64,000 nucleotides of DNA, from positions 1-64,000 of the forward strand of contig JAFRRR010000127.1 of assembly GCA_017428035.1 (NCBI GenBank), read 5' to 3'. The first letter of the stretch is position 1. Each line of letters starts with the position of its first letter. The translations under genes were made by a program, and so were the position numbers. Source of the stretch: Bacteroidales bacterium (lineage in GTDB: Bacteria; Bacteroidota; Bacteroidia; Bacteroidales; UBA932). A model generated the notes under the pieces. The model searched no databases, had not been told where the DNA came from, and saw only the letters and a program-made list of their open reading frames with translations. Shown here in pieces: positions 1 through 64,000 of the stretch.

Positions 1-54
1 AAAAGCAGTGGAAAAAGCCAGCAAGGCAATCATTGTGATGAGATATCGTTTCAT
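1..54 (-). CDS. Secreted protein, N-terminal fragment only
   Basis: Only the first 18 codons are inside the window, and the gene continues beyond base 1. The visible residues are Met-Lys-Arg-Tyr followed by a hydrophobic stretch (Leu-Ile-Thr-Met-Ile-Ala-Leu-Leu-Ala-Phe), which is the start of an export signal peptide. The start codon is 11 nt downstream of the stop of the MalY/PatB gene on the same strand, so it is probably the next gene of that operon. No function can be given. Confidence 0.6.
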   Translation of the reverse strand, partial: MKRYLITMIALLAFSTAF

Positions 55-65
55 AGCGCAATAGT

Positions 66-1283
66 TTATTTCATAAGACGTTTGAGACCGGAAACCAATC
101 GTGACAGGCCTTTGTCGAACAGCGCCGGCGGGCAAGCCAGATTTATGCGGATATAACCGTCGTCGCCATACATACTTCCGGCATTTATCCAAACCTGCTC
201 TCCGCGGAGCAACTCTTTCTCTATGTCCATAGAAGACCTCTTGACTTTACTGGTATCGACCCAGACAAGATAAGTAGCCTGAAGATCGGCCACCGGCAGC
301 TGAGGCAAATCGCGGCGGAAAGCCAGCAGCAGCGACTGATAGTTACGTTTGATGGTGGCGTTCATGGCCGCCAGCCAGTCGGCACCCTCGTCGCTGTAGG
401 CAGCAACTGTGGCCACCGGGCCGAAAGGATTCACATCGCAGATTTCATAGACGTTAAGGATATGGTCTATCGCCTCGCGCCACTCGGGCCGGTCACTTAT
501 AATAGTGGCCATCTTGAGGCCTGCGAAATTGAAACTCTTAGACGGCGAAACCAGGGTGACACTGCCGTGCACAAACTCCTGGCCAAGGGTGGCAAACGGG
601 ACATATGGTTTACCGCCGTGAATAATCTCGCAGTGAATCTCGTCGCTGATAACAATCACGCCGTGGCGAAGGGCAATCTCCCCCGCCCTTCGCAATTCAT
701 CGGCACTCCAGATCCTTCCCGCCGGGTTGTGAGGGTTGCACAGCAGCAGGATTTTGTTGGCAGGGTCGGCACATTTGGCCTCCAGATCCTCAAAATCCAT
801 ATCGTATGTAAAGCGGCCGTCAGGCAGGTTGCGGCGAACCATTGGTGACTCCACCACAGTACATCCGTTATTCTTGACAGAAGAGAAGAAACAATTGTAC
901 ACTGGCGTCTGGATTATGACTCCGCCGCCGTCGGGCGCCAGAGCCTTGATGCAGGCAGATATTGCCGGCACGACCCCGGTGGTATAAAGCATCCACTCCC
1001 GTTTGAAGGAGGCGCCGTGACGCTTTTGGAACCAGTTGATCACCGACTCGAAATATGGTTCCATAGGCTTTACATAGCCAAACACGCCGTGCTCCAGGCG
1101 GCGGCGCATAGCCTCCATCACGCACGGGGCAACGGGAAAATCCATATCGGCCACCCACAGCGGTATCACATCGGCCCTCTGTTCAGGGGTCAGCACTACG
1201 CCTGCAGGCAGGTCGGCATCCCACTTATAGCAGCCGCTTCCGCGACGTTCTATCAGATAGTCAAAGTCATACTTGGTATTCAT
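66..1283 (-). CDS. MalY/PatB family PLP-dependent aminotransferase (putative C-S lyase)
   Basis: A 405-residue fold-type I PLP enzyme of the MalY/PatB group. Members usually act as cystathionine beta-lyases that split C-S bonds, and some moonlight as regulators. The start matches the family: an N-terminal tract with Pro-Leu-Trp-Val-Ala-Asp-Met-Asp-Phe near residue 40. The PLP lysine lies in Ser-Pro-Ser-Lys-Ser-Phe-Asn-Phe near residue 245. The cofactor motif Asn-Pro-His-Asn-Pro-Ala-Gly near 190 and Ile-Ser-Asp-Glu-Ile-His near 215 are also present. Length is normal for the family (~390-400). It lies 2 nt downstream of the DUF3737 gene in a tight minus-strand operon. The family assignment is firm. 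The substrate (cystathionine, cysteine or another C-S compound) cannot be read from sequence. Confidence 0.9.
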   Translation of the reverse strand: MNTKYDFDYLIERRGSGCYKWDADLPAGVVLTPEQRADVIPLWVADMDFPVAPCVMEAMRRRLEHGVFGYVKPMEPYFESVINWFQKRHGASFKREWMLYTTGVVPAISACIKALAPDGGGVIIQTPVYNCFFSSVKNNGCTVVESPMVRRNLPDGRFTYDMDFEDLEAKCADPANKILLLCNPHNPAGRIWSADELRRAGEIALRHGVIVISDEIHCEIIHGGKPYVPFATLGQEFVHGSVTLVSPSKSFNFAGLKMATIISDRPEWREAIDHILNVYEICDVNPFGPVATVAAYSDEGADWLAAMNATIKRNYQSLLLAFRRDLPQLPVADLQATYLVWVDTSKVKRSSMDIEKELLRGEQVWINAGSMYGDDGYIRINLACPPALFDKGLSRLVSGLKRLMK

Positions 1284-1285
1284 AG

Positions 1286-2131
1286 CTATTGTCTTGTTTC
1301 TATTATGCAGTCGGCCGGCTTGCGGATATTATCATCCAGGGTAATGCTGCCTATGCTGTCGGCAACGATATGTCCGGAAGTCGGATTCTTAATATTCTCT
1401 ATATGCCCTCGGATGTCGGCCCTCACAGTACTGTATTCAAACACGCGGTCGCAGGCGGCGTCAAACGAGCAACCCTCCAGCACCAGGTTGTCGCCGTAGC
1501 AGAGCAGCTGCTCGCCGGCAAGGCGGCAATTCACCAATCGTACATTCTTTGAGTGCCAGGCAAGATATTCACCGTCTATCTCGGAGTCAATGACGGTGAC
1601 ATTCTCGCACTCCCAGAAAGAATCCTTAGTTGTAATTCTGGAGTTGCGCACCACCACGTTCTTGCAGTACTGGAACACATATTTCGCGTCGCTCACCAGG
1701 CCGTCGACCTCAATGTTCTGCGAGTACATAAACGGATAGGTGCCGCCGTGCAGCTCCACATCTTTCAGACGCAGACCGTCAACCTTCCAGAACACCTCGT
1801 CGGCATCGTTTATTACCACTTTCTCCAGCACCACATCGTGCATCTCGCGGAAGAACTTGGGGCCGTCTATCACGCAATTGCTCATCTTAAGGCCGTTGGT
1901 ATACCATATGGCCGAGCGCGACTCCGGGGCAAAGTAGCAGTCCCTGACATCCAGATTGTCCACGTGCCATAGCGGATACTTTCCGTAGAACTTGCAGCCT
2001 ACAACCTCCAGGTTGCTGCAGTGCTTTATGGCACTCTCGCCGTCGGTAATAACTATATTTTCCAGACGCGCGTCGTGCACCTCAAACAGCGGCCTCTCGC
2101 CGCCAAAAGATTTATTGCTTATTGTATACAT
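1286..2131 (-). CDS. DUF3737 family right-handed beta-helix protein
   Basis: A 281-residue cytoplasmic protein (no signal peptide) built of short repeats with periodic Asn/Cys/Val, such as 'LEVVGCKFYGKYPLWHVDNL'. This is the pattern of a right-handed parallel beta-helix, and it matches the DUF3737 family. Family function is unknown. Members are often found beside MATE exporters and MalY-type enzymes, as here. The start codon lies inside the 3' end of the MATE gene (20-nt overlap), which suggests translational coupling. The stop is 2 nt before the MalY/PatB gene. No catalytic residues can be named. Confidence 0.8.
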   Translation of the reverse strand: MYTISNKSFGGERPLFEVHDARLENIVITDGESAIKHCSNLEVVGCKFYGKYPLWHVDNLDVRDCYFAPESRSAIWYTNGLKMSNCVIDGPKFFREMHDVVLEKVVINDADEVFWKVDGLRLKDVELHGGTYPFMYSQNIEVDGLVSDAKYVFQYCKNVVVRNSRITTKDSFWECENVTVIDSEIDGEYLAWHSKNVRLVNCRLAGEQLLCYGDNLVLEGCSFDAACDRVFEYSTVRADIRGHIENIKNPTSGHIVADSIGSITLDDNIRKPADCIIETRQ

Positions 2132-3530
2132 TCATCCATTTTTCGCCACGGACGCGAAGCAGGAACAGCGCACCGCGGACATTTAGTTCTATAAACATTG
2201 CTATCCAATAGCCCATAAGGCCATAGCGTGGAGTCAGGATTATTGCAAGCACAATTCGTACCGCCCACACGCTTATAAGATTCAAAAAAGCGGGCACTTT
2301 GGTGTCGCCGGCTCCAATGCAGGCGCCAAAGGCCACTATAGATGCTGCATATCCCGCTTCGGCAAATGCCTCCAGTCTCAGGCATCGGGCGCCCAGCGCC
2401 ACCACATCGGCATCCACGCTCAGCAGGCCCATAATAGGCGCCGCACAGAAATACATAATCACCGCCAGGAACACCATCATTCCTATACCGAAGGCGATGG
2501 TTATCCAGCTGAAACTGCGGGCCAGGTCGCGGCGCCGGGCTCCAAGGCTCTGCCCTACCAGCGTAGTGGCGGCATCGCCCATACCGTAGCCGGGCATATA
2601 GCAGAAACTCTCGGCAATTATGGCAAATGAGTTGGCGGCGATGGCCACTGCGCCCAGCGGCGCCACAATCAGGGTGCTGGCGATATAGGCGCCGCGCATC
2701 ACCAGATTCTGGAACCACATAGGGCCTGTGATCTTTGAAGCCTTGCGCAAAACTGCCATATCGGGGGCAAAATCTCCCTTATGTTTGAGGATAGCCAGGT
2801 CCTTGTTTCTGGCCAGCAGGAAATACATAATGACTATGGCGGTTATTGCCTCGGCCAGGCCGGTACCCAGTGCTGCACCGCGCACGCCCATACCTGCACC
2901 TGGCATAGTGAATGTCATCCCCAGAACCGTCATTTCCCGGGTCGGGAAAATGAAAAGGAAGTTGAATATCACGTCCAACACGCACATTAGCACGTCCATC
3001 AGCGCCGGGATTTTCATATCGCCGCTGCACTGCAGCATTGTCACGCCAAAGAACGTGAGCTGCATCACCGGTACAAACAGACAATAGATGCGGAAGTAGG
3101 CGCTGGCATCGCTGCATATGGCCTCTTCGCCGCCCAGCCAGTGCGGCAGCGGGCCTGCAATCAGCAGGCCTATCACACTCATTACAAGAGAGAAGATCAC
3201 AACCACTGCAAGGCCCTGCCGCAATACGTTTCGGGCCGATGCAAAGTCATTGGCCCCAATCAGATGCGCGACCTGCACAGAGAAGCCCTGGCCGTTGGCC
3301 ATACAGAAGCCGCCAATCAGCCATATGGATGTGGAAACCAAACCAATGGAGGCGGACGGGCTGGCGCCCAGGCTGCCCACCATAGAGGCATCTATGAACT
3401 GCAGCAGCGTAGAGGCCATCTGGGCCAGTATCGCCGGGCCGCACAGCAGCAGCGTGAGTTTGATGCGTTCTTTGAGACTGAGCGCAACTCCGGTGCGGAT
3501 ACTCTCCAGCAGTATGTCCTTCTGTTTCAT
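2112..3530 (-). CDS. MATE family efflux transporter
   Basis: A 472-residue inner-membrane protein with about 12 hydrophobic segments in two halves, as expected for multidrug and toxic compound extrusion transporters of the DinF/NorM type. These export cationic drugs or metabolites using Na+ or H+. Family traits seen are the N-terminal 'LLLCGPAILAQMASTLLQFID' region (helix 1-2) and the later 'GQSLGARRRDLAR' loop, the usual MATE signature after helix 7. Spacing to YitT upstream is 6 nt, and the 3' end overlaps DUF3737 by 20 nt. Substrate is unknown. Confidence 0.92.
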   Translation of the reverse strand: MKQKDILLESIRTGVALSLKERIKLTLLLCGPAILAQMASTLLQFIDASMVGSLGASPSASIGLVSTSIWLIGGFCMANGQGFSVQVAHLIGANDFASARNVLRQGLAVVVIFSLVMSVIGLLIAGPLPHWLGGEEAICSDASAYFRIYCLFVPVMQLTFFGVTMLQCSGDMKIPALMDVLMCVLDVIFNFLFIFPTREMTVLGMTFTMPGAGMGVRGAALGTGLAEAITAIVIMYFLLARNKDLAILKHKGDFAPDMAVLRKASKITGPMWFQNLVMRGAYIASTLIVAPLGAVAIAANSFAIIAESFCYMPGYGMGDAATTLVGQSLGARRRDLARSFSWITIAFGIGMMVFLAVIMYFCAAPIMGLLSVDADVVALGARCLRLEAFAEAGYAASIVAFGACIGAGDTKVPAFLNLISVWAVRIVLAIILTPRYGLMGYWIAMFIELNVRGALFLLRVRGEKWMNVYNKQ

Positions 3531-3536
3531 TAAATG

Positions 3537-4451
3537 TTACAGAGGAGCCGATTCGTTTTCTTTGCGGTAGTTCCAATGAGGCACGGAGAAGAAGCCGTTG
3601 CCGTTCACATCGTGGGCGTCGGTTATCACCACAAATGCCGCCGGATCAATCTTGCGGATGCGGTTTTCGCAGGCAGAAGCCTCGCGCTTGCTCACCACCG
3701 CCATTATCAGCTTCTTGTCATTGTCGGTATAGAGGCCCTTGGCATCTACATAAGAGCCGCCGTGCCCCGTCTCATAGAGTATAAACTGCTTTATATCGTC
3801 TATCTTGTCGGTGACGATAGTGAGCATACAGTTGGGATTGGTGACGTTCAGTTTGTCTATGGTGAGCGAATACGCCAGAATGGCCATCAGAGAGTACAGC
3901 GGCACCAGCGGGTCTTTGAAGGCAAGCCAGCCCAGCAGCACTATAATGGAATCTATCACCAGTATAACCGAACTCAGATTCAGGCCCCACGAACGGGAAA
4001 TCACACGCGCCAGGACGTCGGTGCCGGCGTTGGTGCCGTAGCTGCTGATAACAAGATAAACCCCGATTCCCAGCAACAGCCCGCCGAACAGGGCCGACAG
4101 CAGCACATCGTTCTCTATCAGAGCCTTGCCGCCAGACAGGGCTTCTATCACATCGGTAAAGATAGCGATTGCCACAAAGGCAACAATGGTGCGCGCCCCG
4201 CTGCGAAGGCCCAGCTTGCGGGAGGCCAGAATCAGCAGCGGCACATTGAAAAACAGCGCCATTATACCAATGGGCAGGCCGTCCGGGGCAAAGGAAAAGA
4301 TTCCTTTGGTAATATGATGAAGGATTATGGTGATACCGTAGACTCCTCCCGGCACTATGTGGTGCGGGGCGAAAAACAGGACGTAAGCCACCGCCTGCAG
4401 CAGCGCTCCGGCCAAAATCAGGATGTAATCTACAGCAGGTTTCCTTTTCAT
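3537..4451 (-). CDS. YitT family membrane protein (DUF161 + DUF2179)
   Basis: A 304-residue protein. The N-terminal ~200 residues hold about six transmembrane helices with the family motif 'FFAPHHIVPGGVYGITIILH' near residue 25 and a 'YGTNAGTDVLARVI' segment near 165. The last ~80 residues are a soluble DUF2179 domain ('LTIVTDKIDDIKQFILYETG'). YitT proteins are widespread putative transporters without a settled substrate. The gene starts 4 nt after the first P-II-like gene, so it is co-transcribed with the DUF1538 module. Confidence 0.9.
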   Translation of the reverse strand: MKRKPAVDYILILAGALLQAVAYVLFFAPHHIVPGGVYGITIILHHITKGIFSFAPDGLPIGIMALFFNVPLLILASRKLGLRSGARTIVAFVAIAIFTDVIEALSGGKALIENDVLLSALFGGLLLGIGVYLVISSYGTNAGTDVLARVISRSWGLNLSSVILVIDSIIVLLGWLAFKDPLVPLYSLMAILAYSLTIDKLNVTNPNCMLTIVTDKIDDIKQFILYETGHGGSYVDAKGLYTDNDKKLIMAVVSKREASACENRIRKIDPAAFVVITDAHDVNGNGFFSVPHWNYRKENESAPL

Positions 4452-4455
4452 AGGA

Positions 4456-4767
4456 TTACTCCTTGACGGTGGTGGTGCGATTCACCGGGAGAGAAAAGAT
4501 TATTCCCTTGGCCTCGTCGGCTATGCCGGCTTCCTTGTAAACAGCCTTCTCCACGTCGTCTTTGATGCTCTTGGGCACCAGAATCATAACCAACTCCTTG
4601 TCGGGCTGGATTTTGATATTGAAGAATTCCTCAGACTCGGGATTGGCGCTGCCGCGGGCGCGAAGAATTGTGCCGCCTTTTGCTCCGGCAGCACGGGCCG
4701 CCTCCATTACATTCTGTGAAAAACCTGCATTGACTACGCAGACCACAAGTTCATATTTATTTTCCAT
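4456..4767 (-). CDS. P-II-like signalling protein (103 aa)
   Basis: A 103-residue protein with the ferredoxin-like P-II fold: an N-terminal strand 'YELVVCVVNAGFSQNVMEAA', a Gly-rich turn 'AGAKGGTILRARG' and a later 'ELVMILVPKSIKDDVEKAV' helix. P-II trimers bind ATP/ADP and effectors at subunit clefts and gate transporters through the T-loop. The segment equivalent to the T-loop has no tyrosine, so classical uridylylation is unlikely. It lies 1 nt downstream of a second P-II-like gene and close to a DUF1538 membrane protein. This suggests it regulates that protein (inference). No glnA or amtB is adjacent. Confidence 0.8.
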   Translation of the reverse strand: MENKYELVVCVVNAGFSQNVMEAARAAGAKGGTILRARGSANPESEEFFNIKIQPDKELVMILVPKSIKDDVEKAVYKEAGIADEAKGIIFSLPVNRTTTVKE

Positions 4768-4768
4768 A

Positions 4769-5137
4769 TTATTCGGTTTTGACGGTTCGTTTATCGTTGC
4801 TCAAAAAGCCATATACCAGCGTGCCGATGACACTGGTGAGCGGAATTGTGAAGGCCAGGCCTTTATAATCCTTTCCCTTGAGAAACTGTTCCTGCATCAC
4901 AGCGAACAAATCGTCCGCCTCGTCGGCCCTCACAAGACTCACAATCAGAGTCTTCGGGCGCTCTGCTAGACCCAGGTAATCCAATATGAGATGGGTTGTA
5001 CCCTTGGCCGGAACAGTGAGCTGAAGGTTGGCCTGATGAGACTGGATTATGCTCTGATAGTAGGCCGCCTTGTCGTTGTGTACAATGGCCATAAGCATCT
5101 CCAGTTTAACGGGGGCTATATTGTTTTTATTCTCCAT
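4769..5137 (-). CDS. Second P-II-like protein (122 aa), divergent
   Basis: A 122-residue protein with the same strand-helix-strand order as P-II-like proteins ('LEMLMAIVHNDKAAYYQSII', then a hydrophobic strand around 'PKTLIVSLVRADEADDLFAV'). It lacks the Gly-rich turn seen in its neighbour. The C-terminus carries a short hydrophobic stretch, 'SVIGTLVYGFL', which could contact the membrane. It starts 3 nt after DUF1538 and ends 1 nt before the 103-residue P-II-like gene. The two probably act together, possibly as a heteromer or as two independent sensors for the DUF1538 protein (inference). Confidence 0.65.
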   Translation of the reverse strand: MENKNNIAPVKLEMLMAIVHNDKAAYYQSIIQSHQANLQLTVPAKGTTHLILDYLGLAERPKTLIVSLVRADEADDLFAVMQEQFLKGKDYKGLAFTIPLTSVIGTLVYGFLSNDKRTVKTE

Positions 5138-5140
5138 ATG

Positions 5141-6697
5141 CTATTCGAAATAGATGATTTGGTCGTCGGCGGCAGCCAGGATACGGCGGATGGCGGCACT
5201 CTCTCTCTGGCGAACGCTCAGAACCGACTTAAATCCGAGTGTCTGGATAGTGATGAGCGGCGTCATAGCCACCATAGCCACCACGCCAAATGCAAAGTCC
5301 ATCACAGCGCTCTCGCCCTGCATTGTGGCGCAGGCGCCAATCACCAGCGGCAGAATGAAACTGGAGGTCAGCGGACCGCTGGCAACACCGCCCGAGTCAA
5401 AAGCAATGGCGGTGTAGAGCTTAGGCACAAAGAACGAGAGTCCCAGCGAAATCAGATATCCGGGCACCAGATAATACAACAGGGAGAAGCCGAAGTATAC
5501 CCTGAGCACCGAGAGTCCTATGGAAATGCCGACGCCTATCGAGAGAGCCAGCATCATCTGTCGCTTGGAGACTTCGCCTCCGGTAATTTCTTCTACCTGG
5601 CCATTCAGAACGTGCACGGCCGGCTCGGCCAGAACAACCACCATACCTATCACAAAGGCCAGCGCAATCAGCAGCCAGGGGCTGTACTCTGCCATCTGCA
5701 GGCCAATTTTATAGCCGATAGGCATAAAGGCCATTGCCACGGCAGAGAGAAAGACAACCAGGCCGATAAGGGTATAAACGATACCGATAATAATCTTGAT
5801 AATCTTGCTGATGGGAAGTTTGAGCACAGTGAACTGAAGCACCACGAAAAATAGGAACACCAGCCCCAGAGAGCGGAGCACATCCCATAGATTGTCTCTG
5901 AAAAGGTCCCATACACCCTCGGAGAGTATATTCTCCATAGAGTAGTCGGGAATTGCATACGCGAGGTCGCCGCTGGCACTGATCGAGAGCAGCAGGACAG
6001 CCGCAATAGGGCCCACAGAGCAGAGGGCGATGAGGCCGAAACTGTTTTCACTGGCGTTGCGTCCACCCACAGAGAGGGCGATGCCGACACCCAGGGCCAT
6101 TATAAACGGGACCGTGATGGGGCCGGTGGTCACACCGCCGGAGTCAAATGAGAGCGGCAGGAAAGAGCCTCTGCCTGAGCTTAAAAGCAAGGAAGCCAGG
6201 CAGAAAAGTATCATATAGAAGAACAGCAGGATGCTGGTCAGATCTGCGTGGAAAATAATCTTGAGCACACCAAGGAGCAGGAACAGGCCAACTCCAAGGC
6301 CAACCGAGAGCAGCAGAGCCGTGGGACTTATCACAGCCTTGACCTGGCCGGCCAGCACCGCAAGGTCGGGCTCGGCTATGGTTATCACAACTCCCATAAG
6401 GAAACTGACGATCAGCAGTACCCCAAGCCGCCTGGACTGAGTCAGGCCCTCACCCACGTGCTGGCCCATAGGGGTCATTGCCATATCGGCACCTACATTA
6501 AAGAAACCTATACCCACAATAAGCAAAACTGCGGCAATTGCAAACACGCCCAACTCTTTGGGAGAGATATCAACCCAGGGGGTAAGTGACAACAGTAACA
6601 CCAATATGCTCACGGGGAGCACCGATGTGAGCGCCTCTTTGAGTTTGTCGCGCAGCGCTTTGCTTAATTCCGAAAAAATAGAACCAGATTTAGCCAT
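5141..6697 (-). CDS. DUF1538 integral membrane protein with internal duplication (putative transporter)
   Basis: A 518-residue polytopic membrane protein. I chose the start at 6697 (Met-Ala-Lys-Ser-Gly-Ser) because a -7 promoter box lies just upstream; a longer reading frame to 6823 would run into the divergent chorismate mutase gene. The protein is an internal repeat. 'AEPDLAVLAGQV' in half one matches 'AEPAVHVLNGQV' in half two, and 'FDSGGVTTGPITVPFI' matches 'FDSGGVASGPLTSSFI'. Such paired motifs, likely re-entrant and with conserved Asp and Glu, resemble a transporter with two symmetric units. Family function is undescribed. It heads a run with two P-II-like genes and YitT. Confidence 0.88.
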   Translation of the reverse strand: MAKSGSIFSELSKALRDKLKEALTSVLPVSILVLLLSLTPWVDISPKELGVFAIAAVLLIVGIGFFNVGADMAMTPMGQHVGEGLTQSRRLGVLLIVSFLMGVVITIAEPDLAVLAGQVKAVISPTALLLSVGLGVGLFLLLGVLKIIFHADLTSILLFFYMILFCLASLLLSSGRGSFLPLSFDSGGVTTGPITVPFIMALGVGIALSVGGRNASENSFGLIALCSVGPIAAVLLLSISASGDLAYAIPDYSMENILSEGVWDLFRDNLWDVLRSLGLVFLFFVVLQFTVLKLPISKIIKIIIGIVYTLIGLVVFLSAVAMAFMPIGYKIGLQMAEYSPWLLIALAFVIGMVVVLAEPAVHVLNGQVEEITGGEVSKRQMMLALSIGVGISIGLSVLRVYFGFSLLYYLVPGYLISLGLSFFVPKLYTAIAFDSGGVASGPLTSSFILPLVIGACATMQGESAVMDFAFGVVAMVAMTPLITIQTLGFKSVLSVRQRESAAIRRILAAADDQIIYFE

Positions 6698-6703
6698 ATC
6701 ACA

Positions 6704-6711
6704 CAAAGATA
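6704..6711 (-). promoter_or_regulatory. -7 promoter box of the DUF1538 operon
   Basis: On the minus strand the sequence reads TATCTTTG, an exact Bacteroidota -7 box (TAnnTTTG). Its 3' end is 6 nt from the start codon at 6697, so the predicted transcript start falls at or beside the ATG. The message may be leaderless. It shares a 40-nt gap with the divergent aromatic operon. Confidence 0.55.
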
Positions 6712-6737
6712 GCGAAAAAATTATCATCTTTGCAGAT

Positions 6738-7985
6738 ATGAGTGACTTTCGCAGCAAAATAGATGAGATTGACGCACGTATGGCGCGGCTTTTCGAAGAG
6801 AGGATGGCCGTGGTAGAGTGCATCGCTCAGGAAAAGAAAGCCTCTGGCCGTCCCGTGGAAGACCTCGAGAGGGAAAAATCTATGATTGAAAAGCGTTGCA
6901 GCGAGATTTCCGACGAACGGCTAAAAGGCTATTACGCCGCTTTTCTGCGCAGTGTAATAAGCGTTTCCAAGAACTATCAGAGTGACCTGATTCACGAGGC
7001 CAAAATGCCCTGTCACGACATAATTATAGAACGCGGCAGCCTGTCGTCGGCAGGAAGGCTTTTGGGCATCTGCGGCGGCAAGGTGCTGGTTGTGACCGAC
7101 AGCGGAGTGCCGGCAGAATATGCAAAGGCAGTGGCCGCTTCTATGCAGGGCCGCGCCAGCGAGGTGCTGATACACACTTTTGAGCAGGGTGAAACCAGTA
7201 AAAACCTGGCCACATATAGCGATATTGCCCAGGCGCTGGTCTCCGGCGGCTTTACCCGCAGCGATGCCGTGGTGGCCGTTGGCGGCGGTGTTGTGGGTGA
7301 CCTGGCCGGTTTTGTGGCAGCCACATTTATGCGGGGCATCCGTTTCTACAATGTCCCCACCACTCTTCTCTCGCAGGTAGACTCTTCAATAGGCGGCAAA
7401 ACCGCAATTGACTTTGGCGGAGTAAAGAATATCATAGGGGCTTTCCATATGCCCGTTAAGGTGCTGATAGACCCCGATACCCTGGCGACATTGCCGGCAA
7501 GGCAGTTGCACAACGGCTTGGTGGAAGCCATCAAGATGGGCGCAACCAGCGACGCCTCTTTGTTTGAACTGATAGAGAATTCCACTGACTTGCTGGCCGA
7601 TGCCTCTGAGATTATCCGCCTGAGCCTGAATGTAAAGCAGGCTGTAGTGTGCGCCGATCCCAAAGAAAAGGGGCTGCGCCGAGTACTGAACTTTGGCCAC
7701 ACGCTGGGCCACGCCATAGAGGCCTCCTGCGGCGGCAGATACATCCACGGGGAGGCGGTGGCGATAGGGATGCTGCCGTTTGCCGACGAACCCGCCAGAA
7801 GCCGCATCCGCCGCGTCCTTGAAAAATACGGTCTGCCGACCTCTTGCGATATGGATGCAACCGCCATCCGTGAACTTATATCCCACGACAAGAAGGCATC
7901 CGGGAGCGAAATCACAGTGGTGCGCGTGAGCGAGATTGGCAGTTTCAGCTTCGAAAAGATCAATATCCAAGATTTGGCAATATGA
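6738..7985 (+). CDS. aroB: Chorismate mutase (AroQ class) - 3-dehydroquinate synthase fusion
   Basis: A 415-residue two-domain enzyme. Residues 1-85 form an AroQ-type chorismate mutase. By alignment with the E. coli mutase, the active-site residues are all present: Arg5, Arg22, Lys33, Asp42, Arg45, Glu46, Ser77 and Gln81. From about residue 95 on it is dehydroquinate synthase, which makes dehydroquinate from DAHP using NAD and a metal. It has 'GGGVVGDLAGF', 'PTTLLSQVDSSIGGKTA', the metal-site Glu in 'GLVEAIKMG' and His residues in 'NFGHTLGHAIE' and 'HGEAVAIGM'. The start at 6738 is chosen because the mutase domain begins there; an upstream in-frame ATG at 6558 would overlap the divergent DUF1538 gene. 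First gene of the aromatic operon. Confidence 0.93.
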   Translation: MSDFRSKIDEIDARMARLFEERMAVVECIAQEKKASGRPVEDLEREKSMIEKRCSEISDERLKGYYAAFLRSVISVSKNYQSDLIHEAKMPCHDIIIERGSLSSAGRLLGICGGKVLVVTDSGVPAEYAKAVAASMQGRASEVLIHTFEQGETSKNLATYSDIAQALVSGGFTRSDAVVAVGGGVVGDLAGFVAATFMRGIRFYNVPTTLLSQVDSSIGGKTAIDFGGVKNIIGAFHMPVKVLIDPDTLATLPARQLHNGLVEAIKMGATSDASLFELIENSTDLLADASEIIRLSLNVKQAVVCADPKEKGLRRVLNFGHTLGHAIEASCGGRYIHGEAVAIGMLPFADEPARSRIRRVLEKYGLPTSCDMDATAIRELISHDKKASGSEITVVRVSEIGSFSFEKINIQDLAI

Positions 7986-9088
7986 GCAACATCCTTGGCA
8001 AAAATATCACACTGACGTTGTTTGGCGAGAGCCACGGCAGCGCAATCGGAGCCGTCCTGGACGGTATGCCCTGTGGCATTGAGGTGGACGAGAGCTTTAT
8101 TGCAGATGCCCTTTCGCGCCGCAGACCCCGCGGCAGCGGAGAGACCGCCCGCCGCGAAGCCGACAATTTCAAGATTGCGAGCGGCGTGTACAACGGTTTC
8201 ACCACGGGTGAACCCATCTGCATTATTATAGAAAACGGCGACACACGCAGCGGTGACTACGAAGCCAACCGCTACCTGGCCCGCCCCTCTCACGCCGATT
8301 ATGTGGCTCACATTGTGCACAAGGGTTTTGAAGACTGGCGCGGCGGGGGGCATTTCTCCGGCCGTCTCACTGCACCGATAGTGGCTCTTGGCGCCATTTG
8401 CCGCAAGGCGCTGGAAGGCATCGGCATCACTGTCGGCACCCATATTCTGGAGTGCGGCGGCGTCTGCGACCAGAGTTTCAATGCCGTGGATGCAACCGTC
8501 CTCAAAAGGCAGATAGCCGAGGTGGAAAGCAGCCAGTTTCCCCTGCTCTCTCCCGTTCAGGAAAAGATGGAGGCAGCCATAGAGGCCGTCCGTATGGACA
8601 GCGATTCTATTGGCGGGACCATCCAGACTGCAGTTTGCGGCCTCCCCACCGGCGTGGGCGAGCCGTGGTTCAGCAGCCTTGACGGCGCACTCGCAAACGC
8701 AATGCTCTCTATCGGCGGCATCAAGGGCATAGAATTCGGCCTTGGATTCGGCTTCAAAGAATCTACCGGCAGCCGCTGCAACGACGAATTCTACAGCGAA
8801 GACGGTCGCGTAAAGACCTATTCCAACAACAATGGCGGCATCAACGGCGGCTATTCCAACGGAATGCCGGTGGTGTTCAACTGTGCGGTAAAGCCCACCC
8901 CTTCCATTGCCAGGGAGCAGCGCACCATAGATATGCGGACCAAAGAGAACGCTATTATAAAAGTAACCGGCCGTCACGATCCGGCAATTATCCGCCGCAT
9001 CTGTCCGGTGGCCAGTGCAATGACCGCCATTGTGCTTTGCGATATGCTCAAAGGGGCTTTTTCAAACGATATATTTCTGAAAAAATGA
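7982..9088 (+). CDS. aroC: Chorismate synthase
   Basis: A 368-residue enzyme that converts 5-enolpyruvylshikimate-3-phosphate to chorismate with reduced FMN, the last common step of aromatic biosynthesis. The family signatures are intact: 'GESHGSAIGAVLDGMPCG' near residue 12, 'RGSGETARREADNFKI' near 45, 'DWRGGGHFSGRLTAP' near 118, and 'TYSNNNGGINGGYSNG' near 280. Length is normal. The ATG overlaps the stop of the upstream fusion gene (ATGA), so translation is probably coupled. Confidence 0.97.
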   Translation: MSNILGKNITLTLFGESHGSAIGAVLDGMPCGIEVDESFIADALSRRRPRGSGETARREADNFKIASGVYNGFTTGEPICIIIENGDTRSGDYEANRYLARPSHADYVAHIVHKGFEDWRGGGHFSGRLTAPIVALGAICRKALEGIGITVGTHILECGGVCDQSFNAVDATVLKRQIAEVESSQFPLLSPVQEKMEAAIEAVRMDSDSIGGTIQTAVCGLPTGVGEPWFSSLDGALANAMLSIGGIKGIEFGLGFGFKESTGSRCNDEFYSEDGRVKTYSNNNGGINGGYSNGMPVVFNCAVKPTPSIAREQRTIDMRTKENAIIKVTGRHDPAIIRRICPVASAMTAIVLCDMLKGAFSNDIFLKK

Positions 9089-9513
9089 AACTGCTTGTCC
9101 TGAACGGCCCAAATCTGAATATGCTGGGCATCCGCGAGCCGGCCATCTACGGCAAGGCCACCTATGCCAATCTGGTGCATATGATAGAAGATTATGCGCG
9201 CGAGCGTGGCTTCGAAGTGGAATGCTGTCAGAGCAACCACGAAGGGGCGCTGGTAGACAAGATCCAGCAGGCATATTTCGACGGCGTTGACGGCATTGTG
9301 TTCAATCCTGGTGCATACACCCACACCAGCATAGCACTGCTGGATGCCCTCAAGGCTGTGGGAATTCCCTGCGTAGAGGTCCATATCAGCGACGTCTCCC
9401 AGCGAGAGGATTTCCGTCAGACAAGTTATATACGCCAGGCCTGCAAAGCCTCTGTGATTGGCCGCGGCCTGGAGGGTTATATTGATGCAATAGATATTTT
9501 GCTCCAGAAATGA
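9085..9513 (+). CDS. aroQ: Type II 3-dehydroquinate dehydratase
   Basis: A 142-residue class II dehydroquinase that makes 3-dehydroshikimate. The start at 9085 overlaps the aroC stop (ATGA) and gives the canonical N-terminus 'MKLLVLNGPNLNMLG'. Catalytic features seen are Tyr22 in 'EPAIYGKATYANL', the loop 'CQSNHEGALVDKIQ', 'IVFNPGAYTHTSIALLDAL' with the catalytic Asn-Pro-Gly and His, and 'VEVHISDVSQREDFRQ'. It is normally a dodecameric cytoplasmic enzyme. The symbol aroQ refers here to the dehydratase and not to the AroQ-class mutase domain of the operon's first gene. Confidence 0.96.
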   Translation: MKLLVLNGPNLNMLGIREPAIYGKATYANLVHMIEDYARERGFEVECCQSNHEGALVDKIQQAYFDGVDGIVFNPGAYTHTSIALLDALKAVGIPCVEVHISDVSQREDFRQTSYIRQACKASVIGRGLEGYIDAIDILLQK

Positions 9514-10727
9514 GTATTGTTTCCATAGCTAAAGGTGTCGCCCGCGGCGTGGCTGTGGTTCCTCCTTCGAAGAGCTACGCACACCGCCTGCTGCTGGCCG
9601 CATTCCTTAGCGGGAAAAACGTTGCCATAGACAATGTGGATCCCAGCAACGACATCCTTGCCACTATGGACTGCATAGCCTCCCTTGGCGGGAAAGTCAA
9701 CCTTATAGGATGCATCGCCTCCGTGGAGTGCGGCACTGCCGCCGGTGATGCTGTGCTGCCCTGCCGGGAAAGCGGCTCCACGCTGCGGTTTATGATTCCC
9801 GTGGCGCTGGCGCTTCGCGGCAAGGCCCATATGACCGGCACCGCCAAACTGTTTTCACGAGGTCTGGGCGAATACGAAAAGATTTTTGCCAGCCAGGGAA
9901 TCTCCTACACCCTTACGGAGGATAGCCTGGTGGCCGAGGGCCGTCTGCACAGCGGTCTATATCAAATAGACGGCGGCATCAGCAGTCAGTATATTACAGG
10001 CCTGCTCTTTGCCCTGCCGCTGCTGGAGGGCGACAGCGAGATCTGGATCACTCCGCCAGTACAGAGCCGTCCGTACATAGATATCACAATCGATGTCCTG
10101 CGGATGGCCGGCATCAAAGTGGACACCAGCGGCAACCACCTGTTCATCAGCGGCGGCCAGCGGTACAACCTACCCGACTGCAGCGTAGAGGGCGACTGGT
10201 CAAATGCCGCTTTTCTGGATATCTACAACCATATTGGCGGGGACGTTACGCTGCTGGGGCTCAAGCCCCACTCACTGCAAGGCGACAAGCGCTACCGCCG
10301 GCTGTTCAGCCAGCTGGAAAAGGGCTGGTGCGAGATTAACCTTGGCAACTGCATTGACCTGGGGCCGGTGCTGTTCACCCTGGCGGCCATCAAGCACGGA
10401 GCCCGATTCATAAATACCGCACGCCTTCGAATCAAAGAGAGCGACCGCGTGGCCGATATCCTGTGCGAGCTGGAAAAGGCAGGCGTCACTGCCACAGTGA
10501 GCGACAATGCAGTGGAGATTCGCCCCATCCCCAAGCAGAGACGCGCGTCACTTGAAAAGGAAAATATCCTTTATGACAGCCACAACGACCATCGGCTGGC
10601 AATGAGTCTGGCCGCGCTGGCCACTATTTCCGGAGCAAGACTGCAGGGCGCTGAGTCTGTAGCCAAAAGTTACCCCGGATTTTTCAACGAGCTCAAGCGG
10701 CTCGGAATAGAGATTAAATATGAATAA
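9510..10727 (+). CDS. aroA: 3-phosphoshikimate 1-carboxyvinyltransferase (EPSP synthase)
   Basis: A 405-residue two-domain enzyme that joins phosphoenolpyruvate to shikimate-3-phosphate. Diagnostic motifs are 'VVPPSKSYAHRLLLAAFL' near residue 12 (substrate-binding Lys-Ser), 'CRESGSTLRFMIPVALAL' near 85 (the usual 'GNxGTxxR' region here being Glu-Ser-Gly-Ser-Thr-Leu-Arg), 'GGISSQYITGLLFALP' near 155, 'RIKESDRVADI' near 310 and 'SHNDHRLAMSLA' near 355. Slightly shorter than the E. coli enzyme (427). The ATGA overlap with the upstream dehydratase gene shows the same operon packing. It overlaps tyrA by 8 nt. Confidence 0.96.
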   Translation: MSIVSIAKGVARGVAVVPPSKSYAHRLLLAAFLSGKNVAIDNVDPSNDILATMDCIASLGGKVNLIGCIASVECGTAAGDAVLPCRESGSTLRFMIPVALALRGKAHMTGTAKLFSRGLGEYEKIFASQGISYTLTEDSLVAEGRLHSGLYQIDGGISSQYITGLLFALPLLEGDSEIWITPPVQSRPYIDITIDVLRMAGIKVDTSGNHLFISGGQRYNLPDCSVEGDWSNAAFLDIYNHIGGDVTLLGLKPHSLQGDKRYRRLFSQLEKGWCEINLGNCIDLGPVLFTLAAIKHGARFINTARLRIKESDRVADILCELEKAGVTATVSDNAVEIRPIPKQRRASLEKENILYDSHNDHRLAMSLAALATISGARLQGAESVAKSYPGFFNELKRLGIEIKYE

Positions 10728-11571
10728 AGAAGACAAGATACTGATAGTGGGCCTGGGTATGATAGGCGCTTCGTATGCAGAAAAACTGCACTCCTGCGGC
10801 TATTTTACCGGCGGAATCTCCCGCCGTGAGTCAACCGTGGAAAAGGCTCTTGAAGAGAAGATAATTGACACTGGCACAGTGAATGTAACAAAAGAGTTTG
10901 TGAGCCAGTTCGACATTATTGTGTTCGCTCTGTACCCCAAACAGTTCATTGATTGGATAGAGCAATATCAGGATTGCTTCAAGAGCGGCGCGCTGATTAC
11001 AGATGTAACCGGCGTAAAAGGGGCCATTGTGAGCCGCATTCAGGATATGCTCCGCAGCGATGTGGAGTTCATTGCCGCACACCCGATGGCCGGCCGCGAA
11101 CTATCCGGCATAGACAACCGTTGCGCCAAAGTGTTCGAAGGGGCCAACTACATAGTGACCCCCACCCCGGCCAACAGCCAGAAAGCAATAGACACTGCCT
11201 GTGAGTTGGGGCAGACGCTTGGCTTCGGCAAAATCTCTATCCTGACTCCAGAAGAGCACGACGAGATGATAGCCTTCCTGTCGCAGCTGACCCACTGCAT
11301 CGCAGTGAGCCTGATGTGCAGCAAGGACTCAAAGCATCTGGTGGACTATACCGGCGACTCGTTCCGCGACCTTACCCGAATCGCCAATATCAACGAGAAT
11401 ATGTGGCCGGAACTGTTTATGCTCAACAAAGAGGAACTGCTAAGCCAGATGGAACTCTTTGAGAGCGAGTTCAACCGTCTTAAAGAGGCAATTGCCGCCG
11501 GCGACGAGACCACTATAAAAGAAATGATGATCACTTCTACCGAAAGAAGACAATTATTCAATAAGAAATGA
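10720..11571 (+). CDS. tyrA: Prephenate dehydrogenase
   Basis: A 283-residue NAD(P)-dependent enzyme converting prephenate to 4-hydroxyphenylpyruvate for tyrosine. The Rossmann motif 'VGLGMIGASYAEKL' is at residue 10. 'AAHPMAGRELSGID', which holds a substrate-binding His, lies near 115, and a helical C-terminal dimerization region follows. There is no fused chorismate mutase or ACT domain. It overlaps aroA by 8 nt and the following DAHP synthase by 4 nt. The chorismate mutase it needs is at the N-terminus of the first gene of the same operon. A separate prephenate dehydratase is not in the window. Confidence 0.93.
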   Translation: MNKEDKILIVGLGMIGASYAEKLHSCGYFTGGISRRESTVEKALEEKIIDTGTVNVTKEFVSQFDIIVFALYPKQFIDWIEQYQDCFKSGALITDVTGVKGAIVSRIQDMLRSDVEFIAAHPMAGRELSGIDNRCAKVFEGANYIVTPTPANSQKAIDTACELGQTLGFGKISILTPEEHDEMIAFLSQLTHCIAVSLMCSKDSKHLVDYTGDSFRDLTRIANINENMWPELFMLNKEELLSQMELFESEFNRLKEAIAAGDETTIKEMMITSTERRQLFNKK

Positions 11572-12596
11572 ATCTGGAAATTAAGCGTGAATTGCCCTCT
11601 GCAGAGGAAATCAAACAGAGATTCCCGCTGCCCGAAGGCCTGGACAAAGTGAAAAAGGCAAACGACGACGCCATTAAAGATATAATCTGCGGCCGAAGCA
11701 ACAAGTTCCTGCTTATAATAGGTCCTTGCAGTGCCGACCGAGAAGATGCAGTGCTGGAATATGTCACCCGGCTGCGCAAGGTGCAGGAAAAGGTGGCCGA
11801 TGTAATCACCATCGTGCCGCGCATCTACACCAACAAGCCCCGCACCACCGGCGAGGGATACAAAGGTATGCTGCATCAGCCCGATCCACATAGCCAGGCA
11901 GATATGCTGGGCGGCCTCATCGCCATCCGCAATATGCATATGAGGGTTCTCTCCGAGACCGGCTTCTCCGGCGCCGACGAGATGCTCTATCCCGAAAATC
12001 ACACTTATCTTTCCGATATGCTCTCTTATGTGGCCGTGGGCGCCCGCAGCGTAGAGAGCCAGATTCACCGCCTTACCGCCAGCGGCCTGGATATCCCTGT
12101 TGGTATGAAAAATCCCACCAGCGGCGATATGAACGTTATGCTGAATTCCATCCACGCCGCGATGCTTTCGCACACATTCATCTACCGCGGCTGGGAGGTC
12201 ACCAGCAAGGGCAACCCGCTCACCCACGCCATTCTGCGCGGCAGCGTCAGCAAAAACGGCCGAAACATCCCCAACTATCACTACGAGGATATGATGCTGC
12301 TGTGCGAGAAGTATGCAGAGAGCCACCTGCCCAACCGCGCCCTGATTGTAGATACCAATCACTCTAATTCAGGTAAGCAGTATCTGCAGCAGATCCGCAT
12401 TGCCAAGGAGGTGCTGCACTCTGCCCGTCACAGCAGCGACATCGGAGCCCTGCTCAAGGGTCTGATGATAGAATCCTATCTGGAAGACGGATGCCAGAGC
12501 GACGGCGCCGTGTACGGCAAATCCATCACCGACCCCTGCCTGGGCTGGGAAAAGACCGAAAAGCTAATACTGGAAATCGCCGACCTCAGGTCCTAG
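11568..12596 (+). CDS. 3-deoxy-7-phosphoheptulonate (DAHP) synthase, AroF/G/H type
   Basis: A 342-residue type I-alpha DAHP synthase, the entry step of the pathway, condensing PEP with erythrose-4-phosphate. Motifs seen are 'IIGPCSADREDAVLEY' near residue 50 (metal Cys), 'PRIYTNKPRTTGEGYKG' near 85, 'GARSVESQIHRL' near 150, 'GMKNPTSGDMNVM' near 175 and 'VDTNHSNSGKQY' near 260. AroG-like enzymes are feedback-inhibited by an aromatic amino acid; which one is not clear here. It is the last gene of the operon and converges with the serine hydrolase gene with a 4-nt overlap. No terminator is visible. Confidence 0.93.
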   Translation: MNLEIKRELPSAEEIKQRFPLPEGLDKVKKANDDAIKDIICGRSNKFLLIIGPCSADREDAVLEYVTRLRKVQEKVADVITIVPRIYTNKPRTTGEGYKGMLHQPDPHSQADMLGGLIAIRNMHMRVLSETGFSGADEMLYPENHTYLSDMLSYVAVGARSVESQIHRLTASGLDIPVGMKNPTSGDMNVMLNSIHAAMLSHTFIYRGWEVTSKGNPLTHAILRGSVSKNGRNIPNYHYEDMMLLCEKYAESHLPNRALIVDTNHSNSGKQYLQQIRIAKEVLHSARHSSDIGALLKGLMIESYLEDGCQSDGAVYGKSITDPCLGWEKTEKLILEIADLRS

Positions 12597-13690
12597 AAGT
12601 CGAATATACCCTCTATCTTCTGCATCAATGCGTAGCGGTCCCAGTCGGCGCGGTTGGCGAAGATGAGGACCAGAGCATCGGAAGTGGGATAGCGGGCAGC
12701 GAGTATCTGGAAGCCTCCGTTGTCACCGGTGTGATAGATCACCTTGTTTGTTGAGTCGGTGGCGGGTTCTATGAACCAGCCGTAACCATAGTATGTGTTT
12801 GGGCGGTTCTGATAGTCGCTCCAAGGACTGCCGCTCACCTCGATCTGAGGAGTCCAGGCTTCCTGAAGATATTCCTGCGAGAGAACAGAATCGCTGCGGA
12901 GCGCCCTCTCCCACCTTGCAAACTCGTGCGTAGATGTATAGATGCCACCGTCGGCGCGGGTCGCAAAAAAGGTCTCCTCGCCAAAGTCGTATTCAGCCCA
13001 TCTGCGGGGAATCTCATCTACAAAGGCATAGCCGTGCGCCATATTGGGAATCAGATCCTGACGGTCGCGGTCAAAATAGAGAGTCTGAGCCATTCCAGCA
13101 GGTTTGAAAATATGCTCTTCAACATAATCAGTAAACGGCTGTCCACTCACTTTCTCAACAACATAGCCCAGGAGCACAAATGTGGGATTGATGTATTCGT
13201 AGGCGGTCCCTGGCTCAAAATTGAGATGGTCCAGAGTGAGCATATACTCAGTGGAGAGAGCCTCATCGCCGTATATCTTTACCTCTCTGGGATAGTTGCG
13301 CGCATCGGGAATGCCGGACGAGTGTGACAATAGATGGCGCAGGGTTATTTTCTGCCAGAAGTCCGCCTGGAATTCGGGAAAAAATTTGCTTAGAGGGTCG
13401 TCTAAATAGAGCCGGCCTTGGCTTGCCAGCTGAAAGATGGCCACTGCAGTAAACTGCTTTGATACCGAAGCAATATTGAAGAATGTGTCGCCGTTTATCG
13501 TCTGCTTTGTATCCATATCGGCCAGGCCGTAGCCGCGGTCAAACACCACCTTGTCACCAATCATAACAAACACAGCCGCACCGGGCTCGTTTTGGTGGAA
13601 CATCCGCTTGCAGACAGCATCAAGGCGTTGCTCCCGGCAGCCACACAGAAGCAGGACTGCCAGCAGAAGCAAAGGAAATGTCCGTTTCAT
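12593..13690 (-). CDS. Class C beta-lactamase-like serine hydrolase, lipoprotein
   Basis: A 365-residue predicted lipoprotein. After 'MKRTFPLLLLAVLLLCGC' the lipobox Cys is at residue 16 or 18. The domain is of the beta-lactamase/penicillin-binding class C superfamily. It has Ser75-Val-Ser-Lys78 as the SxxK nucleophile motif, a Tyr-Ile-Asn triad ('YEYINP') near 165 and a His-Thr-Gly box ('YHTGDNGG') near 325. Members include esterases, D-aminopeptidases and true beta-lactamases, so the substrate is open. The start codon follows directly after the SDR stop (1-nt spacing). It is the last gene of the sphingolipid-type operon. Confidence 0.88.
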   Translation of the reverse strand: MKRTFPLLLLAVLLLCGCREQRLDAVCKRMFHQNEPGAAVFVMIGDKVVFDRGYGLADMDTKQTINGDTFFNIASVSKQFTAVAIFQLASQGRLYLDDPLSKFFPEFQADFWQKITLRHLLSHSSGIPDARNYPREVKIYGDEALSTEYMLTLDHLNFEPGTAYEYINPTFVLLGYVVEKVSGQPFTDYVEEHIFKPAGMAQTLYFDRDRQDLIPNMAHGYAFVDEIPRRWAEYDFGEETFFATRADGGIYTSTHEFARWERALRSDSVLSQEYLQEAWTPQIEVSGSPWSDYQNRPNTYYGYGWFIEPATDSTNKVIYHTGDNGGFQILAARYPTSDALVLIFANRADWDRYALMQKIEGIFDF

Positions 13691-14515
13691 TTAGGCGTAG
13701 AGTTTGCCCACAATCCAGAGCATCAGTTTTGTGGGAAGCAGGCGCACCAGAAGATTTATGGCCTTATAGTCGATGCGGGGCGTGACGGTTGAGGCCATAC
13801 GGCTCTTTTTAAGCTGTTTAACAATAGCTCCGGCTATCTTGCCGGCAGGCATACCGTTCTGCTCGTCGTGTTCCATACGGCCCACTGACTTTTTCAGCGT
13901 CTCGTAATAGACGCTGCTGCTGTCTTCGCTCTCTGCGGTGACCTTGCGGGCAGCTGTGAAACCGGTTTTTGTGTCTCCGGGCAGGATGCTGCAGCACTGG
14001 ATGCCGAAGCCTTTGACTTCCAGAGAAAGGGCCTTGGTATAGATGAGCACCGCCGCCTTGGCGCTGCTGTAGAATGTCTGGTAGGGAATCGGCACCACTG
14101 CAGCCACGCTGCTCACGGTGATTATGCGGCCGAATTTCTGGGCACGCATACTGGGCAGCACGGCCCTGATCACGCGGTGTGCACCAAAGAAACAGGTCTC
14201 AAACTGATATTTGGCCTCGTCTACGGTGGTGTTTTCCACAGCGCCGGCTATACCGTTACCCGCATTGCAGACCACGGCATCGATATGGCCTTCCTTTACA
14301 AGGATATCGGCAACGGCTGTATCTACACTCTCCTGGTTATTGACATCCAGCACCACCGGCACGACATTGCCCATAGCCGCACACTCTTCACTCACGGTGC
14401 CGCGGCGACTGCCTGCATACACCTTGAAACCCGCCAGGGCAAGCAGCCTTGCGGTTTCGGCGCCAATGCCGGAGGAGCCTCCGGTCAGGAGCACGGTCTG
14501 GACCCTGGTGGCCAT
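13691..14515 (-). CDS. Short-chain dehydrogenase/reductase (candidate 3-ketosphinganine reductase)
   Basis: A 274-residue classical SDR. The cofactor motif 'LTGGSSGIGAETARLL' is at residue 10, and 'CNAGNG' near 85. The catalytic set is Ser ('ITVSSVAAV') with Tyr-Ser-Ser-Ala-Lys near 155. The C-terminal 25 residues are hydrophobic and basic ('INLLVRLLPTKLMLW'), which suggests membrane contact. It abuts the serine palmitoyltransferase gene exactly (0-nt gap), so reduction of its 3-keto product is the obvious guess. That role is inference from neighbourhood; the sequence only shows an SDR. Confidence 0.85.
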   Translation of the reverse strand: MATRVQTVLLTGGSSGIGAETARLLALAGFKVYAGSRRGTVSEECAAMGNVVPVVLDVNNQESVDTAVADILVKEGHIDAVVCNAGNGIAGAVENTTVDEAKYQFETCFFGAHRVIRAVLPSMRAQKFGRIITVSSVAAVVPIPYQTFYSSAKAAVLIYTKALSLEVKGFGIQCCSILPGDTKTGFTAARKVTAESEDSSSVYYETLKKSVGRMEHDEQNGMPAGKIAGAIVKQLKKSRMASTVTPRIDYKAINLLVRLLPTKLMLWIVGKLYA

Positions 14516-15703
14516 TTATTTAATGATGTCGTATTTCTTGAATACCTTCTGGATAGTCTCAAGTGCATATTCCACCTGAGCCTTGGTGTGGGTTGCCATA
14601 AGCGAGAACCTTATGAGGGTATCCTCAGAAGGCACTGCGGGAGAAACCACGGGATTCACGAACAGACCCTCGTCAAACAGGTCGCGGGTAACCTGGAAAG
14701 TCTTCACATTGTCGCGAATGTAGAGCGGGATGATGGGAGTGGAAGTGTTTCCAATCTCGCAACCCATATTGCGGAAGCCCTCTATTGCAAAATTGGTGAT
14801 GTCCCAGAGGTGCTTGATGCGCTCGGGCTCGCTCTCCATAATGTCCAGTGCGGCATTCACTGCGCCAATGGCGGCCGGAGTGGCGCTTGCACTGAATATA
14901 TAGGAACGTGCGGTGTGACGGATGAAATTTGCCGTGATGGAGTCAGTGGCAATGAAGCCGCCAAGAGATGCGAAACTCTTGCTGAAGGTGGCCATAATCA
15001 GGTCGATATCCTTGGTGACACCCATCTGGTAGCACAGACCCTGTCCGTTGGGACCAAAGACACCCATACTGTGGGCTTCATCTACCATGATGGCAGCCTT
15101 GTATTGCTCTGCAAGGGCAATAATCTCCTTAAGGGGGGCAGTGTCCCCTTCCATACTGAAAACACCGTCCACTACAATGAGTTTGATCTTGTCGCTCTCG
15201 CACTTGCGCAACTTGCTCTCCAGGTGCGCCATATCGTTGTGGCGGAACTTGAGATAGTTGGCGGGGCTAAGGCGGCGACCCTCAATGATAGAGGCGTGGT
15301 CACGCTCGTCCAGCAGGATATAGTCGTTGCGGCCGCAAAGGCAGCTGACTACACCCAGGTTTACCTGGAAACCGGTAGAGAATATAATGGCTTCGTCCTT
15401 GCCCACAAACTTGGCAAGACGCTTTTCGGTTGCCTCGTGTATATCAAGGGATCCATTGAGGAAACGGGAACCGGCGCAGCCAGAACCATATTTTTTTACC
15501 GCTTCCACGGCAGCCTCTTTTACTCTGGGGTCATTGGTAAGGCCCAGATAACTGTTCGAACCGAACATCAGGACCTTTTTGCCATTGATTATAACCTCGT
15601 CTCCCTGCTCACTGCTGATGGGTCTGAAATAGGGATAAACACCCATTTTTTTATATTCGTCAGGTAGAGTGAATTGAGAGAGTTTTTCTTGTAATAGCTT
15701 CAT
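14516..15703 (-). CDS. spt: Serine palmitoyltransferase (alpha-oxoamine synthase family)
   Basis: A 395-residue PLP enzyme that condenses L-serine with a long-chain acyl-CoA to 3-ketodihydrosphingosine, the first step of the sphingolipids typical of Bacteroidota. It closely resembles the Bacteroides enzyme: 'MKLLQEKLSQFTLP' start, 'VLMFGSNSYLGLT' near 45, 'GSGCAGSRFLNGSLDIH' near 75, 'DERDHASIIEGRR' near 140, 'VDEAHSMGVFGPNGQG' near 210, and the PLP lysine in 'ATFSKSFASLGGF' near 245. Alternatives in the family (KBL, AONS) lack this N-terminus. It has its own promoter box 54 nt upstream. Confidence 0.9.
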   Translation of the reverse strand: MKLLQEKLSQFTLPDEYKKMGVYPYFRPISSEQGDEVIINGKKVLMFGSNSYLGLTNDPRVKEAAVEAVKKYGSGCAGSRFLNGSLDIHEATEKRLAKFVGKDEAIIFSTGFQVNLGVVSCLCGRNDYILLDERDHASIIEGRRLSPANYLKFRHNDMAHLESKLRKCESDKIKLIVVDGVFSMEGDTAPLKEIIALAEQYKAAIMVDEAHSMGVFGPNGQGLCYQMGVTKDIDLIMATFSKSFASLGGFIATDSITANFIRHTARSYIFSASATPAAIGAVNAALDIMESEPERIKHLWDITNFAIEGFRNMGCEIGNTSTPIIPLYIRDNVKTFQVTRDLFDEGLFVNPVVSPAVPSEDTLIRFSLMATHTKAQVEYALETIQKVFKKYDIIK

Positions 15704-15756
15704 ATTTCAGTATAAGTTATTTCGCATCCGCACATAATTTGCGCGCATACAATCTG

Positions 15757-15764
15757 CAAAGATA
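15757..15764 (-). promoter_or_regulatory. -7 promoter box for serine palmitoyltransferase
   Basis: The minus strand reads TATCTTTG, an exact -7 box, in the 92-nt gap between the acyl-CoA ligase and serine palmitoyltransferase genes. It leaves a leader of about 47 nt. No clear -33 TTTG is seen. It suggests the palmitoyltransferase-SDR-hydrolase genes can be expressed apart from the ligase. Confidence 0.55.
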
Positions 15765-15795
15765 CTAAAAAAAATCGGAATAATAAACTCCCGCC

Positions 15796-17421
15796 CTACT
15801 CGGTGTACATAAACCGCTTGATGGTTCCTTTGGGTGTTTTGGCAAACGGTTCGTACTGGATCCTGAATCCCGACACTGCGGAGTATGCCGGAATGCGGCT
15901 GTTCAGATGGCGGATATTTTTCTGCATAATGCCCAGAAGCGACTTGGCAGAAAGGTTGTCGTTAGCCACATCGTTGCTCTTCGGAACTACTATGGCAAAC
16001 AACCGGCCGGCCTTCTCAATGATAATTGATTCTGCGACATATGGCAGTGAATTGAGAATCACTTCTATCTCTTCGGGGAAAATGTTCTGGCCATTGGAGC
16101 CAAGAATCATATTTTTGCAGCGGCCCACAATGAACACGCGGCAACCGTCCTCCAGAGTGGCCAGGTCGCCGGTGCGGAACCAGCCGTCAGCGGTAAAAGC
16201 CCTGGCGGTGGCTTCTTCGTTTTTATAATAGCCCTTAAACACGGCAGGGCCTTTGATCAGGATTTCGCCGGGAATGCTGGCGCCGTCTGCAGAGTCAATC
16301 TTAAGTTCCAGAATCTCGTTCAGCACCTTGCCGCACTCACGCAGACGATAGTCACCGTACTTCCCCAGACAAATCGTGGGTGCAGCCTCGCTCATACCGT
16401 AGCCGGTGATGAACGGTACTTTCATCTTCTTGACCAGAAGTTTCTCGAGATTCTCGTCTATGGCAGCCCCTCCGGTCGCATAGAGTTCCACCTCTCCTCC
16501 CAGGGCCTGCTTATAGGCCTCGGCCTGATCGGGAGTCACATTTTTGTATGACCGGCCCACTGTTGCTTCTACTAGTTTCTCAAGAATCAGCGGCACAGCC
16601 AGGAACACGTGGGGACGGTACTGCTGCATAGCAGGTATCAGATTGGCAGGCGCCGGAGGGATGCCCAGAATAACCAGGTGCATACCCAGGCAAAGCGGCA
16701 TAAGCATATCATAGGTGAGGCCAAAGATGTGCGAATACGGGAGCACGCTCACGTAGCTTTCACCTCCCCGGTAAGGAAAATGGCGCTCTATGGCGTAAAT
16801 ATTTGAGGAAAAGTTGCCGCAGGTCAGCATCACCCCTTTGGGATTTCCGGTGGAGCCCGAGGTGTACATTATGGCCGCCAGAGTATCAGTGCCTGCGCAG
16901 ACATAGTCGATGTCGGAAACAGTAAACCCGTCAGGATACTTTGCTGCAAACAGGGCCTCGCGGTTATTGTAGATATCACCGGCGCCGCTGCGGCTGGCCA
17001 GGAGCTCTTCAGTATTGGTGTCAACCGCCGCCAGCAGGTTGGGCAGCGCGTCAAAACTCATATTGGAGAAGATCTGCTTCTCTGTGAAAAGAATCCTGGC
17101 GTCGGAATGGTTTATAAGGCCGGCCGTGTCGTGCGGGGTGAATCCCTTGAAAATCTGGACAGCCACATAACCGCCAATCTGCGCCGCCATAAACACAGCG
17201 GCCCATCGGATGCTGCTGCGGGCGTTGATGGCCACCTTGTCGCCCTTCTCAAGGCCGGCGGCCCTGAAGAACAGAAGGGTTTTTTCTATTTCTGCCGCCA
17301 GGGCACCGTAGGTGAGGCTTTCTCCCCTGTACATTGTCACAGCCGGGCAATCCCAGTACTTTTTGACCGACTCGGAGAATCGCGCCACAAAGCAGTCTTT
17401 AGGCTCAAGCTGATGAATCAT
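15796..17421 (-). CDS. Long-chain acyl-CoA synthetase (AMP-binding enzyme)
   Basis: A 541-residue adenylate-forming ligase. The ATP/AMP P-loop is 'IMYTSGSTGNPKGVM' near residue 190. Further signatures are 'YGMSEAAPT' near 350 (A5 region), 'GWFRTGDLATLEDG' near 420 (ribose-binding Asp), and 'FIVGRCKNMILGSNGQNIFPEEIE' near 440. The C-terminal catalytic lysine region is 'FAKTPKGTIKRF' at the end. It is related to FadD-type ligases, so it likely makes long-chain acyl-CoA. It lies directly upstream of serine palmitoyltransferase, which needs acyl-CoA as substrate, so it may feed that enzyme (inference). Confidence 0.9.
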   Translation of the reverse strand: MIHQLEPKDCFVARFSESVKKYWDCPAVTMYRGESLTYGALAAEIEKTLLFFRAAGLEKGDKVAINARSSIRWAAVFMAAQIGGYVAVQIFKGFTPHDTAGLINHSDARILFTEKQIFSNMSFDALPNLLAAVDTNTEELLASRSGAGDIYNNREALFAAKYPDGFTVSDIDYVCAGTDTLAAIMYTSGSTGNPKGVMLTCGNFSSNIYAIERHFPYRGGESYVSVLPYSHIFGLTYDMLMPLCLGMHLVILGIPPAPANLIPAMQQYRPHVFLAVPLILEKLVEATVGRSYKNVTPDQAEAYKQALGGEVELYATGGAAIDENLEKLLVKKMKVPFITGYGMSEAAPTICLGKYGDYRLRECGKVLNEILELKIDSADGASIPGEILIKGPAVFKGYYKNEEATARAFTADGWFRTGDLATLEDGCRVFIVGRCKNMILGSNGQNIFPEEIEVILNSLPYVAESIIIEKAGRLFAIVVPKSNDVANDNLSAKSLLGIMQKNIRHLNSRIPAYSAVSGFRIQYEPFAKTPKGTIKRFMYTE

Positions 17422-17445
17422 AAAGGGAATCTTATTTTTACGCGG

Positions 17446-17453
17446 CGAAGTTA
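17446..17453 (-). promoter_or_regulatory. Putative -7 box of the acyl-CoA synthetase gene
   Basis: The minus strand reads TAACTTCG (TAnnTTyG variant), 24 nt before the ATG at 17421. It faces the zinc peptidase promoter in the same divergent gap. The match is to the -7 element only. Confidence 0.4.
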
Positions 17454-17472
17454 ATATTTGTGTCGAAATAAT

Positions 17473-17480
17473 TATATTTG
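17473..17480 (+). promoter_or_regulatory. -7 promoter box of the zinc metallopeptidase gene
   Basis: TATATTTG is an exact -7 box, 25 nt before the chosen ATG at 17506. A TTTG at 17457-17460 is too close (12 nt) to be a normal -33 element. Confidence 0.5.
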
Positions 17481-17505
17481 TCTATTCAAACAAATTCACA
17501 CAGCT

Positions 17506-18369
17506 ATGCAACTAGAAGGTAGAAGAAAAAGTTCAAATGTAGAAGACCGTCGCCGTGGTGGCGGAGCTGCCGCAGCGGGCGGGATAGGCCTCGGCGGTAT
17601 TTTAATTGCCGGACTCATCTGGCTGCTTACCGGCCAGGATCCCTCCACTGTGCTCCAGACCATAGACCCGGGCACCATTACTACAACTCAGAACACCGAA
17701 TACACAGCAAATGCAGAAGATCAAGAGCTCTATGACTTTGCATCGATAATCCTCGCCGGCACCGAGGATGTCTGGACTCAGATTTTCCAGAAGAACGGTC
17801 TTACCTACGTACCTCCCAAGCTGGTCATTTTTGACGGCAGCGTTCAGTCCGGTTGCGGTGGCGCAACGGCCCAGTCTGGTCCGTTCTACTGCAGTGCAGA
17901 CCAGAGCGTTTATCTGGATCTCTCCTTCTTTAAAGATATGAAGCGCCAGTTCGGTACCACAGGCGACTTTGCCTGGGCCTATGTAATTGCCCACGAGGTC
18001 GGGCACCACGTCCAGTACCTGCTAGGCACTTTGAACCAGGTGAACCAGAAGCGCGCCCGCAGCAACGAAAAGACAGCCAATCAGCTCAGCGTCCGTCTGG
18101 AACTACAGGCCGACTTTTATGCCGGCATCTGGGCACACTACGACCAGAAGCGTTTCCACTCCCTTGAAGAAGGCGACATTGAAGAGGGGCTTAACATTGC
18201 CGCAGCCATTGGCGACGACCGTATCCAGAAAAACACATACGGCCGTTCATATCCCGACTCCTTTACTCACGGCACCTCTGCACAGCGTGCCAAATGGCTC
18301 AAGAAGGGGCTTTCTACCGGCGACCCCAGTCTTGGCGACACCTTCTCTCCCAGCTATTCAGATCTTTAG
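17506..18369 (+). CDS. Neutral zinc metallopeptidase, YpfJ family
   Basis: A 287-residue protein. The start at 17506 is preferred because it gives the family N-terminus 'MQLEGRRKSSNVEDRR' (E. coli YpfJ begins 'MRWQGRRESDNVEDRR') and leaves room for the promoter. A Gly/Ala-rich stretch leads into one transmembrane helix (about residues 23-43), so the enzyme is membrane-anchored. The catalytic zinc motif is His-Glu-Val-Gly-His-His near 165, with the third-ligand region 'ELQADFYAGIWAHY' near 205. Biological substrate is unknown. Single gene between a divergent ligase and a convergent YegP gene. Confidence 0.9.
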   Translation: MQLEGRRKSSNVEDRRRGGGAAAAGGIGLGGILIAGLIWLLTGQDPSTVLQTIDPGTITTTQNTEYTANAEDQELYDFASIILAGTEDVWTQIFQKNGLTYVPPKLVIFDGSVQSGCGGATAQSGPFYCSADQSVYLDLSFFKDMKRQFGTTGDFAWAYVIAHEVGHHVQYLLGTLNQVNQKRARSNEKTANQLSVRLELQADFYAGIWAHYDQKRFHSLEEGDIEEGLNIAAAIGDDRIQKNTYGRSYPDSFTHGTSAQRAKWLKKGLSTGDPSLGDTFSPSYSDL

Positions 18370-18386
18370 CAGAAAGACATATAAAG

Positions 18387-18416
18387 AAAAAGGCAGCCTT
18401 TCGGGCCGCCTTTTTT
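18387..18416. terminator. Bidirectional intrinsic terminator
   Basis: AAAAAGGCaGCC - loop TTTC - GGCcGCCTTTTTT forms a hairpin with A-tract and T-tract on both sides. The single A/C mismatch on the plus strand becomes a G-U pair on the minus strand. It serves both the zinc peptidase gene (plus) and the yegP-like gene (minus). Confidence 0.8.
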
Positions 18417-18432
18417 ATTGCGGTTTATACTG

Positions 18433-18765
18433 TTAGAGAGACAGGTCCACAACGTCTGCATCAGGAGCATTTTTCTTTACAGACTCAATGCCCTTTTCCA
18501 TAGCAGTTGCGCTGGAATACATCTCGCTGGTGCCGATAACCTGACCGTTGGAAGCCTTCAGGTTAAAGTAAGGCTGGCCGTTCTTTGCAACGAGACGCTC
18601 GAAACGCTCGTCCATAGGGCCGTTCTTCTTTACTGAATCAATGCCTTCGAGGCAAGATTTCTTTGATTTATAACCCTGGCTTGCGAGGATAACGCGGCCG
18701 TTGGCAGCCTTAAGTACAAACTGCGGATCTCCATTTTTGCGGAGAGTGATTTCAAATTTTCCCAT
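18433..18765 (-). CDS. YegP family protein (two DUF1508 repeats)
   Basis: A 110-residue protein made of two tandem ~50-residue units. Each contains a 'FxLKAxNGxVIxxSxxY' pattern: 'FVLKAANGRVILASQGY' and 'FNLKASNGQVIGTSEMY'. It is followed by a helix with 'GIDSVKKN' or 'GIESVKKN'. This is exactly the YegP architecture and length. Function of the family is unsettled. It is monocistronic, with its own promoter and a shared terminator. Confidence 0.92.
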   Translation of the reverse strand: MGKFEITLRKNGDPQFVLKAANGRVILASQGYKSKKSCLEGIDSVKKNGPMDERFERLVAKNGQPYFNLKASNGQVIGTSEMYSSATAMEKGIESVKKNAPDADVVDLSL

Positions 18766-18799
18766 ATTGTTGTTTATTAAAGTAATTATATGCTAACTA

Positions 18800-18807
18800 C
18801 AAAGTTA
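18800..18807 (-). promoter_or_regulatory. -7 promoter box of the YegP gene
   Basis: The minus strand reads TAACTTTG, an exact -7 box, leaving a leader of about 28 nt before the ATG at 18765. It lies just upstream of the stop of the COG0523 GTPase gene. Confidence 0.55.
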
Positions 18808-18819
18808 ACAAAGAAATAT

Positions 18820-19956
18820 TTATTTAACAACAAGACAAAAGTCTAAATCTTTTGATAATTTTTCTTTGTCCAGGTTCTGGCCTATAAAAACAATTTTCTG
18901 CATACGGTCGCCCACCTTATCGTCCCAGTCTTTCAAAAAGTTCGGATCCTGCTCTGCAATGCGCTTCAGGTCCTCTTCGGGGGCGGTGGCATACCAGTAT
19001 CCGACCTCGGTGAGTTTCTTTTCGCGGCCGGCACTCTCGAATACAAAAGACATATCGTTGTCATCTGCAAACCAGCAGATGCCTTTTGCGCGGATAATAT
19101 TTGGCGTGAAATTGCGGTTGATGAAATAATCAAACCGGTTCATATCAAACGGCAGGCGGCGGTAATATACAAAAGTACTGATGTTATATTCGTCGCTCTC
19201 GCCCTCCTCTTCGTTTTCAAGTTCTTCCTCGCCACCTTCCAACTCACGGATCCAGGCGGCTGAAGTGGCGGCCTTTTCAAAATCAAAACTGCGGGTAAAC
19301 AGCAGCTTGTCCAGGTCCACATCGGCATAGTCACACTCCAGAATCTCTGCGGTGGGCTGGATGGCGCGCACAATGGCCTTGACACGGCCCAGTTCTGTAG
19401 GAGTCAGTTCAGATGCCTTGTTCAGCAATATCACGTTGCAGAACTCTATCTGCTGGATGAGCAGATTCTCTATGTCATCCTCTTCTATGCCGCTGCGCTG
19501 AAGTGCGCCGCCGCAGTCAAATTCATCTTTAAGGCGGAGGGCATCCACCACAGAGACAATGCTGTCCAGATGGCACGTGCCGCCGCGGTTGAATTGAGGC
19601 CCGAGCGAAGGTATAGAGCATATGGTCTGTGCAATTGGGGCCGGCTCGCAAATGCCGCTGGCCTCAATCACAATGTAGTCAAAAGCCTGCTGCTCTACCA
19701 GACCGGCAATCTGCTCTACAAGGTCCATCTTTAAAGTGCAGCATATGCAGCCGTTCTGCAGGGCCACCAGACTGTCGTCTTTCTTGCCCACTACTCCACC
19801 CTTGGCAATGAGGTCGGCATCTATGTTGACTTCGCCAATGTCGTTTACAATTACGGCAAATTTGATTCCTTTTCTGTTTGCAAGGATTCTGTTGACCAGA
19901 GTGGTCTTTCCACTGCCCAGATATCCCGTAAGAAGCAGTATGGGGGTATTTTTCAT
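18820..19956 (-). CDS. COG0523 (CobW/ZNG1-type) GTPase, putative metallochaperone
   Basis: A 378-residue G3E-family P-loop GTPase. Walker A 'GYLGSGKTTLVNRIL' is at residue 11. The hallmark metal-binding Cys-Ile-Cys-Cys ('NGCICCTLKMDLV') is near residue 70, and 'IEASGICEPAPIAQT' is near 100. A C-terminal CobW_C domain follows. These proteins load zinc or other metals into clients, or chelate cobalt. Instead of the common His-rich linker this one has a strongly acidic linker ('EGGEEELENEEEGESDEYN', about residues 240-260). No metal-enzyme client is adjacent, so the metal is unassigned. Confidence 0.88.
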   Translation of the reverse strand: MKNTPILLLTGYLGSGKTTLVNRILANRKGIKFAVIVNDIGEVNIDADLIAKGGVVGKKDDSLVALQNGCICCTLKMDLVEQIAGLVEQQAFDYIVIEASGICEPAPIAQTICSIPSLGPQFNRGGTCHLDSIVSVVDALRLKDEFDCGGALQRSGIEEDDIENLLIQQIEFCNVILLNKASELTPTELGRVKAIVRAIQPTAEILECDYADVDLDKLLFTRSFDFEKAATSAAWIRELEGGEEELENEEEGESDEYNISTFVYYRRLPFDMNRFDYFINRNFTPNIIRAKGICWFADDNDMSFVFESAGREKKLTEVGYWYATAPEEDLKRIAEQDPNFLKDWDDKVGDRMQKIVFIGQNLDKEKLSKDLDFCLVVK

Positions 19957-19960
19957 ACCG

Positions 19961-19968
19961 CGAAATTA
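19961..19968 (-). promoter_or_regulatory. Putative -7 box of the COG0523 GTPase gene
   Basis: The minus strand reads TAATTTCG, 4 nt from the ATG. If it is used, the transcript would begin at the start codon (leaderless). Confidence 0.4.
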
Positions 19969-20042
19969 GCAATTCGTTTTTGCAATCGGAAACACTTTGA
20001 CACAAATTCCGAAACTTTCCGTTTTGAGGCATCCTGCCGCCA

Positions 20043-20050
20043 TATTTTTG
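20043..20050 (+). promoter_or_regulatory. -7 promoter box of the fimbrial operon
   Basis: TATTTTTG is an exact -7 box, 21 nt before the ATG of the DUF3575 gene. A TTTG at 20023-20026 is 16 nt upstream, slightly close for a -33 element. Confidence 0.5.
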
Positions 20051-20071
20051 CCATCGAAAAAACGAACTGAA

Positions 20072-20659
20072 ATGATTAAGCGATTTGTTTTGACGGCCCT
20101 GCTGCTTACGGCAGCCATCGGACTTGCAAGAGCCCAAGACGAACAGGAATGCACTCCCGCACGCATATGGGTCATAGGCACCGACCTGGCCGACTGGGCG
20201 GAACTGATATGCCCCAATATTGAGTTACACTACAGTGCCTGGAATCATCTTGGGTTGATGGCGGGTTTCAAATACAACCCGTTCACCTTCAGCAAAGGGA
20301 CTCCGCAGCAGACCCAGATGCGGCAGGCCACCCCGTTTATCGGCGTCAGGTACTGGTTGGACACCCCGTTTACCGGCTGGTACGCCCAGGGACGGCTGGC
20401 GGCTTCGGTATACAATGTAGCCAACGTGTTTTGCGACAAATGCTTTGAAGGGCAGATGGTTGCCCTGGAGGCGGGCGCCGGATGGAGCAAGATGCTCTCC
20501 GACAAATGGAACATCACCCTTGGTGCCGGCATCGCCGCTGCACTGCACGACACCACCCGCTATCTGGGGCCGTTATGCGGCAGGATAAATGGCCGGAACA
20601 GTGGACTCCTGATCTTCCCGGACATTACCATATCCATCAATTATCTGTGGCAGAAATGA
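20072..20659 (+). CDS. DUF3575 family exported protein, fimbrial operon
   Basis: A 195-residue exported protein. The start at 20072 gives a clean signal peptide ('MIKRFVLTALLLTAAIGLARAQ'); an earlier in-frame ATG at 19997 lies upstream of the promoter box. The mature part looks like a small outer-membrane beta-barrel, with alternating strands ending in aromatics ('GVRYWLDTPFTGWYAQGRL') and a final 'ISINYLWQK'. It matches the DUF3575 family, which commonly heads Bacteroidales fimbrial operons. It overlaps the next gene by ATGA. It may help display the pilus at the outer membrane (inference). Confidence 0.75.
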   Translation: MIKRFVLTALLLTAAIGLARAQDEQECTPARIWVIGTDLADWAELICPNIELHYSAWNHLGLMAGFKYNPFTFSKGTPQQTQMRQATPFIGVRYWLDTPFTGWYAQGRLAASVYNVANVFCDKCFEGQMVALEAGAGWSKMLSDKWNITLGAGIAAALHDTTRYLGPLCGRINGRNSGLLIFPDITISINYLWQK

Positions 20660-21468
20660 AACGGCTTTATATAATAATGGTGGCGGCACTGGCGCTGAGC
20701 TCCTGCATAAAGGAAGACCGCACCCACTGCCCCTGCTACCTTCACGTGGATCTGACTCAGGTAGATCCGCACTATGTCCACAAGATGGATCTGATGCTCA
20801 AGGCCGACGGCGGCCCTGCAGAGTGGTATCCGGTCAGGGAATCGGCCATAGGCGACACGCTTATTATGAGCATTGACAAAAGCGAATTTGACTTCAGCGC
20901 CTGGGGCAACCTTTATGGCAGCGTGAGGGACGATGATAGAATGACAATTAAGCCAGGCGAAAAGCCTGACAGTCTGTGGAGCTACAGCAACCGCATCAAC
21001 GCCCGGTGCGAAGACGCCTATGTTAAGGTCATTCCCGACCGGCAGTACATTCCAGTGACAATAATCGTAAGAGGAATGCTGCAGAACATTACGGACATCA
21101 AACCGGTGCTGGAAAACATCAGCGGTGCGCTTCTATACGACGGTATGGCCACCGGCGGCACTGGCACCCTTGTACCAGTGCCCACAGAAACCGGCGGCGG
21201 AGAAGCGCTCTACTATATGTATCAGACAATGATAATGACACAGACCAGTGCCACAGCGGCTCAGCTCAGGTTGTCGTTTGTAAGGGACGACATCCGTATA
21301 GACAATACCTATCCCGTTGGCGAAATGCTAAGCGATATGGGAGAAGACATATCGCTTGTAAACCAGAATCCGATTATCCTAGATCTTACAATAGGCACTG
21401 CCAGCGTGCTGCTTGTGATACGTGTCTCCGACTGGACACGCCACGGCATATTTACAATAACCTATTAA
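20656..21468 (+). CDS. FimB/Mfa2-type fimbrial anchor lipoprotein
   Basis: A 270-residue lipoprotein. The start at 20656 overlaps the upstream stop (ATGA) and gives 'MKRLYIIMVAALALSSC' with lipobox Cys17. The following 'IKEDRTHCPCYLHVDLTQVD' is the typical N-terminus of FimB/Mfa2 proteins, which anchor type V (FimA/Mfa1) fimbriae to the outer membrane and set their length. The body is beta-rich, as expected for two transthyretin-like domains. It lies directly before two further fimbrial genes. Confidence 0.85.
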   Translation: MKRLYIIMVAALALSSCIKEDRTHCPCYLHVDLTQVDPHYVHKMDLMLKADGGPAEWYPVRESAIGDTLIMSIDKSEFDFSAWGNLYGSVRDDDRMTIKPGEKPDSLWSYSNRINARCEDAYVKVIPDRQYIPVTIIVRGMLQNITDIKPVLENISGALLYDGMATGGTGTLVPVPTETGGGEALYYMYQTMIMTQTSATAAQLRLSFVRDDIRIDNTYPVGEMLSDMGEDISLVNQNPIILDLTIGTASVLLVIRVSDWTRHGIFTITY

Positions 21469-21478
21469 CGTACCCGAA

Positions 21479-23638
21479 ATGAAGAAACTGTATATTTTAG
21501 CATTTCTAGCCCTGCTTTTCAGCGGGTGCAGCCATCACGACCTCCCCGTCGCCGAACACGGTGACGCCACTGTATATTTCCGCTACGACTCGGCCACGAC
21601 CAAGACACTGCAGGTAAACGACACGCAGATATCCAACTGCAACATAATGATGTATGATGCGCAGGGACAACTGGTCGCATCAAGCTACTGTCCAACCGGG
21701 AAAGTGACCACGATGAGTCTCACCTCTGCGATTGGCCGCTCGTATAAATTCTACTGCGTGTGCAACATCGGCGATATCACGGGGAATCCGCTATTCAGAA
21801 ATGTGACCGGCCTTGAGGGGTACCAGTACACTGTGAACAGCTACAGCGACATTGTGGATATTACCGGGGCCGTGCCTATGACCGGCTGCACCGGCTTTAT
21901 CACCATTGCCGCCGGTATGAACATAGTAATAGACCTCACCCGCTGCGTGGCGCTGGTTTCCATAAGGATAGATGATTCTGAGTTGGAAAATTCCGACATC
22001 AGCATAAACTCCATTAGAGTCAGGAACGCCGCCAGCAAGGTGGGCCTGTTCGGGCACAGCGCGGCAACCAGCGCACAGGACTGTACCCCCAATGGCGACT
22101 ATGCCGCCCCAGCCGAACTGTCAACCTTCAACAACGGTGACCCGGTGGGTTTCTATATGTTTGAAAACAATCAGGGCGAATTGTTGCCCGGCAATACGTC
22201 CTGCACCACCAAATTTTTTGAACAGGGCAGCATCTACGAGCAGCTGTGCAGTTATGTGGAGCTGGAAGGATATTACAACGATCTTAATTCAGACAATCCC
22301 CGTCACGGCAACTTTACTTACCGCTTCTACCTGGGAGAAAACCCCACCACCGACTTCAGCGTGGTACGCAACCATCATTATCATATAGTGCTCAAACTAC
22401 ACGACGATGGCGTGGACGAAGAGAGCTGGCGGGTGGACGACGACCTGCTGCCCTACGCCACCCTGGTCAGGGTGATTCCGCCTGAATACACATTCGTGGG
22501 TGTCTCAGGCACAACCACCCTCACGGCAGAAGTCCTGCCCGCGGGTGCAGATCAGAGCGTCATATGGAGCAGCGGCAACCCTTCGGTGGCAACAGTAGAC
22601 CAGAACGGGGTGGTCACCCCACACTCCCTTGGCACTGCAGAAATCAGGGCGACCGTCACCGACGGCAGCGGCGTTTTCGGCACCGGCATCATACACGTAG
22701 TGCAGCCGTCAGTTCCCGTCAGCATAGAGCCAAATTACCTTAAAGAATTCGGCTGGGTGCTTGGAGCCGGCAGTTTTACCCAGAATTTCGAGGTTACAGT
22801 ACACTATCAGGACGGCTCGTCAAGAGTCCTTACCGGCCAGGACGCCCTGGCCACAATAGACAACAGTGACGGCGAGTGGGAAATAGATGAAGAGGGCCTG
22901 CAGGCGCCGTTCGAGACCACAGCTATGGAACTACTTCTGAACTATACCGAATCGGGACGGACTGTCAGCTTTTCTTCAGAAGGAGAAGTTGTGAAATCTG
23001 ACGCCTTCTACACCGCCACCTTCTACCAGAATGTCAACAAGAAATACGGCGACACTGACCACCGACCGATAGTCGTGACCAATATACAATGCTACAGAAG
23101 CCCAGTATGCGACCTGGAGCCGATGCTGACCTTTACCACAAACACCAGCTTTCTTGAGCGCACAGCCGACGGTTTCCGCCTAATAGGGACCTGCACCGTA
23201 AACGGCGACATACACTACACGCTCACAGGAAGTCTGATTGACGGTTTCGGGAACCGGTTCTCGAAGACTTACACCAAAATGATAACGGTGTTCGAATACC
23301 GCAAGCGGTTCTACAACATCCAGATAAACACTATGGTGAGGGACTATATCAATCCCAACAGCCAGGAGCAGCCAGACAACATAATAGTGACCATAACCCT
23401 GGTAAAGAGCTGGGAGAGCAGCCAGCAGATTGCCCGCTACTTCTTCCCCGCTTCTTATGACCAGGACACCGGAGAACTGGTTCAGGGTTCATTTACCTAC
23501 CGCTGGTACCAAACCACAATGACAGTGCAGATGCAAGATGACCGGGAATATGAGTACAACTATGACAACAATGGCAACCTGCTGATAGAAGGTTATTGCT
23601 TTGACGAAAGCCGATACATATACTACGATTCACTGTAA
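21479..23638 (+). CDS. Large fimbrial-associated lipoprotein with Ig-like (Big_2) domain, DUF4906-like
   Basis: A 719-residue lipoprotein ('MKKLYILAFLALLFSGC', Cys17). Residues ~20-330 look like a fimbrillin or DUF4906-type domain: 'NHHYHIVLKLHDDGVDEESW' marks its end, and the 'RNHHY' type motif is typical of these proteins. Residues ~335-415 are a bacterial Ig-like Big_2 domain ('VWSSGNPSVATVDQNGVVT'-like, here with Ile-Trp-Ser-Ser). The last ~300 residues are beta-rich and not recognised. It is probably the tip or accessory adhesin of the pilus (inference). The spacing to the FimB-like gene is 10 nt. Confidence 0.75.
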   Translation: MKKLYILAFLALLFSGCSHHDLPVAEHGDATVYFRYDSATTKTLQVNDTQISNCNIMMYDAQGQLVASSYCPTGKVTTMSLTSAIGRSYKFYCVCNIGDITGNPLFRNVTGLEGYQYTVNSYSDIVDITGAVPMTGCTGFITIAAGMNIVIDLTRCVALVSIRIDDSELENSDISINSIRVRNAASKVGLFGHSAATSAQDCTPNGDYAAPAELSTFNNGDPVGFYMFENNQGELLPGNTSCTTKFFEQGSIYEQLCSYVELEGYYNDLNSDNPRHGNFTYRFYLGENPTTDFSVVRNHHYHIVLKLHDDGVDEESWRVDDDLLPYATLVRVIPPEYTFVGVSGTTTLTAEVLPAGADQSVIWSSGNPSVATVDQNGVVTPHSLGTAEIRATVTDGSGVFGTGIIHVVQPSVPVSIEPNYLKEFGWVLGAGSFTQNFEVTVHYQDGSSRVLTGQDALATIDNSDGEWEIDEEGLQAPFETTAMELLLNYTESGRTVSFSSEGEVVKSDAFYTATFYQNVNKKYGDTDHRPIVVTNIQCYRSPVCDLEPMLTFTTNTSFLERTADGFRLIGTCTVNGDIHYTLTGSLIDGFGNRFSKTYTKMITVFEYRKRFYNIQINTMVRDYINPNSQEQPDNIIVTITLVKSWESSQQIARYFFPASYDQDTGELVQGSFTYRWYQTTMTVQMQDDREYEYNYDNNGNLLIEGYCFDESRYIYYDSL

Positions 23639-23681
23639 CACACATACAACCCTTATTATTAACATTTTAAACAACAAACAA

Positions 23682-24740
23682 ATGAAAAGGAATCTTTTAT
23701 TGCTGACACTTGCGGCGGGCGTTGTGATGAGTTCGTGCGGCAAGATGGAGACGGGTTCGTCTCTGGAAAGAGAAGGTGAAGTGCTGGTCAATTTTTCCCT
23801 GGGTTACGCCACCAAGGCCACCGGCGGCATTGACGACGACGCAGTGAACACGGCCTATGTGTTTGCGTTTGACGGCAACCGCCTGGACGGTTCAGCATAT
23901 GTGACATCCACCACCGGCACCATCAAAGTCACCAAGGGTTTGCGCCGCTTCATCGCCGTGGTAAATCCCAACGAAGAATTCACTTATGGCGCGGCAACAT
24001 CGCCGGCAGCGCTATTGTCGATGGTCTCGCAGCTCTCTTCGGAAGATCTTACCGATATGGTTATGGTTGGCGAAAACAACCAGACCATCACCGACGCCAC
24101 CACCACAGTGCTGATAGATGTCACAAGGCTGGTGAGCCGGGTGAGTGTGAATTCTCTCAAATTCCAGTTCAGCGGTGCTCTTGCAGGCAAATCGGTGAGC
24201 GAAGTGGCTATGTACGTAAAGAACTTCCCCACTTCACAAACCTATGAAGGCACTCCCGGAACACTTTACTCTTCAGGTCTGTTCACTTCCAAGCAGAATA
24301 CCTTTGAGGTATACGACCTGATAGGTACCATCGGCGACGGCCAGACCGACACTACCCCTCACCACTTCTTCTGCTATCAGCGTCCCACCGAAGTGCTGAC
24401 CTCCGGCAGCGGCGCTATCCGCCTTTGCGTCACCGGCAAGATTGACGGCCAGCGCTATTACTGGTCCATACCTGTCAACAACGGCTCGGTGTGGACAGAC
24501 GATGCATTCGTGGACGGCGACGAGCATTTTGGTGTAATGCGCAACCACTCTTATGAATATGAGATAATCATTACCCGCGCCGGTATTCCCGACGACGGCA
24601 ACCATCCCGATCCCAACGACCCCACCGACATCGGTGACGACAATCTCGAAGACGATCAGGACCTTGAAGTAAGCGATATCAACTTTATCCTCCGAGTAGT
24701 CGATTGGGTAGAAGTTGAAGAACAGACTGTCACTTTCTAG
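23682..24740 (+). CDS. FimA/Mfa1-type major fimbrial subunit (type V pilin)
   Basis: A 352-residue lipoprotein precursor. The start at 23682 gives 'MKRNLLLLTLAAGVVMSSCG' with lipobox Cys19; the earlier in-frame ATG at 23601 lies inside the upstream gene. The N-terminal domain has 'AYVFAFDGNRLDG' and 'RRFIAVVNP', as in P. gingivalis FimA/Mfa1. The C-terminus ends with 'DWVEVEEQTVTF', the donor-strand-like tail typical of these pilins. Type V pilins are lipidated, exported and trimmed by an Arg/Lys protease before strand exchange. An Asp/Pro-rich linker ('DDGNHPDPNDPTDIGDD') precedes the last strand. It is the last gene before the terminator. Confidence 0.85.
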   Translation: MKRNLLLLTLAAGVVMSSCGKMETGSSLEREGEVLVNFSLGYATKATGGIDDDAVNTAYVFAFDGNRLDGSAYVTSTTGTIKVTKGLRRFIAVVNPNEEFTYGAATSPAALLSMVSQLSSEDLTDMVMVGENNQTITDATTTVLIDVTRLVSRVSVNSLKFQFSGALAGKSVSEVAMYVKNFPTSQTYEGTPGTLYSSGLFTSKQNTFEVYDLIGTIGDGQTDTTPHHFFCYQRPTEVLTSGSGAIRLCVTGKIDGQRYYWSIPVNNGSVWTDDAFVDGDEHFGVMRNHSYEYEIIITRAGIPDDGNHPDPNDPTDIGDDNLEDDQDLEVSDINFILRVVDWVEVEEQTVTF

Positions 24741-24778
24741 TGACTCATACTCCTTCTCAACATTTCTCATCATCCACC

Positions 24779-24816
24779 GGCCGTCGCCCCCCGCAGGGGC
24801 GGCGGCCTCTTGTTTT
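24779..24816 (+). terminator. Intrinsic terminator of the fimbrial operon
   Basis: A 12-bp GC-rich stem (24779-24790 with 24796-24807, one G-U pair), a 5-nt loop CCGCA, and a T-rich tail (TCTTGTTTT). It separates the pilin gene from the LytTR regulator. Confidence 0.88.
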
Positions 24817-24840
24817 ACTGGCTTGAAAGTTGTAGTTTTG
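24810..24840 (+). promoter_or_regulatory. Promoter of the LytTR regulator gene
   Basis: A TTG at 24810-24812, a 20-nt spacer, then TAGTTTTG at 24833-24840 (exact -7 box), ending 18 nt before the ATG at 24859. The -33 element overlaps the T-tail of the preceding terminator. Confidence 0.55.
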
Positions 24841-24858
24841 CCGGCAAAACAACCGCGT

Positions 24859-25674
24859 ATGCAGGCATCTTCGAGACCATTGCCCGATACATTCAAGAAA
24901 TTTGCAGCACAGGCGCTTTACTTCAGCGTCATACCCTTCTTTTTCCTGATTTTTGCCGCGCTTTACAAGCCTTTCAATATGGACACAATACTTAACGTGC
25001 CCAAGGCTTCTTTTGCGTTTAACATAGCAATAATAATGTGCATCATCCTTTTGGTGCTGCTTGCCTCAAGGATGATTCTCTATTTCACCCGCATCATCCG
25101 GCACATCTCCATGAACTGGTACCGGGTGTGGTGCATCGGGGAGATTGTAGTGTGCGCCTTTTTCGTGGCGCTGTATATGACTCTGATTGGCAACTACAAT
25201 CTTACTTACCTGGATGTCCTGGTGGATTCGGCGGCCTATCTGTTCCTGGTGCTGATGTTCCCTTATATAATCCTGGACCTTGCATTGAACCTGACTGCAG
25301 CGAAGAACGCCAGTGTGGCCGACGTGCAGGACAATAAGTTGCATTTCTACGACAACCGCCACGCCCTGAAGTTTGTGGTAGGTGCCGAGCACGTGCTGTT
25401 CATCAAGGCGGATGAGAATTACATCACCATACACTACAACGAAGGGGACAAGCGCAAGACCTACGATATGCGCTGCTCTATGAAGAGTATAGAGAGTGTG
25501 TGCGAAGAGAACGGAATCCTCCGCTGCCACCGCTCATACTTTATCAATCCTTCTCACGTTAAGGCTCTCAGGAAAGACAAAGAGAATGCCATCGTGGCCG
25601 AGCTGGACACGGCCGACGACACTCTTATTCCCGTAAGCAAAAGGTATTACGACGCTCTGGTACAGACGCTTTAG
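24859..25674 (+). CDS. Membrane-anchored LytTR transcriptional regulator
   Basis: A 271-residue protein. The start at 24859 follows the promoter box. Residues ~15-145 contain four hydrophobic helices, so the protein sits in the inner membrane. The C-terminal ~100 residues are a LytTR DNA-binding domain: '[19 protein letters not shown]', then '[19 protein letters not shown]' and '[11 protein letters not shown]'. It has no receiver domain, so the membrane part may sense directly. It follows the fimbrial operon in the same direction, so control of fimbriation is a reasonable guess, unproven. It converges with gltX with a 4-nt overlap. Confidence 0.88.
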
Positions 25675-27197
25675 GCCGTCTGTATCTTTGCAAGGGCTGC
25701 GTCTATACGGCGCAGGGTCTCTTCTTTGCCTATGAATTCACAGATAGAGAAGATGTCGGGTCCCTGCCCTATTCCCATAATGGCTATGCGCAGGCAGTTC
25801 ATAATCTTGCCCATAGGCAGCTGGCCGGCCTCGATCCATTCGCGCACAATGTGCTCTGCGCTCTCTTTTTCGAAGACCTCAAGGTCAGCCACAATCTCGC
25901 GGAGCTCTCTCATATATGCCACGTTCTCTTCTTTCCAGAACTTGTTCACGCTCTTCTCGTCATACGATTCGGGAGCGCGGAACATATAGATTGTAAGATC
26001 CAGCAAATCCTTGGGGAAAGTGGCCCTCTCTTTAATAATGGCCACTGCATCTGCTGCACGCTCTGCGGTGGTGTCAATGCCGGCCTCTTTGAGCTGGGGC
26101 AGCAGCAGGCCTGCCAGGAATTCATCGCTGGCGGCGCGCATATACTGTGCGTTGAACCATTTGGCCTTCTCTGCATTGAAACGGGCGCCGCTCTTGCTCA
26201 CTTTTTCAAGTGAGAACTGCTCGCAGAGCTCTTCCATAGAGAAAATTTCCTGCTCAGTGCCGGGATTCCAGCCCAGCAGGGCCAGCATATTCACAAAGGC
26301 CTGGGGAAGATATCCGCTCTCGCGATATCCCATAGAGACCTCACCATCGGGAGCGTGCCACTCCAGCGGGAACACGGGGAATCCGAACTTGTCGCCGTCG
26401 CGCTTGCTGAGCTTGCCCTGTCCCTGCGGCTTGAGCAGCAGCGGCAGATGTGCAAACAATGGCTGGCTATCGGTCCACCCGAATGCCCTGTAAAGCAGGA
26501 AGTGAAGGGGCAGGCTGGGCAGCCACTCCTCTCCGCGGATCACGTGGCTGATTTCCATCAGATGGTCATCCACGATATTTGCCAAATGGTATGTGGGCAG
26601 CGCGTCGGCGCTTTTATAGAGCACCTTGTCGTCCAGTGTAGAGGTGTTTATTGTGATATGGCCGCGGATAATGTCGTCCATCTCCACATTTTCGTTTTCG
26701 GGCATCTTGAAGCGGATGACCCACTGGTCACCTGCATCGATGCGGCGCTTAACTTCCTCTGCAGGCAGCGAGAGTGAATTTTTCAAAGAGCCGCGGCTCT
26801 TGGCGTCGTAAGAGAAAGTCTCACCCTTGGCCTCACAGGCACTGCGCAGGGCGTTGAGCTCTTCTGCTGTGTCAAAGGCATAATATGCGTTGCCGCTCTC
26901 TACAAGCTGAAGTGCATATTTAAGATAGATATCCTTGCGCTCGCTTTGTCGGTAGGGGGCGTGAGGGCCGCCAACGCCGACTCCTTCGTCAACTTTTATC
27001 CCACACCATTTGAGGGATTCGATAATATATTCCTCTGCGCCGGGCACAAACCTCTGGCTGTCGGTATCCTCTATGCGAAGCAGAAACTCGCCGCCGTTGT
27101 GACGTGCAAACAGATAGTTGTAAAGGGCTGTACGGACGCCTCCGATATGAAGCGCTCCGGTGGGGCTGGGCGCAAAACGCACTCTTACTTTGCTCAT
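25671..27197 (-). CDS. gltX: Glutamyl-tRNA synthetase
   Basis: A 508-residue class I aminoacyl-tRNA synthetase charging tRNA-Glu with glutamate. The start at 27197 gives '[20 protein letters not shown]', with the HIGH-type motif His-Ile-Gly-Gly and '[12 protein letters not shown]'. The KMSKS-type motif is 'KLSKRDGD' near residue 245. Length fits bacterial GluRS (~470-510). The start codon lies only 11 nt after the T-tract of a terminator hairpin that follows the tRNA-Glu gene on the same strand. Expression therefore depends on read-through or on a promoter I cannot see. Confidence 0.97.
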
Positions 27198-27208
27198 ATT
27201 CCGATAAT

Positions 27209-27238
27209 AAAAAAGCCGCCCCAATGATTGGGCAGCTT
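27209..27238 (-). terminator. Intrinsic terminator between tRNA-Glu and gltX
   Basis: On the minus strand a 9-bp stem (27230-27238 with 27213-27221, one G-U pair) encloses an 8-nt loop and runs into six or more T. It is 7 nt after the encoded CCA of the tRNA and 11 nt before the gltX ATG. Confidence 0.82.
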
Positions 27239-27244
27239 GGGTTT

Positions 27245-27319
27245 TGGTAGTCGATAGGAGAATCGAACTCCTATTTAGAGATTGAGAATCTCTTGTCCTA
27301 ACCGTTAGACGAATCGACC
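27245..27319 (-). tRNA. tRNA-Glu (anticodon CUC), CCA encoded
   Basis: On the minus strand a full cloverleaf can be drawn. The acceptor is GGTCGAT/ATCGACT, with the first pair a G-U. The D-arm contains TAACGGTTAGGA, and the anticodon stem is AGAGA/TCTCT with loop TTCTCAA (anticodon CTC). The T-arm is AGGAG-TTCGATT-CTCCT. The 3' CCA (27245-27247) is encoded. CUC reads GAG glutamate codons. The tRNA lies upstream of gltX, whose product charges it. Confidence 0.95.
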
Positions 27320-27341
27320 GGATAGTTCCCTATTGGGATTG

Positions 27342-27349
27342 CAAATTTA
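27342..27349 (-). promoter_or_regulatory. -7 promoter box of tRNA-Glu
   Basis: The minus strand reads TAAATTTG, an exact -7 box, 22 nt upstream of the mature tRNA 5' end. That leaves a short 5' leader for RNase P to remove. Confidence 0.5.
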
Positions 27350-27378
27350 TAACTATTTTTTGAATCTGCAAAAAATTG

Positions 27379-27386
27379 TAACTTCG
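27379..27386 (+). promoter_or_regulatory. Putative -7 box of the asparaginase gene
   Basis: TAACTTCG (TAnnTTyG variant) ends 6 nt before the ATG at 27393, so the predicted transcript starts at or beside the start codon. Confidence 0.4.
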
Positions 27387-27392
27387 CGTATT

Positions 27393-28418
27393 ATGTCAAA
27401 GATACTGATGATATATACGGGAGGCACCATCGGTATGGTCCGCAATCCCGAAACAGGCTCGCTTGAGGCGTTTACCGCAGAGAATCTGGCAGCCAACATT
27501 CCCGAAATGAAATACTGCGGCGCAGAAGTAGAGATGGTCTCTTTCGGCGACCCGATAGACTCTTCTGATATGAATCCGCAGCATTGGGGCCGCATTGTTA
27601 AAATCATCAGCGACAACTACGACTCCTACGACGGCTTTGTGATACTTCACGGCACCGACACTATGGCTTTCACCGCCTCAGCCCTTAGTTTTATGCTTGA
27701 GAATATAGGCAAGCCAGTGATTCTTACCGGAAGCCAGCTGCCGGTTGAAATTATCCGCTCCGATGCCAAGGAAAATCTGCTCACCGCCATAGAGATAGCT
27801 GCCGCAAAAGATGCCGACGGCCATCCTGTGGTGCCTGAAGTCTGCATCTATTTCCACGACGAGTTGATGCGCGGCAACAGGTCCAGCAAGATCAGCGCCA
27901 GCAACCTGGCGGCATTCGCCTCAAACAATTACCCTGTACTGGCACACTCCGGCACGGATATTACCTACCATAAAGAATTCATTCGGCCTTACGACCCTTC
28001 CAAGACATTCACGCCGCACTATAATATGGACCCGTCCATAATTATCCTCTCTCTCTTCCCCGGCCTTCAGCGCGATGCCGTGGAGGCAGCTATGAAGAGC
28101 GATGCAATAGGCGGCGTAATTTTCCGAACATTCGGCAGCGGCAACGCCCCGCGCAACGGCTGGCTGGTGAACTGCCTTGCAGAGGCCGTGAAAAACGGAA
28201 AAACAATAGTGAACATCTCCCAGTGCGCCACCGGCAGCGTGGAGATGGAGCGCTATGAAACCGGTCGCCAGTTGCTGGAGGCAGGCATCGTAAGCGGTCA
28301 CGACAGCACTGTAGAGGCGGCCCTTGCAAAGCTTATGTTCCTACGCGGCGAGGGTTATTCACAGGCAGAAATACAGAGACTTATGAACACCTCCATTGCA
28401 GGAGAAGTGACAGTATAG
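27393..28418 (+). CDS. ansA: L-asparaginase, type I (cytoplasmic)
   Basis: A 341-residue enzyme that hydrolyses asparagine to aspartate and ammonia. The start at 27393 gives 'MSKILMIYTGGTIGMV' without a signal peptide, which fits the cytoplasmic type I form. Active-site threonines lie in 'YTGGTIGM' (residue 12) and 'LHGTDTMAFTASAL' (near 90); 'ILTGSQLPVEIIRSDAKENL' is also conserved. The more upstream ATG at 27333 lies before the promoter box and adds a non-family extension. The gene diverges from tRNA-Glu/gltX and looks monocistronic. Confidence 0.94.
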   Translation: MSKILMIYTGGTIGMVRNPETGSLEAFTAENLAANIPEMKYCGAEVEMVSFGDPIDSSDMNPQHWGRIVKIISDNYDSYDGFVILHGTDTMAFTASALSFMLENIGKPVILTGSQLPVEIIRSDAKENLLTAIEIAAAKDADGHPVVPEVCIYFHDELMRGNRSSKISASNLAAFASNNYPVLAHSGTDITYHKEFIRPYDPSKTFTPHYNMDPSIIILSLFPGLQRDAVEAAMKSDAIGGVIFRTFGSGNAPRNGWLVNCLAEAVKNGKTIVNISQCATGSVEMERYETGRQLLEAGIVSGHDSTVEAALAKLMFLRGEGYSQAEIQRLMNTSIAGEVTV

Positions 28419-28464
28419 GTCTTCTTGCACGATTTTTGTGCACTATTGTCCAAAAAATCCGAAT

Positions 28465-29301
28465 ATGAAAAAGAGTATTGTAACCATAATTGCCCTTATG
28501 CTTGCCATTGGCGCAAGTGCGGGCACTGTCACCAAGAGTTTTGACAACCTCAAGAAGTTCAACGGAATCCAGATTTGCGACACCTTCAAAGCTACCCTGG
28601 TTCAGGGCGATGAATACAAGGCAGTCGTCACTATAGACACAGAGTTTGAAGAGTATCTGGACGTGAGCGTTGTGGGCAACCTGCTGTATGTCCGCCTTCG
28701 TGAAACCGATTTCAAGACCTCCCTCCGCAAACTTAACCGCAAGACCTTCAATGTCACAATCACGGCTCCGTCCATAAACCAGATTCATCTCACCGGCACA
28801 TCGTCGCTGGTAAGCACCGACCTCTGGACAAGCCCTATGGAGTATTTCATACTGGAACTTAACGGCACAGCCAAGGCAGAGAAACTCCGCATAGAAGGTG
28901 CCGAGCTCAAAGCCGACCTTTCTGGCGCCTCCAGCGCCACCGTCACCGGCGATTTTGAAGAGGTAGAAGTGAAGGCCGCAGGCACCTCTGCCCTTTTCCT
29001 GGTGGGCAACTACGAAGACGTCAATGTAAATACCACCGGCACCGCCAAAGTAAGTTTCATTGGATCGGCAGACGATATCGAATGCAAATGCGCAGGTTCT
29101 TCATACCTTGACGCAATGGAACTTAAGGTAAAAGAGGCTGACATCAAATGCAGCGGCGCATCCAAGGCCACTATAGATGTAGAGGAAAAGCTGGACGTCA
29201 CGCTCAAGGGCGCCAGCACCTGCCAATACCGCAGCAACAGCGAGTCACTCTCCGTGACCCCCAATATCAGCCGCGCCTCAAGCTTCAAGAGGATTCACTA
29301 G
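28465..29301 (+). CDS. DUF2807 (head GIN domain) exported protein
   Basis: A 278-residue exported protein with signal peptide 'MKKSIVTIIALMLAIGASAG'. The mature part opens with 'KSFDNLKKFNGIQICDTFKATLVQGDEYK', the usual start of DUF2807 auto-transporter-adhesin-like 'head GIN' domains. It then shows a regular beta-roll pattern with repeated small residues: 'LTGTSSLVSTDLW', 'LSGASSATVTGDF', 'AAGTSALFLVGNY', 'CSGASKATIDV'. Such proteins are common at the Bacteroidota cell surface or periplasm, with no settled function. It converges with rlmB (4-nt overlap). Confidence 0.85.
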   Translation: MKKSIVTIIALMLAIGASAGTVTKSFDNLKKFNGIQICDTFKATLVQGDEYKAVVTIDTEFEEYLDVSVVGNLLYVRLRETDFKTSLRKLNRKTFNVTITAPSINQIHLTGTSSLVSTDLWTSPMEYFILELNGTAKAEKLRIEGAELKADLSGASSATVTGDFEEVEVKAAGTSALFLVGNYEDVNVNTTGTAKVSFIGSADDIECKCAGSSYLDAMELKVKEADIKCSGASKATIDVEEKLDVTLKGASTCQYRSNSESLSVTPNISRASSFKRIH

Positions 29302-30032
29302 CGGCTCTCGCGCTGACGCACGGCCTCGTACATAAACAGGGCCGCTGCAACAGAAACGTTCAAAGACCCTATGGCTCCCGCCATAGGGATTTTTGCTTGT
29401 ATATCGCACAAATCCAGCACAGATTTGGAAATGCCGTGGCCCTCGCTGCCCATAACAATGGCAGTGGGCTTTTTAAGATTGACATCGTAGATATAGTCGG
29501 CGCCCTTTTCTGTGGCGGCAACCATCTGGAAACCAGATTCAAGAAGATAGAAAATGGGCATACGAAGGTTCTGGACCTTGGCCACCGGAATCCTGAGCAG
29601 CGCCCCGGCACTGGTCTTTATGGCATCGGCGTTAATGGGGGCACCGCCTTTCGCAGGAAGAATTATGCCGTCAAAGCCGGCACACTCTGCGGTACGGGCC
29701 ACGGCGCCCAGATTGCGCACGTCACTCACGCCGTCCAGCATTATGAACAGCGGAGCTGCCTTGTGGTTAAGGGCATTCTCTACCATCTCTTCAAATGGCA
29801 CATAATCTACCTGGGCGATATAGGCCACTACACCTTGATGTGTCCCTTTGGCCACCTGGTCCAGCTTCTGCACCGGAACCCAGCTATAGGGGATTTCATA
29901 CTCTTTCAGAAGTGATGTGAGGGCGCGTGCCTGAGGGCCTTCGAAGCCCTGCTTGAGAATCACTTTTTCAATCTTGCGACCGGAGGTAATAGCCTCGGTC
30001 ACAGGGTGGATACCATAGAGAATGTTGCTCAT
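29298..30032 (-). CDS. rlmB: SpoU-family 2'-O-methyltransferase, likely RlmB (23S rRNA Gm2251)
   Basis: A 244-residue TrmH/SpoU methyltransferase with the knotted SAM-binding C-terminus. Motif 1 is 'NLGAVARTAECAG' near residue 110, motif 2 'IVMGSEGHGISKSVLDLCD' near 195 and motif 3 'IPMAGAIGSLNVSVAAALFMYE' near 217. The N-terminus 'MSNILYGIHPVTEAI' is the substrate-binding domain typical of RlmB. The start at 30032 overlaps the ABC-F gene stop by 4 nt; a longer reading from 30065 would run further into that gene. RlmB is the best guess; TrmH-type tRNA targets are not excluded. Confidence 0.88.
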   Translation of the reverse strand: MSNILYGIHPVTEAITSGRKIEKVILKQGFEGPQARALTSLLKEYEIPYSWVPVQKLDQVAKGTHQGVVAYIAQVDYVPFEEMVENALNHKAAPLFIMLDGVSDVRNLGAVARTAECAGFDGIILPAKGGAPINADAIKTSAGALLRIPVAKVQNLRMPIFYLLESGFQMVAATEKGADYIYDVNLKKPTAIVMGSEGHGISKSVLDLCDIQAKIPMAGAIGSLNVSVAAALFMYEAVRQRESR

Positions 30033-31984
30033 TGCTGTTCTATTTTTTCGGCCAGGGAGGCCCACTCTTCCATCTTAATATCTAGTTCGCGCTTCTGTTC
30101 CAGATAGGCGCGGGTCAGTTCCATAATGTCGTCTTTTTCACCTGGGGCAGAGAGTACCTTTTCTATCTCGGCCATCTTGGCTTCTAGCTCGGCGATGGCC
30201 TTCTCCAGATTGGAGAAACGGTTCTTGAGGCGGGCCATCTCGCGGCGACTCTCGCGGTCCTGCTGGGAAGATGTGGCCGGCTTGGCCTTAACCTCGGCAG
30301 GTTCAGAGGCAGCAGGCTGCTGCGCTGCCTGTTGTGGTGTTTTGCGCTCCAGCGCTTCAAAGTTCTCTATCTTTTTGCGACGCAGGAAATCATCCACACC
30401 GCCCAGATGCTCCCGAACCTTGCCGTCGCCAAATTCGTATATCTTGTCCACAAGACCGGTAAGGAAATCGCGGTCGTGGCTCACCACAATCAGGGTTCCG
30501 TCGTATTTGAGCAAAGCCTGCTTAAGGACATCCTTGCTGCGGATGTCCATATGGTTGGTGGGTTCGTCCAGCGCTAGCAGGTTGTAGGGTTCCAGCATCA
30601 GCCGGGCCATACTCAGCCGGGCGCGCTCGCCACCGCTTAGCACCGCCACCTTCTTGTCGATATCCTCGCCGCGGAAAAGAAAGGCACCCAGGATGTCGCG
30701 CAGCTTCATACGGATGTCGCCCACGGCAATCTTGTCCAGAGTGTCGTATACAGTGTCGTTGCGGTTCAGGACATCTTCCTGATTCTGAGCATAATAGCCA
30801 ATCTTGACATTATAGCCAACCACGGCCTTGCCTTTGATAGGCGTCAGGTTGCCCATCAGGGTTTTCATCATTGTGGTTTTGCCTTCGCCGTTACGGCCCA
30901 CAAAGGCCACCTTCTCCCCTCTTTTTATCTCCAGGTTGGCATCGGACAATATGATTTTCTGCGGAGCGTCAGGATAGCTGATGCTGGCGTCGGTCACCTT
31001 GAAAGCGACGTCGCCACTGCGCGGTGCCGGAGGAAACTTTACGCTGAGGGCGCTTTTGTCTTCTACCTCAAGTTCAATACGCTCCATCTTTTCCAGCTGC
31101 TTGATGCGGCTTTGCACCTGATTGCTCTTGGTGGGCTTGTAGCGGAAACGCTCTATGAACTCTTCTGTCTTTTCTATGGTGCGCTGCTGGTTTTCGTAGG
31201 CAGCCTTCTGCTGCTCTATACGCTCGGCGCGGAGCACCAGATATTTGCTGTACGGCACCTTGTAGTCGTGGATGCGGCCCAGCATAATCTCCACGGTGCG
31301 GTTGGTGGTGTTGTCCAGAAAACGGCGGTCGTGGGATATCAGCACCATAGAGCCGCTGAATGTCTGCAGGTAGTCTTCCAGCCATTGGATGGATTCTATG
31401 TCCAGGTGATTGGTGGGTTCGTCCAGCAGCAGGACATCGGGTTTACGAAGCAAAATCTTGGCCAGTTCAATGCGCATATTCCACCCCTGCGAGAAAGTCT
31501 CGGTGGCACGGCCAAGCTCGCTGTCGCGGAAACCAAGGCCGCGCAGGGTCTTGAGTGCAGCGACTTCGGGCGCTTCGCTCTCTGCCATTGCCAGCCGGTC
31601 GTTGATGTTGTTCAGCTCAACTATGAGTTTAGAATACTCCTTGGAATCATAATCCTCACGGGTGGCCAGTTCGGCAGAAATCTCGTCTACACGGCGGTGC
31701 AGGGCAAAGAAGTCTTCGAACACCGTCATAGTCTCTTCCATCACGGTGCGGCCCTTGTGATGCTGCATCTGCTGGGGCAGATAGCCAATCGTAAGTCCGG
31801 ACGGCACCATTACCTTGCCGCTGGTGGGCTGCTGCTCGCCTATTATCAGTTTCAGCAGAGTCGACTTGCCGGCACCGTTGCGGCCGGTGAGGCCTATGCG
31901 GTCCTTTTCGCTGATATGCAAAGAGATATCATTCAGCAGCGTGGTGCCGCCAAACGATACCGTCAAATCTGTGATGGAAATCAT
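30029..31984 (-). CDS. ABC-F family ATPase (Uup/YheS-like)
   Basis: A 651-residue soluble protein with two ABC ATPase domains and no membrane segment. Walker A motifs are 'GRNGAGKST' near residue 35 and 'GRNGEGKTT' near 350. The second signature is the canonical 'LSGGERARLSMARL' and the first is degenerate ('FSQGWNMRIELAKIL'). 'LLDEPTNHLDIES' and 'LALDEPTNHMDIRS' are the Walker B regions. The inter-domain linker and a C-terminal coiled coil with an Ala/Pro/Lys-rich hinge fit ribosome-acting ABC-F proteins such as Uup. The start at 31984 overlaps the tatC stop by 4 nt. Confidence 0.93.
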   Translation of the reverse strand: MISITDLTVSFGGTTLLNDISLHISEKDRIGLTGRNGAGKSTLLKLIIGEQQPTSGKVMVPSGLTIGYLPQQMQHHKGRTVMEETMTVFEDFFALHRRVDEISAELATREDYDSKEYSKLIVELNNINDRLAMAESEAPEVAALKTLRGLGFRDSELGRATETFSQGWNMRIELAKILLRKPDVLLLDEPTNHLDIESIQWLEDYLQTFSGSMVLISHDRRFLDNTTNRTVEIMLGRIHDYKVPYSKYLVLRAERIEQQKAAYENQQRTIEKTEEFIERFRYKPTKSNQVQSRIKQLEKMERIELEVEDKSALSVKFPPAPRSGDVAFKVTDASISYPDAPQKIILSDANLEIKRGEKVAFVGRNGEGKTTMMKTLMGNLTPIKGKAVVGYNVKIGYYAQNQEDVLNRNDTVYDTLDKIAVGDIRMKLRDILGAFLFRGEDIDKKVAVLSGGERARLSMARLMLEPYNLLALDEPTNHMDIRSKDVLKQALLKYDGTLIVVSHDRDFLTGLVDKIYEFGDGKVREHLGGVDDFLRRKKIENFEALERKTPQQAAQQPAASEPAEVKAKPATSSQQDRESRREMARLKNRFSNLEKAIAELEAKMAEIEKVLSAPGEKDDIMELTRAYLEQKRELDIKMEEWASLAEKIEQQ

Positions 31985-32781
31985 TCTGCTGAAGCGGTTT
32001 CTTCTTCCAACTCCTCTTCTGGCCTTGCCGGCTTGCACACCAGGATGCTGAGGCCGTAAAGCAGTGCCAGAGGAATGGCTGCTATAAGCATAGAGAACGG
32101 GTCGGCCGGGGTAATGATGGCTGCCAGTACGGCAATTATCAGCACGGCATACTTCCAGCCGCCTATAAGCGTCTGGCGGGTAATCAGGCCGATGCTGGAA
32201 AGGATTGCCACTACCGTGGGAATCTCGAACACGATGCCGAAAATGATGACGGTGGAATTCACAGTGGAGATGTAGGAATTAAGCGAGATGGTGTTAACCA
32301 CCGTTTCGCTGACCTTGTAACCGTCAAAAAAGTTGATCATCAGCGGCAGGATTATGCTGTAGCCCACCGCGATACCCAGATAAAACAGGAACGATGCAAA
32401 CAGGAATGCCCGTCTGGTCGCCTTTTTCTCGTGCTGGTAAAGCGCGGGGGCGATGAACCTCCAGATTTCCAAAATCACATACGGGCAGCAAACTATGAAG
32501 GCGCACATAAAAGTGACCCTCATATGCACCATAAACTGGGTGGAAAGCTCTATGTTGACAAGCTGCAGGCCGGTTTTCATCCCGAACCATTCATAGAAGA
32601 AAAAGTCGGAGCGGGTCGGCGCCAGAATAATCTTGTCAAACAGAAAATCCTTGAAGAAGAAAAGCACGACAAAGGCTGCGAGCAGTGCAATCACTACCCG
32701 GAACAAACCGTGCCTCAAGTCTTCCAGGTGATCCCAGAAGCTCATATCTTTTGAGGCGTCCAGCTTCTCTTCTTCGGCCAT
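31981..32781 (-). CDS. tatC: Twin-arginine translocase subunit TatC
   Basis: A 266-residue inner-membrane protein with six hydrophobic segments. TatC hallmarks are 'MSFWDHLEDLRHGLFRVVIAL' near residue 13, 'CAFIVCCPYVILEIWRFIAPALY' near 95 and 'FLFYLGIAVGYSIILPLMINFF' near 130. TatC receives the twin-arginine signal peptide. It lies 2 nt downstream of tatA and overlaps the ABC-F gene by 4 nt. No tatB-like gene is present. Confidence 0.95.
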   Translation of the reverse strand: MAEEEKLDASKDMSFWDHLEDLRHGLFRVVIALLAAFVVLFFFKDFLFDKIILAPTRSDFFFYEWFGMKTGLQLVNIELSTQFMVHMRVTFMCAFIVCCPYVILEIWRFIAPALYQHEKKATRRAFLFASFLFYLGIAVGYSIILPLMINFFDGYKVSETVVNTISLNSYISTVNSTVIIFGIVFEIPTVVAILSSIGLITRQTLIGGWKYAVLIIAVLAAIITPADPFSMLIAAIPLALLYGLSILVCKPARPEEELEEETASAE

Positions 32782-32783
32782 CT

Positions 32784-33017
32784 TTACTCTTTAAGCTTGT
32801 TGGGCTCTTCTTTTTCGATGTCGGTCTTGATGTCGTTGATTTCTTTCTCAGCCTCTTTCATACCGCTCTTGAACTCCTTGACGCCTTTGCCCAGTCCGCG
32901 CATCAGCTCGGGAATCTTCTTGCCGCCAAAAAGAAGGATGATGACCAGTGCAATGATAACCCACTGCCAGGGACCTATAACGCCCAGGGGAAGAATAAAC
33001 AAAGATAAAGCAGTCAT
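32784..33017 (-). CDS. tatA: Sec-independent translocase TatA/TatE-type subunit
   Basis: A 77-residue protein with a single N-terminal membrane helix ('WQWVIIALVIILLFGGKKIPEL'), the Phe-Gly-Gly-Lys-Lys-Ile-Pro hinge, an amphipathic helix ('MRGLGKGVKEFKSGM') and a charged tail. That is the standard TatA layout. TatA forms the pore for folded proteins together with TatC, whose gene starts 2 nt downstream. In a TatAC-only system TatA also covers the TatB role. Confidence 0.95.
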   Translation of the reverse strand: MTALSLFILPLGVIGPWQWVIIALVIILLFGGKKIPELMRGLGKGVKEFKSGMKEAEKEINDIKTDIEKEEPNKLKE

Positions 33018-33046
33018 ATTGTCTTGTTTTAATGATTAATAATCTG

Positions 33047-35680
33047 TTAAAGTTTTGCAAGGCGTTCTTTCAGGGCAGCCAGTTTCTGAGTGGCGTCAGA
33101 CTGTTTCTTGCGTTCGTTTTCAACCACGGCAGCCGGGGCATTGGCCACGAAGCGCTCGTTGCCAAGCTTTGCATTCACGCCTTTGAGGAAGCCTTCGTAG
33201 CGGGTGATTTCTGCAATGATCTTCTCGCGCTCAGCCTCCACATCTATCATACCTTCCAGCGGCACGAAGAACTGGACAGTGCCCACCATAAACGATTCAC
33301 CGGAGGTGGCTTCGTCGGCGGCGGCGATGTCGCTGATGTTGGCCATCTTTTCAATGACAGGTGTCATTGATGCCGGCAGAGCGCCCTTGAACCGGAGCTG
33401 AAGAGCCTCCTTGGGAGAGATATTCTTCTTCTGGCGCAGTGCGCGCACCTCTACCACGGTGCCGGCGGCGATATTGAAGTCTTCAATTACCTTGGCATCG
33501 AACGGCTCGGCCTTAGGAGTGGAAGCATACATAATGGTCTCGCCCTCTTTGCGCTCTGCGATGTGCTGCCAGAGTTCCTCTGTGATGAACGGAGTGAACG
33601 GATGCAGCATCTTGAGCAGGGTCTCGAAGAAGCCGATGGTGGCGTTGAATGTCTCACGGTCCATAGCTTCGCCATAAGCGGGCTTCACAAGCTCCAGATA
33701 CCAGGCGCAGAAATCGTCCCAGAAGAGCTTGTAGGTGGTCATTATGGCATCGCTGATGCGGTATTTCGCATAATGGTCCTCTACTGAGGCAACAGCCTCG
33801 GAGAGTTTTGCCTTGAACCAGGAGACGGCCATTTTATTAACCTCGGGAGCGGGTTTGTCCTCTACCTTCCACATCTCGGTGAGACGGTAGGCGTTCCAGA
33901 CCTTGTTGCAGAAGTTGCGCCCCTGCTCTACCTGGCTCTCGTCGAACAGGATATCGTTGCCGGCGCTGGTGCAGAGCATCATACCCAGACGTACTGCGTC
34001 GGCTCCGTATTTGGCAATCAGATCCAGCGGGTCGGGCGAGTTGCCCAGACTCTTGGACATCTTGCGGCCCAGTTTGTCGCGGACGATACCGGTCAGGAAC
34101 ACATTGTGGAACGGAACGTCGTGCATAAATTCGTTGCCCGCCATAATCATTCTGGCAACCCAGAAGAAGAGGATATCGGGGCCGGTCACCAGGTCGCTGG
34201 TGGGATAATAATATGCCAGGTCGGCGTTGGGTTTGCTGTCGGGATGGCCGGCGCGATTGGTATCAAACACGCTGATGGGCCATAGCCAGCTGCTGAACCA
34301 GGTGTCCAGCACATCGGCATCCTGAATAAGCTCTTCAGCCTTGACAGAAGGATTCTTGGCACGGGCTTTCGCCAAAGCCTCCTGGGCATTGGGAGCAACC
34401 ACAAAGCTGCCGTCAGGCAGATAGTATGCGGGAATCCGCTGTCCCCACCAGAGCTGACGGGAGATACACCAGTCACGGACATTCTCCATCCAGTGGCGGT
34501 AGGTGTTGCGGTATTTGTCGGGAATCAGTTTGACCTTGCCGCTCTCTACGCTTTCAAGGGCGTCTTTTGCCAGGGCGTCCATTTTCAGGAACCACTGGGT
34601 GGACAGGCGCGGCTCAATCACGGCATTGGTACGCTCCGAGTAGCCAATAGGAGAAGTGTAGTCTTCTGTCTTGACCAGATTGCCAGCCTCTTCCAGCATC
34701 TTTTCTATCTTCTTGCGGGCGTCAAAACGGTCCTCTCCAACCAGAATCTGGGCTTTCTCGTTCAGACGGCCGTGGTCGTCTATGATATCCAGCACCTCCA
34801 GGTTGTGGCGCAGGCCAATCTCGTAGTCATTGACATCGTGGGCCGGGGTCACCTTGAGGCAGCCGGTACCAAAGTCCATCTCTACATAATCATCTTCAAT
34901 GACGGGGATTTCTTTGTTGATAAGGGGAATCAGCACTTTCTTGCCGTGCAGCCATTTGTGACGCTCGTCGGCGGGATTCACACAGATGGCGGCGTCGGCC
35001 ATAATGGTCTCGGGGCGGGTTGTGGCAATCACCAGAAACTTGTCTGTGGGTTTGCCGTTGCCGTCGCTGATGAAATATCTCAGATGATAGAATTTGCTCT
35101 GGGTGTCGCGGTGGATTACCTCCTCATCGCTCACTGCGGTCAGCCCCACGGGGTCCCAGTTTACCATACGGGCGCCGCGATAGATGTAACCCTTGTCGTA
35201 AAAATAGCAGAAGGTGTTTATCACAGCTTCGCTGAGCTCGGGATCCATAGTGAATTTGGTGCGGTCCCAGTCGCAGCTTGCGCCAAGTTTGCGCAGCTGC
35301 TTGAGGATGATGCCGCCGTGCTCTTCTTTCCACTCCCAGGCATATTTCAGAAACTCTTCGCGGGAAATATCCTCTTTGCTGATGCCCATATCGCGCAGCT
35401 TGGCTACCACCTTGTTTTCTGTTGCTATGGAGGCGTGGTCGGTGCCGGGCACCCAGCAGGCGTTCTTGCCGTCCATACGTGCCTTGCGCACCAGCACATC
35501 GTTTATTGTATTGTTCAGCACGTGGCCCATATGCAGTATACCCGTCACATTTGGCGGGGGAATAACTATGGTGTAGGGTTCGCGTGAGTCGGGTTCAGAA
35601 TGGAAAAACTTGTGGTCCAGCCAGTAGGCATACCACTTGTCTTCTACGTTCGTAGGATTGTATTTCGCTTCAAGCTCCAT
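33047..35680 (-). CDS. valS: Valyl-tRNA synthetase
   Basis: An 877-residue class I synthetase. The start at 35680 gives 'MELEAKYNPTNVEDKWYAYW'. The HIGH motif is 'PNVTGILHMGHVLNNTINDVL' near residue 45, and the KMSKS motif 'RKMSKSLGNSPDPLDLIAKYGAD' is near 525. An editing (CP1) domain sits between them, with an anticodon-binding domain after. A C-terminal coiled coil ends the protein ('DATQKLAALKERLAKL'), as usual for ValRS. The start codon is 10 nt after the maf stop, and it is followed by tatA 29 nt downstream. Confidence 0.97.
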   Translation of the reverse strand: MELEAKYNPTNVEDKWYAYWLDHKFFHSEPDSREPYTIVIPPPNVTGILHMGHVLNNTINDVLVRKARMDGKNACWVPGTDHASIATENKVVAKLRDMGISKEDISREEFLKYAWEWKEEHGGIILKQLRKLGASCDWDRTKFTMDPELSEAVINTFCYFYDKGYIYRGARMVNWDPVGLTAVSDEEVIHRDTQSKFYHLRYFISDGNGKPTDKFLVIATTRPETIMADAAICVNPADERHKWLHGKKVLIPLINKEIPVIEDDYVEMDFGTGCLKVTPAHDVNDYEIGLRHNLEVLDIIDDHGRLNEKAQILVGEDRFDARKKIEKMLEEAGNLVKTEDYTSPIGYSERTNAVIEPRLSTQWFLKMDALAKDALESVESGKVKLIPDKYRNTYRHWMENVRDWCISRQLWWGQRIPAYYLPDGSFVVAPNAQEALAKARAKNPSVKAEELIQDADVLDTWFSSWLWPISVFDTNRAGHPDSKPNADLAYYYPTSDLVTGPDILFFWVARMIMAGNEFMHDVPFHNVFLTGIVRDKLGRKMSKSLGNSPDPLDLIAKYGADAVRLGMMLCTSAGNDILFDESQVEQGRNFCNKVWNAYRLTEMWKVEDKPAPEVNKMAVSWFKAKLSEAVASVEDHYAKYRISDAIMTTYKLFWDDFCAWYLELVKPAYGEAMDRETFNATIGFFETLLKMLHPFTPFITEELWQHIAERKEGETIMYASTPKAEPFDAKVIEDFNIAAGTVVEVRALRQKKNISPKEALQLRFKGALPASMTPVIEKMANISDIAAADEATSGESFMVGTVQFFVPLEGMIDVEAEREKIIAEITRYEGFLKGVNAKLGNERFVANAPAAVVENERKKQSDATQKLAALKERLAKL

Positions 35681-35690
35681 TGTAATAATG

Positions 35691-36275
35691 CTATAATCTC
35701 GCAAATTTAATCAATTCATCATAAACTTTATGCACCGGAAAGCCCATTACATTATAAAAAGAACCTTCGATTCCAGTGCAGGCTGCATAACCCAGCCACT
35801 CCTGGATACCATAGGCACCAGCCTTGTCGTATGGCTTGCAGGTATCCACATAATATTCAATCTCTTCTTCTGTCATTTCACGGAAAGTAACCAGCGTGGT
35901 GTCGGACACTGTTTCTTCGTGATTGCGATCGCGCACGGTCACTGCGGTGATGACTTCGTGGGTGCGGCCGGAAAGACGGCGCAGCATATCCACAGCCTCT
36001 TCCCTGCTGTGAGGCTTGCCCATTATATAGCTGTCCAGCAACACCATAGTGTCTGAGGTGATGAGTATCTCATCATCTTCCAACGGGCGGTGGAAGCAGC
36101 GCGACTTGCCTTCTGACATATGGGCGGGAACTTCGCAGTGAGGCATATCATCTGGAAAAACTTCCACGAAGTCGGTGCCGGTATCCACTGTAAAGTCAAC
36201 ATCCAACCCTGCAAGCAGTTGCCTGCGACGGGGTGAATTGCTGGCCAAAATCACTTTCTTGCCGTGTAAATCCAT
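35691..36275 (-). CDS. Maf family nucleotide pyrophosphatase
   Basis: A 194-residue cytoplasmic enzyme hydrolysing non-canonical nucleoside triphosphates (dTTP/UTP or m7GTP types). Diagnostic motifs are 'VILASNSPRRRQLLAGLDVDF' at residue 8, 'ILITSDTMVLLDSYIMGKPHSREEA' near 70 and 'YDKAGAYGIQEW' near 150. It is the first gene of the maf-valS-tatA-tatC-abcF-rlmB run. Maf proteins are commonly implicated in house-cleaning and in division arrest. Confidence 0.92.
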   Translation of the reverse strand: MDLHGKKVILASNSPRRRQLLAGLDVDFTVDTGTDFVEVFPDDMPHCEVPAHMSEGKSRCFHRPLEDDEILITSDTMVLLDSYIMGKPHSREEAVDMLRRLSGRTHEVITAVTVRDRNHEETVSDTTLVTFREMTEEEIEYYVDTCKPYDKAGAYGIQEWLGYAACTGIEGSFYNVMGFPVHKVYDELIKFARL

Positions 36276-36282
36276 AAGGCTG

Positions 36283-36315
36283 CGAATTTACTTATTTTGA
36301 TTAACTTTGTCAAAA
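36283..36315 (-). promoter_or_regulatory. Promoter of the maf operon
   Basis: On the minus strand TTTTG (36315-36311), a 20-nt spacer, then TAAATTCG (36290-36283, TAnnTTyG). The box ends 7 nt before the maf ATG. It interleaves with the divergent GH110 promoter. Confidence 0.55.
36302..36309 (+). promoter_or_regulatory. -7 promoter box of the GH110-like gene
   Basis: TAACTTTG is an exact -7 box. The predicted transcript start near 36316 coincides with an in-frame ATG at 36317, which favours the ATG at 36332 as the true start. Confidence 0.5.
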
Positions 36316-36331
36316 TATGCTGTATAACTCT

Positions 36332-38026
36332 ATGAAAAAGACACTCTTCGCCGTTTGCGCCATCTTGGTGGCGCTGCTTGCCTCCTGTACCAAAGGCGGC
36401 ACCACAGTTTCTGTAAAGGATTTCGGAGCCATCCCCGACGATGGCCTTAACGATGCCGATGCCCTGCGCAAGGCGGCAGAATATTGCCGCGAACACGCCG
36501 GAACCACGCTGGTTTTCCCGGCCGGCGTATATGATTTCTCCGACCCCGAAGCTGCCAGGATAGAGCGCGAGGCGATAGACGGCACCTACGGCTTTGGCCT
36601 TCAGGTGCAGCGCTACCTGTTTATCCCCACCAAGCCGTATGTCACCGGTCTGGACTTTACCGGAGCAAAAGATCTCACAATAGAGGCCTACGGCGCCAAA
36701 CTTATGGTAGAGGGATGGATGGAGTTGCTGGCCTTTATCCGTTGCAAGAATGTCACCGTGAAGGGCCTTCAGATAGACTACAAACGACACAACAACATAG
36801 AGGCGGTGATCACCGCAATCAACGGCGACACCGTAGAGGCTGAATTCGATCCCGAATATTACAAATACAGCGACAAGGTGGTCCAGGGCCGCACCGAGTT
36901 CTACAGCCCTGCATCAGGCTTTTTCTTTGATGCCGACGGCGGACTGGCCGGCACCCCGTCTCCCGGCAAGGTGCTCTACAAGTTCACCAAGTGCACCGCC
37001 AAGGTCGGCGACATTCTGGTCATCAAGCACGGCGGTCACTACCGCCCCTGCTATATGCTGCGCGAGAGCGAGAATGTAACCCTCAAGGATATCATCATTT
37101 ACAGTTTCCCAGGTATGGGCGTCGTGGGCCACGAAACCACCGACATACTTCTGGACCACATCCAGATAATCCCCTACCCTGGCCGCTACACCAGCACCAC
37201 AACAGATGCCACCCACTTCACATCTTGCCGCGGCACCATCACCATCCAGAACTGTATGTTCCGCGGCTGCCTGGACGACTGCACAAATATCCACAATTAC
37301 TATTGGTACCCTTACTCACAGGAAGACCCCAACAAGGTTGAAATCCGCGTAGAGAAGGCCGACCTTCACGCCCAGTCGCTGGATTATCCCCACAAAGGTG
37401 ACACCCTTCACCTTATAAACCGCCACGACCTGGAGCATTTTGACAAGTTTGTGGTTCGCGATATTGACACCTCCTGGGTAGACTGGAAGGTGGTCGTAAC
37501 TCTGGACAAGCCCATCACCAAAGAGCAGTGCGACAGCTGCTTCCTCTACAACAACACCTTCGCCTACGCCAACATCGTGAATAACACAGTGATATCCAAG
37601 TGCGGCCGCGCATTTTACGTGAAGGTTCCCCGCGCCTACGTGGGCTACAACAAGATTATGAAAACCTCTATGAGCGCTCTCAAACTTGGCGGCGAACTCT
37701 GGTGGCACGAGGCGGGCCCTATGCGTGATATGGTTGTGGAGCACAACTACATTGCCAACTGCAACATCCTTTACACAATCTGTACTGGTCCTGACTGGGA
37801 CGGTTCTGTTATATACGTCACTTCCGACGTAGAGCGGCACGGGCCTTATGTGAATTCCGGCCTTGTGGTCCGCAACAATGTATTTACCGACAACTACGGC
37901 ACCGAAGTAGTGCTCAACGACTGCGAGAACTGCCAGTTCTACGATAACGTCTGCAGCGACTTCGGCATCAGGGAAGTCCACTGCAGCAACATCACCGTAG
38001 ATGGCAAACCCAACATCTCAAGATAA
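36332..38026 (+). CDS. GH110-like right-handed beta-helix lipoprotein (putative alpha-1,3-galactosidase)
   Basis: A 564-residue lipoprotein counted from Met at 36332 ('MKKTLFAVCAILVALLASC', lipobox Cys19). Residues ~25-60 ('VSVKDFGAIPDDGLNDADALRKA') and the repeats after them form a pectate-lyase-like beta-helix. The central stretch 'TTDATHFTSCRGTITIQNC' followed by 'FRGCLDDCTNIHNYY' (about residues 290-330) closely resembles the catalytic zone of GH110 blood-group-B alpha-1,3-galactosidases, where the paired Asp act. I call the family with moderate confidence and the substrate not at all. It is followed 3 nt later by a GH28-like gene. Confidence 0.65.
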   Translation: MKKTLFAVCAILVALLASCTKGGTTVSVKDFGAIPDDGLNDADALRKAAEYCREHAGTTLVFPAGVYDFSDPEAARIEREAIDGTYGFGLQVQRYLFIPTKPYVTGLDFTGAKDLTIEAYGAKLMVEGWMELLAFIRCKNVTVKGLQIDYKRHNNIEAVITAINGDTVEAEFDPEYYKYSDKVVQGRTEFYSPASGFFFDADGGLAGTPSPGKVLYKFTKCTAKVGDILVIKHGGHYRPCYMLRESENVTLKDIIIYSFPGMGVVGHETTDILLDHIQIIPYPGRYTSTTTDATHFTSCRGTITIQNCMFRGCLDDCTNIHNYYWYPYSQEDPNKVEIRVEKADLHAQSLDYPHKGDTLHLINRHDLEHFDKFVVRDIDTSWVDWKVVVTLDKPITKEQCDSCFLYNNTFAYANIVNNTVISKCGRAFYVKVPRAYVGYNKIMKTSMSALKLGGELWWHEAGPMRDMVVEHNYIANCNILYTICTGPDWDGSVIYVTSDVERHGPYVNSGLVVRNNVFTDNYGTEVVLNDCENCQFYDNVCSDFGIREVHCSNITVDGKPNISR

Positions 38027-38029
38027 GCT

Positions 38030-39337
38030 ATGAAGAGAATCGCCATACTAGCTCTTGCCTTTTCTCTGCTGGCCTTCCCGGCCCAGGCAAAGGATATCAA
38101 CGTAAAGTCGTTAGGCGCCAAGGCCGACGGTAAAACCAAGGTCACAAAGAGCATCCAGAAGGCGATTGACGCCGTTTCGGCTGCCGGCGGCGGGCGGGTG
38201 ACACTCTCCGGCGGCACCTTCCTCTCAGGCCCCATCGAAATCAAGAGCGGTGTGGAGCTTTTTATAGACGCGGACGCGGTGCTGCTGGCCTCTCCCGACA
38301 TCAGCGATTTCCCAGACCGCACTGATGCAAGGCACTACAATTCGAAGAATCTGCCCCGCAAGCGCAATGCCGCCTTCATCTTTGCCGATGAGGCAGAGAA
38401 CATAGCAATAAGCGGCCGTGGCACCATAGACTGCAACGGCACCCATCACGTCAGCAGGATTCCCGACGAAGAGTACACAGGAGGATGGACCTTCCGCCGC
38501 ATCCATCCTACAGAGAAAACACTGCCGCGGGTGGTGTTCTTTGCCGGCTGCAGGAATGTCTCGGTGACCGACGTCACAATGGTGAACCAGCCCGCCGGCT
38601 GGAGCTACTGGATACACGACTGCGACTATGTGGTTTTTGACCGCTGCAAGATACTGTCGGATATGCGATATCCCAACAACGACGGCATACACATCAACTG
38701 CTCCAGGGACGTGACGGTTTCCAACTGCTTTATAGAGGCTGGCGACGACGCCATAATAGTGCGCGCCAACAGCCGCTCGCTCAAGGAGCCAAAGAGCTGC
38801 GAAAGAGTCCTGGTCACCAACTGTACGCTCAAGTCCTGGGCATACGCCATCCGCCTGGGTTGGTCCAACGACGGCGTGATGCGAAACTGCATCTTCTCTA
38901 ACCTGACCATCACCCACAGCTGGCTGGGCATCGGAATGGACTTCCCCCGCGCCGGCTACAACAACGATTTTGGTCAGGAATACAGCTATATCGAGGATAT
39001 TCTCTTCTCAAACATCATTATGGACTACATCTACGAGTGCCCCATACATATGTATGTCGCGCCGGAAGATGTGCTGTTCAAGGGCATCCGCAACATCCGC
39101 TTCACAGATATCCACGCCCGCAGCCTCTGCGGCATAGAGATATTCTCTCCCGAAGAGCATCCGTTCGAGAATCTGGTGTTCACCAACTGCTCTTTCACCA
39201 AGGTTCCGCCCAGTGAATTCACGCTGGACGAAGACACCCAGAAGCGCCGCGACGCAATGGGCGAAGGCGACTGCCGCGGATCCCATATAGAGAACGTGGG
39301 GGGCCTCGTCTTCAACAACACGGTGTTTGACGAATAG
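38030..39337 (+). CDS. GH28-like polygalacturonase-family protein, exported
   Basis: A 435-residue exported beta-helix protein with signal peptide 'MKRIAILALAFSLLAFPAQA'. Then comes 'INVKSLGAKADGKTKVTKSIQKAID', the standard start of GH28. Of the four GH28 motifs, Asn-Asn-Asp-Gly ('YPNNDGIHIN', for NTD) and Gly-Asp-Asp ('EAGDDAIIVRAN') are present. The usual His-Gly motif is replaced by 'WAYAIRLGWSNDG', and no clear Arg-Ile-Lys is seen. Activity on ordinary polygalacturonan is therefore doubtful. The start is 3 nt after the GH110-like stop (co-transcribed). Its last base abuts the GH36 stop at 39338. Confidence 0.8.
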   Translation: MKRIAILALAFSLLAFPAQAKDINVKSLGAKADGKTKVTKSIQKAIDAVSAAGGGRVTLSGGTFLSGPIEIKSGVELFIDADAVLLASPDISDFPDRTDARHYNSKNLPRKRNAAFIFADEAENIAISGRGTIDCNGTHHVSRIPDEEYTGGWTFRRIHPTEKTLPRVVFFAGCRNVSVTDVTMVNQPAGWSYWIHDCDYVVFDRCKILSDMRYPNNDGIHINCSRDVTVSNCFIEAGDDAIIVRANSRSLKEPKSCERVLVTNCTLKSWAYAIRLGWSNDGVMRNCIFSNLTITHSWLGIGMDFPRAGYNNDFGQEYSYIEDILFSNIIMDYIYECPIHMYVAPEDVLFKGIRNIRFTDIHARSLCGIEIFSPEEHPFENLVFTNCSFTKVPPSEFTLDEDTQKRRDAMGEGDCRGSHIENVGGLVFNNTVFDE

Positions 39338-41368
39338 CTACAGCTTCCTGTACTCAATAAGTGCAGAGCCGGGACGGGATTTGATTGTAAGGGGGTAAGC
39401 CATCAGCTTGCTCCCTTTCATTTTTATGGTCTTGAGTTTTTTGAAGCTCTCTCCATAAATGTCTACCTCATATTTTGCATTCGGGTCCAGGCCTTTCAGG
39501 TTTAGTTCGGCTGTCAGAATCGGAGATTCGTCACGCCGGAACACGAGGGCCACCCCATCCCCTTCTTCGGGACGATTGTACTGATATGCACACCACTCGT
39601 CATAGGCATAAGAATGGAAAATGAGCGGATAGAAATCGCCGTAGAAATACTTTCTGAGTCGCTTAACCTCATTTATTCCGTCGTGAACAAGGCTGTTGTC
39701 GTAATTGTCGGGCCGGTTGTCGTCGTTGAACAGCAGGCCGTTATTGAAGCCGCTTCGGATGTAATAGGGTGCATTGCCCAGGCAGGCGCAAGAGGACTGG
39801 ATTATGTACTGGTTCAGGCAGACGTTGTTGCACTGATTCAGTACGGCCATATCCTTGTAGTCCCATCCGTTGGCCCAGACGCCGTTGTCGGTGCGCCAGA
39901 GCGAAATGGAGCGGCTGCTGGTCTCAAGGTCGATTCTGGAGCCACCGCCGCAGCAATTGTCTATCAAAAGGCCGGGATTGTTCTGTCGAAGCGCATCCCA
40001 AAGCTTGTAGATGCCCTCTACCTGCCGTATTTCCAGAATACCCACCCTGTCGGGATCCTGTTGCTGGCGGATCTGCTCCATAGTATATCCCGAATCGGTT
40101 CTCCAGACATCAATGCCCCAGGCCTTAATGCAGTCGTCCATATACTTGGTCATATAGGCTAGTGCATCCGGGTTGCCGAGATTGAAAAAACCGCCCTGGC
40201 CACCTTCTGGCACAATCCATTCGGGATGTTGCTTGAGAATCAGTGATGTGGAGGTTATCATCTCCGGCGCAAACCAGCACAGGAACTTGAGTCCCATTGC
40301 CTTGGCATAATCGGATACATCCTTCACTCCATTTGGGAAACGCTCCAGGTCGATTGGCGTCTCTATCGGATAGACATAATTGCCCATTCCAGCAGGGAAG
40401 CCGCCCTTGTGCCACCAGGCGTCCAGCCAGTAGACTTCGAATCCGAGATTATGCTGCCGGATGGTATTCAGATAAGACTTTTCGTTGTCTGCAGTGGTGG
40501 TATTGTCCTGATGATTGCTGGATGTCATATGCGAGATGGGAACCCGCTGCAGCTGGCCGTTATATCTCGGGCTGACATAATTGATCATAGTCCGGCGGAA
40601 CTGGTTTATACCGTCTGCCCTGGTGCCACCCTCCCAGAACACCAACAGGATCCTGGGACTGCGAATCTCTTCATAAGGATAGAGGAATGTGTTCAGTTCG
40701 CTCATCTGGGCTGTGGTGTGGACCTGGCCGCCGTGCAGTTCCACCAGAGAGTTCCATTTGCCGCTCCAGCCGATTGCGGTCACGAATCCCCCGCCGGGGT
40801 ATGTAATGTCGTAGAACGGGAAAGCGCCTGAAGAAGAGTATGCCGACATCGGGCCGAATTCAACCTTATCCCCTTCCAGATACAGGGCGTCTTCGATAGG
40901 CATAAAATCTTCTTTGTTAAACCGCATATAACCCTTGGTACCTTGCAGCCGGTTAAGTACGGCAGAGGGCGAGCTGAAAGTATAGTCCAGAGCCTTGAGA
41001 TTGCTGATTATCGGAGAATTACCGCTGCCGCAGTTCTTGACGTAGAGAGTGTAATCTATTCCGCCCGACAAGGTATAAATATTGACCTTGGCCGTAATCT
41101 CAAGGCCGGTGGCTGGATCTGAATACACCGCCGTGCGCAGAATCCGGTCTCCCAGAGTCCGGTCTGTTGTGGAACACTTCCAGCTCTTCAGGCATTCACT
41201 TGAATGGACACCGCCATATTCAAACGAAAACGGCGCATATGTCACAGAATCGAAACTCCCTACAGGAAACAGTTTGTCGGCCATTTGCCTGTTGAAGGCG
41301 GCGGAATTACCGCCAAAGCCGCAAACATATGTCAGCATTGCGGCCACTAAAACGAACAGTCTTTTCAT
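39338..41368 (-). CDS. GH36-type alpha-galactosidase
   Basis: A 676-residue exported enzyme (hydrophobic signal 'RLFVLVAAMLTYVCGFGG'). Residues ~30-280 form a beta-sandwich and a TIM barrel follows. Barrel motifs seen are 'VYWLDAWWHKGGFPAG' near 310, 'LKFLCWFAPEMITS' near 360 (GH36 'GLWFEPEM' region), the likely nucleophile Asp in 'IDVWRTDSGYT' near 425, and 'NCCGGGSRIDLETSSRSISLWRTDN' near 475 with the acid/base Asp. The Trp-Asp of typical members is Trp-Arg-Thr-Asp here. It likely releases terminal alpha-galactose. It is convergent with the GH28-like gene and 21 nt downstream of the DUF2207 gene. Confidence 0.8.
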   Translation of the reverse strand: MKRLFVLVAAMLTYVCGFGGNSAAFNRQMADKLFPVGSFDSVTYAPFSFEYGGVHSSECLKSWKCSTTDRTLGDRILRTAVYSDPATGLEITAKVNIYTLSGGIDYTLYVKNCGSGNSPIISNLKALDYTFSSPSAVLNRLQGTKGYMRFNKEDFMPIEDALYLEGDKVEFGPMSAYSSSGAFPFYDITYPGGGFVTAIGWSGKWNSLVELHGGQVHTTAQMSELNTFLYPYEEIRSPRILLVFWEGGTRADGINQFRRTMINYVSPRYNGQLQRVPISHMTSSNHQDNTTTADNEKSYLNTIRQHNLGFEVYWLDAWWHKGGFPAGMGNYVYPIETPIDLERFPNGVKDVSDYAKAMGLKFLCWFAPEMITSTSLILKQHPEWIVPEGGQGGFFNLGNPDALAYMTKYMDDCIKAWGIDVWRTDSGYTMEQIRQQQDPDRVGILEIRQVEGIYKLWDALRQNNPGLLIDNCCGGGSRIDLETSSRSISLWRTDNGVWANGWDYKDMAVLNQCNNVCLNQYIIQSSCACLGNAPYYIRSGFNNGLLFNDDNRPDNYDNSLVHDGINEVKRLRKYFYGDFYPLIFHSYAYDEWCAYQYNRPEEGDGVALVFRRDESPILTAELNLKGLDPNAKYEVDIYGESFKKLKTIKMKGSKLMAYPLTIKSRPGSALIEYRKL

Positions 41369-41389
41369 AGAGAACGCTTGCTAATTACA

Positions 41390-43048
41390 CTATCTGCTGC
41401 CGCCGCCAAAGCCGCCGCCGGAGAAGCCGCCACCACCGCCAAACGAGCTGAAGCCGCCGCCACCACCACTGCGGACGCTGGTGAGTTTTGCAGCGGCGTT
41501 GGTGTATGCGCTGTTGGCCAGATTGCGGTTCATATTGATGATGGTGGGCAGATAGGATGTATCCATATTCAGGCTCTGGGCATAGTGTGCAAAGTCTGCC
41601 GGATAGAGTTTCTTGAGTTGCTCGGCCACCTGGTCGGCAATTCCGTAGAGCTGGGCGAATACCAGATAATCTTTCCAGAGATGGACCTCGGGCACGCTGC
41701 GCTCGTTGTTCAGGGTAAAGTCTTTGAGGAAGTTCTTGAACTTGATCACCTCCTGGGCCTTGTCGATGCCCTGTTCTGTGGTGCGGCCGGCAAAGTCCAG
41801 ACGACCCCTATCCTGCAGATATCTGCGGCCGCTCTCTGACGCCTTGCCCGGCCAGTTCATAACCCGCTCGTATTTGCGTTTGGACCAGCGCTCAAATTCA
41901 CCCGTCTCAAGTATCATATTGTCGCCGGCGGCCTCCACTACCATAGAATAGAGTTCGCCTTCTGAAGCGTCGTCAAACAGCGCTGCGGGGTTCAGCTCCA
42001 AATTGATACGCTTGGGATGCTTGACATCCGGCACCGGCACGACCTTCTTTTCCAGAACCCACTTCAAAAAGCAGGCACCAATCAGGTCCTTGTCGTGCTG
42101 ATGCGGCTGGAACCGTTCGCCTTTGTCCAGTATATAATAACTTGCAAAGAGATTGCCCTCCTGCGGCACGTCACGCCACCAGTCGGTGATCTTGTTCACG
42201 CCGTAAATCTTTTTTGAAAGGGTGCGGCCGGTGGCGGAGACCCAAATCAGCCATATAATGACACCCAGGCCAAAAAGGAAGGCCGGCAGCATAACCAGCA
42301 GGAATTTCTTGAAGTCTCCGTCATCCTCTTCTATATAGTCGCTGCCCTTGAAGGCCTTGTCCTGAAGCTTTTCGAAAGACTTGTCGTGCTCCACATCAGG
42401 CTGGAGCATATCCTTGTCAAAGCTGGCCATCACAATTATCTTATGGGATTTGGGCATATAGCCGGCAGACGAGCACACAATCTTGCCGTCTGTAACGGAT
42501 ATGCTGCCTTCGAAACCGAAGGCCCATACTTTGACATTGTCGCTGGTCCACTCTTCGCCGCCTGTCTCATTTATTATAGTCACAGACGCCTCGCTTATCG
42601 GGCCTATGTTTGGGTTGACAAACATAAAGTTGAAACCGTCGTAGTCTTCGTAGCCCTGCACCAGGTTAGTGACGTCAAATTCGGCCGTCCAGACGTGGCG
42701 GCCCATACTGCCCTGCCCCCAGCAAAGTTCCACGCCGTCGCTTTTCTCCACTATGCCGCAGCGGCCCGCCTTCTCTTCAAGAGAGCGTTTCACTTTCCAC
42801 CGGTTGCCTTCGCTTAGGTACTGGCGGCCGTTTTCGCTGACTTGCAGGTTAGAAACCTCCATAGGCCCGAGATTCTCCATAGGAATGTAGAATTCGGTAC
42901 CTGAAGATATATTGGCGTCCCAGATCTGGGTGATGTGCGCAGATCCGTCAGCCTTTATGGCGGCCACCACCTGCACTCTGTTAATCTCCTGAGCGTCAAG
43001 AGCCAAAGCGGCCATTGCGCATATTATGAATGTCAAAATCCGTTTCAT
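41390..43048 (-). CDS. DUF2207 membrane protein with Gly-rich C-terminus
   Basis: A 552-residue protein. The start at 43048 gives a signal sequence ('MKRILTFIICAMAALALDAQ'). Residues ~20-240 are an extracytoplasmic beta-rich DUF2207 domain. A transmembrane helix follows near 265 ('FLLVMLPAFLFGLGVIIWLIW'), then a ~270-residue soluble part and a tail of Phe/Gly repeats ('GGGGGFSSFGGGGGFSGGG'). The tail is typical for this family (YciQ-like in other phyla). Function is unknown. Promoter box at 43069-43076. Confidence 0.8.
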   Translation of the reverse strand: MKRILTFIICAMAALALDAQEINRVQVVAAIKADGSAHITQIWDANISSGTEFYIPMENLGPMEVSNLQVSENGRQYLSEGNRWKVKRSLEEKAGRCGIVEKSDGVELCWGQGSMGRHVWTAEFDVTNLVQGYEDYDGFNFMFVNPNIGPISEASVTIINETGGEEWTSDNVKVWAFGFEGSISVTDGKIVCSSAGYMPKSHKIIVMASFDKDMLQPDVEHDKSFEKLQDKAFKGSDYIEEDDGDFKKFLLVMLPAFLFGLGVIIWLIWVSATGRTLSKKIYGVNKITDWWRDVPQEGNLFASYYILDKGERFQPHQHDKDLIGACFLKWVLEKKVVPVPDVKHPKRINLELNPAALFDDASEGELYSMVVEAAGDNMILETGEFERWSKRKYERVMNWPGKASESGRRYLQDRGRLDFAGRTTEQGIDKAQEVIKFKNFLKDFTLNNERSVPEVHLWKDYLVFAQLYGIADQVAEQLKKLYPADFAHYAQSLNMDTSYLPTIINMNRNLANSAYTNAAAKLTSVRSGGGGGFSSFGGGGGFSGGGFGGGSR

Positions 43049-43068
43049 AGCGAATGAATGTATAAACA

Positions 43069-43076
43069 CAAATGTA
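43069..43076 (-). promoter_or_regulatory. -7 promoter box of the DUF2207 gene
   Basis: The minus strand reads TACATTTG, identical to the divergent box at 43099-43106, 22 nt apart. It leaves a 20-nt leader region before the ATG at 43048. Confidence 0.5.
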
Positions 43077-43098
43077 GAAAGAATTGGCGGCATTTGCG

Positions 43099-43106
43099 TA
43101 CATTTG
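43099..43106 (+). promoter_or_regulatory. -7 promoter box of the HAD phosphatase gene
   Basis: TACATTTG is an exact -7 box, 20 nt before the ATG at 43127. Confidence 0.5.
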
Positions 43107-43126
43107 GGCACAGAAAAAGAGAGAAT

Positions 43127-43771
43127 ATGACAAGGCTTATTGTTTTTGACTTTGACGGCACGCTGGGCGATACCAAAGAGAATATTGTTAAGACTATGCA
43201 GGAGACTATGCGGCGAATGGGATTCCCTATTCCCGACGAGGCTACAATTGCCTCTACCATAGGGCTTCCGCTGGAAGATGGTTTCGTGATTATGGCGCCC
43301 GGCATCACCAGGGAAAAGTGTCTGGAGTGTGCCGCGCTGTACCGGATTGTTTTTGATGAATACAAGGCGCAGCTTCAGCCCAAGGCGTTTCCCGGTGTCA
43401 TAGACACTCTGGCGGCCATCAAGGCAAAGGGAATACAGATGGCGGTGGCTTCTTCCAGGCTATCTGTGTCTTTGGATGCTTTTGTGAAGGATATGGGCCT
43501 TGGCGATTTTATAGAGTATGTGCTTGGCGTGGATTTTCAACGCAAACCCAAGCCCAATCCCGACCCGGTGCTGCAGTGCCTGGAGCACTTTGGGGTAAAT
43601 GCAGATGATGCTTTGGTGGTTGGCGATATGGCTGTCGATATCAAGATGGGAGCCGCCGCAAAGTGCCGCACCTGCGGCGTAACCTGGGGCAACGGCACCC
43701 GCGAGCAACTCTCCGCTGCCGGCGCCGACTCCATCATTGACTCTATGCAAGAACTTCTTGCACTACTTTAG
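43127..43771 (+). CDS. HAD-superfamily phosphatase (phosphoglycolate phosphatase-like)
   Basis: A 214-residue HAD hydrolase of the Gph/beta-phosphoglucomutase subclass (alpha-helical cap). Motif I is 'VFDFDGTLGDTKEN' at residue 5 (nucleophile Asp and acid Asp). Motif II Ser is in 'VASSRLS' near 110, motif III Lys in 'RKPKPNPDPVL' near 145, and motif IV 'ALVVGDMAVDIKMGAAA' near 170. The start at 43127 follows the promoter box; an earlier ATG at 43058 lies upstream of it. Substrate is unknown. The gene is followed by two structured intergenic elements. Confidence 0.88.
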   Translation: MTRLIVFDFDGTLGDTKENIVKTMQETMRRMGFPIPDEATIASTIGLPLEDGFVIMAPGITREKCLECAALYRIVFDEYKAQLQPKAFPGVIDTLAAIKAKGIQMAVASSRLSVSLDAFVKDMGLGDFIEYVLGVDFQRKPKPNPDPVLQCLEHFGVNADDALVVGDMAVDIKMGAAAKCRTCGVTWGNGTREQLSAAGADSIIDSMQELLALL

Positions 43772-43782
43772 ACTTTCTGCAG

Positions 43783-43798
43783 CGCAGCTTCGGCTGCG
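43783..43798. other. Small hairpin with UUCG loop after the HAD gene
   Basis: CGCAGC-TTCG-GCTGCG, a 6-bp stem with a C(UUCG)G tetraloop, which is exceptionally stable in RNA. It lies 11 nt after the HAD stop. Its 3' arm shares bases with the outer stem of the next element, so the two are alternatives. No T-tract follows. Confidence 0.55.
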
Positions 43799-43903
43799 GC
43801 AGATGCCTTCGCCTGAAAGTTTTGCTCCCTGACGCTCGGTCAGTCCCCTCCCTCGCTAACGCCGGTCGCAAATCCTTTCATGCATCCGGCTCTTATCTGC
43901 CGC
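43796..43903. repeat. Structured intergenic element D (108 nt, long imperfect palindrome)
   Basis: A perfect 9-bp outer stem GCGGCAGAT/ATCTGCCGC (43796-43804 with 43895-43903) encloses a second stem GAAAG/CTTTC and TTTGC/GCAAA (43815-43825 with 43868-43879). Inside is a small hairpin CTGAC-GCTCG-GTCAG (43829-43843). The layering (outer stem, internal loop, inner stem closed by GC, structured core) matches the neighbouring A element, but the core sequence differs. It has no coding capacity of note. Possible roles are a REP-like palindrome, a small structured RNA or a transcription end signal. Confidence 0.6.
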
Positions 43904-43926
43904 GACGCGTGAGGTAGGCAGCATAT

Positions 43927-44024
43927 GCCCGAGCGATACAGCGAAGAAAAAGCTTTGCGTAGGGAACAGGGGTTCTATGTTCTCCCTGGCCCGGAGCAAA
44001 GCTTTTTCGTAGCTTAGCGAGGGC
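43927..44024. repeat. Structured intergenic repeat, copy A (98 nt)
   Basis: Outer arms are GCCC/GGGC. A 13-bp perfect stem (43946-43958 with 43996-44008) closes a 37-nt core beginning GTAGGGAACAG and ending CTGGCCCGGA. The core can fold as GGG/CCC and CAG/CTG helices around small internal loops. The core is identical to copy B at 55325-55425, where it is inverted, and largely shared with copy C at 59178-59279. It lies between the convergent HAD and DUF4301 genes, ending 5 nt before the DUF4301 stop. Confidence 0.8.
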
Positions 44025-44029
44025 TAATC

Positions 44030-45520
44030 TTACGCCTGATGAGCAGGTCTTAGCAGGTCCAGAACGACTTTCACGGGGTTGAAGGTCTCTACGGGGACTT
44101 CTACGAAGAGTGTGTTCCAGTCGCTCATAGCGCCGTTCCAAAGGCCGGGCATCTCCAGCGCCTTGAGGTCGCGGCCCTGATAGCTCTTGCTGCTCATAAA
44201 GCCGGCATCGGGATCAACGCGTTTGAGCAGGTCAAACTTGCGTCCCTTACTGTCGCGAAGCAGGCACACCAGGTCCACCGGATTGAAATGGGTTGCGCCG
44301 GACATCGCCGCCATAGCCTTGGGGTCATCCTTGGGAATCTGGACGCTTTCAAGAATCTGCAGCGAAGTGCTTCCGTCCTTGCCCTCAATGATATACGGGC
44401 CGCCGCCGGGCTCGCCCTCGTTGCGCACCATCCCGCAAACACGGATGGGACGGTCCAGTTTGGCGCGCAGCGCGGCAACACGGGCCTCCAACGAAGCCGC
44501 CTTGGGCATCTTGACGCAAAGCTCACGGCTCAGGAATATTTCTATCTCGCTGCAAAGCGCCTCGCTGGGAGCATCGTCAAGACGGCGCAGATAGTCAAAA
44601 ATGCGGTCGCGCAGCCTCAGCGCCTCGCCCATAAGAACGCGCTTGTATAGCGATGTGGCGGGCAGCAGCTTTTCGTGCGCAACATTGTCGATATTCTTTA
44701 TGGAGACGAGCTCCGCATCCACATGATCAAGATTGTATATCAGCGCGCCGTGGCCGGCCGGGCGGAACAGCAACTCGCCGGTCTCGGTGCGGAAAGGCTC
44801 ATTGTCCATATCCACAGCAATGGTGTCCGTAGCTTTGTCCTGATAGGTGAAAGTGATGTTGTAATAAACTCCGTAACGATGCTCAAATAAAGATTTAACA
44901 TCGCGAAGCGCATCTTCGAACAGCTGCTTGTGCTCCGGCGAAATTGTAAACACCAGATTGCAGACGCCGTCAGCGCCACGCATATAATCGGCCGCCTCTA
45001 CCAGATGCTCTGCCATAGCGGTGCGCACTTCATCTGCATAGCGGTGGAATTTCAACACGCCTTTGGGCTTGACGCCATAGCCGAGGCCGGGTTCACGCAG
45101 CATTGTGGCCAGGGTGGCCTTGCGGTATGCCGCAGAATCCTCGGGCTCTGAGAAAAGCTCCTGGGAGTAGAAGGCAAAGTCCTTGATGCGGGCAGCGAGC
45201 TTGGCTCCGGGGGCATCTGCAGGCAGATCCTCCCCTGCCTCCAACTTGTCCAAACCGGCAAACATATCCTTGAACATACGCGAAGCGGCGCCGCTGGCGG
45301 GCACAAACTTGCACTTGCCATCTACCTTGGCCGTGGAGTAATACTGAGCCGCCGCGGCAGTTTCTGCGTCCGAAAGCACCTTGATACCGTGTCCTGGAAC
45401 GGCGGCACCCACAATTTTCAATGCGGGAAAACCTCTTTTGAAACGGTCTATCTGCTCTTCTACTGTCTGCAGCTTTGCGCCGCGGGCCTCTATCTGGGCA
45501 ATATCCTTTTGAGTAAACAT
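44030..45520 (-). CDS. DUF4301 family protein
   Basis: A 496-residue cytoplasmic protein found mainly in Bacteroidota, matching DUF4301 by its N-terminal 'FTQKDIAQIEARGAKLQTVEEQIDRFKRGFP' and 'FVPASGAASRMFKDMF' near residue 75. The Pro-Ala-Ser-Gly-Ala-Ala-Ser-Arg stretch resembles the nucleotide-binding loop of sugar-phosphate nucleotidyltransferases. 'FRPAGHGALIYNLDHVDAE' (near 250) also resembles UDP-sugar pyrophosphorylases. A nucleotidyltransferase-like role is thus possible but not established. It starts 2 nt after the CDF transporter gene stop. Confidence 0.82.
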   Translation of the reverse strand: MFTQKDIAQIEARGAKLQTVEEQIDRFKRGFPALKIVGAAVPGHGIKVLSDAETAAAAQYYSTAKVDGKCKFVPASGAASRMFKDMFAGLDKLEAGEDLPADAPGAKLAARIKDFAFYSQELFSEPEDSAAYRKATLATMLREPGLGYGVKPKGVLKFHRYADEVRTAMAEHLVEAADYMRGADGVCNLVFTISPEHKQLFEDALRDVKSLFEHRYGVYYNITFTYQDKATDTIAVDMDNEPFRTETGELLFRPAGHGALIYNLDHVDAELVSIKNIDNVAHEKLLPATSLYKRVLMGEALRLRDRIFDYLRRLDDAPSEALCSEIEIFLSRELCVKMPKAASLEARVAALRAKLDRPIRVCGMVRNEGEPGGGPYIIEGKDGSTSLQILESVQIPKDDPKAMAAMSGATHFNPVDLVCLLRDSKGRKFDLLKRVDPDAGFMSSKSYQGRDLKALEMPGLWNGAMSDWNTLFVEVPVETFNPVKVVLDLLRPAHQA

Positions 45521-45522
45521 CT

Positions 45523-46413
45523 TTATGAGTTTTTCACGGGTTCCATATGAATTGTAATGTGCGAATCTGAGCCGAAGCGCTCTTTGAGCCGCTTTTCTAT
45601 CTGTGACGTGCGTTCGTGTGCCTCTGCCAGAGTCAGGTTGCCGTCCAGGCGTATGTGGACTTCAACCGCCACCCGGTTGCCTATACGGCGGGTGCGGAGG
45701 TTGTGCGGCTCACTTACGCCGGGCGCCTCTTCTATTATGCCAAGTATCTCGTTCTCAACATCTTCAGGCAGCGACTTGTCGGTGAGTTCGCCAATTGCCG
45801 GGCCCAGCAAATCCCAGGCGACCTTCACCAACATAGCGCCCACCACAATGGATGCCAGCGGGTCCAGCACCGTCCAGCGATTGCCAAAAATGATGGCGCC
45901 GCCGATACCGATGGCCGCTGCAATGGAAGAGAGCGCGTCGCTCCGGTGGTGCCAGGCGTTGGCCACCAGCGCCTGCGATTCCAGCTTCTTGCCTTTTCTG
46001 GCGGTATATTGGAAAAGGATTTCCTTTACAACGATAGATATCAATGCAGCCCACAAAGCCAGAGTGCCGGGCACAGGAATATCCTCGCCCTGCAGCCAGG
46101 CGGCCAGTTTGGTTGAGCCGGACACGACGATACCTATGGCGGCTCCGGCAAGCGCAAGCCCTATAAAGAAAGTCGCTATAGTTTCAAACTTGCCGTGGCC
46201 ATAGTCGTGCGAGGCGTCCTGAGGCCTTGCACTGATGCCCACGAACACCAGCACCACGATGTCGGTGATAAAATCCGACAACGAATGCACGGCATCGGCC
46301 ACCATAGCGGCGCTGCGGCCGGCAATGCCCGCCACAAACTTAAGCGCCACCAGCAGCAGGTTCACAACCCCGCCGGCCACCGTCACCCTGGATATTTCCT
46401 TCTCGCGAGTCAT
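45523..46413 (-). CDS. Cation diffusion facilitator (CDF) family transporter
   Basis: A 296-residue inner-membrane protein with about six helices and a C-terminal cytoplasmic metal-binding domain. The CDF signature is 'VADAVHSLSDFITDIVVLV' near residue 38. The metal-site motif 'HDYGHGKFETIATFFIG' is near 70 and the second site 'ANAWHHRSDALSSIAA' near 150 (His-x-x-x-Asp). CDF proteins export Zn2+, Fe2+, Mn2+ or Co2+ by H+ exchange. Which metal is not predictable here. It is co-transcribed with DUF4301. Confidence 0.93.
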   Translation of the reverse strand: MTREKEISRVTVAGGVVNLLLVALKFVAGIAGRSAAMVADAVHSLSDFITDIVVLVFVGISARPQDASHDYGHGKFETIATFFIGLALAGAAIGIVVSGSTKLAAWLQGEDIPVPGTLALWAALISIVVKEILFQYTARKGKKLESQALVANAWHHRSDALSSIAAAIGIGGAIIFGNRWTVLDPLASIVVGAMLVKVAWDLLGPAIGELTDKSLPEDVENEILGIIEEAPGVSEPHNLRTRRIGNRVAVEVHIRLDGNLTLAEAHERTSQIEKRLKERFGSDSHITIHMEPVKNS

Positions 46414-46450
46414 AAGTGCAAATATGTTACTAAGTTAACAAAATAAAATG

Positions 46451-46483
46451 AAAAATGGAGGCACTGACCGCACCTCCATTTCA
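46451..46483 (-). terminator. Intrinsic terminator after DUF3467
   Basis: A 9-bp stem AAATGGAGG/CCTCCATTT (46453-46461 with 46473-46481) followed on the minus strand by a T-rich tail. It ends the zapA-rny-DUF3467 transcript and protects the oppositely placed upstream region of the CDF gene. Confidence 0.75.
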
Positions 46484-46500
46484 CAAATGCGTTTTATCTC

Positions 46501-46803
46501 TTACGCCTCACCCAATCCCAGAGGAGCGATGGTCATACCCTGCTGGCGGATTTTGATTTCGCCGTTTTCCGACTCGAACTTGGAGATGTTGTCGCGAAGG
46601 GCCAGCAGAAGGCGCTTTGCGTGTTCGGGAGTCATCACTATGCGGCTGGCAACCTTTGGTTTGGGAATGCCTGGCATCATCTGCACAAAGTCCACGATGA
46701 ATTCGCTGTGGGAATGAGTGATGACTGCAAGATTGGAGTATGTCCCTCCCGCCATTTCGGGAGCTATCTCAATGTTGATCTGCTTGGTGTTCTGATTGTC
46801 CAT
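46501..46803 (-). CDS. DUF3467 family protein
   Basis: A 100-residue soluble protein. It matches DUF3467 by 'INIEIAPEMAGGTYSNLAVITHSHSEFIVDFVQMMPG' (residues 9-45) and 'SRIVMTPEHAKRLLLALRDNISKFE'. The family is small, common in Bacteroidota, and without known function. It begins 8 nt after the rny stop, and a terminator follows it. Confidence 0.9.
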   Translation of the reverse strand: MDNQNTKQINIEIAPEMAGGTYSNLAVITHSHSEFIVDFVQMMPGIPKPKVASRIVMTPEHAKRLLLALRDNISKFESENGEIKIRQQGMTIAPLGLGEA

Positions 46804-46811
46804 ATCGAATG

Positions 46812-48350
46812 TTATTTTGCGAATGCGACGCTGCGCACCTCGCGGATTACCGTAACTTTAACCTGACCGGGATAGGTCATTTCATCTTGGATGCGGCGCG
46901 CAACCTCGTTGCTGATTTCGTCGCATTCTGCGTCGGATACCTGGTCTGCACCCACAATCACGCGCAGCTCACGGCCCGCCTGGATTGCGTATGCCTTGAC
47001 AACGCCCTGATGCGATGCGGCTATGTTTTCCATATCTTTGAGACGCTTGATATAGCTCTCAATCACCTCGCGGCGGGCACCGGGACGGGAACCGGAAATG
47101 GCGTCGGCAACCAGCACGATGGGAGCAATGAGAGTTTGCATCTCAATTTCCTCGTGGTGGGCACCGATGGCGTTGCAAACCTCGGGTTTCTCCTTGCACT
47201 TTTCAGCAATCTGCATACCCACAATGGCGTGCGGCAGCTCGTATTCCTCTTCTGCCACCTTACCGATATCGTGCAACAGACCGGCACGCTTGGCAATCTT
47301 GGGATTCAGACCCAGCTCGGCCGCCAGGATTGCTGAGATGTTGGCCACCTCGCGGGAGTGCTGCAGCAGGTTCTGGCCATAGGATGAGCGGTATTTCATA
47401 CGACCCACCATCTTGACCAGCTGGGAGTTGAGTCCGTGTACGCCCAGGTCTATGCAGGTGCGCTTGCCAATCTCCATAATCTCTTCGTCCAGCTGCTTCT
47501 GAACCTTGGCCACAACCTCTTCGATGCGGGCGGGATGGATACGGCCGTCGGCCACCAACTGATGCAGGGCAAGGCGGGCAACCTCGCGGCGGACGGGATC
47601 GAATGCTGAGATAAGGATGGCTTCGGGAGTGTCATCCACCACGATTTCTACACCGATGGCGGCCTCCAGAGCGCGTATGTTGCGGCCCTCACGGCCAATG
47701 ATGCGGCCCTTGACCTCGTCGTTCTCAATATTGAAAACGGTGACTGCATTTTCAATGGCCACCTCGGGTGCGGTGCGCTGGATGGTGTTAATCACGATGC
47801 GCTTGGCCTCTTTGCTGGCGGTGAGACGGGCCTCGTCCATAACGTCATTGATATAGCTCATCGCCTGGGTCTTGGCCTCGGCCTTCATACTGTCCATCAG
47901 CTGCTCCTTGGCCTCTTCTGCGGTCATACCGGCCACCTCTTCAAGCTTGCGGATGGCATCGGCGCGCATTGTCTCGTATTCGTCCTTTTTCTTGTTGAGG
48001 ATTTCAAGCTGATGCTGGAGATTCTCTTTGATCTGGTCGTTTTCCTTGACTTTGCGGTCAAGCTCGCCCTTCTGCTGACCAAGCTGGCTCTCTTTCTGAC
48101 GGAGACGGTTTTCTACCTGGGCGATCTGGTTGTTCTTCTCTTTGATGGCCTCTTCGTGCTCGCTCTTGAGCTGCAGGAATTTCTCTTTGGCCTGGAAGAT
48201 TTTCTCTTTCTTGATGTTCTCCCCCTCGATCTCGGCGTTCCTGATGATTTCATCGGCCTTCTTCTTCAAGATGGCGCGTCTGATAAGTTCGTAAACCAGG
48301 ATGCCTAAGGGTGCGGCCAGAAGGGCCACTATGATGAATTGTAAAATCAT
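46812..48350 (-). CDS. rny: Ribonuclease Y
   Basis: A 512-residue endoribonuclease that starts mRNA decay. It has an N-terminal membrane helix ('[20 protein letters not shown]') followed by a long coiled coil (about residues 30-190). The KH domain is at '[22 protein letters not shown]' (near 215) and the HD phosphohydrolase domain has '[15 protein letters not shown]' (near 365). Length matches RNase Y. The gene lies downstream of zapA and the 6S RNA on the same strand. Confidence 0.96.
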
Positions 48351-48416
48351 TATTGTATAGTTATTATATTGGGTTCCACATATAATAACCTACAATTGCA
48401 GCAGAATATTTTATAT

Positions 48417-48557
48417 AAAAAGGCCGCCAGTCACTGTAAGTCCAAAAATCTTGCAAGGTAAGATTTTGAGCCAACGGTATATGCCGCAAACTTCCTCCGT
48501 CCCTGAGAACCAGGAATCCCCGTTAGGGTAACCTAGGCCCGTTTTTGGCAGCCGCGA
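48417..48557 (-). ncRNA. ssrS: 6S RNA (SsrS) candidate between zapA and rny
   Basis: The 249-nt gap between rny and zapA has no gene and folds like 6S RNA on the minus strand. A closing helix GGCTGCCA/TGGCGGCC (48546-48553 with 48422-48429) is followed by five T. A large open region holds an 8-bp hairpin on the 3' side (AAAATCTT/AAGATTTT, 48460-48467 with 48445-48452), and then ACTTACAGTGACTGGCGGCC. That last stretch parallels the GGTTACAGCCTGCGGCGGC of E. coli 6S. Adjacency to zapA is the known 6S setting. 6S RNA binds the housekeeping RNA polymerase and tunes growth-phase transcription. The 5' end is approximate. Confidence 0.75.
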
Positions 48558-48563
48558 CTCTTT

Positions 48564-48571
48564 GGAAGTTA
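48564..48571 (-). promoter_or_regulatory. Putative -7 box of the 6S RNA
   Basis: The minus strand reads TAACTTCC, a one-off match to the -7 box. It places the transcript start near 48557, just upstream of the closing helix. The same bases could pair with GGAAGTT inside the RNA, so this is tentative. Confidence 0.3.
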
Positions 48572-48599
48572 AAAATGTTGATTTTGGCGAAGAGTATTA

Positions 48600-48893
48600 C
48601 TAGCGGCCAGAATTTATGTATTCGTCCAGACGGCTGTCAAGTGCCTTGACACCTTCCATTATGTCTTTGACGTCGTCTTTCTGCTCAAGCGAAATATACT
48701 GCATCACAAACTCCATCAGCACTATGCTCAGAATGTCCTGCATATCCTTTGTGGAATATCTTGCTGCATACAGAGACACCTTCTCTTCTATCTTCTTCAC
48801 AGACTCCCGCACCCGCTCTTCGTTTTCGGGCAGGATGTGGAAGGTGAACTTGCGCCCACCTATCGTGACTGTTATCTTCTGCTTCTCTTCCAT
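48600..48893 (-). CDS. zapA: Cell division protein ZapA-like
   Basis: A 97-residue protein matching ZapA. It has an N-terminal small domain with 'KITVTIGGRKFTFHILPENEERVRES' (residues 5-30), then a long helix ending in 'ALDSRLDEYINSGR'. ZapA tetramers bundle FtsZ filaments. It follows a coiled-coil gene by 4 nt and precedes the 6S RNA, an arrangement also known in other bacteria. Confidence 0.9.
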   Translation of the reverse strand: MEEKQKITVTIGGRKFTFHILPENEERVRESVKKIEEKVSLYAARYSTKDMQDILSIVLMEFVMQYISLEQKDDVKDIMEGVKALDSRLDEYINSGR

Positions 48894-48897
48894 ATCT

Positions 48898-49203
48898 CTA
48901 CATATTCAACATTGATATGCACTCGTCTATTTCCTTAATAACAGCGTTCAATCTGCGCTTTGCCCCTGCACTGTCTCCCGGTGATGCCGTAAATGCGCCT
49001 GCCAATTGTAAGCTATTCAGTTTATCTTCTAATGTCTTTATTTTTTGTTCTAATTGTATCTGTTTTTCTTTGTATTGAGCAATCTGGCCCCGGCTGGCTT
49101 CCAGCTCCTGGCGGAGGGACGCACTGCCGGCACGCTCGCTCTCGTACATCGAGATGAGCTTTTCTACCTTAGCGGAGAGCGAAGTGAAAATATCTTCGGC
49201 CAT
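48898..49203 (-). CDS. Coiled-coil protein preceding zapA (ZapB-like)
   Basis: A 101-residue protein that is almost entirely heptad-repeat coiled coil (about residues 5-70: 'LSAKVEKLISMYESERAGSA', 'YKEKQIQLEQKIKTLEDKL'). A flexible Ala/Gly/Ser segment and a short C-terminal helix follow. Position 4 nt upstream of zapA suggests a division role analogous to ZapB. Sequence alone shows only the coiled coil. It has its own promoter. Confidence 0.75.
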   Translation of the reverse strand: MAEDIFTSLSAKVEKLISMYESERAGSASLRQELEASRGQIAQYKEKQIQLEQKIKTLEDKLNSLQLAGAFTASPGDSAGAKRRLNAVIKEIDECISMLNM

Positions 49204-49230
49204 TTTATGCTTTTATTAAAATTCTGTGCA

Positions 49231-49261
49231 CAAAATTATAAATATTCCACCAATTATCAAA
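49231..49261 (-). promoter_or_regulatory. Promoter of the coiled-coil/zapA operon
   Basis: On the minus strand TTTG (49261-49258), a 19-nt spacer, then TAATTTTG (49238-49231). This is a full Bacteroidota consensus promoter. The leader is about 20 nt. Confidence 0.7.
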
Positions 49262-49262
49262 T

Positions 49263-52229
49263 TCAAAGTTTTACAATTCCTTTTCTTGTAACACCGTCTA
49301 CATAAACCGTGAGAGGTTTTTCAAATTTGACAATTTTAAACCACTCGCCATCGTAATCAAGAGGCATTGCATCCAGCACTTCCTGTGCAAAAACGCCCTC
49401 TCCGGCCGAAGGGTTTATGGAGAGATAACCCACGCCCAGCGATGTCACATTCTGGAAGAAGTGGGTGCCCTGACTGGACTCGATATTGAAATCCTTGAGC
49501 GCCATTTCCACTATGACCTTGGCCTCTGAGATGTGGCCCCATTTGACCGGGACGCCCAGGTTAGGATCGGAAGAACCCCAGCGGCCGGTGCCCACGAGGA
49601 TATATTCCACGCCTCGGCCCTTCATCATTGTGTTTATCTTATAAAGTTCTTCTGCAATCTCGCGAGTCTTCAACGAAGAGAATTTGTCGAACTTCATATA
49701 CACAATGTACTCCAGATTCTTGATCTCACCCACCCCCAGGGCACATTCAGAGTAGATAATCGCATCGGAAACGTCTATCTTGTCCCAATCTACCTTGCTC
49801 TCGTCCAAGCTGTTGATTATGGGCCTGATTTGCAAGAAGTTGAAAATCTTGGGAGCGCCCGGCTCCACATCCATATTCACTGCGAACTCAATTTCCACGG
49901 GGCAGCGGAGCTCCTCCTCGCCTATCTTGAGCAGGTCTCGGATAATCTCAGCCAGAGGGAATGAGTTATATTTCAGGATACTGTTGAAGGTAATAACCTT
50001 GAAAGAATCGTTGAATGTCGGGCCTTCGCTGATGCGGTTGTTGGCATAGTCAAAGTTGCTGCAGACATACTTTGCGTTGCGCCAGCTGCCTATTTTGCTC
50101 ACCGGCAGTTTCTCTATGTTGATGGCGTCGTCGGTAGAGGGCAGGAACTTGCCCGGGTCCAGATTAAGGGCCATAACCTCTGTCTGCGCGTCACTCACGG
50201 TGAGTTCTACGGTAGAGGTCTGCAGGGCTTTGTCGGGATAAGCCGGCGAGAATCGGAGCGTCTTGCCTCCGTCCACAACCGCCTTGCCAAGGCCCATCAC
50301 CACGTTGCAGACACCCTCTTCGGGCTTTTCATAACCGATTGGATAGAGGTTGCGGCTGCGGGCCACACCGCTGAAGGTGGGCAGGAAATAGCCGTCCTGC
50401 TCGGTGCCGCACACCTCCTGCACCAGCACCGCCATACGCTCTTCGCTGAGCACATTCTGCGAGGTCTGGATATAGGCCTTTGAAGAGGCGAAATAAACCG
50501 AAGCATAAACGCTCTTGACACCGCGGATAAGCATTCGCAGCATCTGTCCGTCATCTTCGCAACGGGGAATCATATAGGTCGAATAGACCCCGGCAAACGG
50601 CTGATAATTACTGTCTTCCAGCTTAGACGACGACCTTATGGCCAGCGGACGGCGGCAGGTAGAGACAAACTTCTTAAGCTTGCTGTGAAGACTTTGCGGT
50701 ATGGTGGAATTCAGGAATTCGCTTAGCAAAACTTCGTCGGAAACATCCTTCTCGATAATGTACTGCAGCGAATTTGAATTGATGAATTCTTCGAAATAGT
50801 CGGTGGATATCACCACGCTGCGCGGGATGGTGATGCGCACGCCCGGATATTTCTTGTACTGCTCGTGCTTGGCAAGGATGCCGTTCATAAACGCCAGGCC
50901 GCGGGCCTTGCCGCCGATGGTCCCCTCGCCTATCTTGGCAAAGGATATGGCATCGCTGTAAGTGGCTTCGTCAAAAGCCGCCACGATGCCCTGCCCAAGC
51001 AGTGTCCGGTATTCCTTGAGCAGACGGACAATGGCCTTGCGGTGATCTTCGGTGCTCTTGAACTGGCTGCTGTTCATACTGCGCAGAACCTTGGCGATGG
51101 GGAAAAGACCGCGGGCATACAGCCACTTGGAGAGGTTCATCTGGCTCAGGTGATACTCCAGGACATCGTCCGGCACAGTCTCTATGAGTTTCTGCATCTG
51201 ATAGAGATCGTGCGCACGGCCCAGTTCCAGGCCGGTATTGGGTTCAGTGAAAATAAAGTCGCCAAATCCGAAGCTGGACAGAATCACGTGGCGCATATTC
51301 TCCAGCAGGTTCTTGCTGGTCTTGGGTATGAATCCGGCTCCCAGGGACTCGGCCAGGGACTTGAATTCCACCTGAGAGGATTGCATAATCACCGGCATCC
51401 ACGGCGTCTCGCTCTTGACCAGCTTGCAGATATCCACGCCGGCATCCGACTTTTCGGTTTCGCTGCGGTCGCCCTTGTGGATAATCATTCCCAGGTCGGT
51501 GATCACGCCCAGCAGGTTATTCTTGTACTTCCGGTAGAGTTCCACCGCTTCACTGTAGTTGGTGGCCAGCAGCACTTTGGGCCGAGAGCGCTTGCGGGAT
51601 ATCATCTGCTGCTCGTTATAGGCATCCTTTATGAATTCGCTGTTCTGAAGAAGCAATATCCGGTATAGCTCAGGCAGATAAGAAGAATAGAACCGGAAGG
51701 AATCCTCGGCCAGCAGGATGGCCTGCACTCCGCCTTCAAGGATGTCCCGCTCTGCATTGAGCCTGTCCTCGGCTAGCTTGATGATGGCAATTATAAGGTC
51801 GGCAGTGCCGTGCCAGCAGAATATATTGTCTATAGCTTCGCAATGGCTGTCTTCTATCCTGCGGTAGATTTCCCTGGAGAAACTGGTAATCAGGAACACC
51901 GGCATATCGGGCTTCATCTGCTTTATGGTACGGGCAAAATCGAACACCGTCATCCCGCCCACATTGTACATAGTGAGCACGAAATCATACTCTTCCCCGC
52001 TCTCCAGCTTTTCAAGAGCCTCCGCCGCGCTGCTCACGCGCACAATCGCAGGCGGATTGCTCATATTCAGCTCGTTGTATTCGCTGTTGATTTGCGAGTC
52101 TATGTGACCGTCCTCTTCAAGGGTGTATCCGTCGTAACTGCTGCATACCAACAGAATCCTGTGTATGCGGTATTTCATATAATCGTGGCGCTGCTCGTCG
52201 GCAAACGTAAAGTGCTCGTAATCTACCAT
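49263..52229 (-). CDS. Two receiver-like domains + PEP-synthase ATP-grasp domain protein
   Basis: A 988-residue soluble protein. Residues ~10-150 are a degenerate receiver domain, in which the usual phospho-Asp position reads 'FVLTMYNVGGMT'. Residues ~215-325 form a second receiver-like domain that keeps an Asp ('LGVITDLGMI'). From ~430 it has the ATP-binding domain of PEP synthase/pyruvate phosphate dikinase: 'GGKARGLAFMN' and 'AIRSSSKLEDSNYQPFAGVYSTY'. There is no swivelling phospho-His motif and no PEP-binding barrel, so it is not a complete PpsA/PpdK. Function is unknown; a signal-controlled phosphotransferase is conceivable. The start at 52229 is placed after the promoter box. Confidence 0.8.
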   Translation of the reverse strand: MVDYEHFTFADEQRHDYMKYRIHRILLVCSSYDGYTLEEDGHIDSQINSEYNELNMSNPPAIVRVSSAAEALEKLESGEEYDFVLTMYNVGGMTVFDFARTIKQMKPDMPVFLITSFSREIYRRIEDSHCEAIDNIFCWHGTADLIIAIIKLAEDRLNAERDILEGGVQAILLAEDSFRFYSSYLPELYRILLLQNSEFIKDAYNEQQMISRKRSRPKVLLATNYSEAVELYRKYKNNLLGVITDLGMIIHKGDRSETEKSDAGVDICKLVKSETPWMPVIMQSSQVEFKSLAESLGAGFIPKTSKNLLENMRHVILSSFGFGDFIFTEPNTGLELGRAHDLYQMQKLIETVPDDVLEYHLSQMNLSKWLYARGLFPIAKVLRSMNSSQFKSTEDHRKAIVRLLKEYRTLLGQGIVAAFDEATYSDAISFAKIGEGTIGGKARGLAFMNGILAKHEQYKKYPGVRITIPRSVVISTDYFEEFINSNSLQYIIEKDVSDEVLLSEFLNSTIPQSLHSKLKKFVSTCRRPLAIRSSSKLEDSNYQPFAGVYSTYMIPRCEDDGQMLRMLIRGVKSVYASVYFASSKAYIQTSQNVLSEERMAVLVQEVCGTEQDGYFLPTFSGVARSRNLYPIGYEKPEEGVCNVVMGLGKAVVDGGKTLRFSPAYPDKALQTSTVELTVSDAQTEVMALNLDPGKFLPSTDDAINIEKLPVSKIGSWRNAKYVCSNFDYANNRISEGPTFNDSFKVITFNSILKYNSFPLAEIIRDLLKIGEEELRCPVEIEFAVNMDVEPGAPKIFNFLQIRPIINSLDESKVDWDKIDVSDAIIYSECALGVGEIKNLEYIVYMKFDKFSSLKTREIAEELYKINTMMKGRGVEYILVGTGRWGSSDPNLGVPVKWGHISEAKVIVEMALKDFNIESSQGTHFFQNVTSLGVGYLSINPSAGEGVFAQEVLDAMPLDYDGEWFKIVKFEKPLTVYVDGVTRKGIVKL

Positions 52230-52247
52230 AGGGAAAAATATTACGCT

Positions 52248-52255
52248 CAAAAATA
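52248..52255 (-). promoter_or_regulatory. -7 promoter box of the receiver/ATP-grasp gene
   Basis: The minus strand reads TATTTTTG, an exact -7 box, 18 nt before the ATG at 52229. It is in a divergent gap with the outer-membrane protein gene. Confidence 0.5.
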
Positions 52256-52261
52256 ATGATA

Positions 52262-52295
52262 TTTTGTCATTATTTTAAACCTCTGGATATCTTTG
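52262..52295 (+). promoter_or_regulatory. Promoter of the TonB-type outer membrane protein gene
   Basis: TTTTG (52262-52266), a 21-nt spacer, then TATCTTTG (52288-52295). The predicted start near 52302 leaves a short leader before the ATG at 52311 and excludes the upstream in-frame ATG at 52293. Confidence 0.65.
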
Positions 52296-52310
52296 CAGTC
52301 AAATATCCGT

Positions 52311-55300
52311 ATGAAAAAGATTATCCTGACTTTGATTTTTGCCGCAGCTGCGCTTTGCGCAACTTCTTTTACAGCAGCGGCACAGCGTAAAGCAACCGTT
52401 AAACTGGCCCTTGTTGACACCCTGACCCGCGAACCCGTTTCATATGCGGCGGCAATGCTTCTGCCCCAGGGCGACACCGTGGCCAAATACTATGCATTGG
52501 CGGGCATGGACGGCAAGGCCGAGTTTGCCAAGGTCGATTACGGCCGGTACACTCTCAAGGCAGAGTTGATGGGCTTTGAGACCCTCACCAGGCAGATTGA
52601 CGTGAACAAAGGCAACATCAATCTGGGCGAGATAGCAATGAAAGAGGATTTTGAAATGCTTCAGGGCGCCACCATTTCTGCCGTGGGCAATGCCATCACC
52701 ATCAAGCAGGATACGATAGAATACACGGCATCTTCTTTCAAAGTCAAGGATAACGCCGTGCTGATAGACCTGCTCAAAAAGCTGCCCGGCATCGAGGTCG
52801 GCAGTGACGGCAGCATTACTTCCGGCGGCGAGACCATCAAGAAAATCACCCTTAACGGCAAGACTTTTTTCCTGGACGACCCCAGCCTGGCCACCGAGAA
52901 TATCCCTGTGAATGTGATTGAAAAGGTCAAGGTGATAGACAAGAAGTCGGAGCAGGCCCAGTTCAGCGGCATAGAAGACGACGATACCGAGAAAATCATT
53001 GATGTAAGCACCTACAAGGGGATGTTCGACGGCTGGTTCGGAAACCTTTCCGGCGGCTTGGGCCGAGACTTGCGCACAGCACCGGTGGACGGTAGCAAAT
53101 TCGAACTGAAAAATGACTGGCGCTATCAGGGCAACGGCATCATAGGCCGGTTCAACGAAACCGACCAGCTGGCATTCGTGGCCAACGGCAACAACACCAA
53201 CAACCGTGGCGGCTTCCAGGGCGGCGGCGGTCCTGGCGGCTTTGGCGGAATGAGGGGTATCAACGATGAATGGATGGCCGGCATCAACTACGGCACCTCC
53301 CGCGTAAAGAACCTCGAGGCCAACGTCAGCGCAGAATACGGCCAGCGCAAGAGCGACGTCCAGAGCAAGGACCACAAAATCACCTATGTGAACGACGGCG
53401 ACGACCTTACGACAGATTCTGAAAGCAAGTCCAATTCCGGCAACCAGTTTGTAGAGGCAGGCGCAGAGATTAATTACACCCCCGAAGGCACCCGCGTCTT
53501 TTTCAGACCCCGCTTTAACTGGGAATGGAGTGTAAACGACCGCAGCAACGGCAACGAGACCGGAACCGGCGAAGGCGACCTATATTCAAGGCTCAACGAC
53601 TCCAGGTCATTCTCATACGGACTGACTCAGAGCCGCACGGCAGACGGCCGGTTTATGGTGGGCCAGCGCATAGGCAAGCCCGGCCGCACCATAACCTTTG
53701 GCGGACGGTACAGCTTCTCCGGCAGCGAGTCCGACGCCAAAGAGTTTTCCAACACTCAATATGCCAAAGGCGACCCTACCCGCATTGACCAGTATTCCCA
53801 CACAGACTCCAGAAATATGTCGCTCAACGGCAACCTGGAATACACCGAGCCCCTCTCGGAAAACTGGTTTGTGAGCGCTCGCTACCGCATAGGCTACACC
53901 CACAGCAATTCTGTAAAAAGCACCTTTGACTATGCGGGTGCCGCAGCACACACGGTAGATGACACAGACTTTGTGCACAATATGGACGACAAGGGAGATT
54001 ACTCGATAGAGAATCTCTACTATAGCAGCAGCGTTGAAAACATATTCGTGAACCATCAGGCTGGTGTTATGATGCAGTATCAGAAAGACCGCAACTTCAT
54101 CCAGTTCGGCGCCACGCTGCAGCCCACCTACAACGAGACCCATACCACCAAGTTTGGTGTAACCAACGATATGGACGGCGAATGGCAGTTGAACTGGTCA
54201 CCTGAAGTACGTGCCCGCTACAATTTCAGCCAGACAACCAATATGCGCGCCAACTACAACGGCCGCTCGCAGCAACCTTCTACAAGCCGTATGCAGCCGA
54301 TCCTGGATGTGTCCAACCCTACCGCCATCAGCACCGGTAATGCATATCTGCTGCCTTCCTTCACCCACAACGCCAGGTTGTTCTTCAACAGAAACAACAA
54401 ATACACCTTCTCTTCCCTGACCACCGGCTTCTTCTTCAATTACGGTCTGAACAGCATTGTAACGGCCAGCTGGTTTGACAAAGACGGTGTAAGCTATTCC
54501 GTTCCTGTAAATGCGAAGAAACCTTCGCAGTCATACAATATGTTCCTGTCATACAACACGCCCATTGCCAAGTCTAGCTTCTCCATCGCCTCCAACACCT
54601 CTGCCAACCTGACCAATGCAGTCAGCTACCAGAACATAGAGGCACGCGATGGCCTAAATGCAGAAACTTTCGTTTATGAAGAGTTTATGAAGGACTTCTG
54701 GGGCGTAACTGGCGACGGTAAAGTAGACCCCACCGGCAGCAGATTCTACGGCGAAGAGAGCGGCTTTGGAGAGAGCAAGACCACTGCATATACCCTGGCA
54801 GAAGATTTGAGCTTCCGCTATAACGGCGACAATCTGTACGCCTCCGTTGGCGGCAGAGTTCGCTATAACAATGCCATATATTCCCTGAATTCAGCCGCTG
54901 ACAAGCACACCCTTGACAATTCCATTCTGGGTTCATTCGTTTGGACACTCTGGAACAGCCTTGAGCTGAGCAGCGACGCCACATACACCTTCTATCGCGG
55001 CTACACCTCAGGCTACAACGATCCGGAATTCATCTGGAATGCGGGCGTAAGCTACAGGCTCGGTCCCGTTTCCCTGGCAGTGAATGCATATGACCTGCTG
55101 GAGCAGAGCAAGAGCATCTCCCGCACAATGAACGAGAACTACCTGCAGGACAGCTGGAGCAACCGTCTTGGCCGCTACATCATATTCAAGCTCACCTACA
55201 CCTTTGGTACTTTCAAGAACCAGAGAGGCGGTGACCGCGGCGGCTTCGGCGGCCGCGGAGGTTTTGGAGGAGGTGGATTCGGCGGCGGCCGCGGCGGATT

Positions 55301-55322
55301 CGGAGGCGGCCCCAGATTCTAA
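52311..55322 (+). CDS. TonB-dependent-receptor-like outer membrane beta-barrel protein
   Basis: A 1003-residue outer membrane protein. It has signal peptide 'MKKIILTLIFAAAALCATSFTAAAQ', then a carboxypeptidase-regulatory-like domain (about 28-110: 'KLALVDTLTREPVSYAAAMLL'). A plug-like domain follows (about 115-240: 'VLIDLLKKLPGIEVGSDGSI', 'TLNGKTFFLDDPSLATENIP'). The rest is a large barrel of the OMP beta-barrel family 3 type. It is not a SusC; no SusD partner follows. A Gly-rich insertion ('GGFQGGGGPGGFGGM') is near residue 305, and the C-terminus is a Phe/Gly/Arg tail ending 'GGFGGGPRF' after the last strand 'FKLTYTFGTF'. Substrate is unknown. It has its own strong promoter. Confidence 0.85.
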   Translation: MKKIILTLIFAAAALCATSFTAAAQRKATVKLALVDTLTREPVSYAAAMLLPQGDTVAKYYALAGMDGKAEFAKVDYGRYTLKAELMGFETLTRQIDVNKGNINLGEIAMKEDFEMLQGATISAVGNAITIKQDTIEYTASSFKVKDNAVLIDLLKKLPGIEVGSDGSITSGGETIKKITLNGKTFFLDDPSLATENIPVNVIEKVKVIDKKSEQAQFSGIEDDDTEKIIDVSTYKGMFDGWFGNLSGGLGRDLRTAPVDGSKFELKNDWRYQGNGIIGRFNETDQLAFVANGNNTNNRGGFQGGGGPGGFGGMRGINDEWMAGINYGTSRVKNLEANVSAEYGQRKSDVQSKDHKITYVNDGDDLTTDSESKSNSGNQFVEAGAEINYTPEGTRVFFRPRFNWEWSVNDRSNGNETGTGEGDLYSRLNDSRSFSYGLTQSRTADGRFMVGQRIGKPGRTITFGGRYSFSGSESDAKEFSNTQYAKGDPTRIDQYSHTDSRNMSLNGNLEYTEPLSENWFVSARYRIGYTHSNSVKSTFDYAGAAAHTVDDTDFVHNMDDKGDYSIENLYYSSSVENIFVNHQAGVMMQYQKDRNFIQFGATLQPTYNETHTTKFGVTNDMDGEWQLNWSPEVRARYNFSQTTNMRANYNGRSQQPSTSRMQPILDVSNPTAISTGNAYLLPSFTHNARLFFNRNNKYTFSSLTTGFFFNYGLNSIVTASWFDKDGVSYSVPVNAKKPSQSYNMFLSYNTPIAKSSFSIASNTSANLTNAVSYQNIEARDGLNAETFVYEEFMKDFWGVTGDGKVDPTGSRFYGEESGFGESKTTAYTLAEDLSFRYNGDNLYASVGGRVRYNNAIYSLNSAADKHTLDNSILGSFVWTLWNSLELSSDATYTFYRGYTSGYNDPEFIWNAGVSYRLGPVSLAVNAYDLLEQSKSISRTMNENYLQDSWSNRLGRYIIFKLTYTFGTFKNQRGGDRGGFGGRGGFGGGGFGGGRGGFGGGPRF

Positions 55323-55324
55323 TC

Positions 55325-55425
55325 GCACTTCGCTTTTAACCGCAAAAAAAGCTTAGCTCCGGGCCAGGGAGAACATAGAACCCCTGTTCCCTACGCTAAG
55401 CTTTTTTTCGCTTATTGCGAAGTGC
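55325..55425. repeat. Structured intergenic repeat, copy B (101 nt, inverted relative to A)
   Basis: Outer arms are GCACTTCGC/GCGAAGTGC (9 bp, perfect). A 14-bp stem AAAAAAAGCTTAGC/GCTAAGCTTTTTTT (55344-55357 with 55395-55408) closes a core that is the exact reverse complement of the core of copy A. Relative to A, the stem pair T-A has changed to A-T and pairing is kept. With A- and T-tracts on both sides it could terminate transcription from both directions. It fills the gap between the convergent barrel-protein gene and the DUF819 gene. Confidence 0.85.
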
Positions 55426-56645
55426 TAAAACAGCGCGAACAGTTGCACGGCCAGGATGCCCAGGTAGTTGCCAACGGCAAAGCCGATGATGCCGACAGTG
55501 ATGCCGGGAACCAGCACCTTGGGATTCTTCATTGCAGACACCATCATAGGCACGAAGGGCGGCGAGTTGATCAGCGAAACGCTGGTAACAATCATCATAT
55601 CCGCCTCTATCTTCAGCAGTTTTGAGATCAGCAGCTGAATGAGCAGTGAACCGAAAATGATGCAGACAAGGAACAGCAAAGTGTAGAGTTCCTGGCCAAA
55701 GCTCAGTTTGGTGACGTCGGCCATCGAAGCCACGGCCAAAGAAAAAATATAAATCAGGTAAAGACCTGCATTATAACTGTGCGTGAGTTTGCGCACCGGC
55801 TTGAGGAACGATGCCGCGATGGCAAGAGTCGTGAGTGAAAGTATGAACACGGGCATAAACCAGCCAGCGCCAAAAGATCCGGTCACAGTCTTGAGGCTTA
55901 TGGCGTCACCTTTTATAAGCCCTATTACGACCCCTACTATTGCCACTACGAGCACCGAGAGAAGCAGGCAGCAAATCACCGCCAGCATTATCTTGGCAAG
56001 CTGCACAATCCCGGAGCGGGTCCAGATACCATCATAGCCCTGCTTCTCCAGTACGGCCGAATCGGACTGTCCTTCGGTTCCTTCCTGGGCTTTGACAGAA
56101 GTGTGCGGCAGAACCTTCCTGAACCATTTGATCCCTATGCTGAGCAGAAATACAAAATACAGGAAGCAAATGAGCATATCATAAGAGTTGAGCAGCACAT
56201 AGCGTTCGCTGGGGAAATCCAGCGCCTGCTTCAAGGCAGCCATATTTATGGTGCCGCCGGTTTCGCATCCCACCAGCAGACCTGCAACCTTTGGTCCGTC
56301 TGCAATCTTGCTGCCGAACAGCAGATAACCGACTACAGTTGCCACTATCACTGCCACCAGACCGGCGATGAGTGACTTGCCTATACCCTTCATATCCTTC
56401 AGGTTGAACTGGCAGCCGAAGAGCATCATAGGCAACGCCAGCGGAATCATCACAGTGGTGACCGTATCCTTGAAGGACATTGTGGTTTCATTGTTAAGGC
56501 CTGGAATCTGGCCTATCAGAACACCGATAATATAAAGCAGCAGGATCGGCCCTATTTTGCCGAAGAAGCTGACCTTGGTGCAAAGCTTGACCACCAGGGC
56601 CGGCATAAAGATGAAAATCAGGGCGTAAATAATTATAGATATCAT
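55425..56645 (-). CDS. DUF819 family membrane protein
   Basis: A 406-residue polytopic inner-membrane protein with about eleven hydrophobic segments. It matches DUF819 by 'LALPMMLFGCQFNLKDMKGIGKSL' near residue 72, 'AGLLVGCETGGTINMAAL' near 125 and 'SLINSPPFVPMMVSAMKNPKVLVPGITVGIIGFAVGNYLG' near the end. It is probably a transporter of unknown substrate. Its stop overlaps the outer arm of repeat copy B by one base. It is 9 nt downstream of the Ca/Na exchanger gene. Confidence 0.88.
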   Translation of the reverse strand: MISIIIYALIFIFMPALVVKLCTKVSFFGKIGPILLLYIIGVLIGQIPGLNNETTMSFKDTVTTVMIPLALPMMLFGCQFNLKDMKGIGKSLIAGLVAVIVATVVGYLLFGSKIADGPKVAGLLVGCETGGTINMAALKQALDFPSERYVLLNSYDMLICFLYFVFLLSIGIKWFRKVLPHTSVKAQEGTEGQSDSAVLEKQGYDGIWTRSGIVQLAKIMLAVICCLLLSVLVVAIVGVVIGLIKGDAISLKTVTGSFGAGWFMPVFILSLTTLAIAASFLKPVRKLTHSYNAGLYLIYIFSLAVASMADVTKLSFGQELYTLLFLVCIIFGSLLIQLLISKLLKIEADMMIVTSVSLINSPPFVPMMVSAMKNPKVLVPGITVGIIGFAVGNYLGILAVQLFALF

Positions 56646-56654
56646 ATTGACTGA

Positions 56655-57608
56655 TTATGCAAGTACCACAAAAAATATGTACGCAGCGTACAGGAGTATA
56701 AAAATGAAACCCTTGTAACGGGACAGTTCGTTGCGTTTGGGAAGAAGGGCGCTGAGATACAGCAGTATCGCAACAAGAATCAGAATTATGAATCCGTCAA
56801 ACTGTGCCGTGTCCACGATAAGCGGGCGCACCAGAGAACTGCAGCCCAGTATCAGCAGGATATTGCTCACATTGGAGCCAAGGATATTTCCAAGGGCCAG
56901 CTGGTTGCGCTTTTTCGCCGCCGCCACTATGCAGGTCACCAGTTCTGGCAGAGAGGTACCGCCGGCCATAAAGGTCACAGCTATCACAGTCTCAGATACC
57001 TTCAGCGCCCTTGCAATCTCGCAGCCCTTGTCTACAAAGAGTTTCCCACCAACCGCCAAGGCGGCAATGCCGGCAATCACCATTAAAATAAGAAGCCATA
57101 GCGGCTTGGCCTTGCCTCCTTCGGAATCGGCCTCTTCTGATTTATTACCGTTTCGGAATGTCATATAAAGATAACCGGCAAACAGCAGCAGGAACAACCC
57201 GCCTTCGAGACGGGAAATCACCGGAGACTCAGCAGGACGGATTGCTATTGGCAGATATGCAAACAGCAAAAGTATTACGGAGGCAAGTGTATTCAGATGC
57301 ATATCGCGGCGCAGATTGTCCCGGGTGAACAATATCGGGTTAATCATTGCCGTTATGCCAAGTATCACCAGTGTGTTGAACATATTGCTGCCGGTGACAT
57401 TACCTATGGCAATTTCGGCACTGCCGCGAAGGCTGCCCAGCAGGCTGACCGTGAACTCCGGCATAGAGGTGCCGATGCCGACAATGCAGACACCTATTAC
57501 AAATTCGGATACTTTATAGCGTTTTGCTATTCCGCTGGCGCCGTCAACCAACCAGGATGCTCCCAAAAGAGTGAGAGCCACGCCAACTATAAACCACACA
57601 TACATCAT
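56655..57608 (-). CDS. Calcium/sodium antiporter (CaCA family, YrbG-like)
   Basis: A 317-residue inner-membrane exchanger with ten helices in two inverted halves. The two alpha-repeats are clear. The first has 'CIVGIGTSMPEFTVSLLGSLRGSAEIAIGNVTGSNMFNTL' (near 42), the second 'TFMAGGTSLPELVTCIVAAAKKRNQLALGNILGSNVSNILLILG' (near 215). The Glu of each Gly-Thr-Ser-x-Pro-Glu binds Ca2+. It exchanges Ca2+ for Na+ or H+. It diverges from gdhA. Confidence 0.94.
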   Translation of the reverse strand: MMYVWFIVGVALTLLGASWLVDGASGIAKRYKVSEFVIGVCIVGIGTSMPEFTVSLLGSLRGSAEIAIGNVTGSNMFNTLVILGITAMINPILFTRDNLRRDMHLNTLASVILLLFAYLPIAIRPAESPVISRLEGGLFLLLFAGYLYMTFRNGNKSEEADSEGGKAKPLWLLILMVIAGIAALAVGGKLFVDKGCEIARALKVSETVIAVTFMAGGTSLPELVTCIVAAAKKRNQLALGNILGSNVSNILLILGCSSLVRPLIVDTAQFDGFIILILVAILLYLSALLPKRNELSRYKGFIFILLYAAYIFFVVLA

Positions 57609-57685
57609 AACGATAGCAAATTATCATACTAAATTACGAATTATTTGCATAAGACGCAAAAATTCAATCGCCAAGGCGCCGTCAA

Positions 57686-57700
57686 CTTACAATTTGTAAG
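57686..57700. promoter_or_regulatory. 15-bp palindrome upstream of gdhA (candidate operator)
   Basis: CTTACAA-T-TTGTAAG, a perfect 7-1-7 inverted repeat, 63 nt upstream of the gdhA -7 box in the 207-nt divergent gap. Such palindromes are typical dimeric-regulator sites. The regulator is unknown. Confidence 0.45.
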
Positions 57701-57706
57701 GTGTTG

Positions 57707-57740
57707 AAAAGTGCGTTCAAAACTATTTGGATGCACTTTT
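57707..57740. promoter_or_regulatory. Inverted repeat next to the gdhA -33 element
   Basis: AAAAGTGC and GCACTTTT (57707-57714 and 57733-57740) are exact inverted repeats separated by 18 nt. They end directly before the -33 TTTG at 57742, a position suited to activator binding. Confidence 0.45.
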
Positions 57741-57741
57741 A

Positions 57742-57771
57742 TTTGTTATTTAAATAAAACATATATATTTG
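57742..57771 (+). promoter_or_regulatory. Promoter of gdhA
   Basis: TTTG (57742-57745), an 18-nt spacer, then TATATTTG (57764-57771). The predicted leader runs from ~57778 to 57815 and is rich in A and C, with no stable hairpin. Confidence 0.7.
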
Positions 57772-57815
57772 CGGTTGAAAATTGCAACAACAAACAACAA
57801 ATAACACCTACACTT

Positions 57816-59165
57816 ATGACAGCAAAAGAGTATGCAGACAAGCTAATGGCCGATGTCATTGCCAAGAACCCCGGTGAGAATGAGTTCCATCAGGCGGTCA
57901 GGGAGGTCGTAGAGAGTGTCGCTCCTATGATCGTAGAAAACCCTCAGCTACTTAAACTGAAAGTTATGGAGCGCATCGTTGAGCCCGAGCGCGTGGTTAT
58001 GTTCCGCGTTCCCTGGGTTTCCGATTCCGGTGAAGTTATGATAAACAAAGGTTACCGCATCCAGATGAACAGCGCCATAGGCCCTTACAAGGGCGGCGTC
58101 CGTTTCCACCCCAGCGTAAACCTCTCTATTTTGAAATTCCTTGCATTTGAGCAGACATTCAAAAACAGCCTCACCACCCTCCCTATGGGCGGCGGCAAGG
58201 GCGGCAGCGACTTTGACCCCAAAGGCAAATCAGATATGGAGGTTATGCGCTTCTGCCAGAGCTTCATCACAGAACTCTATCGTCATATCGGCCCCGACAC
58301 CGACGTACCGGCAGGTGATATCGGCGTAGGCGGCCGCGAGGTGGCATATATGTTCGGTCAGTACAAGCGTCTGGCCAACGAATTCACCGGCACATTCACC
58401 GGCAAGGGCCTGAGTTTTGGCGGTTCGCTGATCCGTCCCGAGGCCACCGGCTATGGCGCCTGCTATTTTGGCCAGGCTATGCTGGCAACCCGCGGCGAGA
58501 GCTACAAGGGCAAGACTGTGGCCATTTCCGGCAGTGGAAACGTGGCTCAGTATGCAGCCCAGAAAGCCACCGCACTGGGTGCAAAGGTCGTTACCCTCTC
58601 CGACTCAAACGGTTTCATATATGATCCCGACGGCATCGACGAAGAAAAACTGAAATATGTATTCCTGCTGAAGAACGTACAGAGAGGCCGTATCCGCGAA
58701 TATGCAGAGAAGTATCCTTCTGCAACATACACTGCCAACGAGCGCCCCTGGAGCGTGAAGTGCGACATCGCAATGCCTTGCGCCACCCAGAACGAGCTTA
58801 ACGCAGAGCAGGCAGAGTTGCTGCTCAAGAACGGATGCAAGTGCGTGGTAGAGGGCGCCAATATGCCCACCACTCCCGAAGCTATCGCCAAATTCCAGGC
58901 AGCCAAGATCCTCTACTCTCCCGGAAAGGCATCCAACGCCGGCGGCGTGGCAACTTCAGGTCTGGAGATGACCCAGAACTCAATGCGGCTGGGATGGAGC
59001 AAAGAAGAGGTGGATGAGAAACTTAAAGGAATTATGGCCAACATCCACTCCCGCTGCGTAGAATACGGCACCGAGCCCGACGGCTACATCAACTACGTCA
59101 AGGGCGCCAACATCGCCGGCTTTATGAAAGTAGCCGACGCTATGCTCGCCCAGGGTATTGTATAG
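57816..59165 (+). CDS. gdhA: NADP-specific glutamate dehydrogenase
   Basis: A 449-residue hexameric family I enzyme interconverting 2-oxoglutarate + ammonia and glutamate. The start at 57816 ('MTAKEYADKLMADVIAKNPG') is chosen downstream of the promoter; an upstream ATG at 57711 lies before it. The catalytic Lys lies in 'LTTLPMGGGKGGSDFDPKGKSD' near residue 125, and 'TDVPAGDIGVGGREVAYMFG' near 165 is a signature. The NADP-binding 'VAISGSGNVAQYAAQKA' is near 240, and 'CVVEGANMPTT' near 345. It is the main ammonia-assimilating enzyme in many gut Bacteroidales. Confidence 0.96.
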   Translation: MTAKEYADKLMADVIAKNPGENEFHQAVREVVESVAPMIVENPQLLKLKVMERIVEPERVVMFRVPWVSDSGEVMINKGYRIQMNSAIGPYKGGVRFHPSVNLSILKFLAFEQTFKNSLTTLPMGGGKGGSDFDPKGKSDMEVMRFCQSFITELYRHIGPDTDVPAGDIGVGGREVAYMFGQYKRLANEFTGTFTGKGLSFGGSLIRPEATGYGACYFGQAMLATRGESYKGKTVAISGSGNVAQYAAQKATALGAKVVTLSDSNGFIYDPDGIDEEKLKYVFLLKNVQRGRIREYAEKYPSATYTANERPWSVKCDIAMPCATQNELNAEQAELLLKNGCKCVVEGANMPTTPEAIAKFQAAKILYSPGKASNAGGVATSGLEMTQNSMRLGWSKEEVDEKLKGIMANIHSRCVEYGTEPDGYINYVKGANIAGFMKVADAMLAQGIV

Positions 59166-59177
59166 TATCGGCTCATA

Positions 59178-59279
59178 CTGCCCTGAGCGATTTTGCGAAG
59201 AATATGTTTGCGTAGGGAACAGGCGCGACGAGCCGACTGGCCCGAAGCAAAGCATATTCGGAGCCTTAGCGAAGGGCAG
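59178..59279. repeat. Structured intergenic repeat, copy C (102 nt)
   Basis: Outer arms are CTGCCCT/AGGGCAG (59178-59184 with 59273-59279). The A/T-rich stem here is GAATATGTTTGC/GCAAAGCATATTC (59200-59211 with 59247-59259, one bulged G). The core again begins GTAGGGAACAG and ends CTGGCCCGAA, but the apical part differs entirely from copies A and B. There is no T-tract, and a separate terminator follows at once, so this element is not simply a terminator. It lies between convergent gdhA and the isomerase-like gene. Confidence 0.8.
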
Positions 59280-59317
59280 CAAAAAAGAGGTGATCCAAAC
59301 GGGTCACCTCTTTTTGC
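59279..59317. terminator. Bidirectional intrinsic terminator after gdhA
   Basis: AAAAAGAGGTGA/TCACCTCTTTTT (59282-59293 with 59304-59315), a 12-bp perfect stem with a 10-nt loop and A/T tracts on both sides. It serves gdhA and the convergent isomerase-like gene. Confidence 0.85.
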
Positions 59318-59338
59318 ATTGTATATCGTATCTAGAGA

Positions 59339-60370
59339 TTACTCGGCTTTCTCCTCGCAGCCATCTGCCTTGTCGCATTTGGCGCAATCATCTTCACTGC
59401 AGCAACCCTCTTCCTTTTCGCAGCAGCCTTCCTGTTGATTGCAGCATTCTTTCTGCTCGCACTCACCGGGGCAAAGCATATGCTTGAGGTTGCAAAGGCC
59501 TTTCTTGATGCTGGCCATAGGGCACATACCCATACTGGGGTTGTCCTGCTCTACGATGATCCACTTGCTGTGGGCATCCTTGAAAGCATCAATCAAACTC
59601 TGGACATCCTGCATACCGCAGCCCAGGGGACGGAACTCAAACACAGTCTTGGGAGCCTCCTCTTCTTTCTCTATACCGATAAGAGCATACGGATCACCCT
59701 CTTTCTCGCCTTCGAAATAATAGTCCTTGAAGTGAACCACGGGAGAGCGGTCGGTATACTTGCGGAGATATTCGGCGGGATCTATGCCGGAATACTTGAC
59801 CCAGCAGAGGTCGAGCTCTGTCTGAAGCAGGTCGGCGGGAACGGTGCTGTAGATATAATCCAGTCCGTAGGAACCGTCTTCAAGAGTCTTGAACTCGAAA
59901 TCGTGGTTGTGATAGAGCAGAGTCATACCGGCAGCCTTCACCTTCTTTGCAAGCTCTGCGATTGCGGCAACGGTGGGCTCAAACTGGTCGGTGCCGGGAC
60001 GCAGATCTTCGGGAAGATAGGGCACAGCCAGATACTGGCAGCCGATGGCCTTGTAGGTCTTGATGACGCCGTCGATGTCAGCCATCATATCGGCCAGGGG
60101 CACGTGTGCAGAGATGGGGTTGAGTTCCAGTTCATCGCACCAGGCCTTTACCTGTTCGGGAGTATTGCCGAAAAGGCCGGCGAATTCCACACCGTCATAA
60201 CCCATTTCCTTGATGGCCTTGAGGGTGCCGTAGAAATCCTGCTCCATATTGTCGCGAACGCTGTAAAGCTGAACGCCGACGGGGATTTTTTCTTCTTTGG
60301 GAGCGCTCTTGCAGCCAAACAGCACAACTGCAGCAAGAGCGACAATCACTAAACTTTTAAGTGTTTTCAT
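59339..60370 (-). CDS. Sugar isomerase/epimerase-like TIM-barrel lipoprotein with Cys-rich tail
   Basis: A 343-residue lipoprotein ('MKTLKSLVIVALAAVVLFGC', Cys20). Residues ~35-285 are an AP-endonuclease-2/xylose-isomerase-like TIM barrel: 'VQLYSVRDNMEQDFYGTLKAI', 'ISAHVPLADM', 'LLYHNHDFEF', 'VVHFKDYYFEGE' and a late 'WIIVEQDNPSMGM', with conserved His/Glu metal ligands. The last 51 residues (293-343) hold 12 cysteines with many Glu/Lys ('CEQKECCNQQEGCCEKEEGC'), like a metallothionein-type metal or redox module. The start at 60370 is preferred over 60400 because it gives the lipobox. Confidence 0.82.
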   Translation of the reverse strand: MKTLKSLVIVALAAVVLFGCKSAPKEEKIPVGVQLYSVRDNMEQDFYGTLKAIKEMGYDGVEFAGLFGNTPEQVKAWCDELELNPISAHVPLADMMADIDGVIKTYKAIGCQYLAVPYLPEDLRPGTDQFEPTVAAIAELAKKVKAAGMTLLYHNHDFEFKTLEDGSYGLDYIYSTVPADLLQTELDLCWVKYSGIDPAEYLRKYTDRSPVVHFKDYYFEGEKEGDPYALIGIEKEEEAPKTVFEFRPLGCGMQDVQSLIDAFKDAHSKWIIVEQDNPSMGMCPMASIKKGLCNLKHMLCPGECEQKECCNQQEGCCEKEEGCCSEDDCAKCDKADGCEEKAE

Positions 60371-60465
60371 TGTAATATGGTTATCAGTTAGAATAGACAA
60401 CTTAAAATATGCCCAAAATTAGTAATTATTTTCGTTAAAAAGGCGCTCATAAGGCGAAGAATTAC

Positions 60466-60473
60466 TACTTTAG
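60466..60473 (+). promoter_or_regulatory. Putative -7 box of the lysine operon
   Basis: TACTTTAG differs from TAnnTTTG at one position and lies 21 nt before the lysC ATG. I see no lysine riboswitch in the 124-nt gap upstream. Confidence 0.35.
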
Positions 60474-60494
60474 CCGAGTGAAAAATTTTAAGCG

Positions 60495-61868
60495 ATGATA
60501 GTAATGAAATTTGGCGGCACTTCCATCGCAGATGCGGCCGCAATCAAAAGGACAATCTCCATCATCACCAAGAAAATGCGCAGCAAACCTGTTGTGGTGG
60601 TATCTGCCTGCTCCGGCATTACCAATTTGCTGCACCAGTTGGTGGACTTCACAGAACAGGGTGACAAGGAGCACAGCGAACAAATTATAAGTTCCATAAA
60701 AGACCGTCACAAAGACACTGTAGACGGGCTTGCCTCTATGGTAGACCCCAAGCGCCCCACCCCGGACACTACAGATATTAACCAAAAAATAGACAATCTG
60801 TGCAACTCTCTGTGGACTCTGTCCAAGGCCCATATGGGTGGCCAGATTCCCGATGCCGACAAAGCCTATATGATATCTATGGGTGAGTATCTCTCCAGCA
60901 ATATCGTCTGCTTTATGATGAATGCATTCGGCCTTAAGACCGCCTGGATAGATGCCCGCCACTTTATGATTACGTCGCGCAACTATCTATGCGCCACCGC
61001 CGACATCCCGGAGGTCACCAAACGCGCCAACAGCATAATAGACAAGGCGTTCAAAAATGCCGACGCCGTTATTACCCAGGGCTTTATGGGCGTCACCATA
61101 GAGGGCGACCCCACCATTATGGGGCGCGGCAGCAGCGACTATTCGGCATCCCTGCTGGGTATGGTGCTGGACGCCGACCGCATTGAAATCTGGACCGATG
61201 TAGACGGCATCTGCACCGCCGACCCCAACATTGTGCCGGAGGCCAAGGGCATCAATAAACTCTCTTACGAAGAGGCAGCCGAGCTGGCCCGTTTCGGAGC
61301 CAAGGTCCTCCACCCTCTCTCCATCGAGCCCGCAGCCGGCAAGAATATTCCGCTGTATGTACTCAACTCTATGAATCCCGACGGAGAAGGCACCGTGGTT
61401 ATGAACAGCCAGTGCATCTTTGACGGAGTCAAGAGCATCTCATATAACGAAAACATTAGGGTGATAAACATTTACTCGCCCAAGATGATCAACACCACTG
61501 GCTCCCTTACAAGAATCTTCTCTATCTTTGAGAAGCACGGCGTTTCGGTGGATATGATCAGCACCTCAGAGGCCAGCGTATCCGTCACTGTAGATGCCAA
61601 GGCGCCTATAGATCCTGTCGTGGCAGAGCTCTCCAAGATTGGCAACATCACCGTGGACCGCGACAAGAGCCAGGTGAGCATCATAGGCAAGAACATCATA
61701 GGTGTCAAGGGCGCCGTGGCAGCGGTATTCGAGGCGGTGAGTGACAGTAAGATTTATATGATGTCCCAGGGCTCCTCTTTCCTGAACCTGAGTATTGTGG
61801 TGGACAGGCCAGAAATGATGACCGTTATCCGCAATCTGCACAAAACATTCTTCGAAAATGGCAATTAA
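60495..61868 (+). CDS. lysC: Aspartate kinase
   Basis: A 457-residue monofunctional aspartokinase phosphorylating aspartate, the first step to lysine, threonine and methionine. The N-terminal kinase motif 'MIVMKFGGTSIADAAAIKR' is at residue 1, 'GQIPDADKAYMISMGEYLSS' near 120, and 'FMGVTIEGDPTIMGRGSSDYSASLLG' near 200. Two C-terminal ACT domains (from ~310: 'NTTGSLTRIFSIFEKHGVSVDMISTSEASVS') mediate feedback, probably by lysine. No homoserine dehydrogenase is fused. It overlaps dapB by 11 nt. Confidence 0.95.
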   Translation: MIVMKFGGTSIADAAAIKRTISIITKKMRSKPVVVVSACSGITNLLHQLVDFTEQGDKEHSEQIISSIKDRHKDTVDGLASMVDPKRPTPDTTDINQKIDNLCNSLWTLSKAHMGGQIPDADKAYMISMGEYLSSNIVCFMMNAFGLKTAWIDARHFMITSRNYLCATADIPEVTKRANSIIDKAFKNADAVITQGFMGVTIEGDPTIMGRGSSDYSASLLGMVLDADRIEIWTDVDGICTADPNIVPEAKGINKLSYEEAAELARFGAKVLHPLSIEPAAGKNIPLYVLNSMNPDGEGTVVMNSQCIFDGVKSISYNENIRVINIYSPKMINTTGSLTRIFSIFEKHGVSVDMISTSEASVSVTVDAKAPIDPVVAELSKIGNITVDRDKSQVSIIGKNIIGVKGAVAAVFEAVSDSKIYMMSQGSSFLNLSIVVDRPEMMTVIRNLHKTFFENGN

Positions 61869-62544
61869 GGTTGTTATAAGCGGCTATGGCAAGATGGGCC
61901 ATATGATAGAGGACGTGCTGGGGCGCCGCGGAATAGAATGCGCCCTGTGCAGCGAAGATATCACCGCCACTCCAAAAGAACTGGCGCGTGAGTGCGTCTG
62001 CATAGATTTCACACAGCCAGACGCCATCCGCGCCAACTACAAGTTTCTCGCAGAGAACTTCAAGGCGACGGTGATTGGCACCACCGGCTGGAATGACATC
62101 AAAGACGATGTGGTCGCATATTTTGAAAAGTGCGGCGCCACGATGATTTACGCTTCTAACTTTTCAATAGGCGTGAACATACTGTTCAGGACGGCGGCAT
62201 ATCTGTCCCGTCTGGCGGCCGGCCACGGCGACTACAGCACTACAATAGAAGAGATCCACCATATCCACAAACTTGACGCCCCCAGCGGCACCGCCATTTC
62301 CCTTGGAAAGATTGTGGACGAGAATGGCGGATTCAACACTCAAATCACTTCACAGCGCATTGGCGAGGTTCCGGGCATCCATACCCTGACCCTTACCGGC
62401 AGCTGCGACAAAATCACCCTCAGCCACGAAGCCTTCTCCCGCGAAGGGCTGGCGCAGGGCGCCGTAGAAGCGGCTCTTATGACAGAGCGCGTGAGCGGTG
62501 TACACGAATTCAAGGACTTACTTTTTAATTCAGAAGCTTTATGA
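61858..62544 (+). CDS. dapB: 4-hydroxy-tetrahydrodipicolinate reductase
   Basis: A 228-residue NAD(P)H-dependent enzyme. The cofactor motif 'VVISGYGKMGHMIEDVLGRRG' is at residue 4. The catalytic signature 'EEIHHIHKLDAPSGTAISLGK' is near 135, and 'GTTGW' near 75. It is shorter than the E. coli form (273) because the N-terminal domain is compact, as in other Bacteroidota. It overlaps both neighbours (11 nt with lysC, 4 nt with dapA), so translation is coupled. Confidence 0.94.
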   Translation: MAIKVVISGYGKMGHMIEDVLGRRGIECALCSEDITATPKELARECVCIDFTQPDAIRANYKFLAENFKATVIGTTGWNDIKDDVVAYFEKCGATMIYASNFSIGVNILFRTAAYLSRLAAGHGDYSTTIEEIHHIHKLDAPSGTAISLGKIVDENGGFNTQITSQRIGEVPGIHTLTLTGSCDKITLSHEAFSREGLAQGAVEAALMTERVSGVHEFKDLLFNSEAL

Positions 62545-63422
62545 ACAATTTGAAACTGCAAGGCTGCGGAACCGCACTCATCACCCCCTTCAAGAACGAG
62601 GAGGTCGACTACAAAGCTTTTGAAAATCTAGTCAAATCGCAGATAGAGGCGGGTATCCATTTCCTGGTGCCGCTGGGCACCACCGGCGAGACCCCCTGCC
62701 TGCTGGACCAGGAGCGCATCAAGCTGCTGCAGATAGCCAAAGAGCACGCTGCCGGCCGCCCCGTGATGGTGGGTGTGGGCACCAACTCCATAGTGATGAC
62801 CCGCAACAACATCGAGGTCCTGACGCCATACGATCCCGATGCCTTTCTGGTGGTGACTCCCTATTACAATAAACCCTCTCAAGACGGACTGTTCTCATAT
62901 TTCACCGCCGTGGCAGATTTTGCCCCGAGGCCGGTTGTGCTCTACAACGTTCCGGGCCGTACCGGTGTGAATATCAGCGCCGACACCACCCTGCGTCTGG
63001 CTGAGCATCCCAACATTATTGCAGTTAAGGAGGCTTCCGGCAACTATGACCAGATATCCAAGATAATTGCCCACGCACCCGAAGGCTTTGCCGTGCTCAG
63101 CGGCAACGACGACGAAACCCTGAGTCTGATGGCCACCGGTGCCGCCGGCGTAATCAGCGTGGCTTCCAATATAGTTCCGCGCGAGATGGTGGCTATGACC
63201 GAGGCAATGCTCCGCGGCGACCTGGCGGCTGCCCGTCCCATCCATCACCGTCTGTTTGACCTGTTCAAGAACTGCTTCGTGGAGAGCAACCCCATCCCCG
63301 CAAAGGCAGCCCTCTATCTGATGGGTATGATACAGAACGAACTCCGCCTGCCGCTGGTTCCGGCGCAGGAGAGCACAATGCAACTTATGGAAAAGACTCT
63401 TAAAGACCTTAATCTGATATAA
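62541..63422 (+). CDS. dapA: 4-hydroxy-tetrahydrodipicolinate synthase
   Basis: A 293-residue class I aldolase-type TIM barrel condensing pyruvate with aspartate semialdehyde. Motifs seen are 'FLVPLGTTGETPCL' near residue 40 (substrate Thr-Thr), 'YNVPGRTGVNIS' near 135 (Tyr of the triad) and the Schiff-base Lys in 'NIIAVKEASGNYDQI' near 160. Length is normal. It lies 1 nt before ddh and overlaps dapB by 4 nt. Confidence 0.95.
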   Translation: MNNLKLQGCGTALITPFKNEEVDYKAFENLVKSQIEAGIHFLVPLGTTGETPCLLDQERIKLLQIAKEHAAGRPVMVGVGTNSIVMTRNNIEVLTPYDPDAFLVVTPYYNKPSQDGLFSYFTAVADFAPRPVVLYNVPGRTGVNISADTTLRLAEHPNIIAVKEASGNYDQISKIIAHAPEGFAVLSGNDDETLSLMATGAAGVISVASNIVPREMVAMTEAMLRGDLAAARPIHHRLFDLFKNCFVESNPIPAKAALYLMGMIQNELRLPLVPAQESTMQLMEKTLKDLNLI

Positions 63423-63423
63423 T

Positions 63424-64000
63424 ATGAAAAAGATAAGAGCAGCCGTAGTGGGCTACGGCAATATCGGCAGATATGCCATAGAGGCACTGCAGGCGGCAGA
63501 GGATTTCGAGATTGCGGGCGTGGTGCGCCGCAACGCATCGCAGGTTCCCGCCGAACTGGCCGGCATCAAGGTGGTTTCTTCTCTGAAAGAGCTTGACAGC
63601 GTGGATGTGGCCATCCTGGCAACCCCCACCCGCAAGGTAGAAGAATATGCGCTGGAGGCCCTCGCAATGGGCATCAACACAGTGGACAGTTTTGACATCC
63701 ACACCAAAATTCCCGCATTGCACGCAACCCTTAAGGCCGCCGCAGAAAAAGCCGGCAAGGCCTGCATTATATCGGCCGGATGGGATCCGGGCACAGACTC
63801 TATGGTCCGCGCCATACTGGAGGCCTGCGCCCCCAAAGGCCTCACCTACACCAATTTCGGCCCCGGTATGAGTATGGGCCACTCTGTGGCAGTCAAGGCC
63901 ATAGAGGGTGTAGAAGACGCCCTGTCTATGACAATTCCCACCGGACAGGGAGTCCACCGCCGTATGGTTTATGTGCAGGTTAAACCCGGTTTCGATTTTA
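63424..64000 (+). CDS. ddh: meso-Diaminopimelate D-dehydrogenase, 3' end outside the window
   Basis: The first ~192 residues of an NADP-dependent dehydrogenase that makes meso-diaminopimelate from tetrahydrodipicolinate and ammonia in one step. The Rossmann motif is 'AVVGYGNIGRYAIEAL' at residue 7. 'ILATPTRKVEEYA' near 65, 'TVDSFDIHTKIP' near 85 and 'SAGWDPGTDSMVRAI' near 118 are Ddh signatures, and 'NFGPGMSMGHSVAVKAI' follows. It is the fourth gene of lysC-dapB-dapA-ddh. The reading frame continues off the end of the window without a stop. Confidence 0.93.
   Translation, partial: MKKIRAAVVGYGNIGRYAIEALQAAEDFEIAGVVRRNASQVPAELAGIKVVSSLKELDSVDVAILATPTRKVEEYALEALAMGINTVDSFDIHTKIPALHATLKAAAEKAGKACIISAGWDPGTDSMVRAILEACAPKGLTYTNFGPGMSMGHSVAVKAIEGVEDALSMTIPTGQGVHRRMVYVQVKPGFDF

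Follow-up and report, generated by a model that had tools for sequence, protein, structure and literature searches.

The window, the 64,000-nucleotide stretch of DNA analysed here, carries at positions 6738 to 7985 of the forward strand a single open reading frame (ORF) of 415 residues that translates with no internal stop and joins an AroQ-type chorismate mutase (CM) to 3-dehydroquinate synthase (AroB; Table 1). Pfam CM_2 matches residues 5–81 (E 9.3e-17, 61.5 bits against a cut-off of 27), DHQ_synthase residues 147–258 (E 2.4e-45) and DHQS_C residues 260–387 (E 1.3e-32). The NCBIfam aroB equivalog TIGR01357 is reached with 336.5 bits (cut-off 305), in agreement with the initial annotation of a complete AroB. 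The CM domain scores 70.3 bits with NCBIfam CM_mono_grmpos, just below the cut-off of 71.2, and PDT has no Pfam match within the 415-residue protein. The steps are non-consecutive, as that annotation had also pointed out, AroB being step 2 of the pathway and CM acting on chorismate.

The fused enzyme and its operon

The eight residues named earlier as an intact mutase active site (R5, R22, K33, D42, R45, E46, S77, and Q81) were found at the positions given and are invariant in an alignment of 12/12 fused homologues. We take their E. coli equivalents to be R11, R28, K39, D48, R51, E52, S84, and Q88. R5 to E46 align with the E. coli mutase motif of PDB 1ECM; S77 and Q81 fall outside the 1ECM-aligned stretch and are paired with their counterparts by E. 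coli numbering and residue spacing. In the AroB domain, R199, D215, K221, K230, N231, E263, K266, K300, R314, N318, H321, H325, and H337 are invariant across the same 12 fusions and presumably correspond to the A. nidulans metal and substrate residues R130, D146, K152, K161, N162, E194, K197, K250, R264, N268, H271, H275, and H287.

An AlphaFold2 model of the fusion protein (42 sequences, single chain; mean pLDDT 93.4, pTM 0.78) places three AroQ-like helices at residues 2–36, 43–55, and 60–85, followed after the linker by AroB. Linker residues 88–91 have pLDDT values <50, and the tether between the domains looks flexible in this model. No sign of rigid CM–AroB coupling was seen in the single-chain model, which cannot show AroQ or AroB dimers. 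The best 50 PDB matches listed in a fold search all have the DHQS (AroB) fold and none is a CM structure; used alone as a query, the CM domain retrieved few experimental structures by sequence similarity (best E 8.4e-05).

The fusion gene heads a tightly packed operon ending at position 12596, in which the ORFs overlap by a few bases at every border in the order CM-AroB, AroC, type II dehydroquinase, AroA, TyrA, and DAHP synthase (aroFGH type). An AroE-AroK gene is absent from the operon, AroE being located elsewhere in the genome. A promoter and terminator scan gave a result close to chance. The divergent neighbors (positions 4456–6823, reverse strand) are consecutive ORFs, one large and resembling a membrane protein, the other two small (122 and 103 aa).

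Table 1. Positions of the fusion domains, the genes of the operon, and the triple fusions of genus g17 (coordinates refer to the window unless a locus is named)
Feature	Position	Strand	Evidence
AroQ-type chorismate mutase (CM) domain, residues 1–87	6738..6998	+	CM_2 match; sole CM detected in the genome; 8 site residues invariant in 12/12 fusions
Interdomain linker, residues 82–94	6981..7019	+	Junction comparison with G204, G114, and Clostridia; pLDDT <50 at 88–91
3-Dehydroquinate synthase (AroB) domain, residues 95–415 and stop codon	7020..7985	+	Pfam DHQ_synthase, DHQS_C; NCBIfam aroB; fold matches to solved DHQS structures
AroC, chorismate synthase; start overlaps the stop of the fusion	7982..9088	+	Pfam, NCBIfam
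AroQ-named type II 3-dehydroquinase	9085..9513	+	Pfam, NCBIfam
AroA, EPSP synthase	9510..10727	+	Pfam E 3.7e-54; NCBIfam aroA 239.6 bits, below cut-off 287.25
TyrA, prephenate dehydrogenase; expected user of CM-made prephenate	10720..11571	+	Pfam PDH_N, PDH_C
DAHP synthase, class I alpha (aroFGH type), without CM	11568..12596	+	NCBIfam aroFGH 253.4 bits, cut-off 173.2
Triple fusions of genus g17	L028:950-3175; L029:2318-4369; L030:3546-5411 (open at contig end)	−; −; −	

Distribution of the fusion and of the associated enzymes

The continuity of the reading frame, with no stop or frameshift between the domains, holds in assemblies of 12 different genomes of the genus, which comprises uncultured Bacteroidales, probably from the rumen. 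The 12 aligned fusion proteins are 56–98% identical to the window protein. An assembly artefact or chance is ruled out because the fusion is one ORF in 12 assemblies down to the lowest of these identities. The fusion occurs in 12/26 genomes of the genus; mutases, as the initial annotation pointed out, are more often fused to DAHP synthase, prephenate dehydratase, or TyrA. We found no two-domain CM-AroB beyond the genus among the matches listed for 395 Bacteroidota genomes (E≤1e-62, 16 with a match) or 393 genomes of the order (E≤1e-72, 9 with a match), nor any among those listed for 398 genomes of the phylum of a Clostridial genome (E≤1e-70, 55 with a match), where one match (G846) runs from position 20 only by crossing stops. 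A search of 199 genomes of the family (E≤1e-10, 179 with a match) listed as CM-covering matches 11 fusions of the genus and one triple fusion (G054). These thresholds and partial lists of matches leave room for weaker or independent fusions elsewhere; CM-AroB as a widespread architecture was rejected, with no further two-domain case among the matches listed outside the genus. Scanning genome contigs with a fusion profile gave five loci, of which two were complete fusions and one was cut at a contig end. Three genomes from other families of the order (G1004, G1188, and G1272; loci L197, L198, and L199) have a profile match from position 19 or 26 across a single TAA, and in these a CM-bearing ORF probably lies directly upstream of AroB as a neighboring ORF.

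PF01817 matched once in the whole window assembly, at the fused domain, and exactly once in 25 of the 26 genomes of the genus, with zero matches in G205 (73% complete); these counts cover mutases of the CM_2 (AroQ) fold, as distinct from AroH-type CM. Judged by its position and frame, the one CM of each genome is joined to AroB in 12/26, to DAHP synthase I beta in 11/26, and to PDT in 2/26. One DAHP synthase-CM gene (G124:C5:14199-14900) has an in-frame TAG in its DAHP synthase part. At E≤1e-10 the fusion profile had one match in the window genome, the fusion itself, and likewise one in 10/11 fusion genomes, with three in G079. Nei–Gojobori dN/dS for seven pairs was 0.00–0.29 for CM and 0.07–0.21 for AroB, and median pN/pS over all 66 pairs was 0.37 and 0.32, respectively, the distant pairs being near synonymous saturation. 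The CM part is under purifying selection. Because no other CM was detected in any of these 12 genomes, the fused domain is very probably catalytically active.

PDT (PF00800) was found in 4/12 fusion genomes (G000, G200, G079, and G193), 8/11 DAHP synthase-CM genomes, 2/2 CM-PDT genomes, and G205. It was not found in 8/12 fusion genomes, namely G033 (99% complete), G113 (97%), G102 (92%), G161 (89%), G091 (88%), G051 (87%), G169 (85%), and G144 (82%). TyrA was present in 11/12 and not found in G051, whose contig has a run of N in the neighboring DAHP synthase. With PDT undetected in 8/12 and TyrA present in 11/12, prephenate in the PDT-less genomes should go to tyrosine only, and we predict from gene content that most fusion genomes make tyrosine without phenylalanine. 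The presence of PDT in 4/12 fusion genomes makes this a tendency within the lineage, not a rule. Phenylalanine or phenylacetate taken from the rumen is a possible source for PDT-less strains.

The PDT of the window genome is separate from the fusion and lies on another contig (C113). In the four PDT-bearing fusion genomes and G205, PDT adjoins a CM-less DAHP synthase I beta, and the five form one clade (100/99). The pair is located at L124:1971-3783 in the window genome, the other loci being L119, L126, L127, and L128. Its DAHP synthases differ little among the five genomes compared with the operon genes, and the pair may move between strains.

Probable origin by loss of PDT-ACT

The closest counterparts of the fusion locus carry CM-PDT-ACT beside AroB. 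In the ten best matches from the 398 Clostridial-phylum genomes, CM-PDT-ACT lies directly upstream of AroB, with AroC downstream, and 10/12 Clostridial loci fetched carry CM-PDT / AroB / AroC, G979 and G600 being without that order. In two of them (G871 and G916) the complete series is present, running CM-PDT-ACT, AroB, AroC, one further gene, dehydroquinase II, AroA, TyrA, and DAHP synthase I alpha; the gene between AroC and dehydroquinase II in G871 (L168:9738-11039, forward strand) is an AroE-AroK (shikimate dehydrogenase-shikimate kinase) fusion by Pfam. CM-PDT / AroB / AroC was also found in G114, from another genus of the same family, and in G204, from the same genus, in which the start of AroB and the stop codon of PDT share bases. 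The assembly of G204, the most important unfused relative here, comprises 430 contigs and has 6% contamination.

Since the window operon otherwise matches CM-PDT-ACT / AroB / AroC, PDT-ACT is missing exactly between CM and AroB. At the junction (YQSDLIHEAK in the window, YQQSLMNGIK in G204) likeness to CM-PDT extends to the last linker residue, after which AroB begins. In 7/12 homologues position 90 is Met, as would be expected of a former AroB start. The linker differs in sequence and length among the fusions, for example in G144 and G051. At the operon place where the window has none, G051 has an AroE-AroK-like reading frame (read by eye); a 540-aa DAHP synthase ORF of this genome was rejected as another fusion, since it holds a run of N.

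In a CM tree (48 rows, 91 columns) the 12 fusions, G204, G114, and 10 Clostridia fall on one side of a branch with support 95/93, and a 100/100 branch separates them from the DAHP synthase-CM domains and triple fusions of the family. The same 24, with four unfused AroBs, group together in an AroB tree of 58 rows (SH-aLRT 100). G051 groups with G204 in both of these trees and is placed outside G204 and the other 11 fusions (90/86) in a seven-gene tree (23 rows, some incomplete). Holding the 12 fusions as one clade costs 7.1 log units and is marginally rejected (p-AU 0.044). Two excisions are possible: the unfused G204 stands among fused genes in all three trees, the junction of G051 differs, and the single clade is marginally rejected. 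On these grounds PDT-ACT may have been excised from CM-PDT / AroB twice in the genus, with G051 apart from the other 11, a scenario about which we are nearly evenly divided. If true, CM-AroB would be a repeated outcome when a lineage drops phenylalanine and keeps tyrosine.

We consider it likely that the gene encodes a bifunctional enzyme, its CM being the sole mutase detected, and that it was formed by excision of PDT-ACT within an operon of Clostridial type. Both halves would be catalytically active: the AroB half would produce 3-dehydroquinate and the AroQ half, the only CM detected in the cell, would produce prephenate, which the TyrA of the operon would turn toward tyrosine and the separate PDT of the window genome toward phenylalanine. 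We infer that an operon of the type CM-PDT-ACT / AroB / AroC / ... / TyrA / DAHP synthase I alpha entered the Bacteroidales genus, where deletion of exactly PDT-ACT would have brought CM and its linker up against the start of AroB. The simplest mechanism would be two independent activities on one chain, with no need for communication between the halves, and the fused CM would have been retained for want of another mutase in the cell.

The initial annotation had suggested a regulatory role like that in mutase–DAHP synthase fusions, in which the CM would bind prephenate, chorismate, or an aromatic product and control AroB. Mutase domains are known to regulate DAHP synthase, and CM and AroB have remained joined in 12 genomes over considerable divergence (down to 56% identity). 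However, the CM originates from the CM-PDT-ACT lineage and not from CM-DAHP synthase in the CM tree, the linker is variable, and control of the aromatic pathway is not known to be exerted usually at AroB. With the ACT domain lost and a linker that looks flexible, given its low-pLDDT stretch at 88–91, the suggestion is without support; we see no evidence for such a role and regard it as very unlikely.

That the CM is instead a decaying, inactive remnant of a lost CM-PDT gene, AroB alone being functional, would fit a gene that is visibly the product of domain loss, but is highly improbable given 8/8 site residues invariant in 12/12 fusions, the low dN/dS, the lack of a second CM_2 domain in all 12 genomes, and TyrA retained in 11/12. 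An origin by loss of DAHP synthase, either from a DAHP synthase-CM-AroB triple fusion, such as those of genus g17 in the same family (G017, G068, and G054), or from DAHP synthase-CM, the other CM of the genus, adjoining AroB, is largely refuted and can be practically dismissed, since both kinds of CM lie beyond the 100/100 branch, the AroB tree sets g17 apart as well, and constraining the fusions with the DAHP synthase-CM of the genus in the CM tree costs 60 log units and is rejected (p-AU 4.4e-5).

Formation by excision of PDT-ACT would account for a fusion that is apparently the product of loss and not of design. Fused enzymes are usually read as evidence of channelling or regulation; here, comparison of relatives that have or lack the middle domain traces a fusion of non-consecutive steps to the loss of the part in between. 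Annotation by best hit would name AroB and overlook the only chorismate mutase of the genome; under the present reading, several of these bacteria are predicted to make tyrosine and not phenylalanine.

Comparison with known aromatic-pathway fusions

The P-protein (CM-PDT-ACT) has a homologous and syntenic CM domain and linker and provides the closest relatives in the CM tree; the fusion differs in lacking PDT and ACT, with the next gene, AroB, in their place. Monofunctional AroB is present entire, its closest relatives being encoded directly downstream of CM-PDT, but in the fusion it carries an N-terminal mutase. DAHP synthase-CM (aroA I beta-aroQ) is the usual Bacteroidales arrangement, found in 11/26 genomes of the genus and listed for B. 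thetaiotaomicron in an excerpt of PMC1173090. It too places AroQ on an early-pathway enzyme, but has another partner and a CM of another lineage that is C-terminal there, whereas the DAHP synthase of the window operon is without CM.

The AroQ-TyrA fusion of enteric bacteria, also described in PMC1173090 (section 22), is an AroQ fusion in the same pathway; TyrA, however, uses the mutase product, whereas AroB acts long before the mutase. An AroL/AroK-AroB fusion, of which an excerpt of PMC7311316 gives an example, likewise has a second aromatic-pathway domain N-terminal to AroB, but the partner is shikimate kinase and not a mutase.

Other combinations occur among the genomes examined. The DAHP synthase-CM-AroB triple fusion of genus g17 is one ORF in three genomes (684–742 aa, and at least 622 aa), and its CM and AroB belong to another lineage in the respective trees. 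In genus g21, AroB has a C-terminal type I 3-dehydroquinase, the next pathway enzyme (L032:2048-3838, forward strand; by Pfam in L032 only). Similar ORFs are present in L031, L033, and L034, and a DAHP synthase-CM ORF lies just upstream in L032, L033, and L034.

No report of a CM-AroB fusion was found among the titles and abstract openings of the literature searched. What is new relative to these systems is that two familiar domains are paired in this way, and that the course of the fusion's formation can be traced with unusual clarity.
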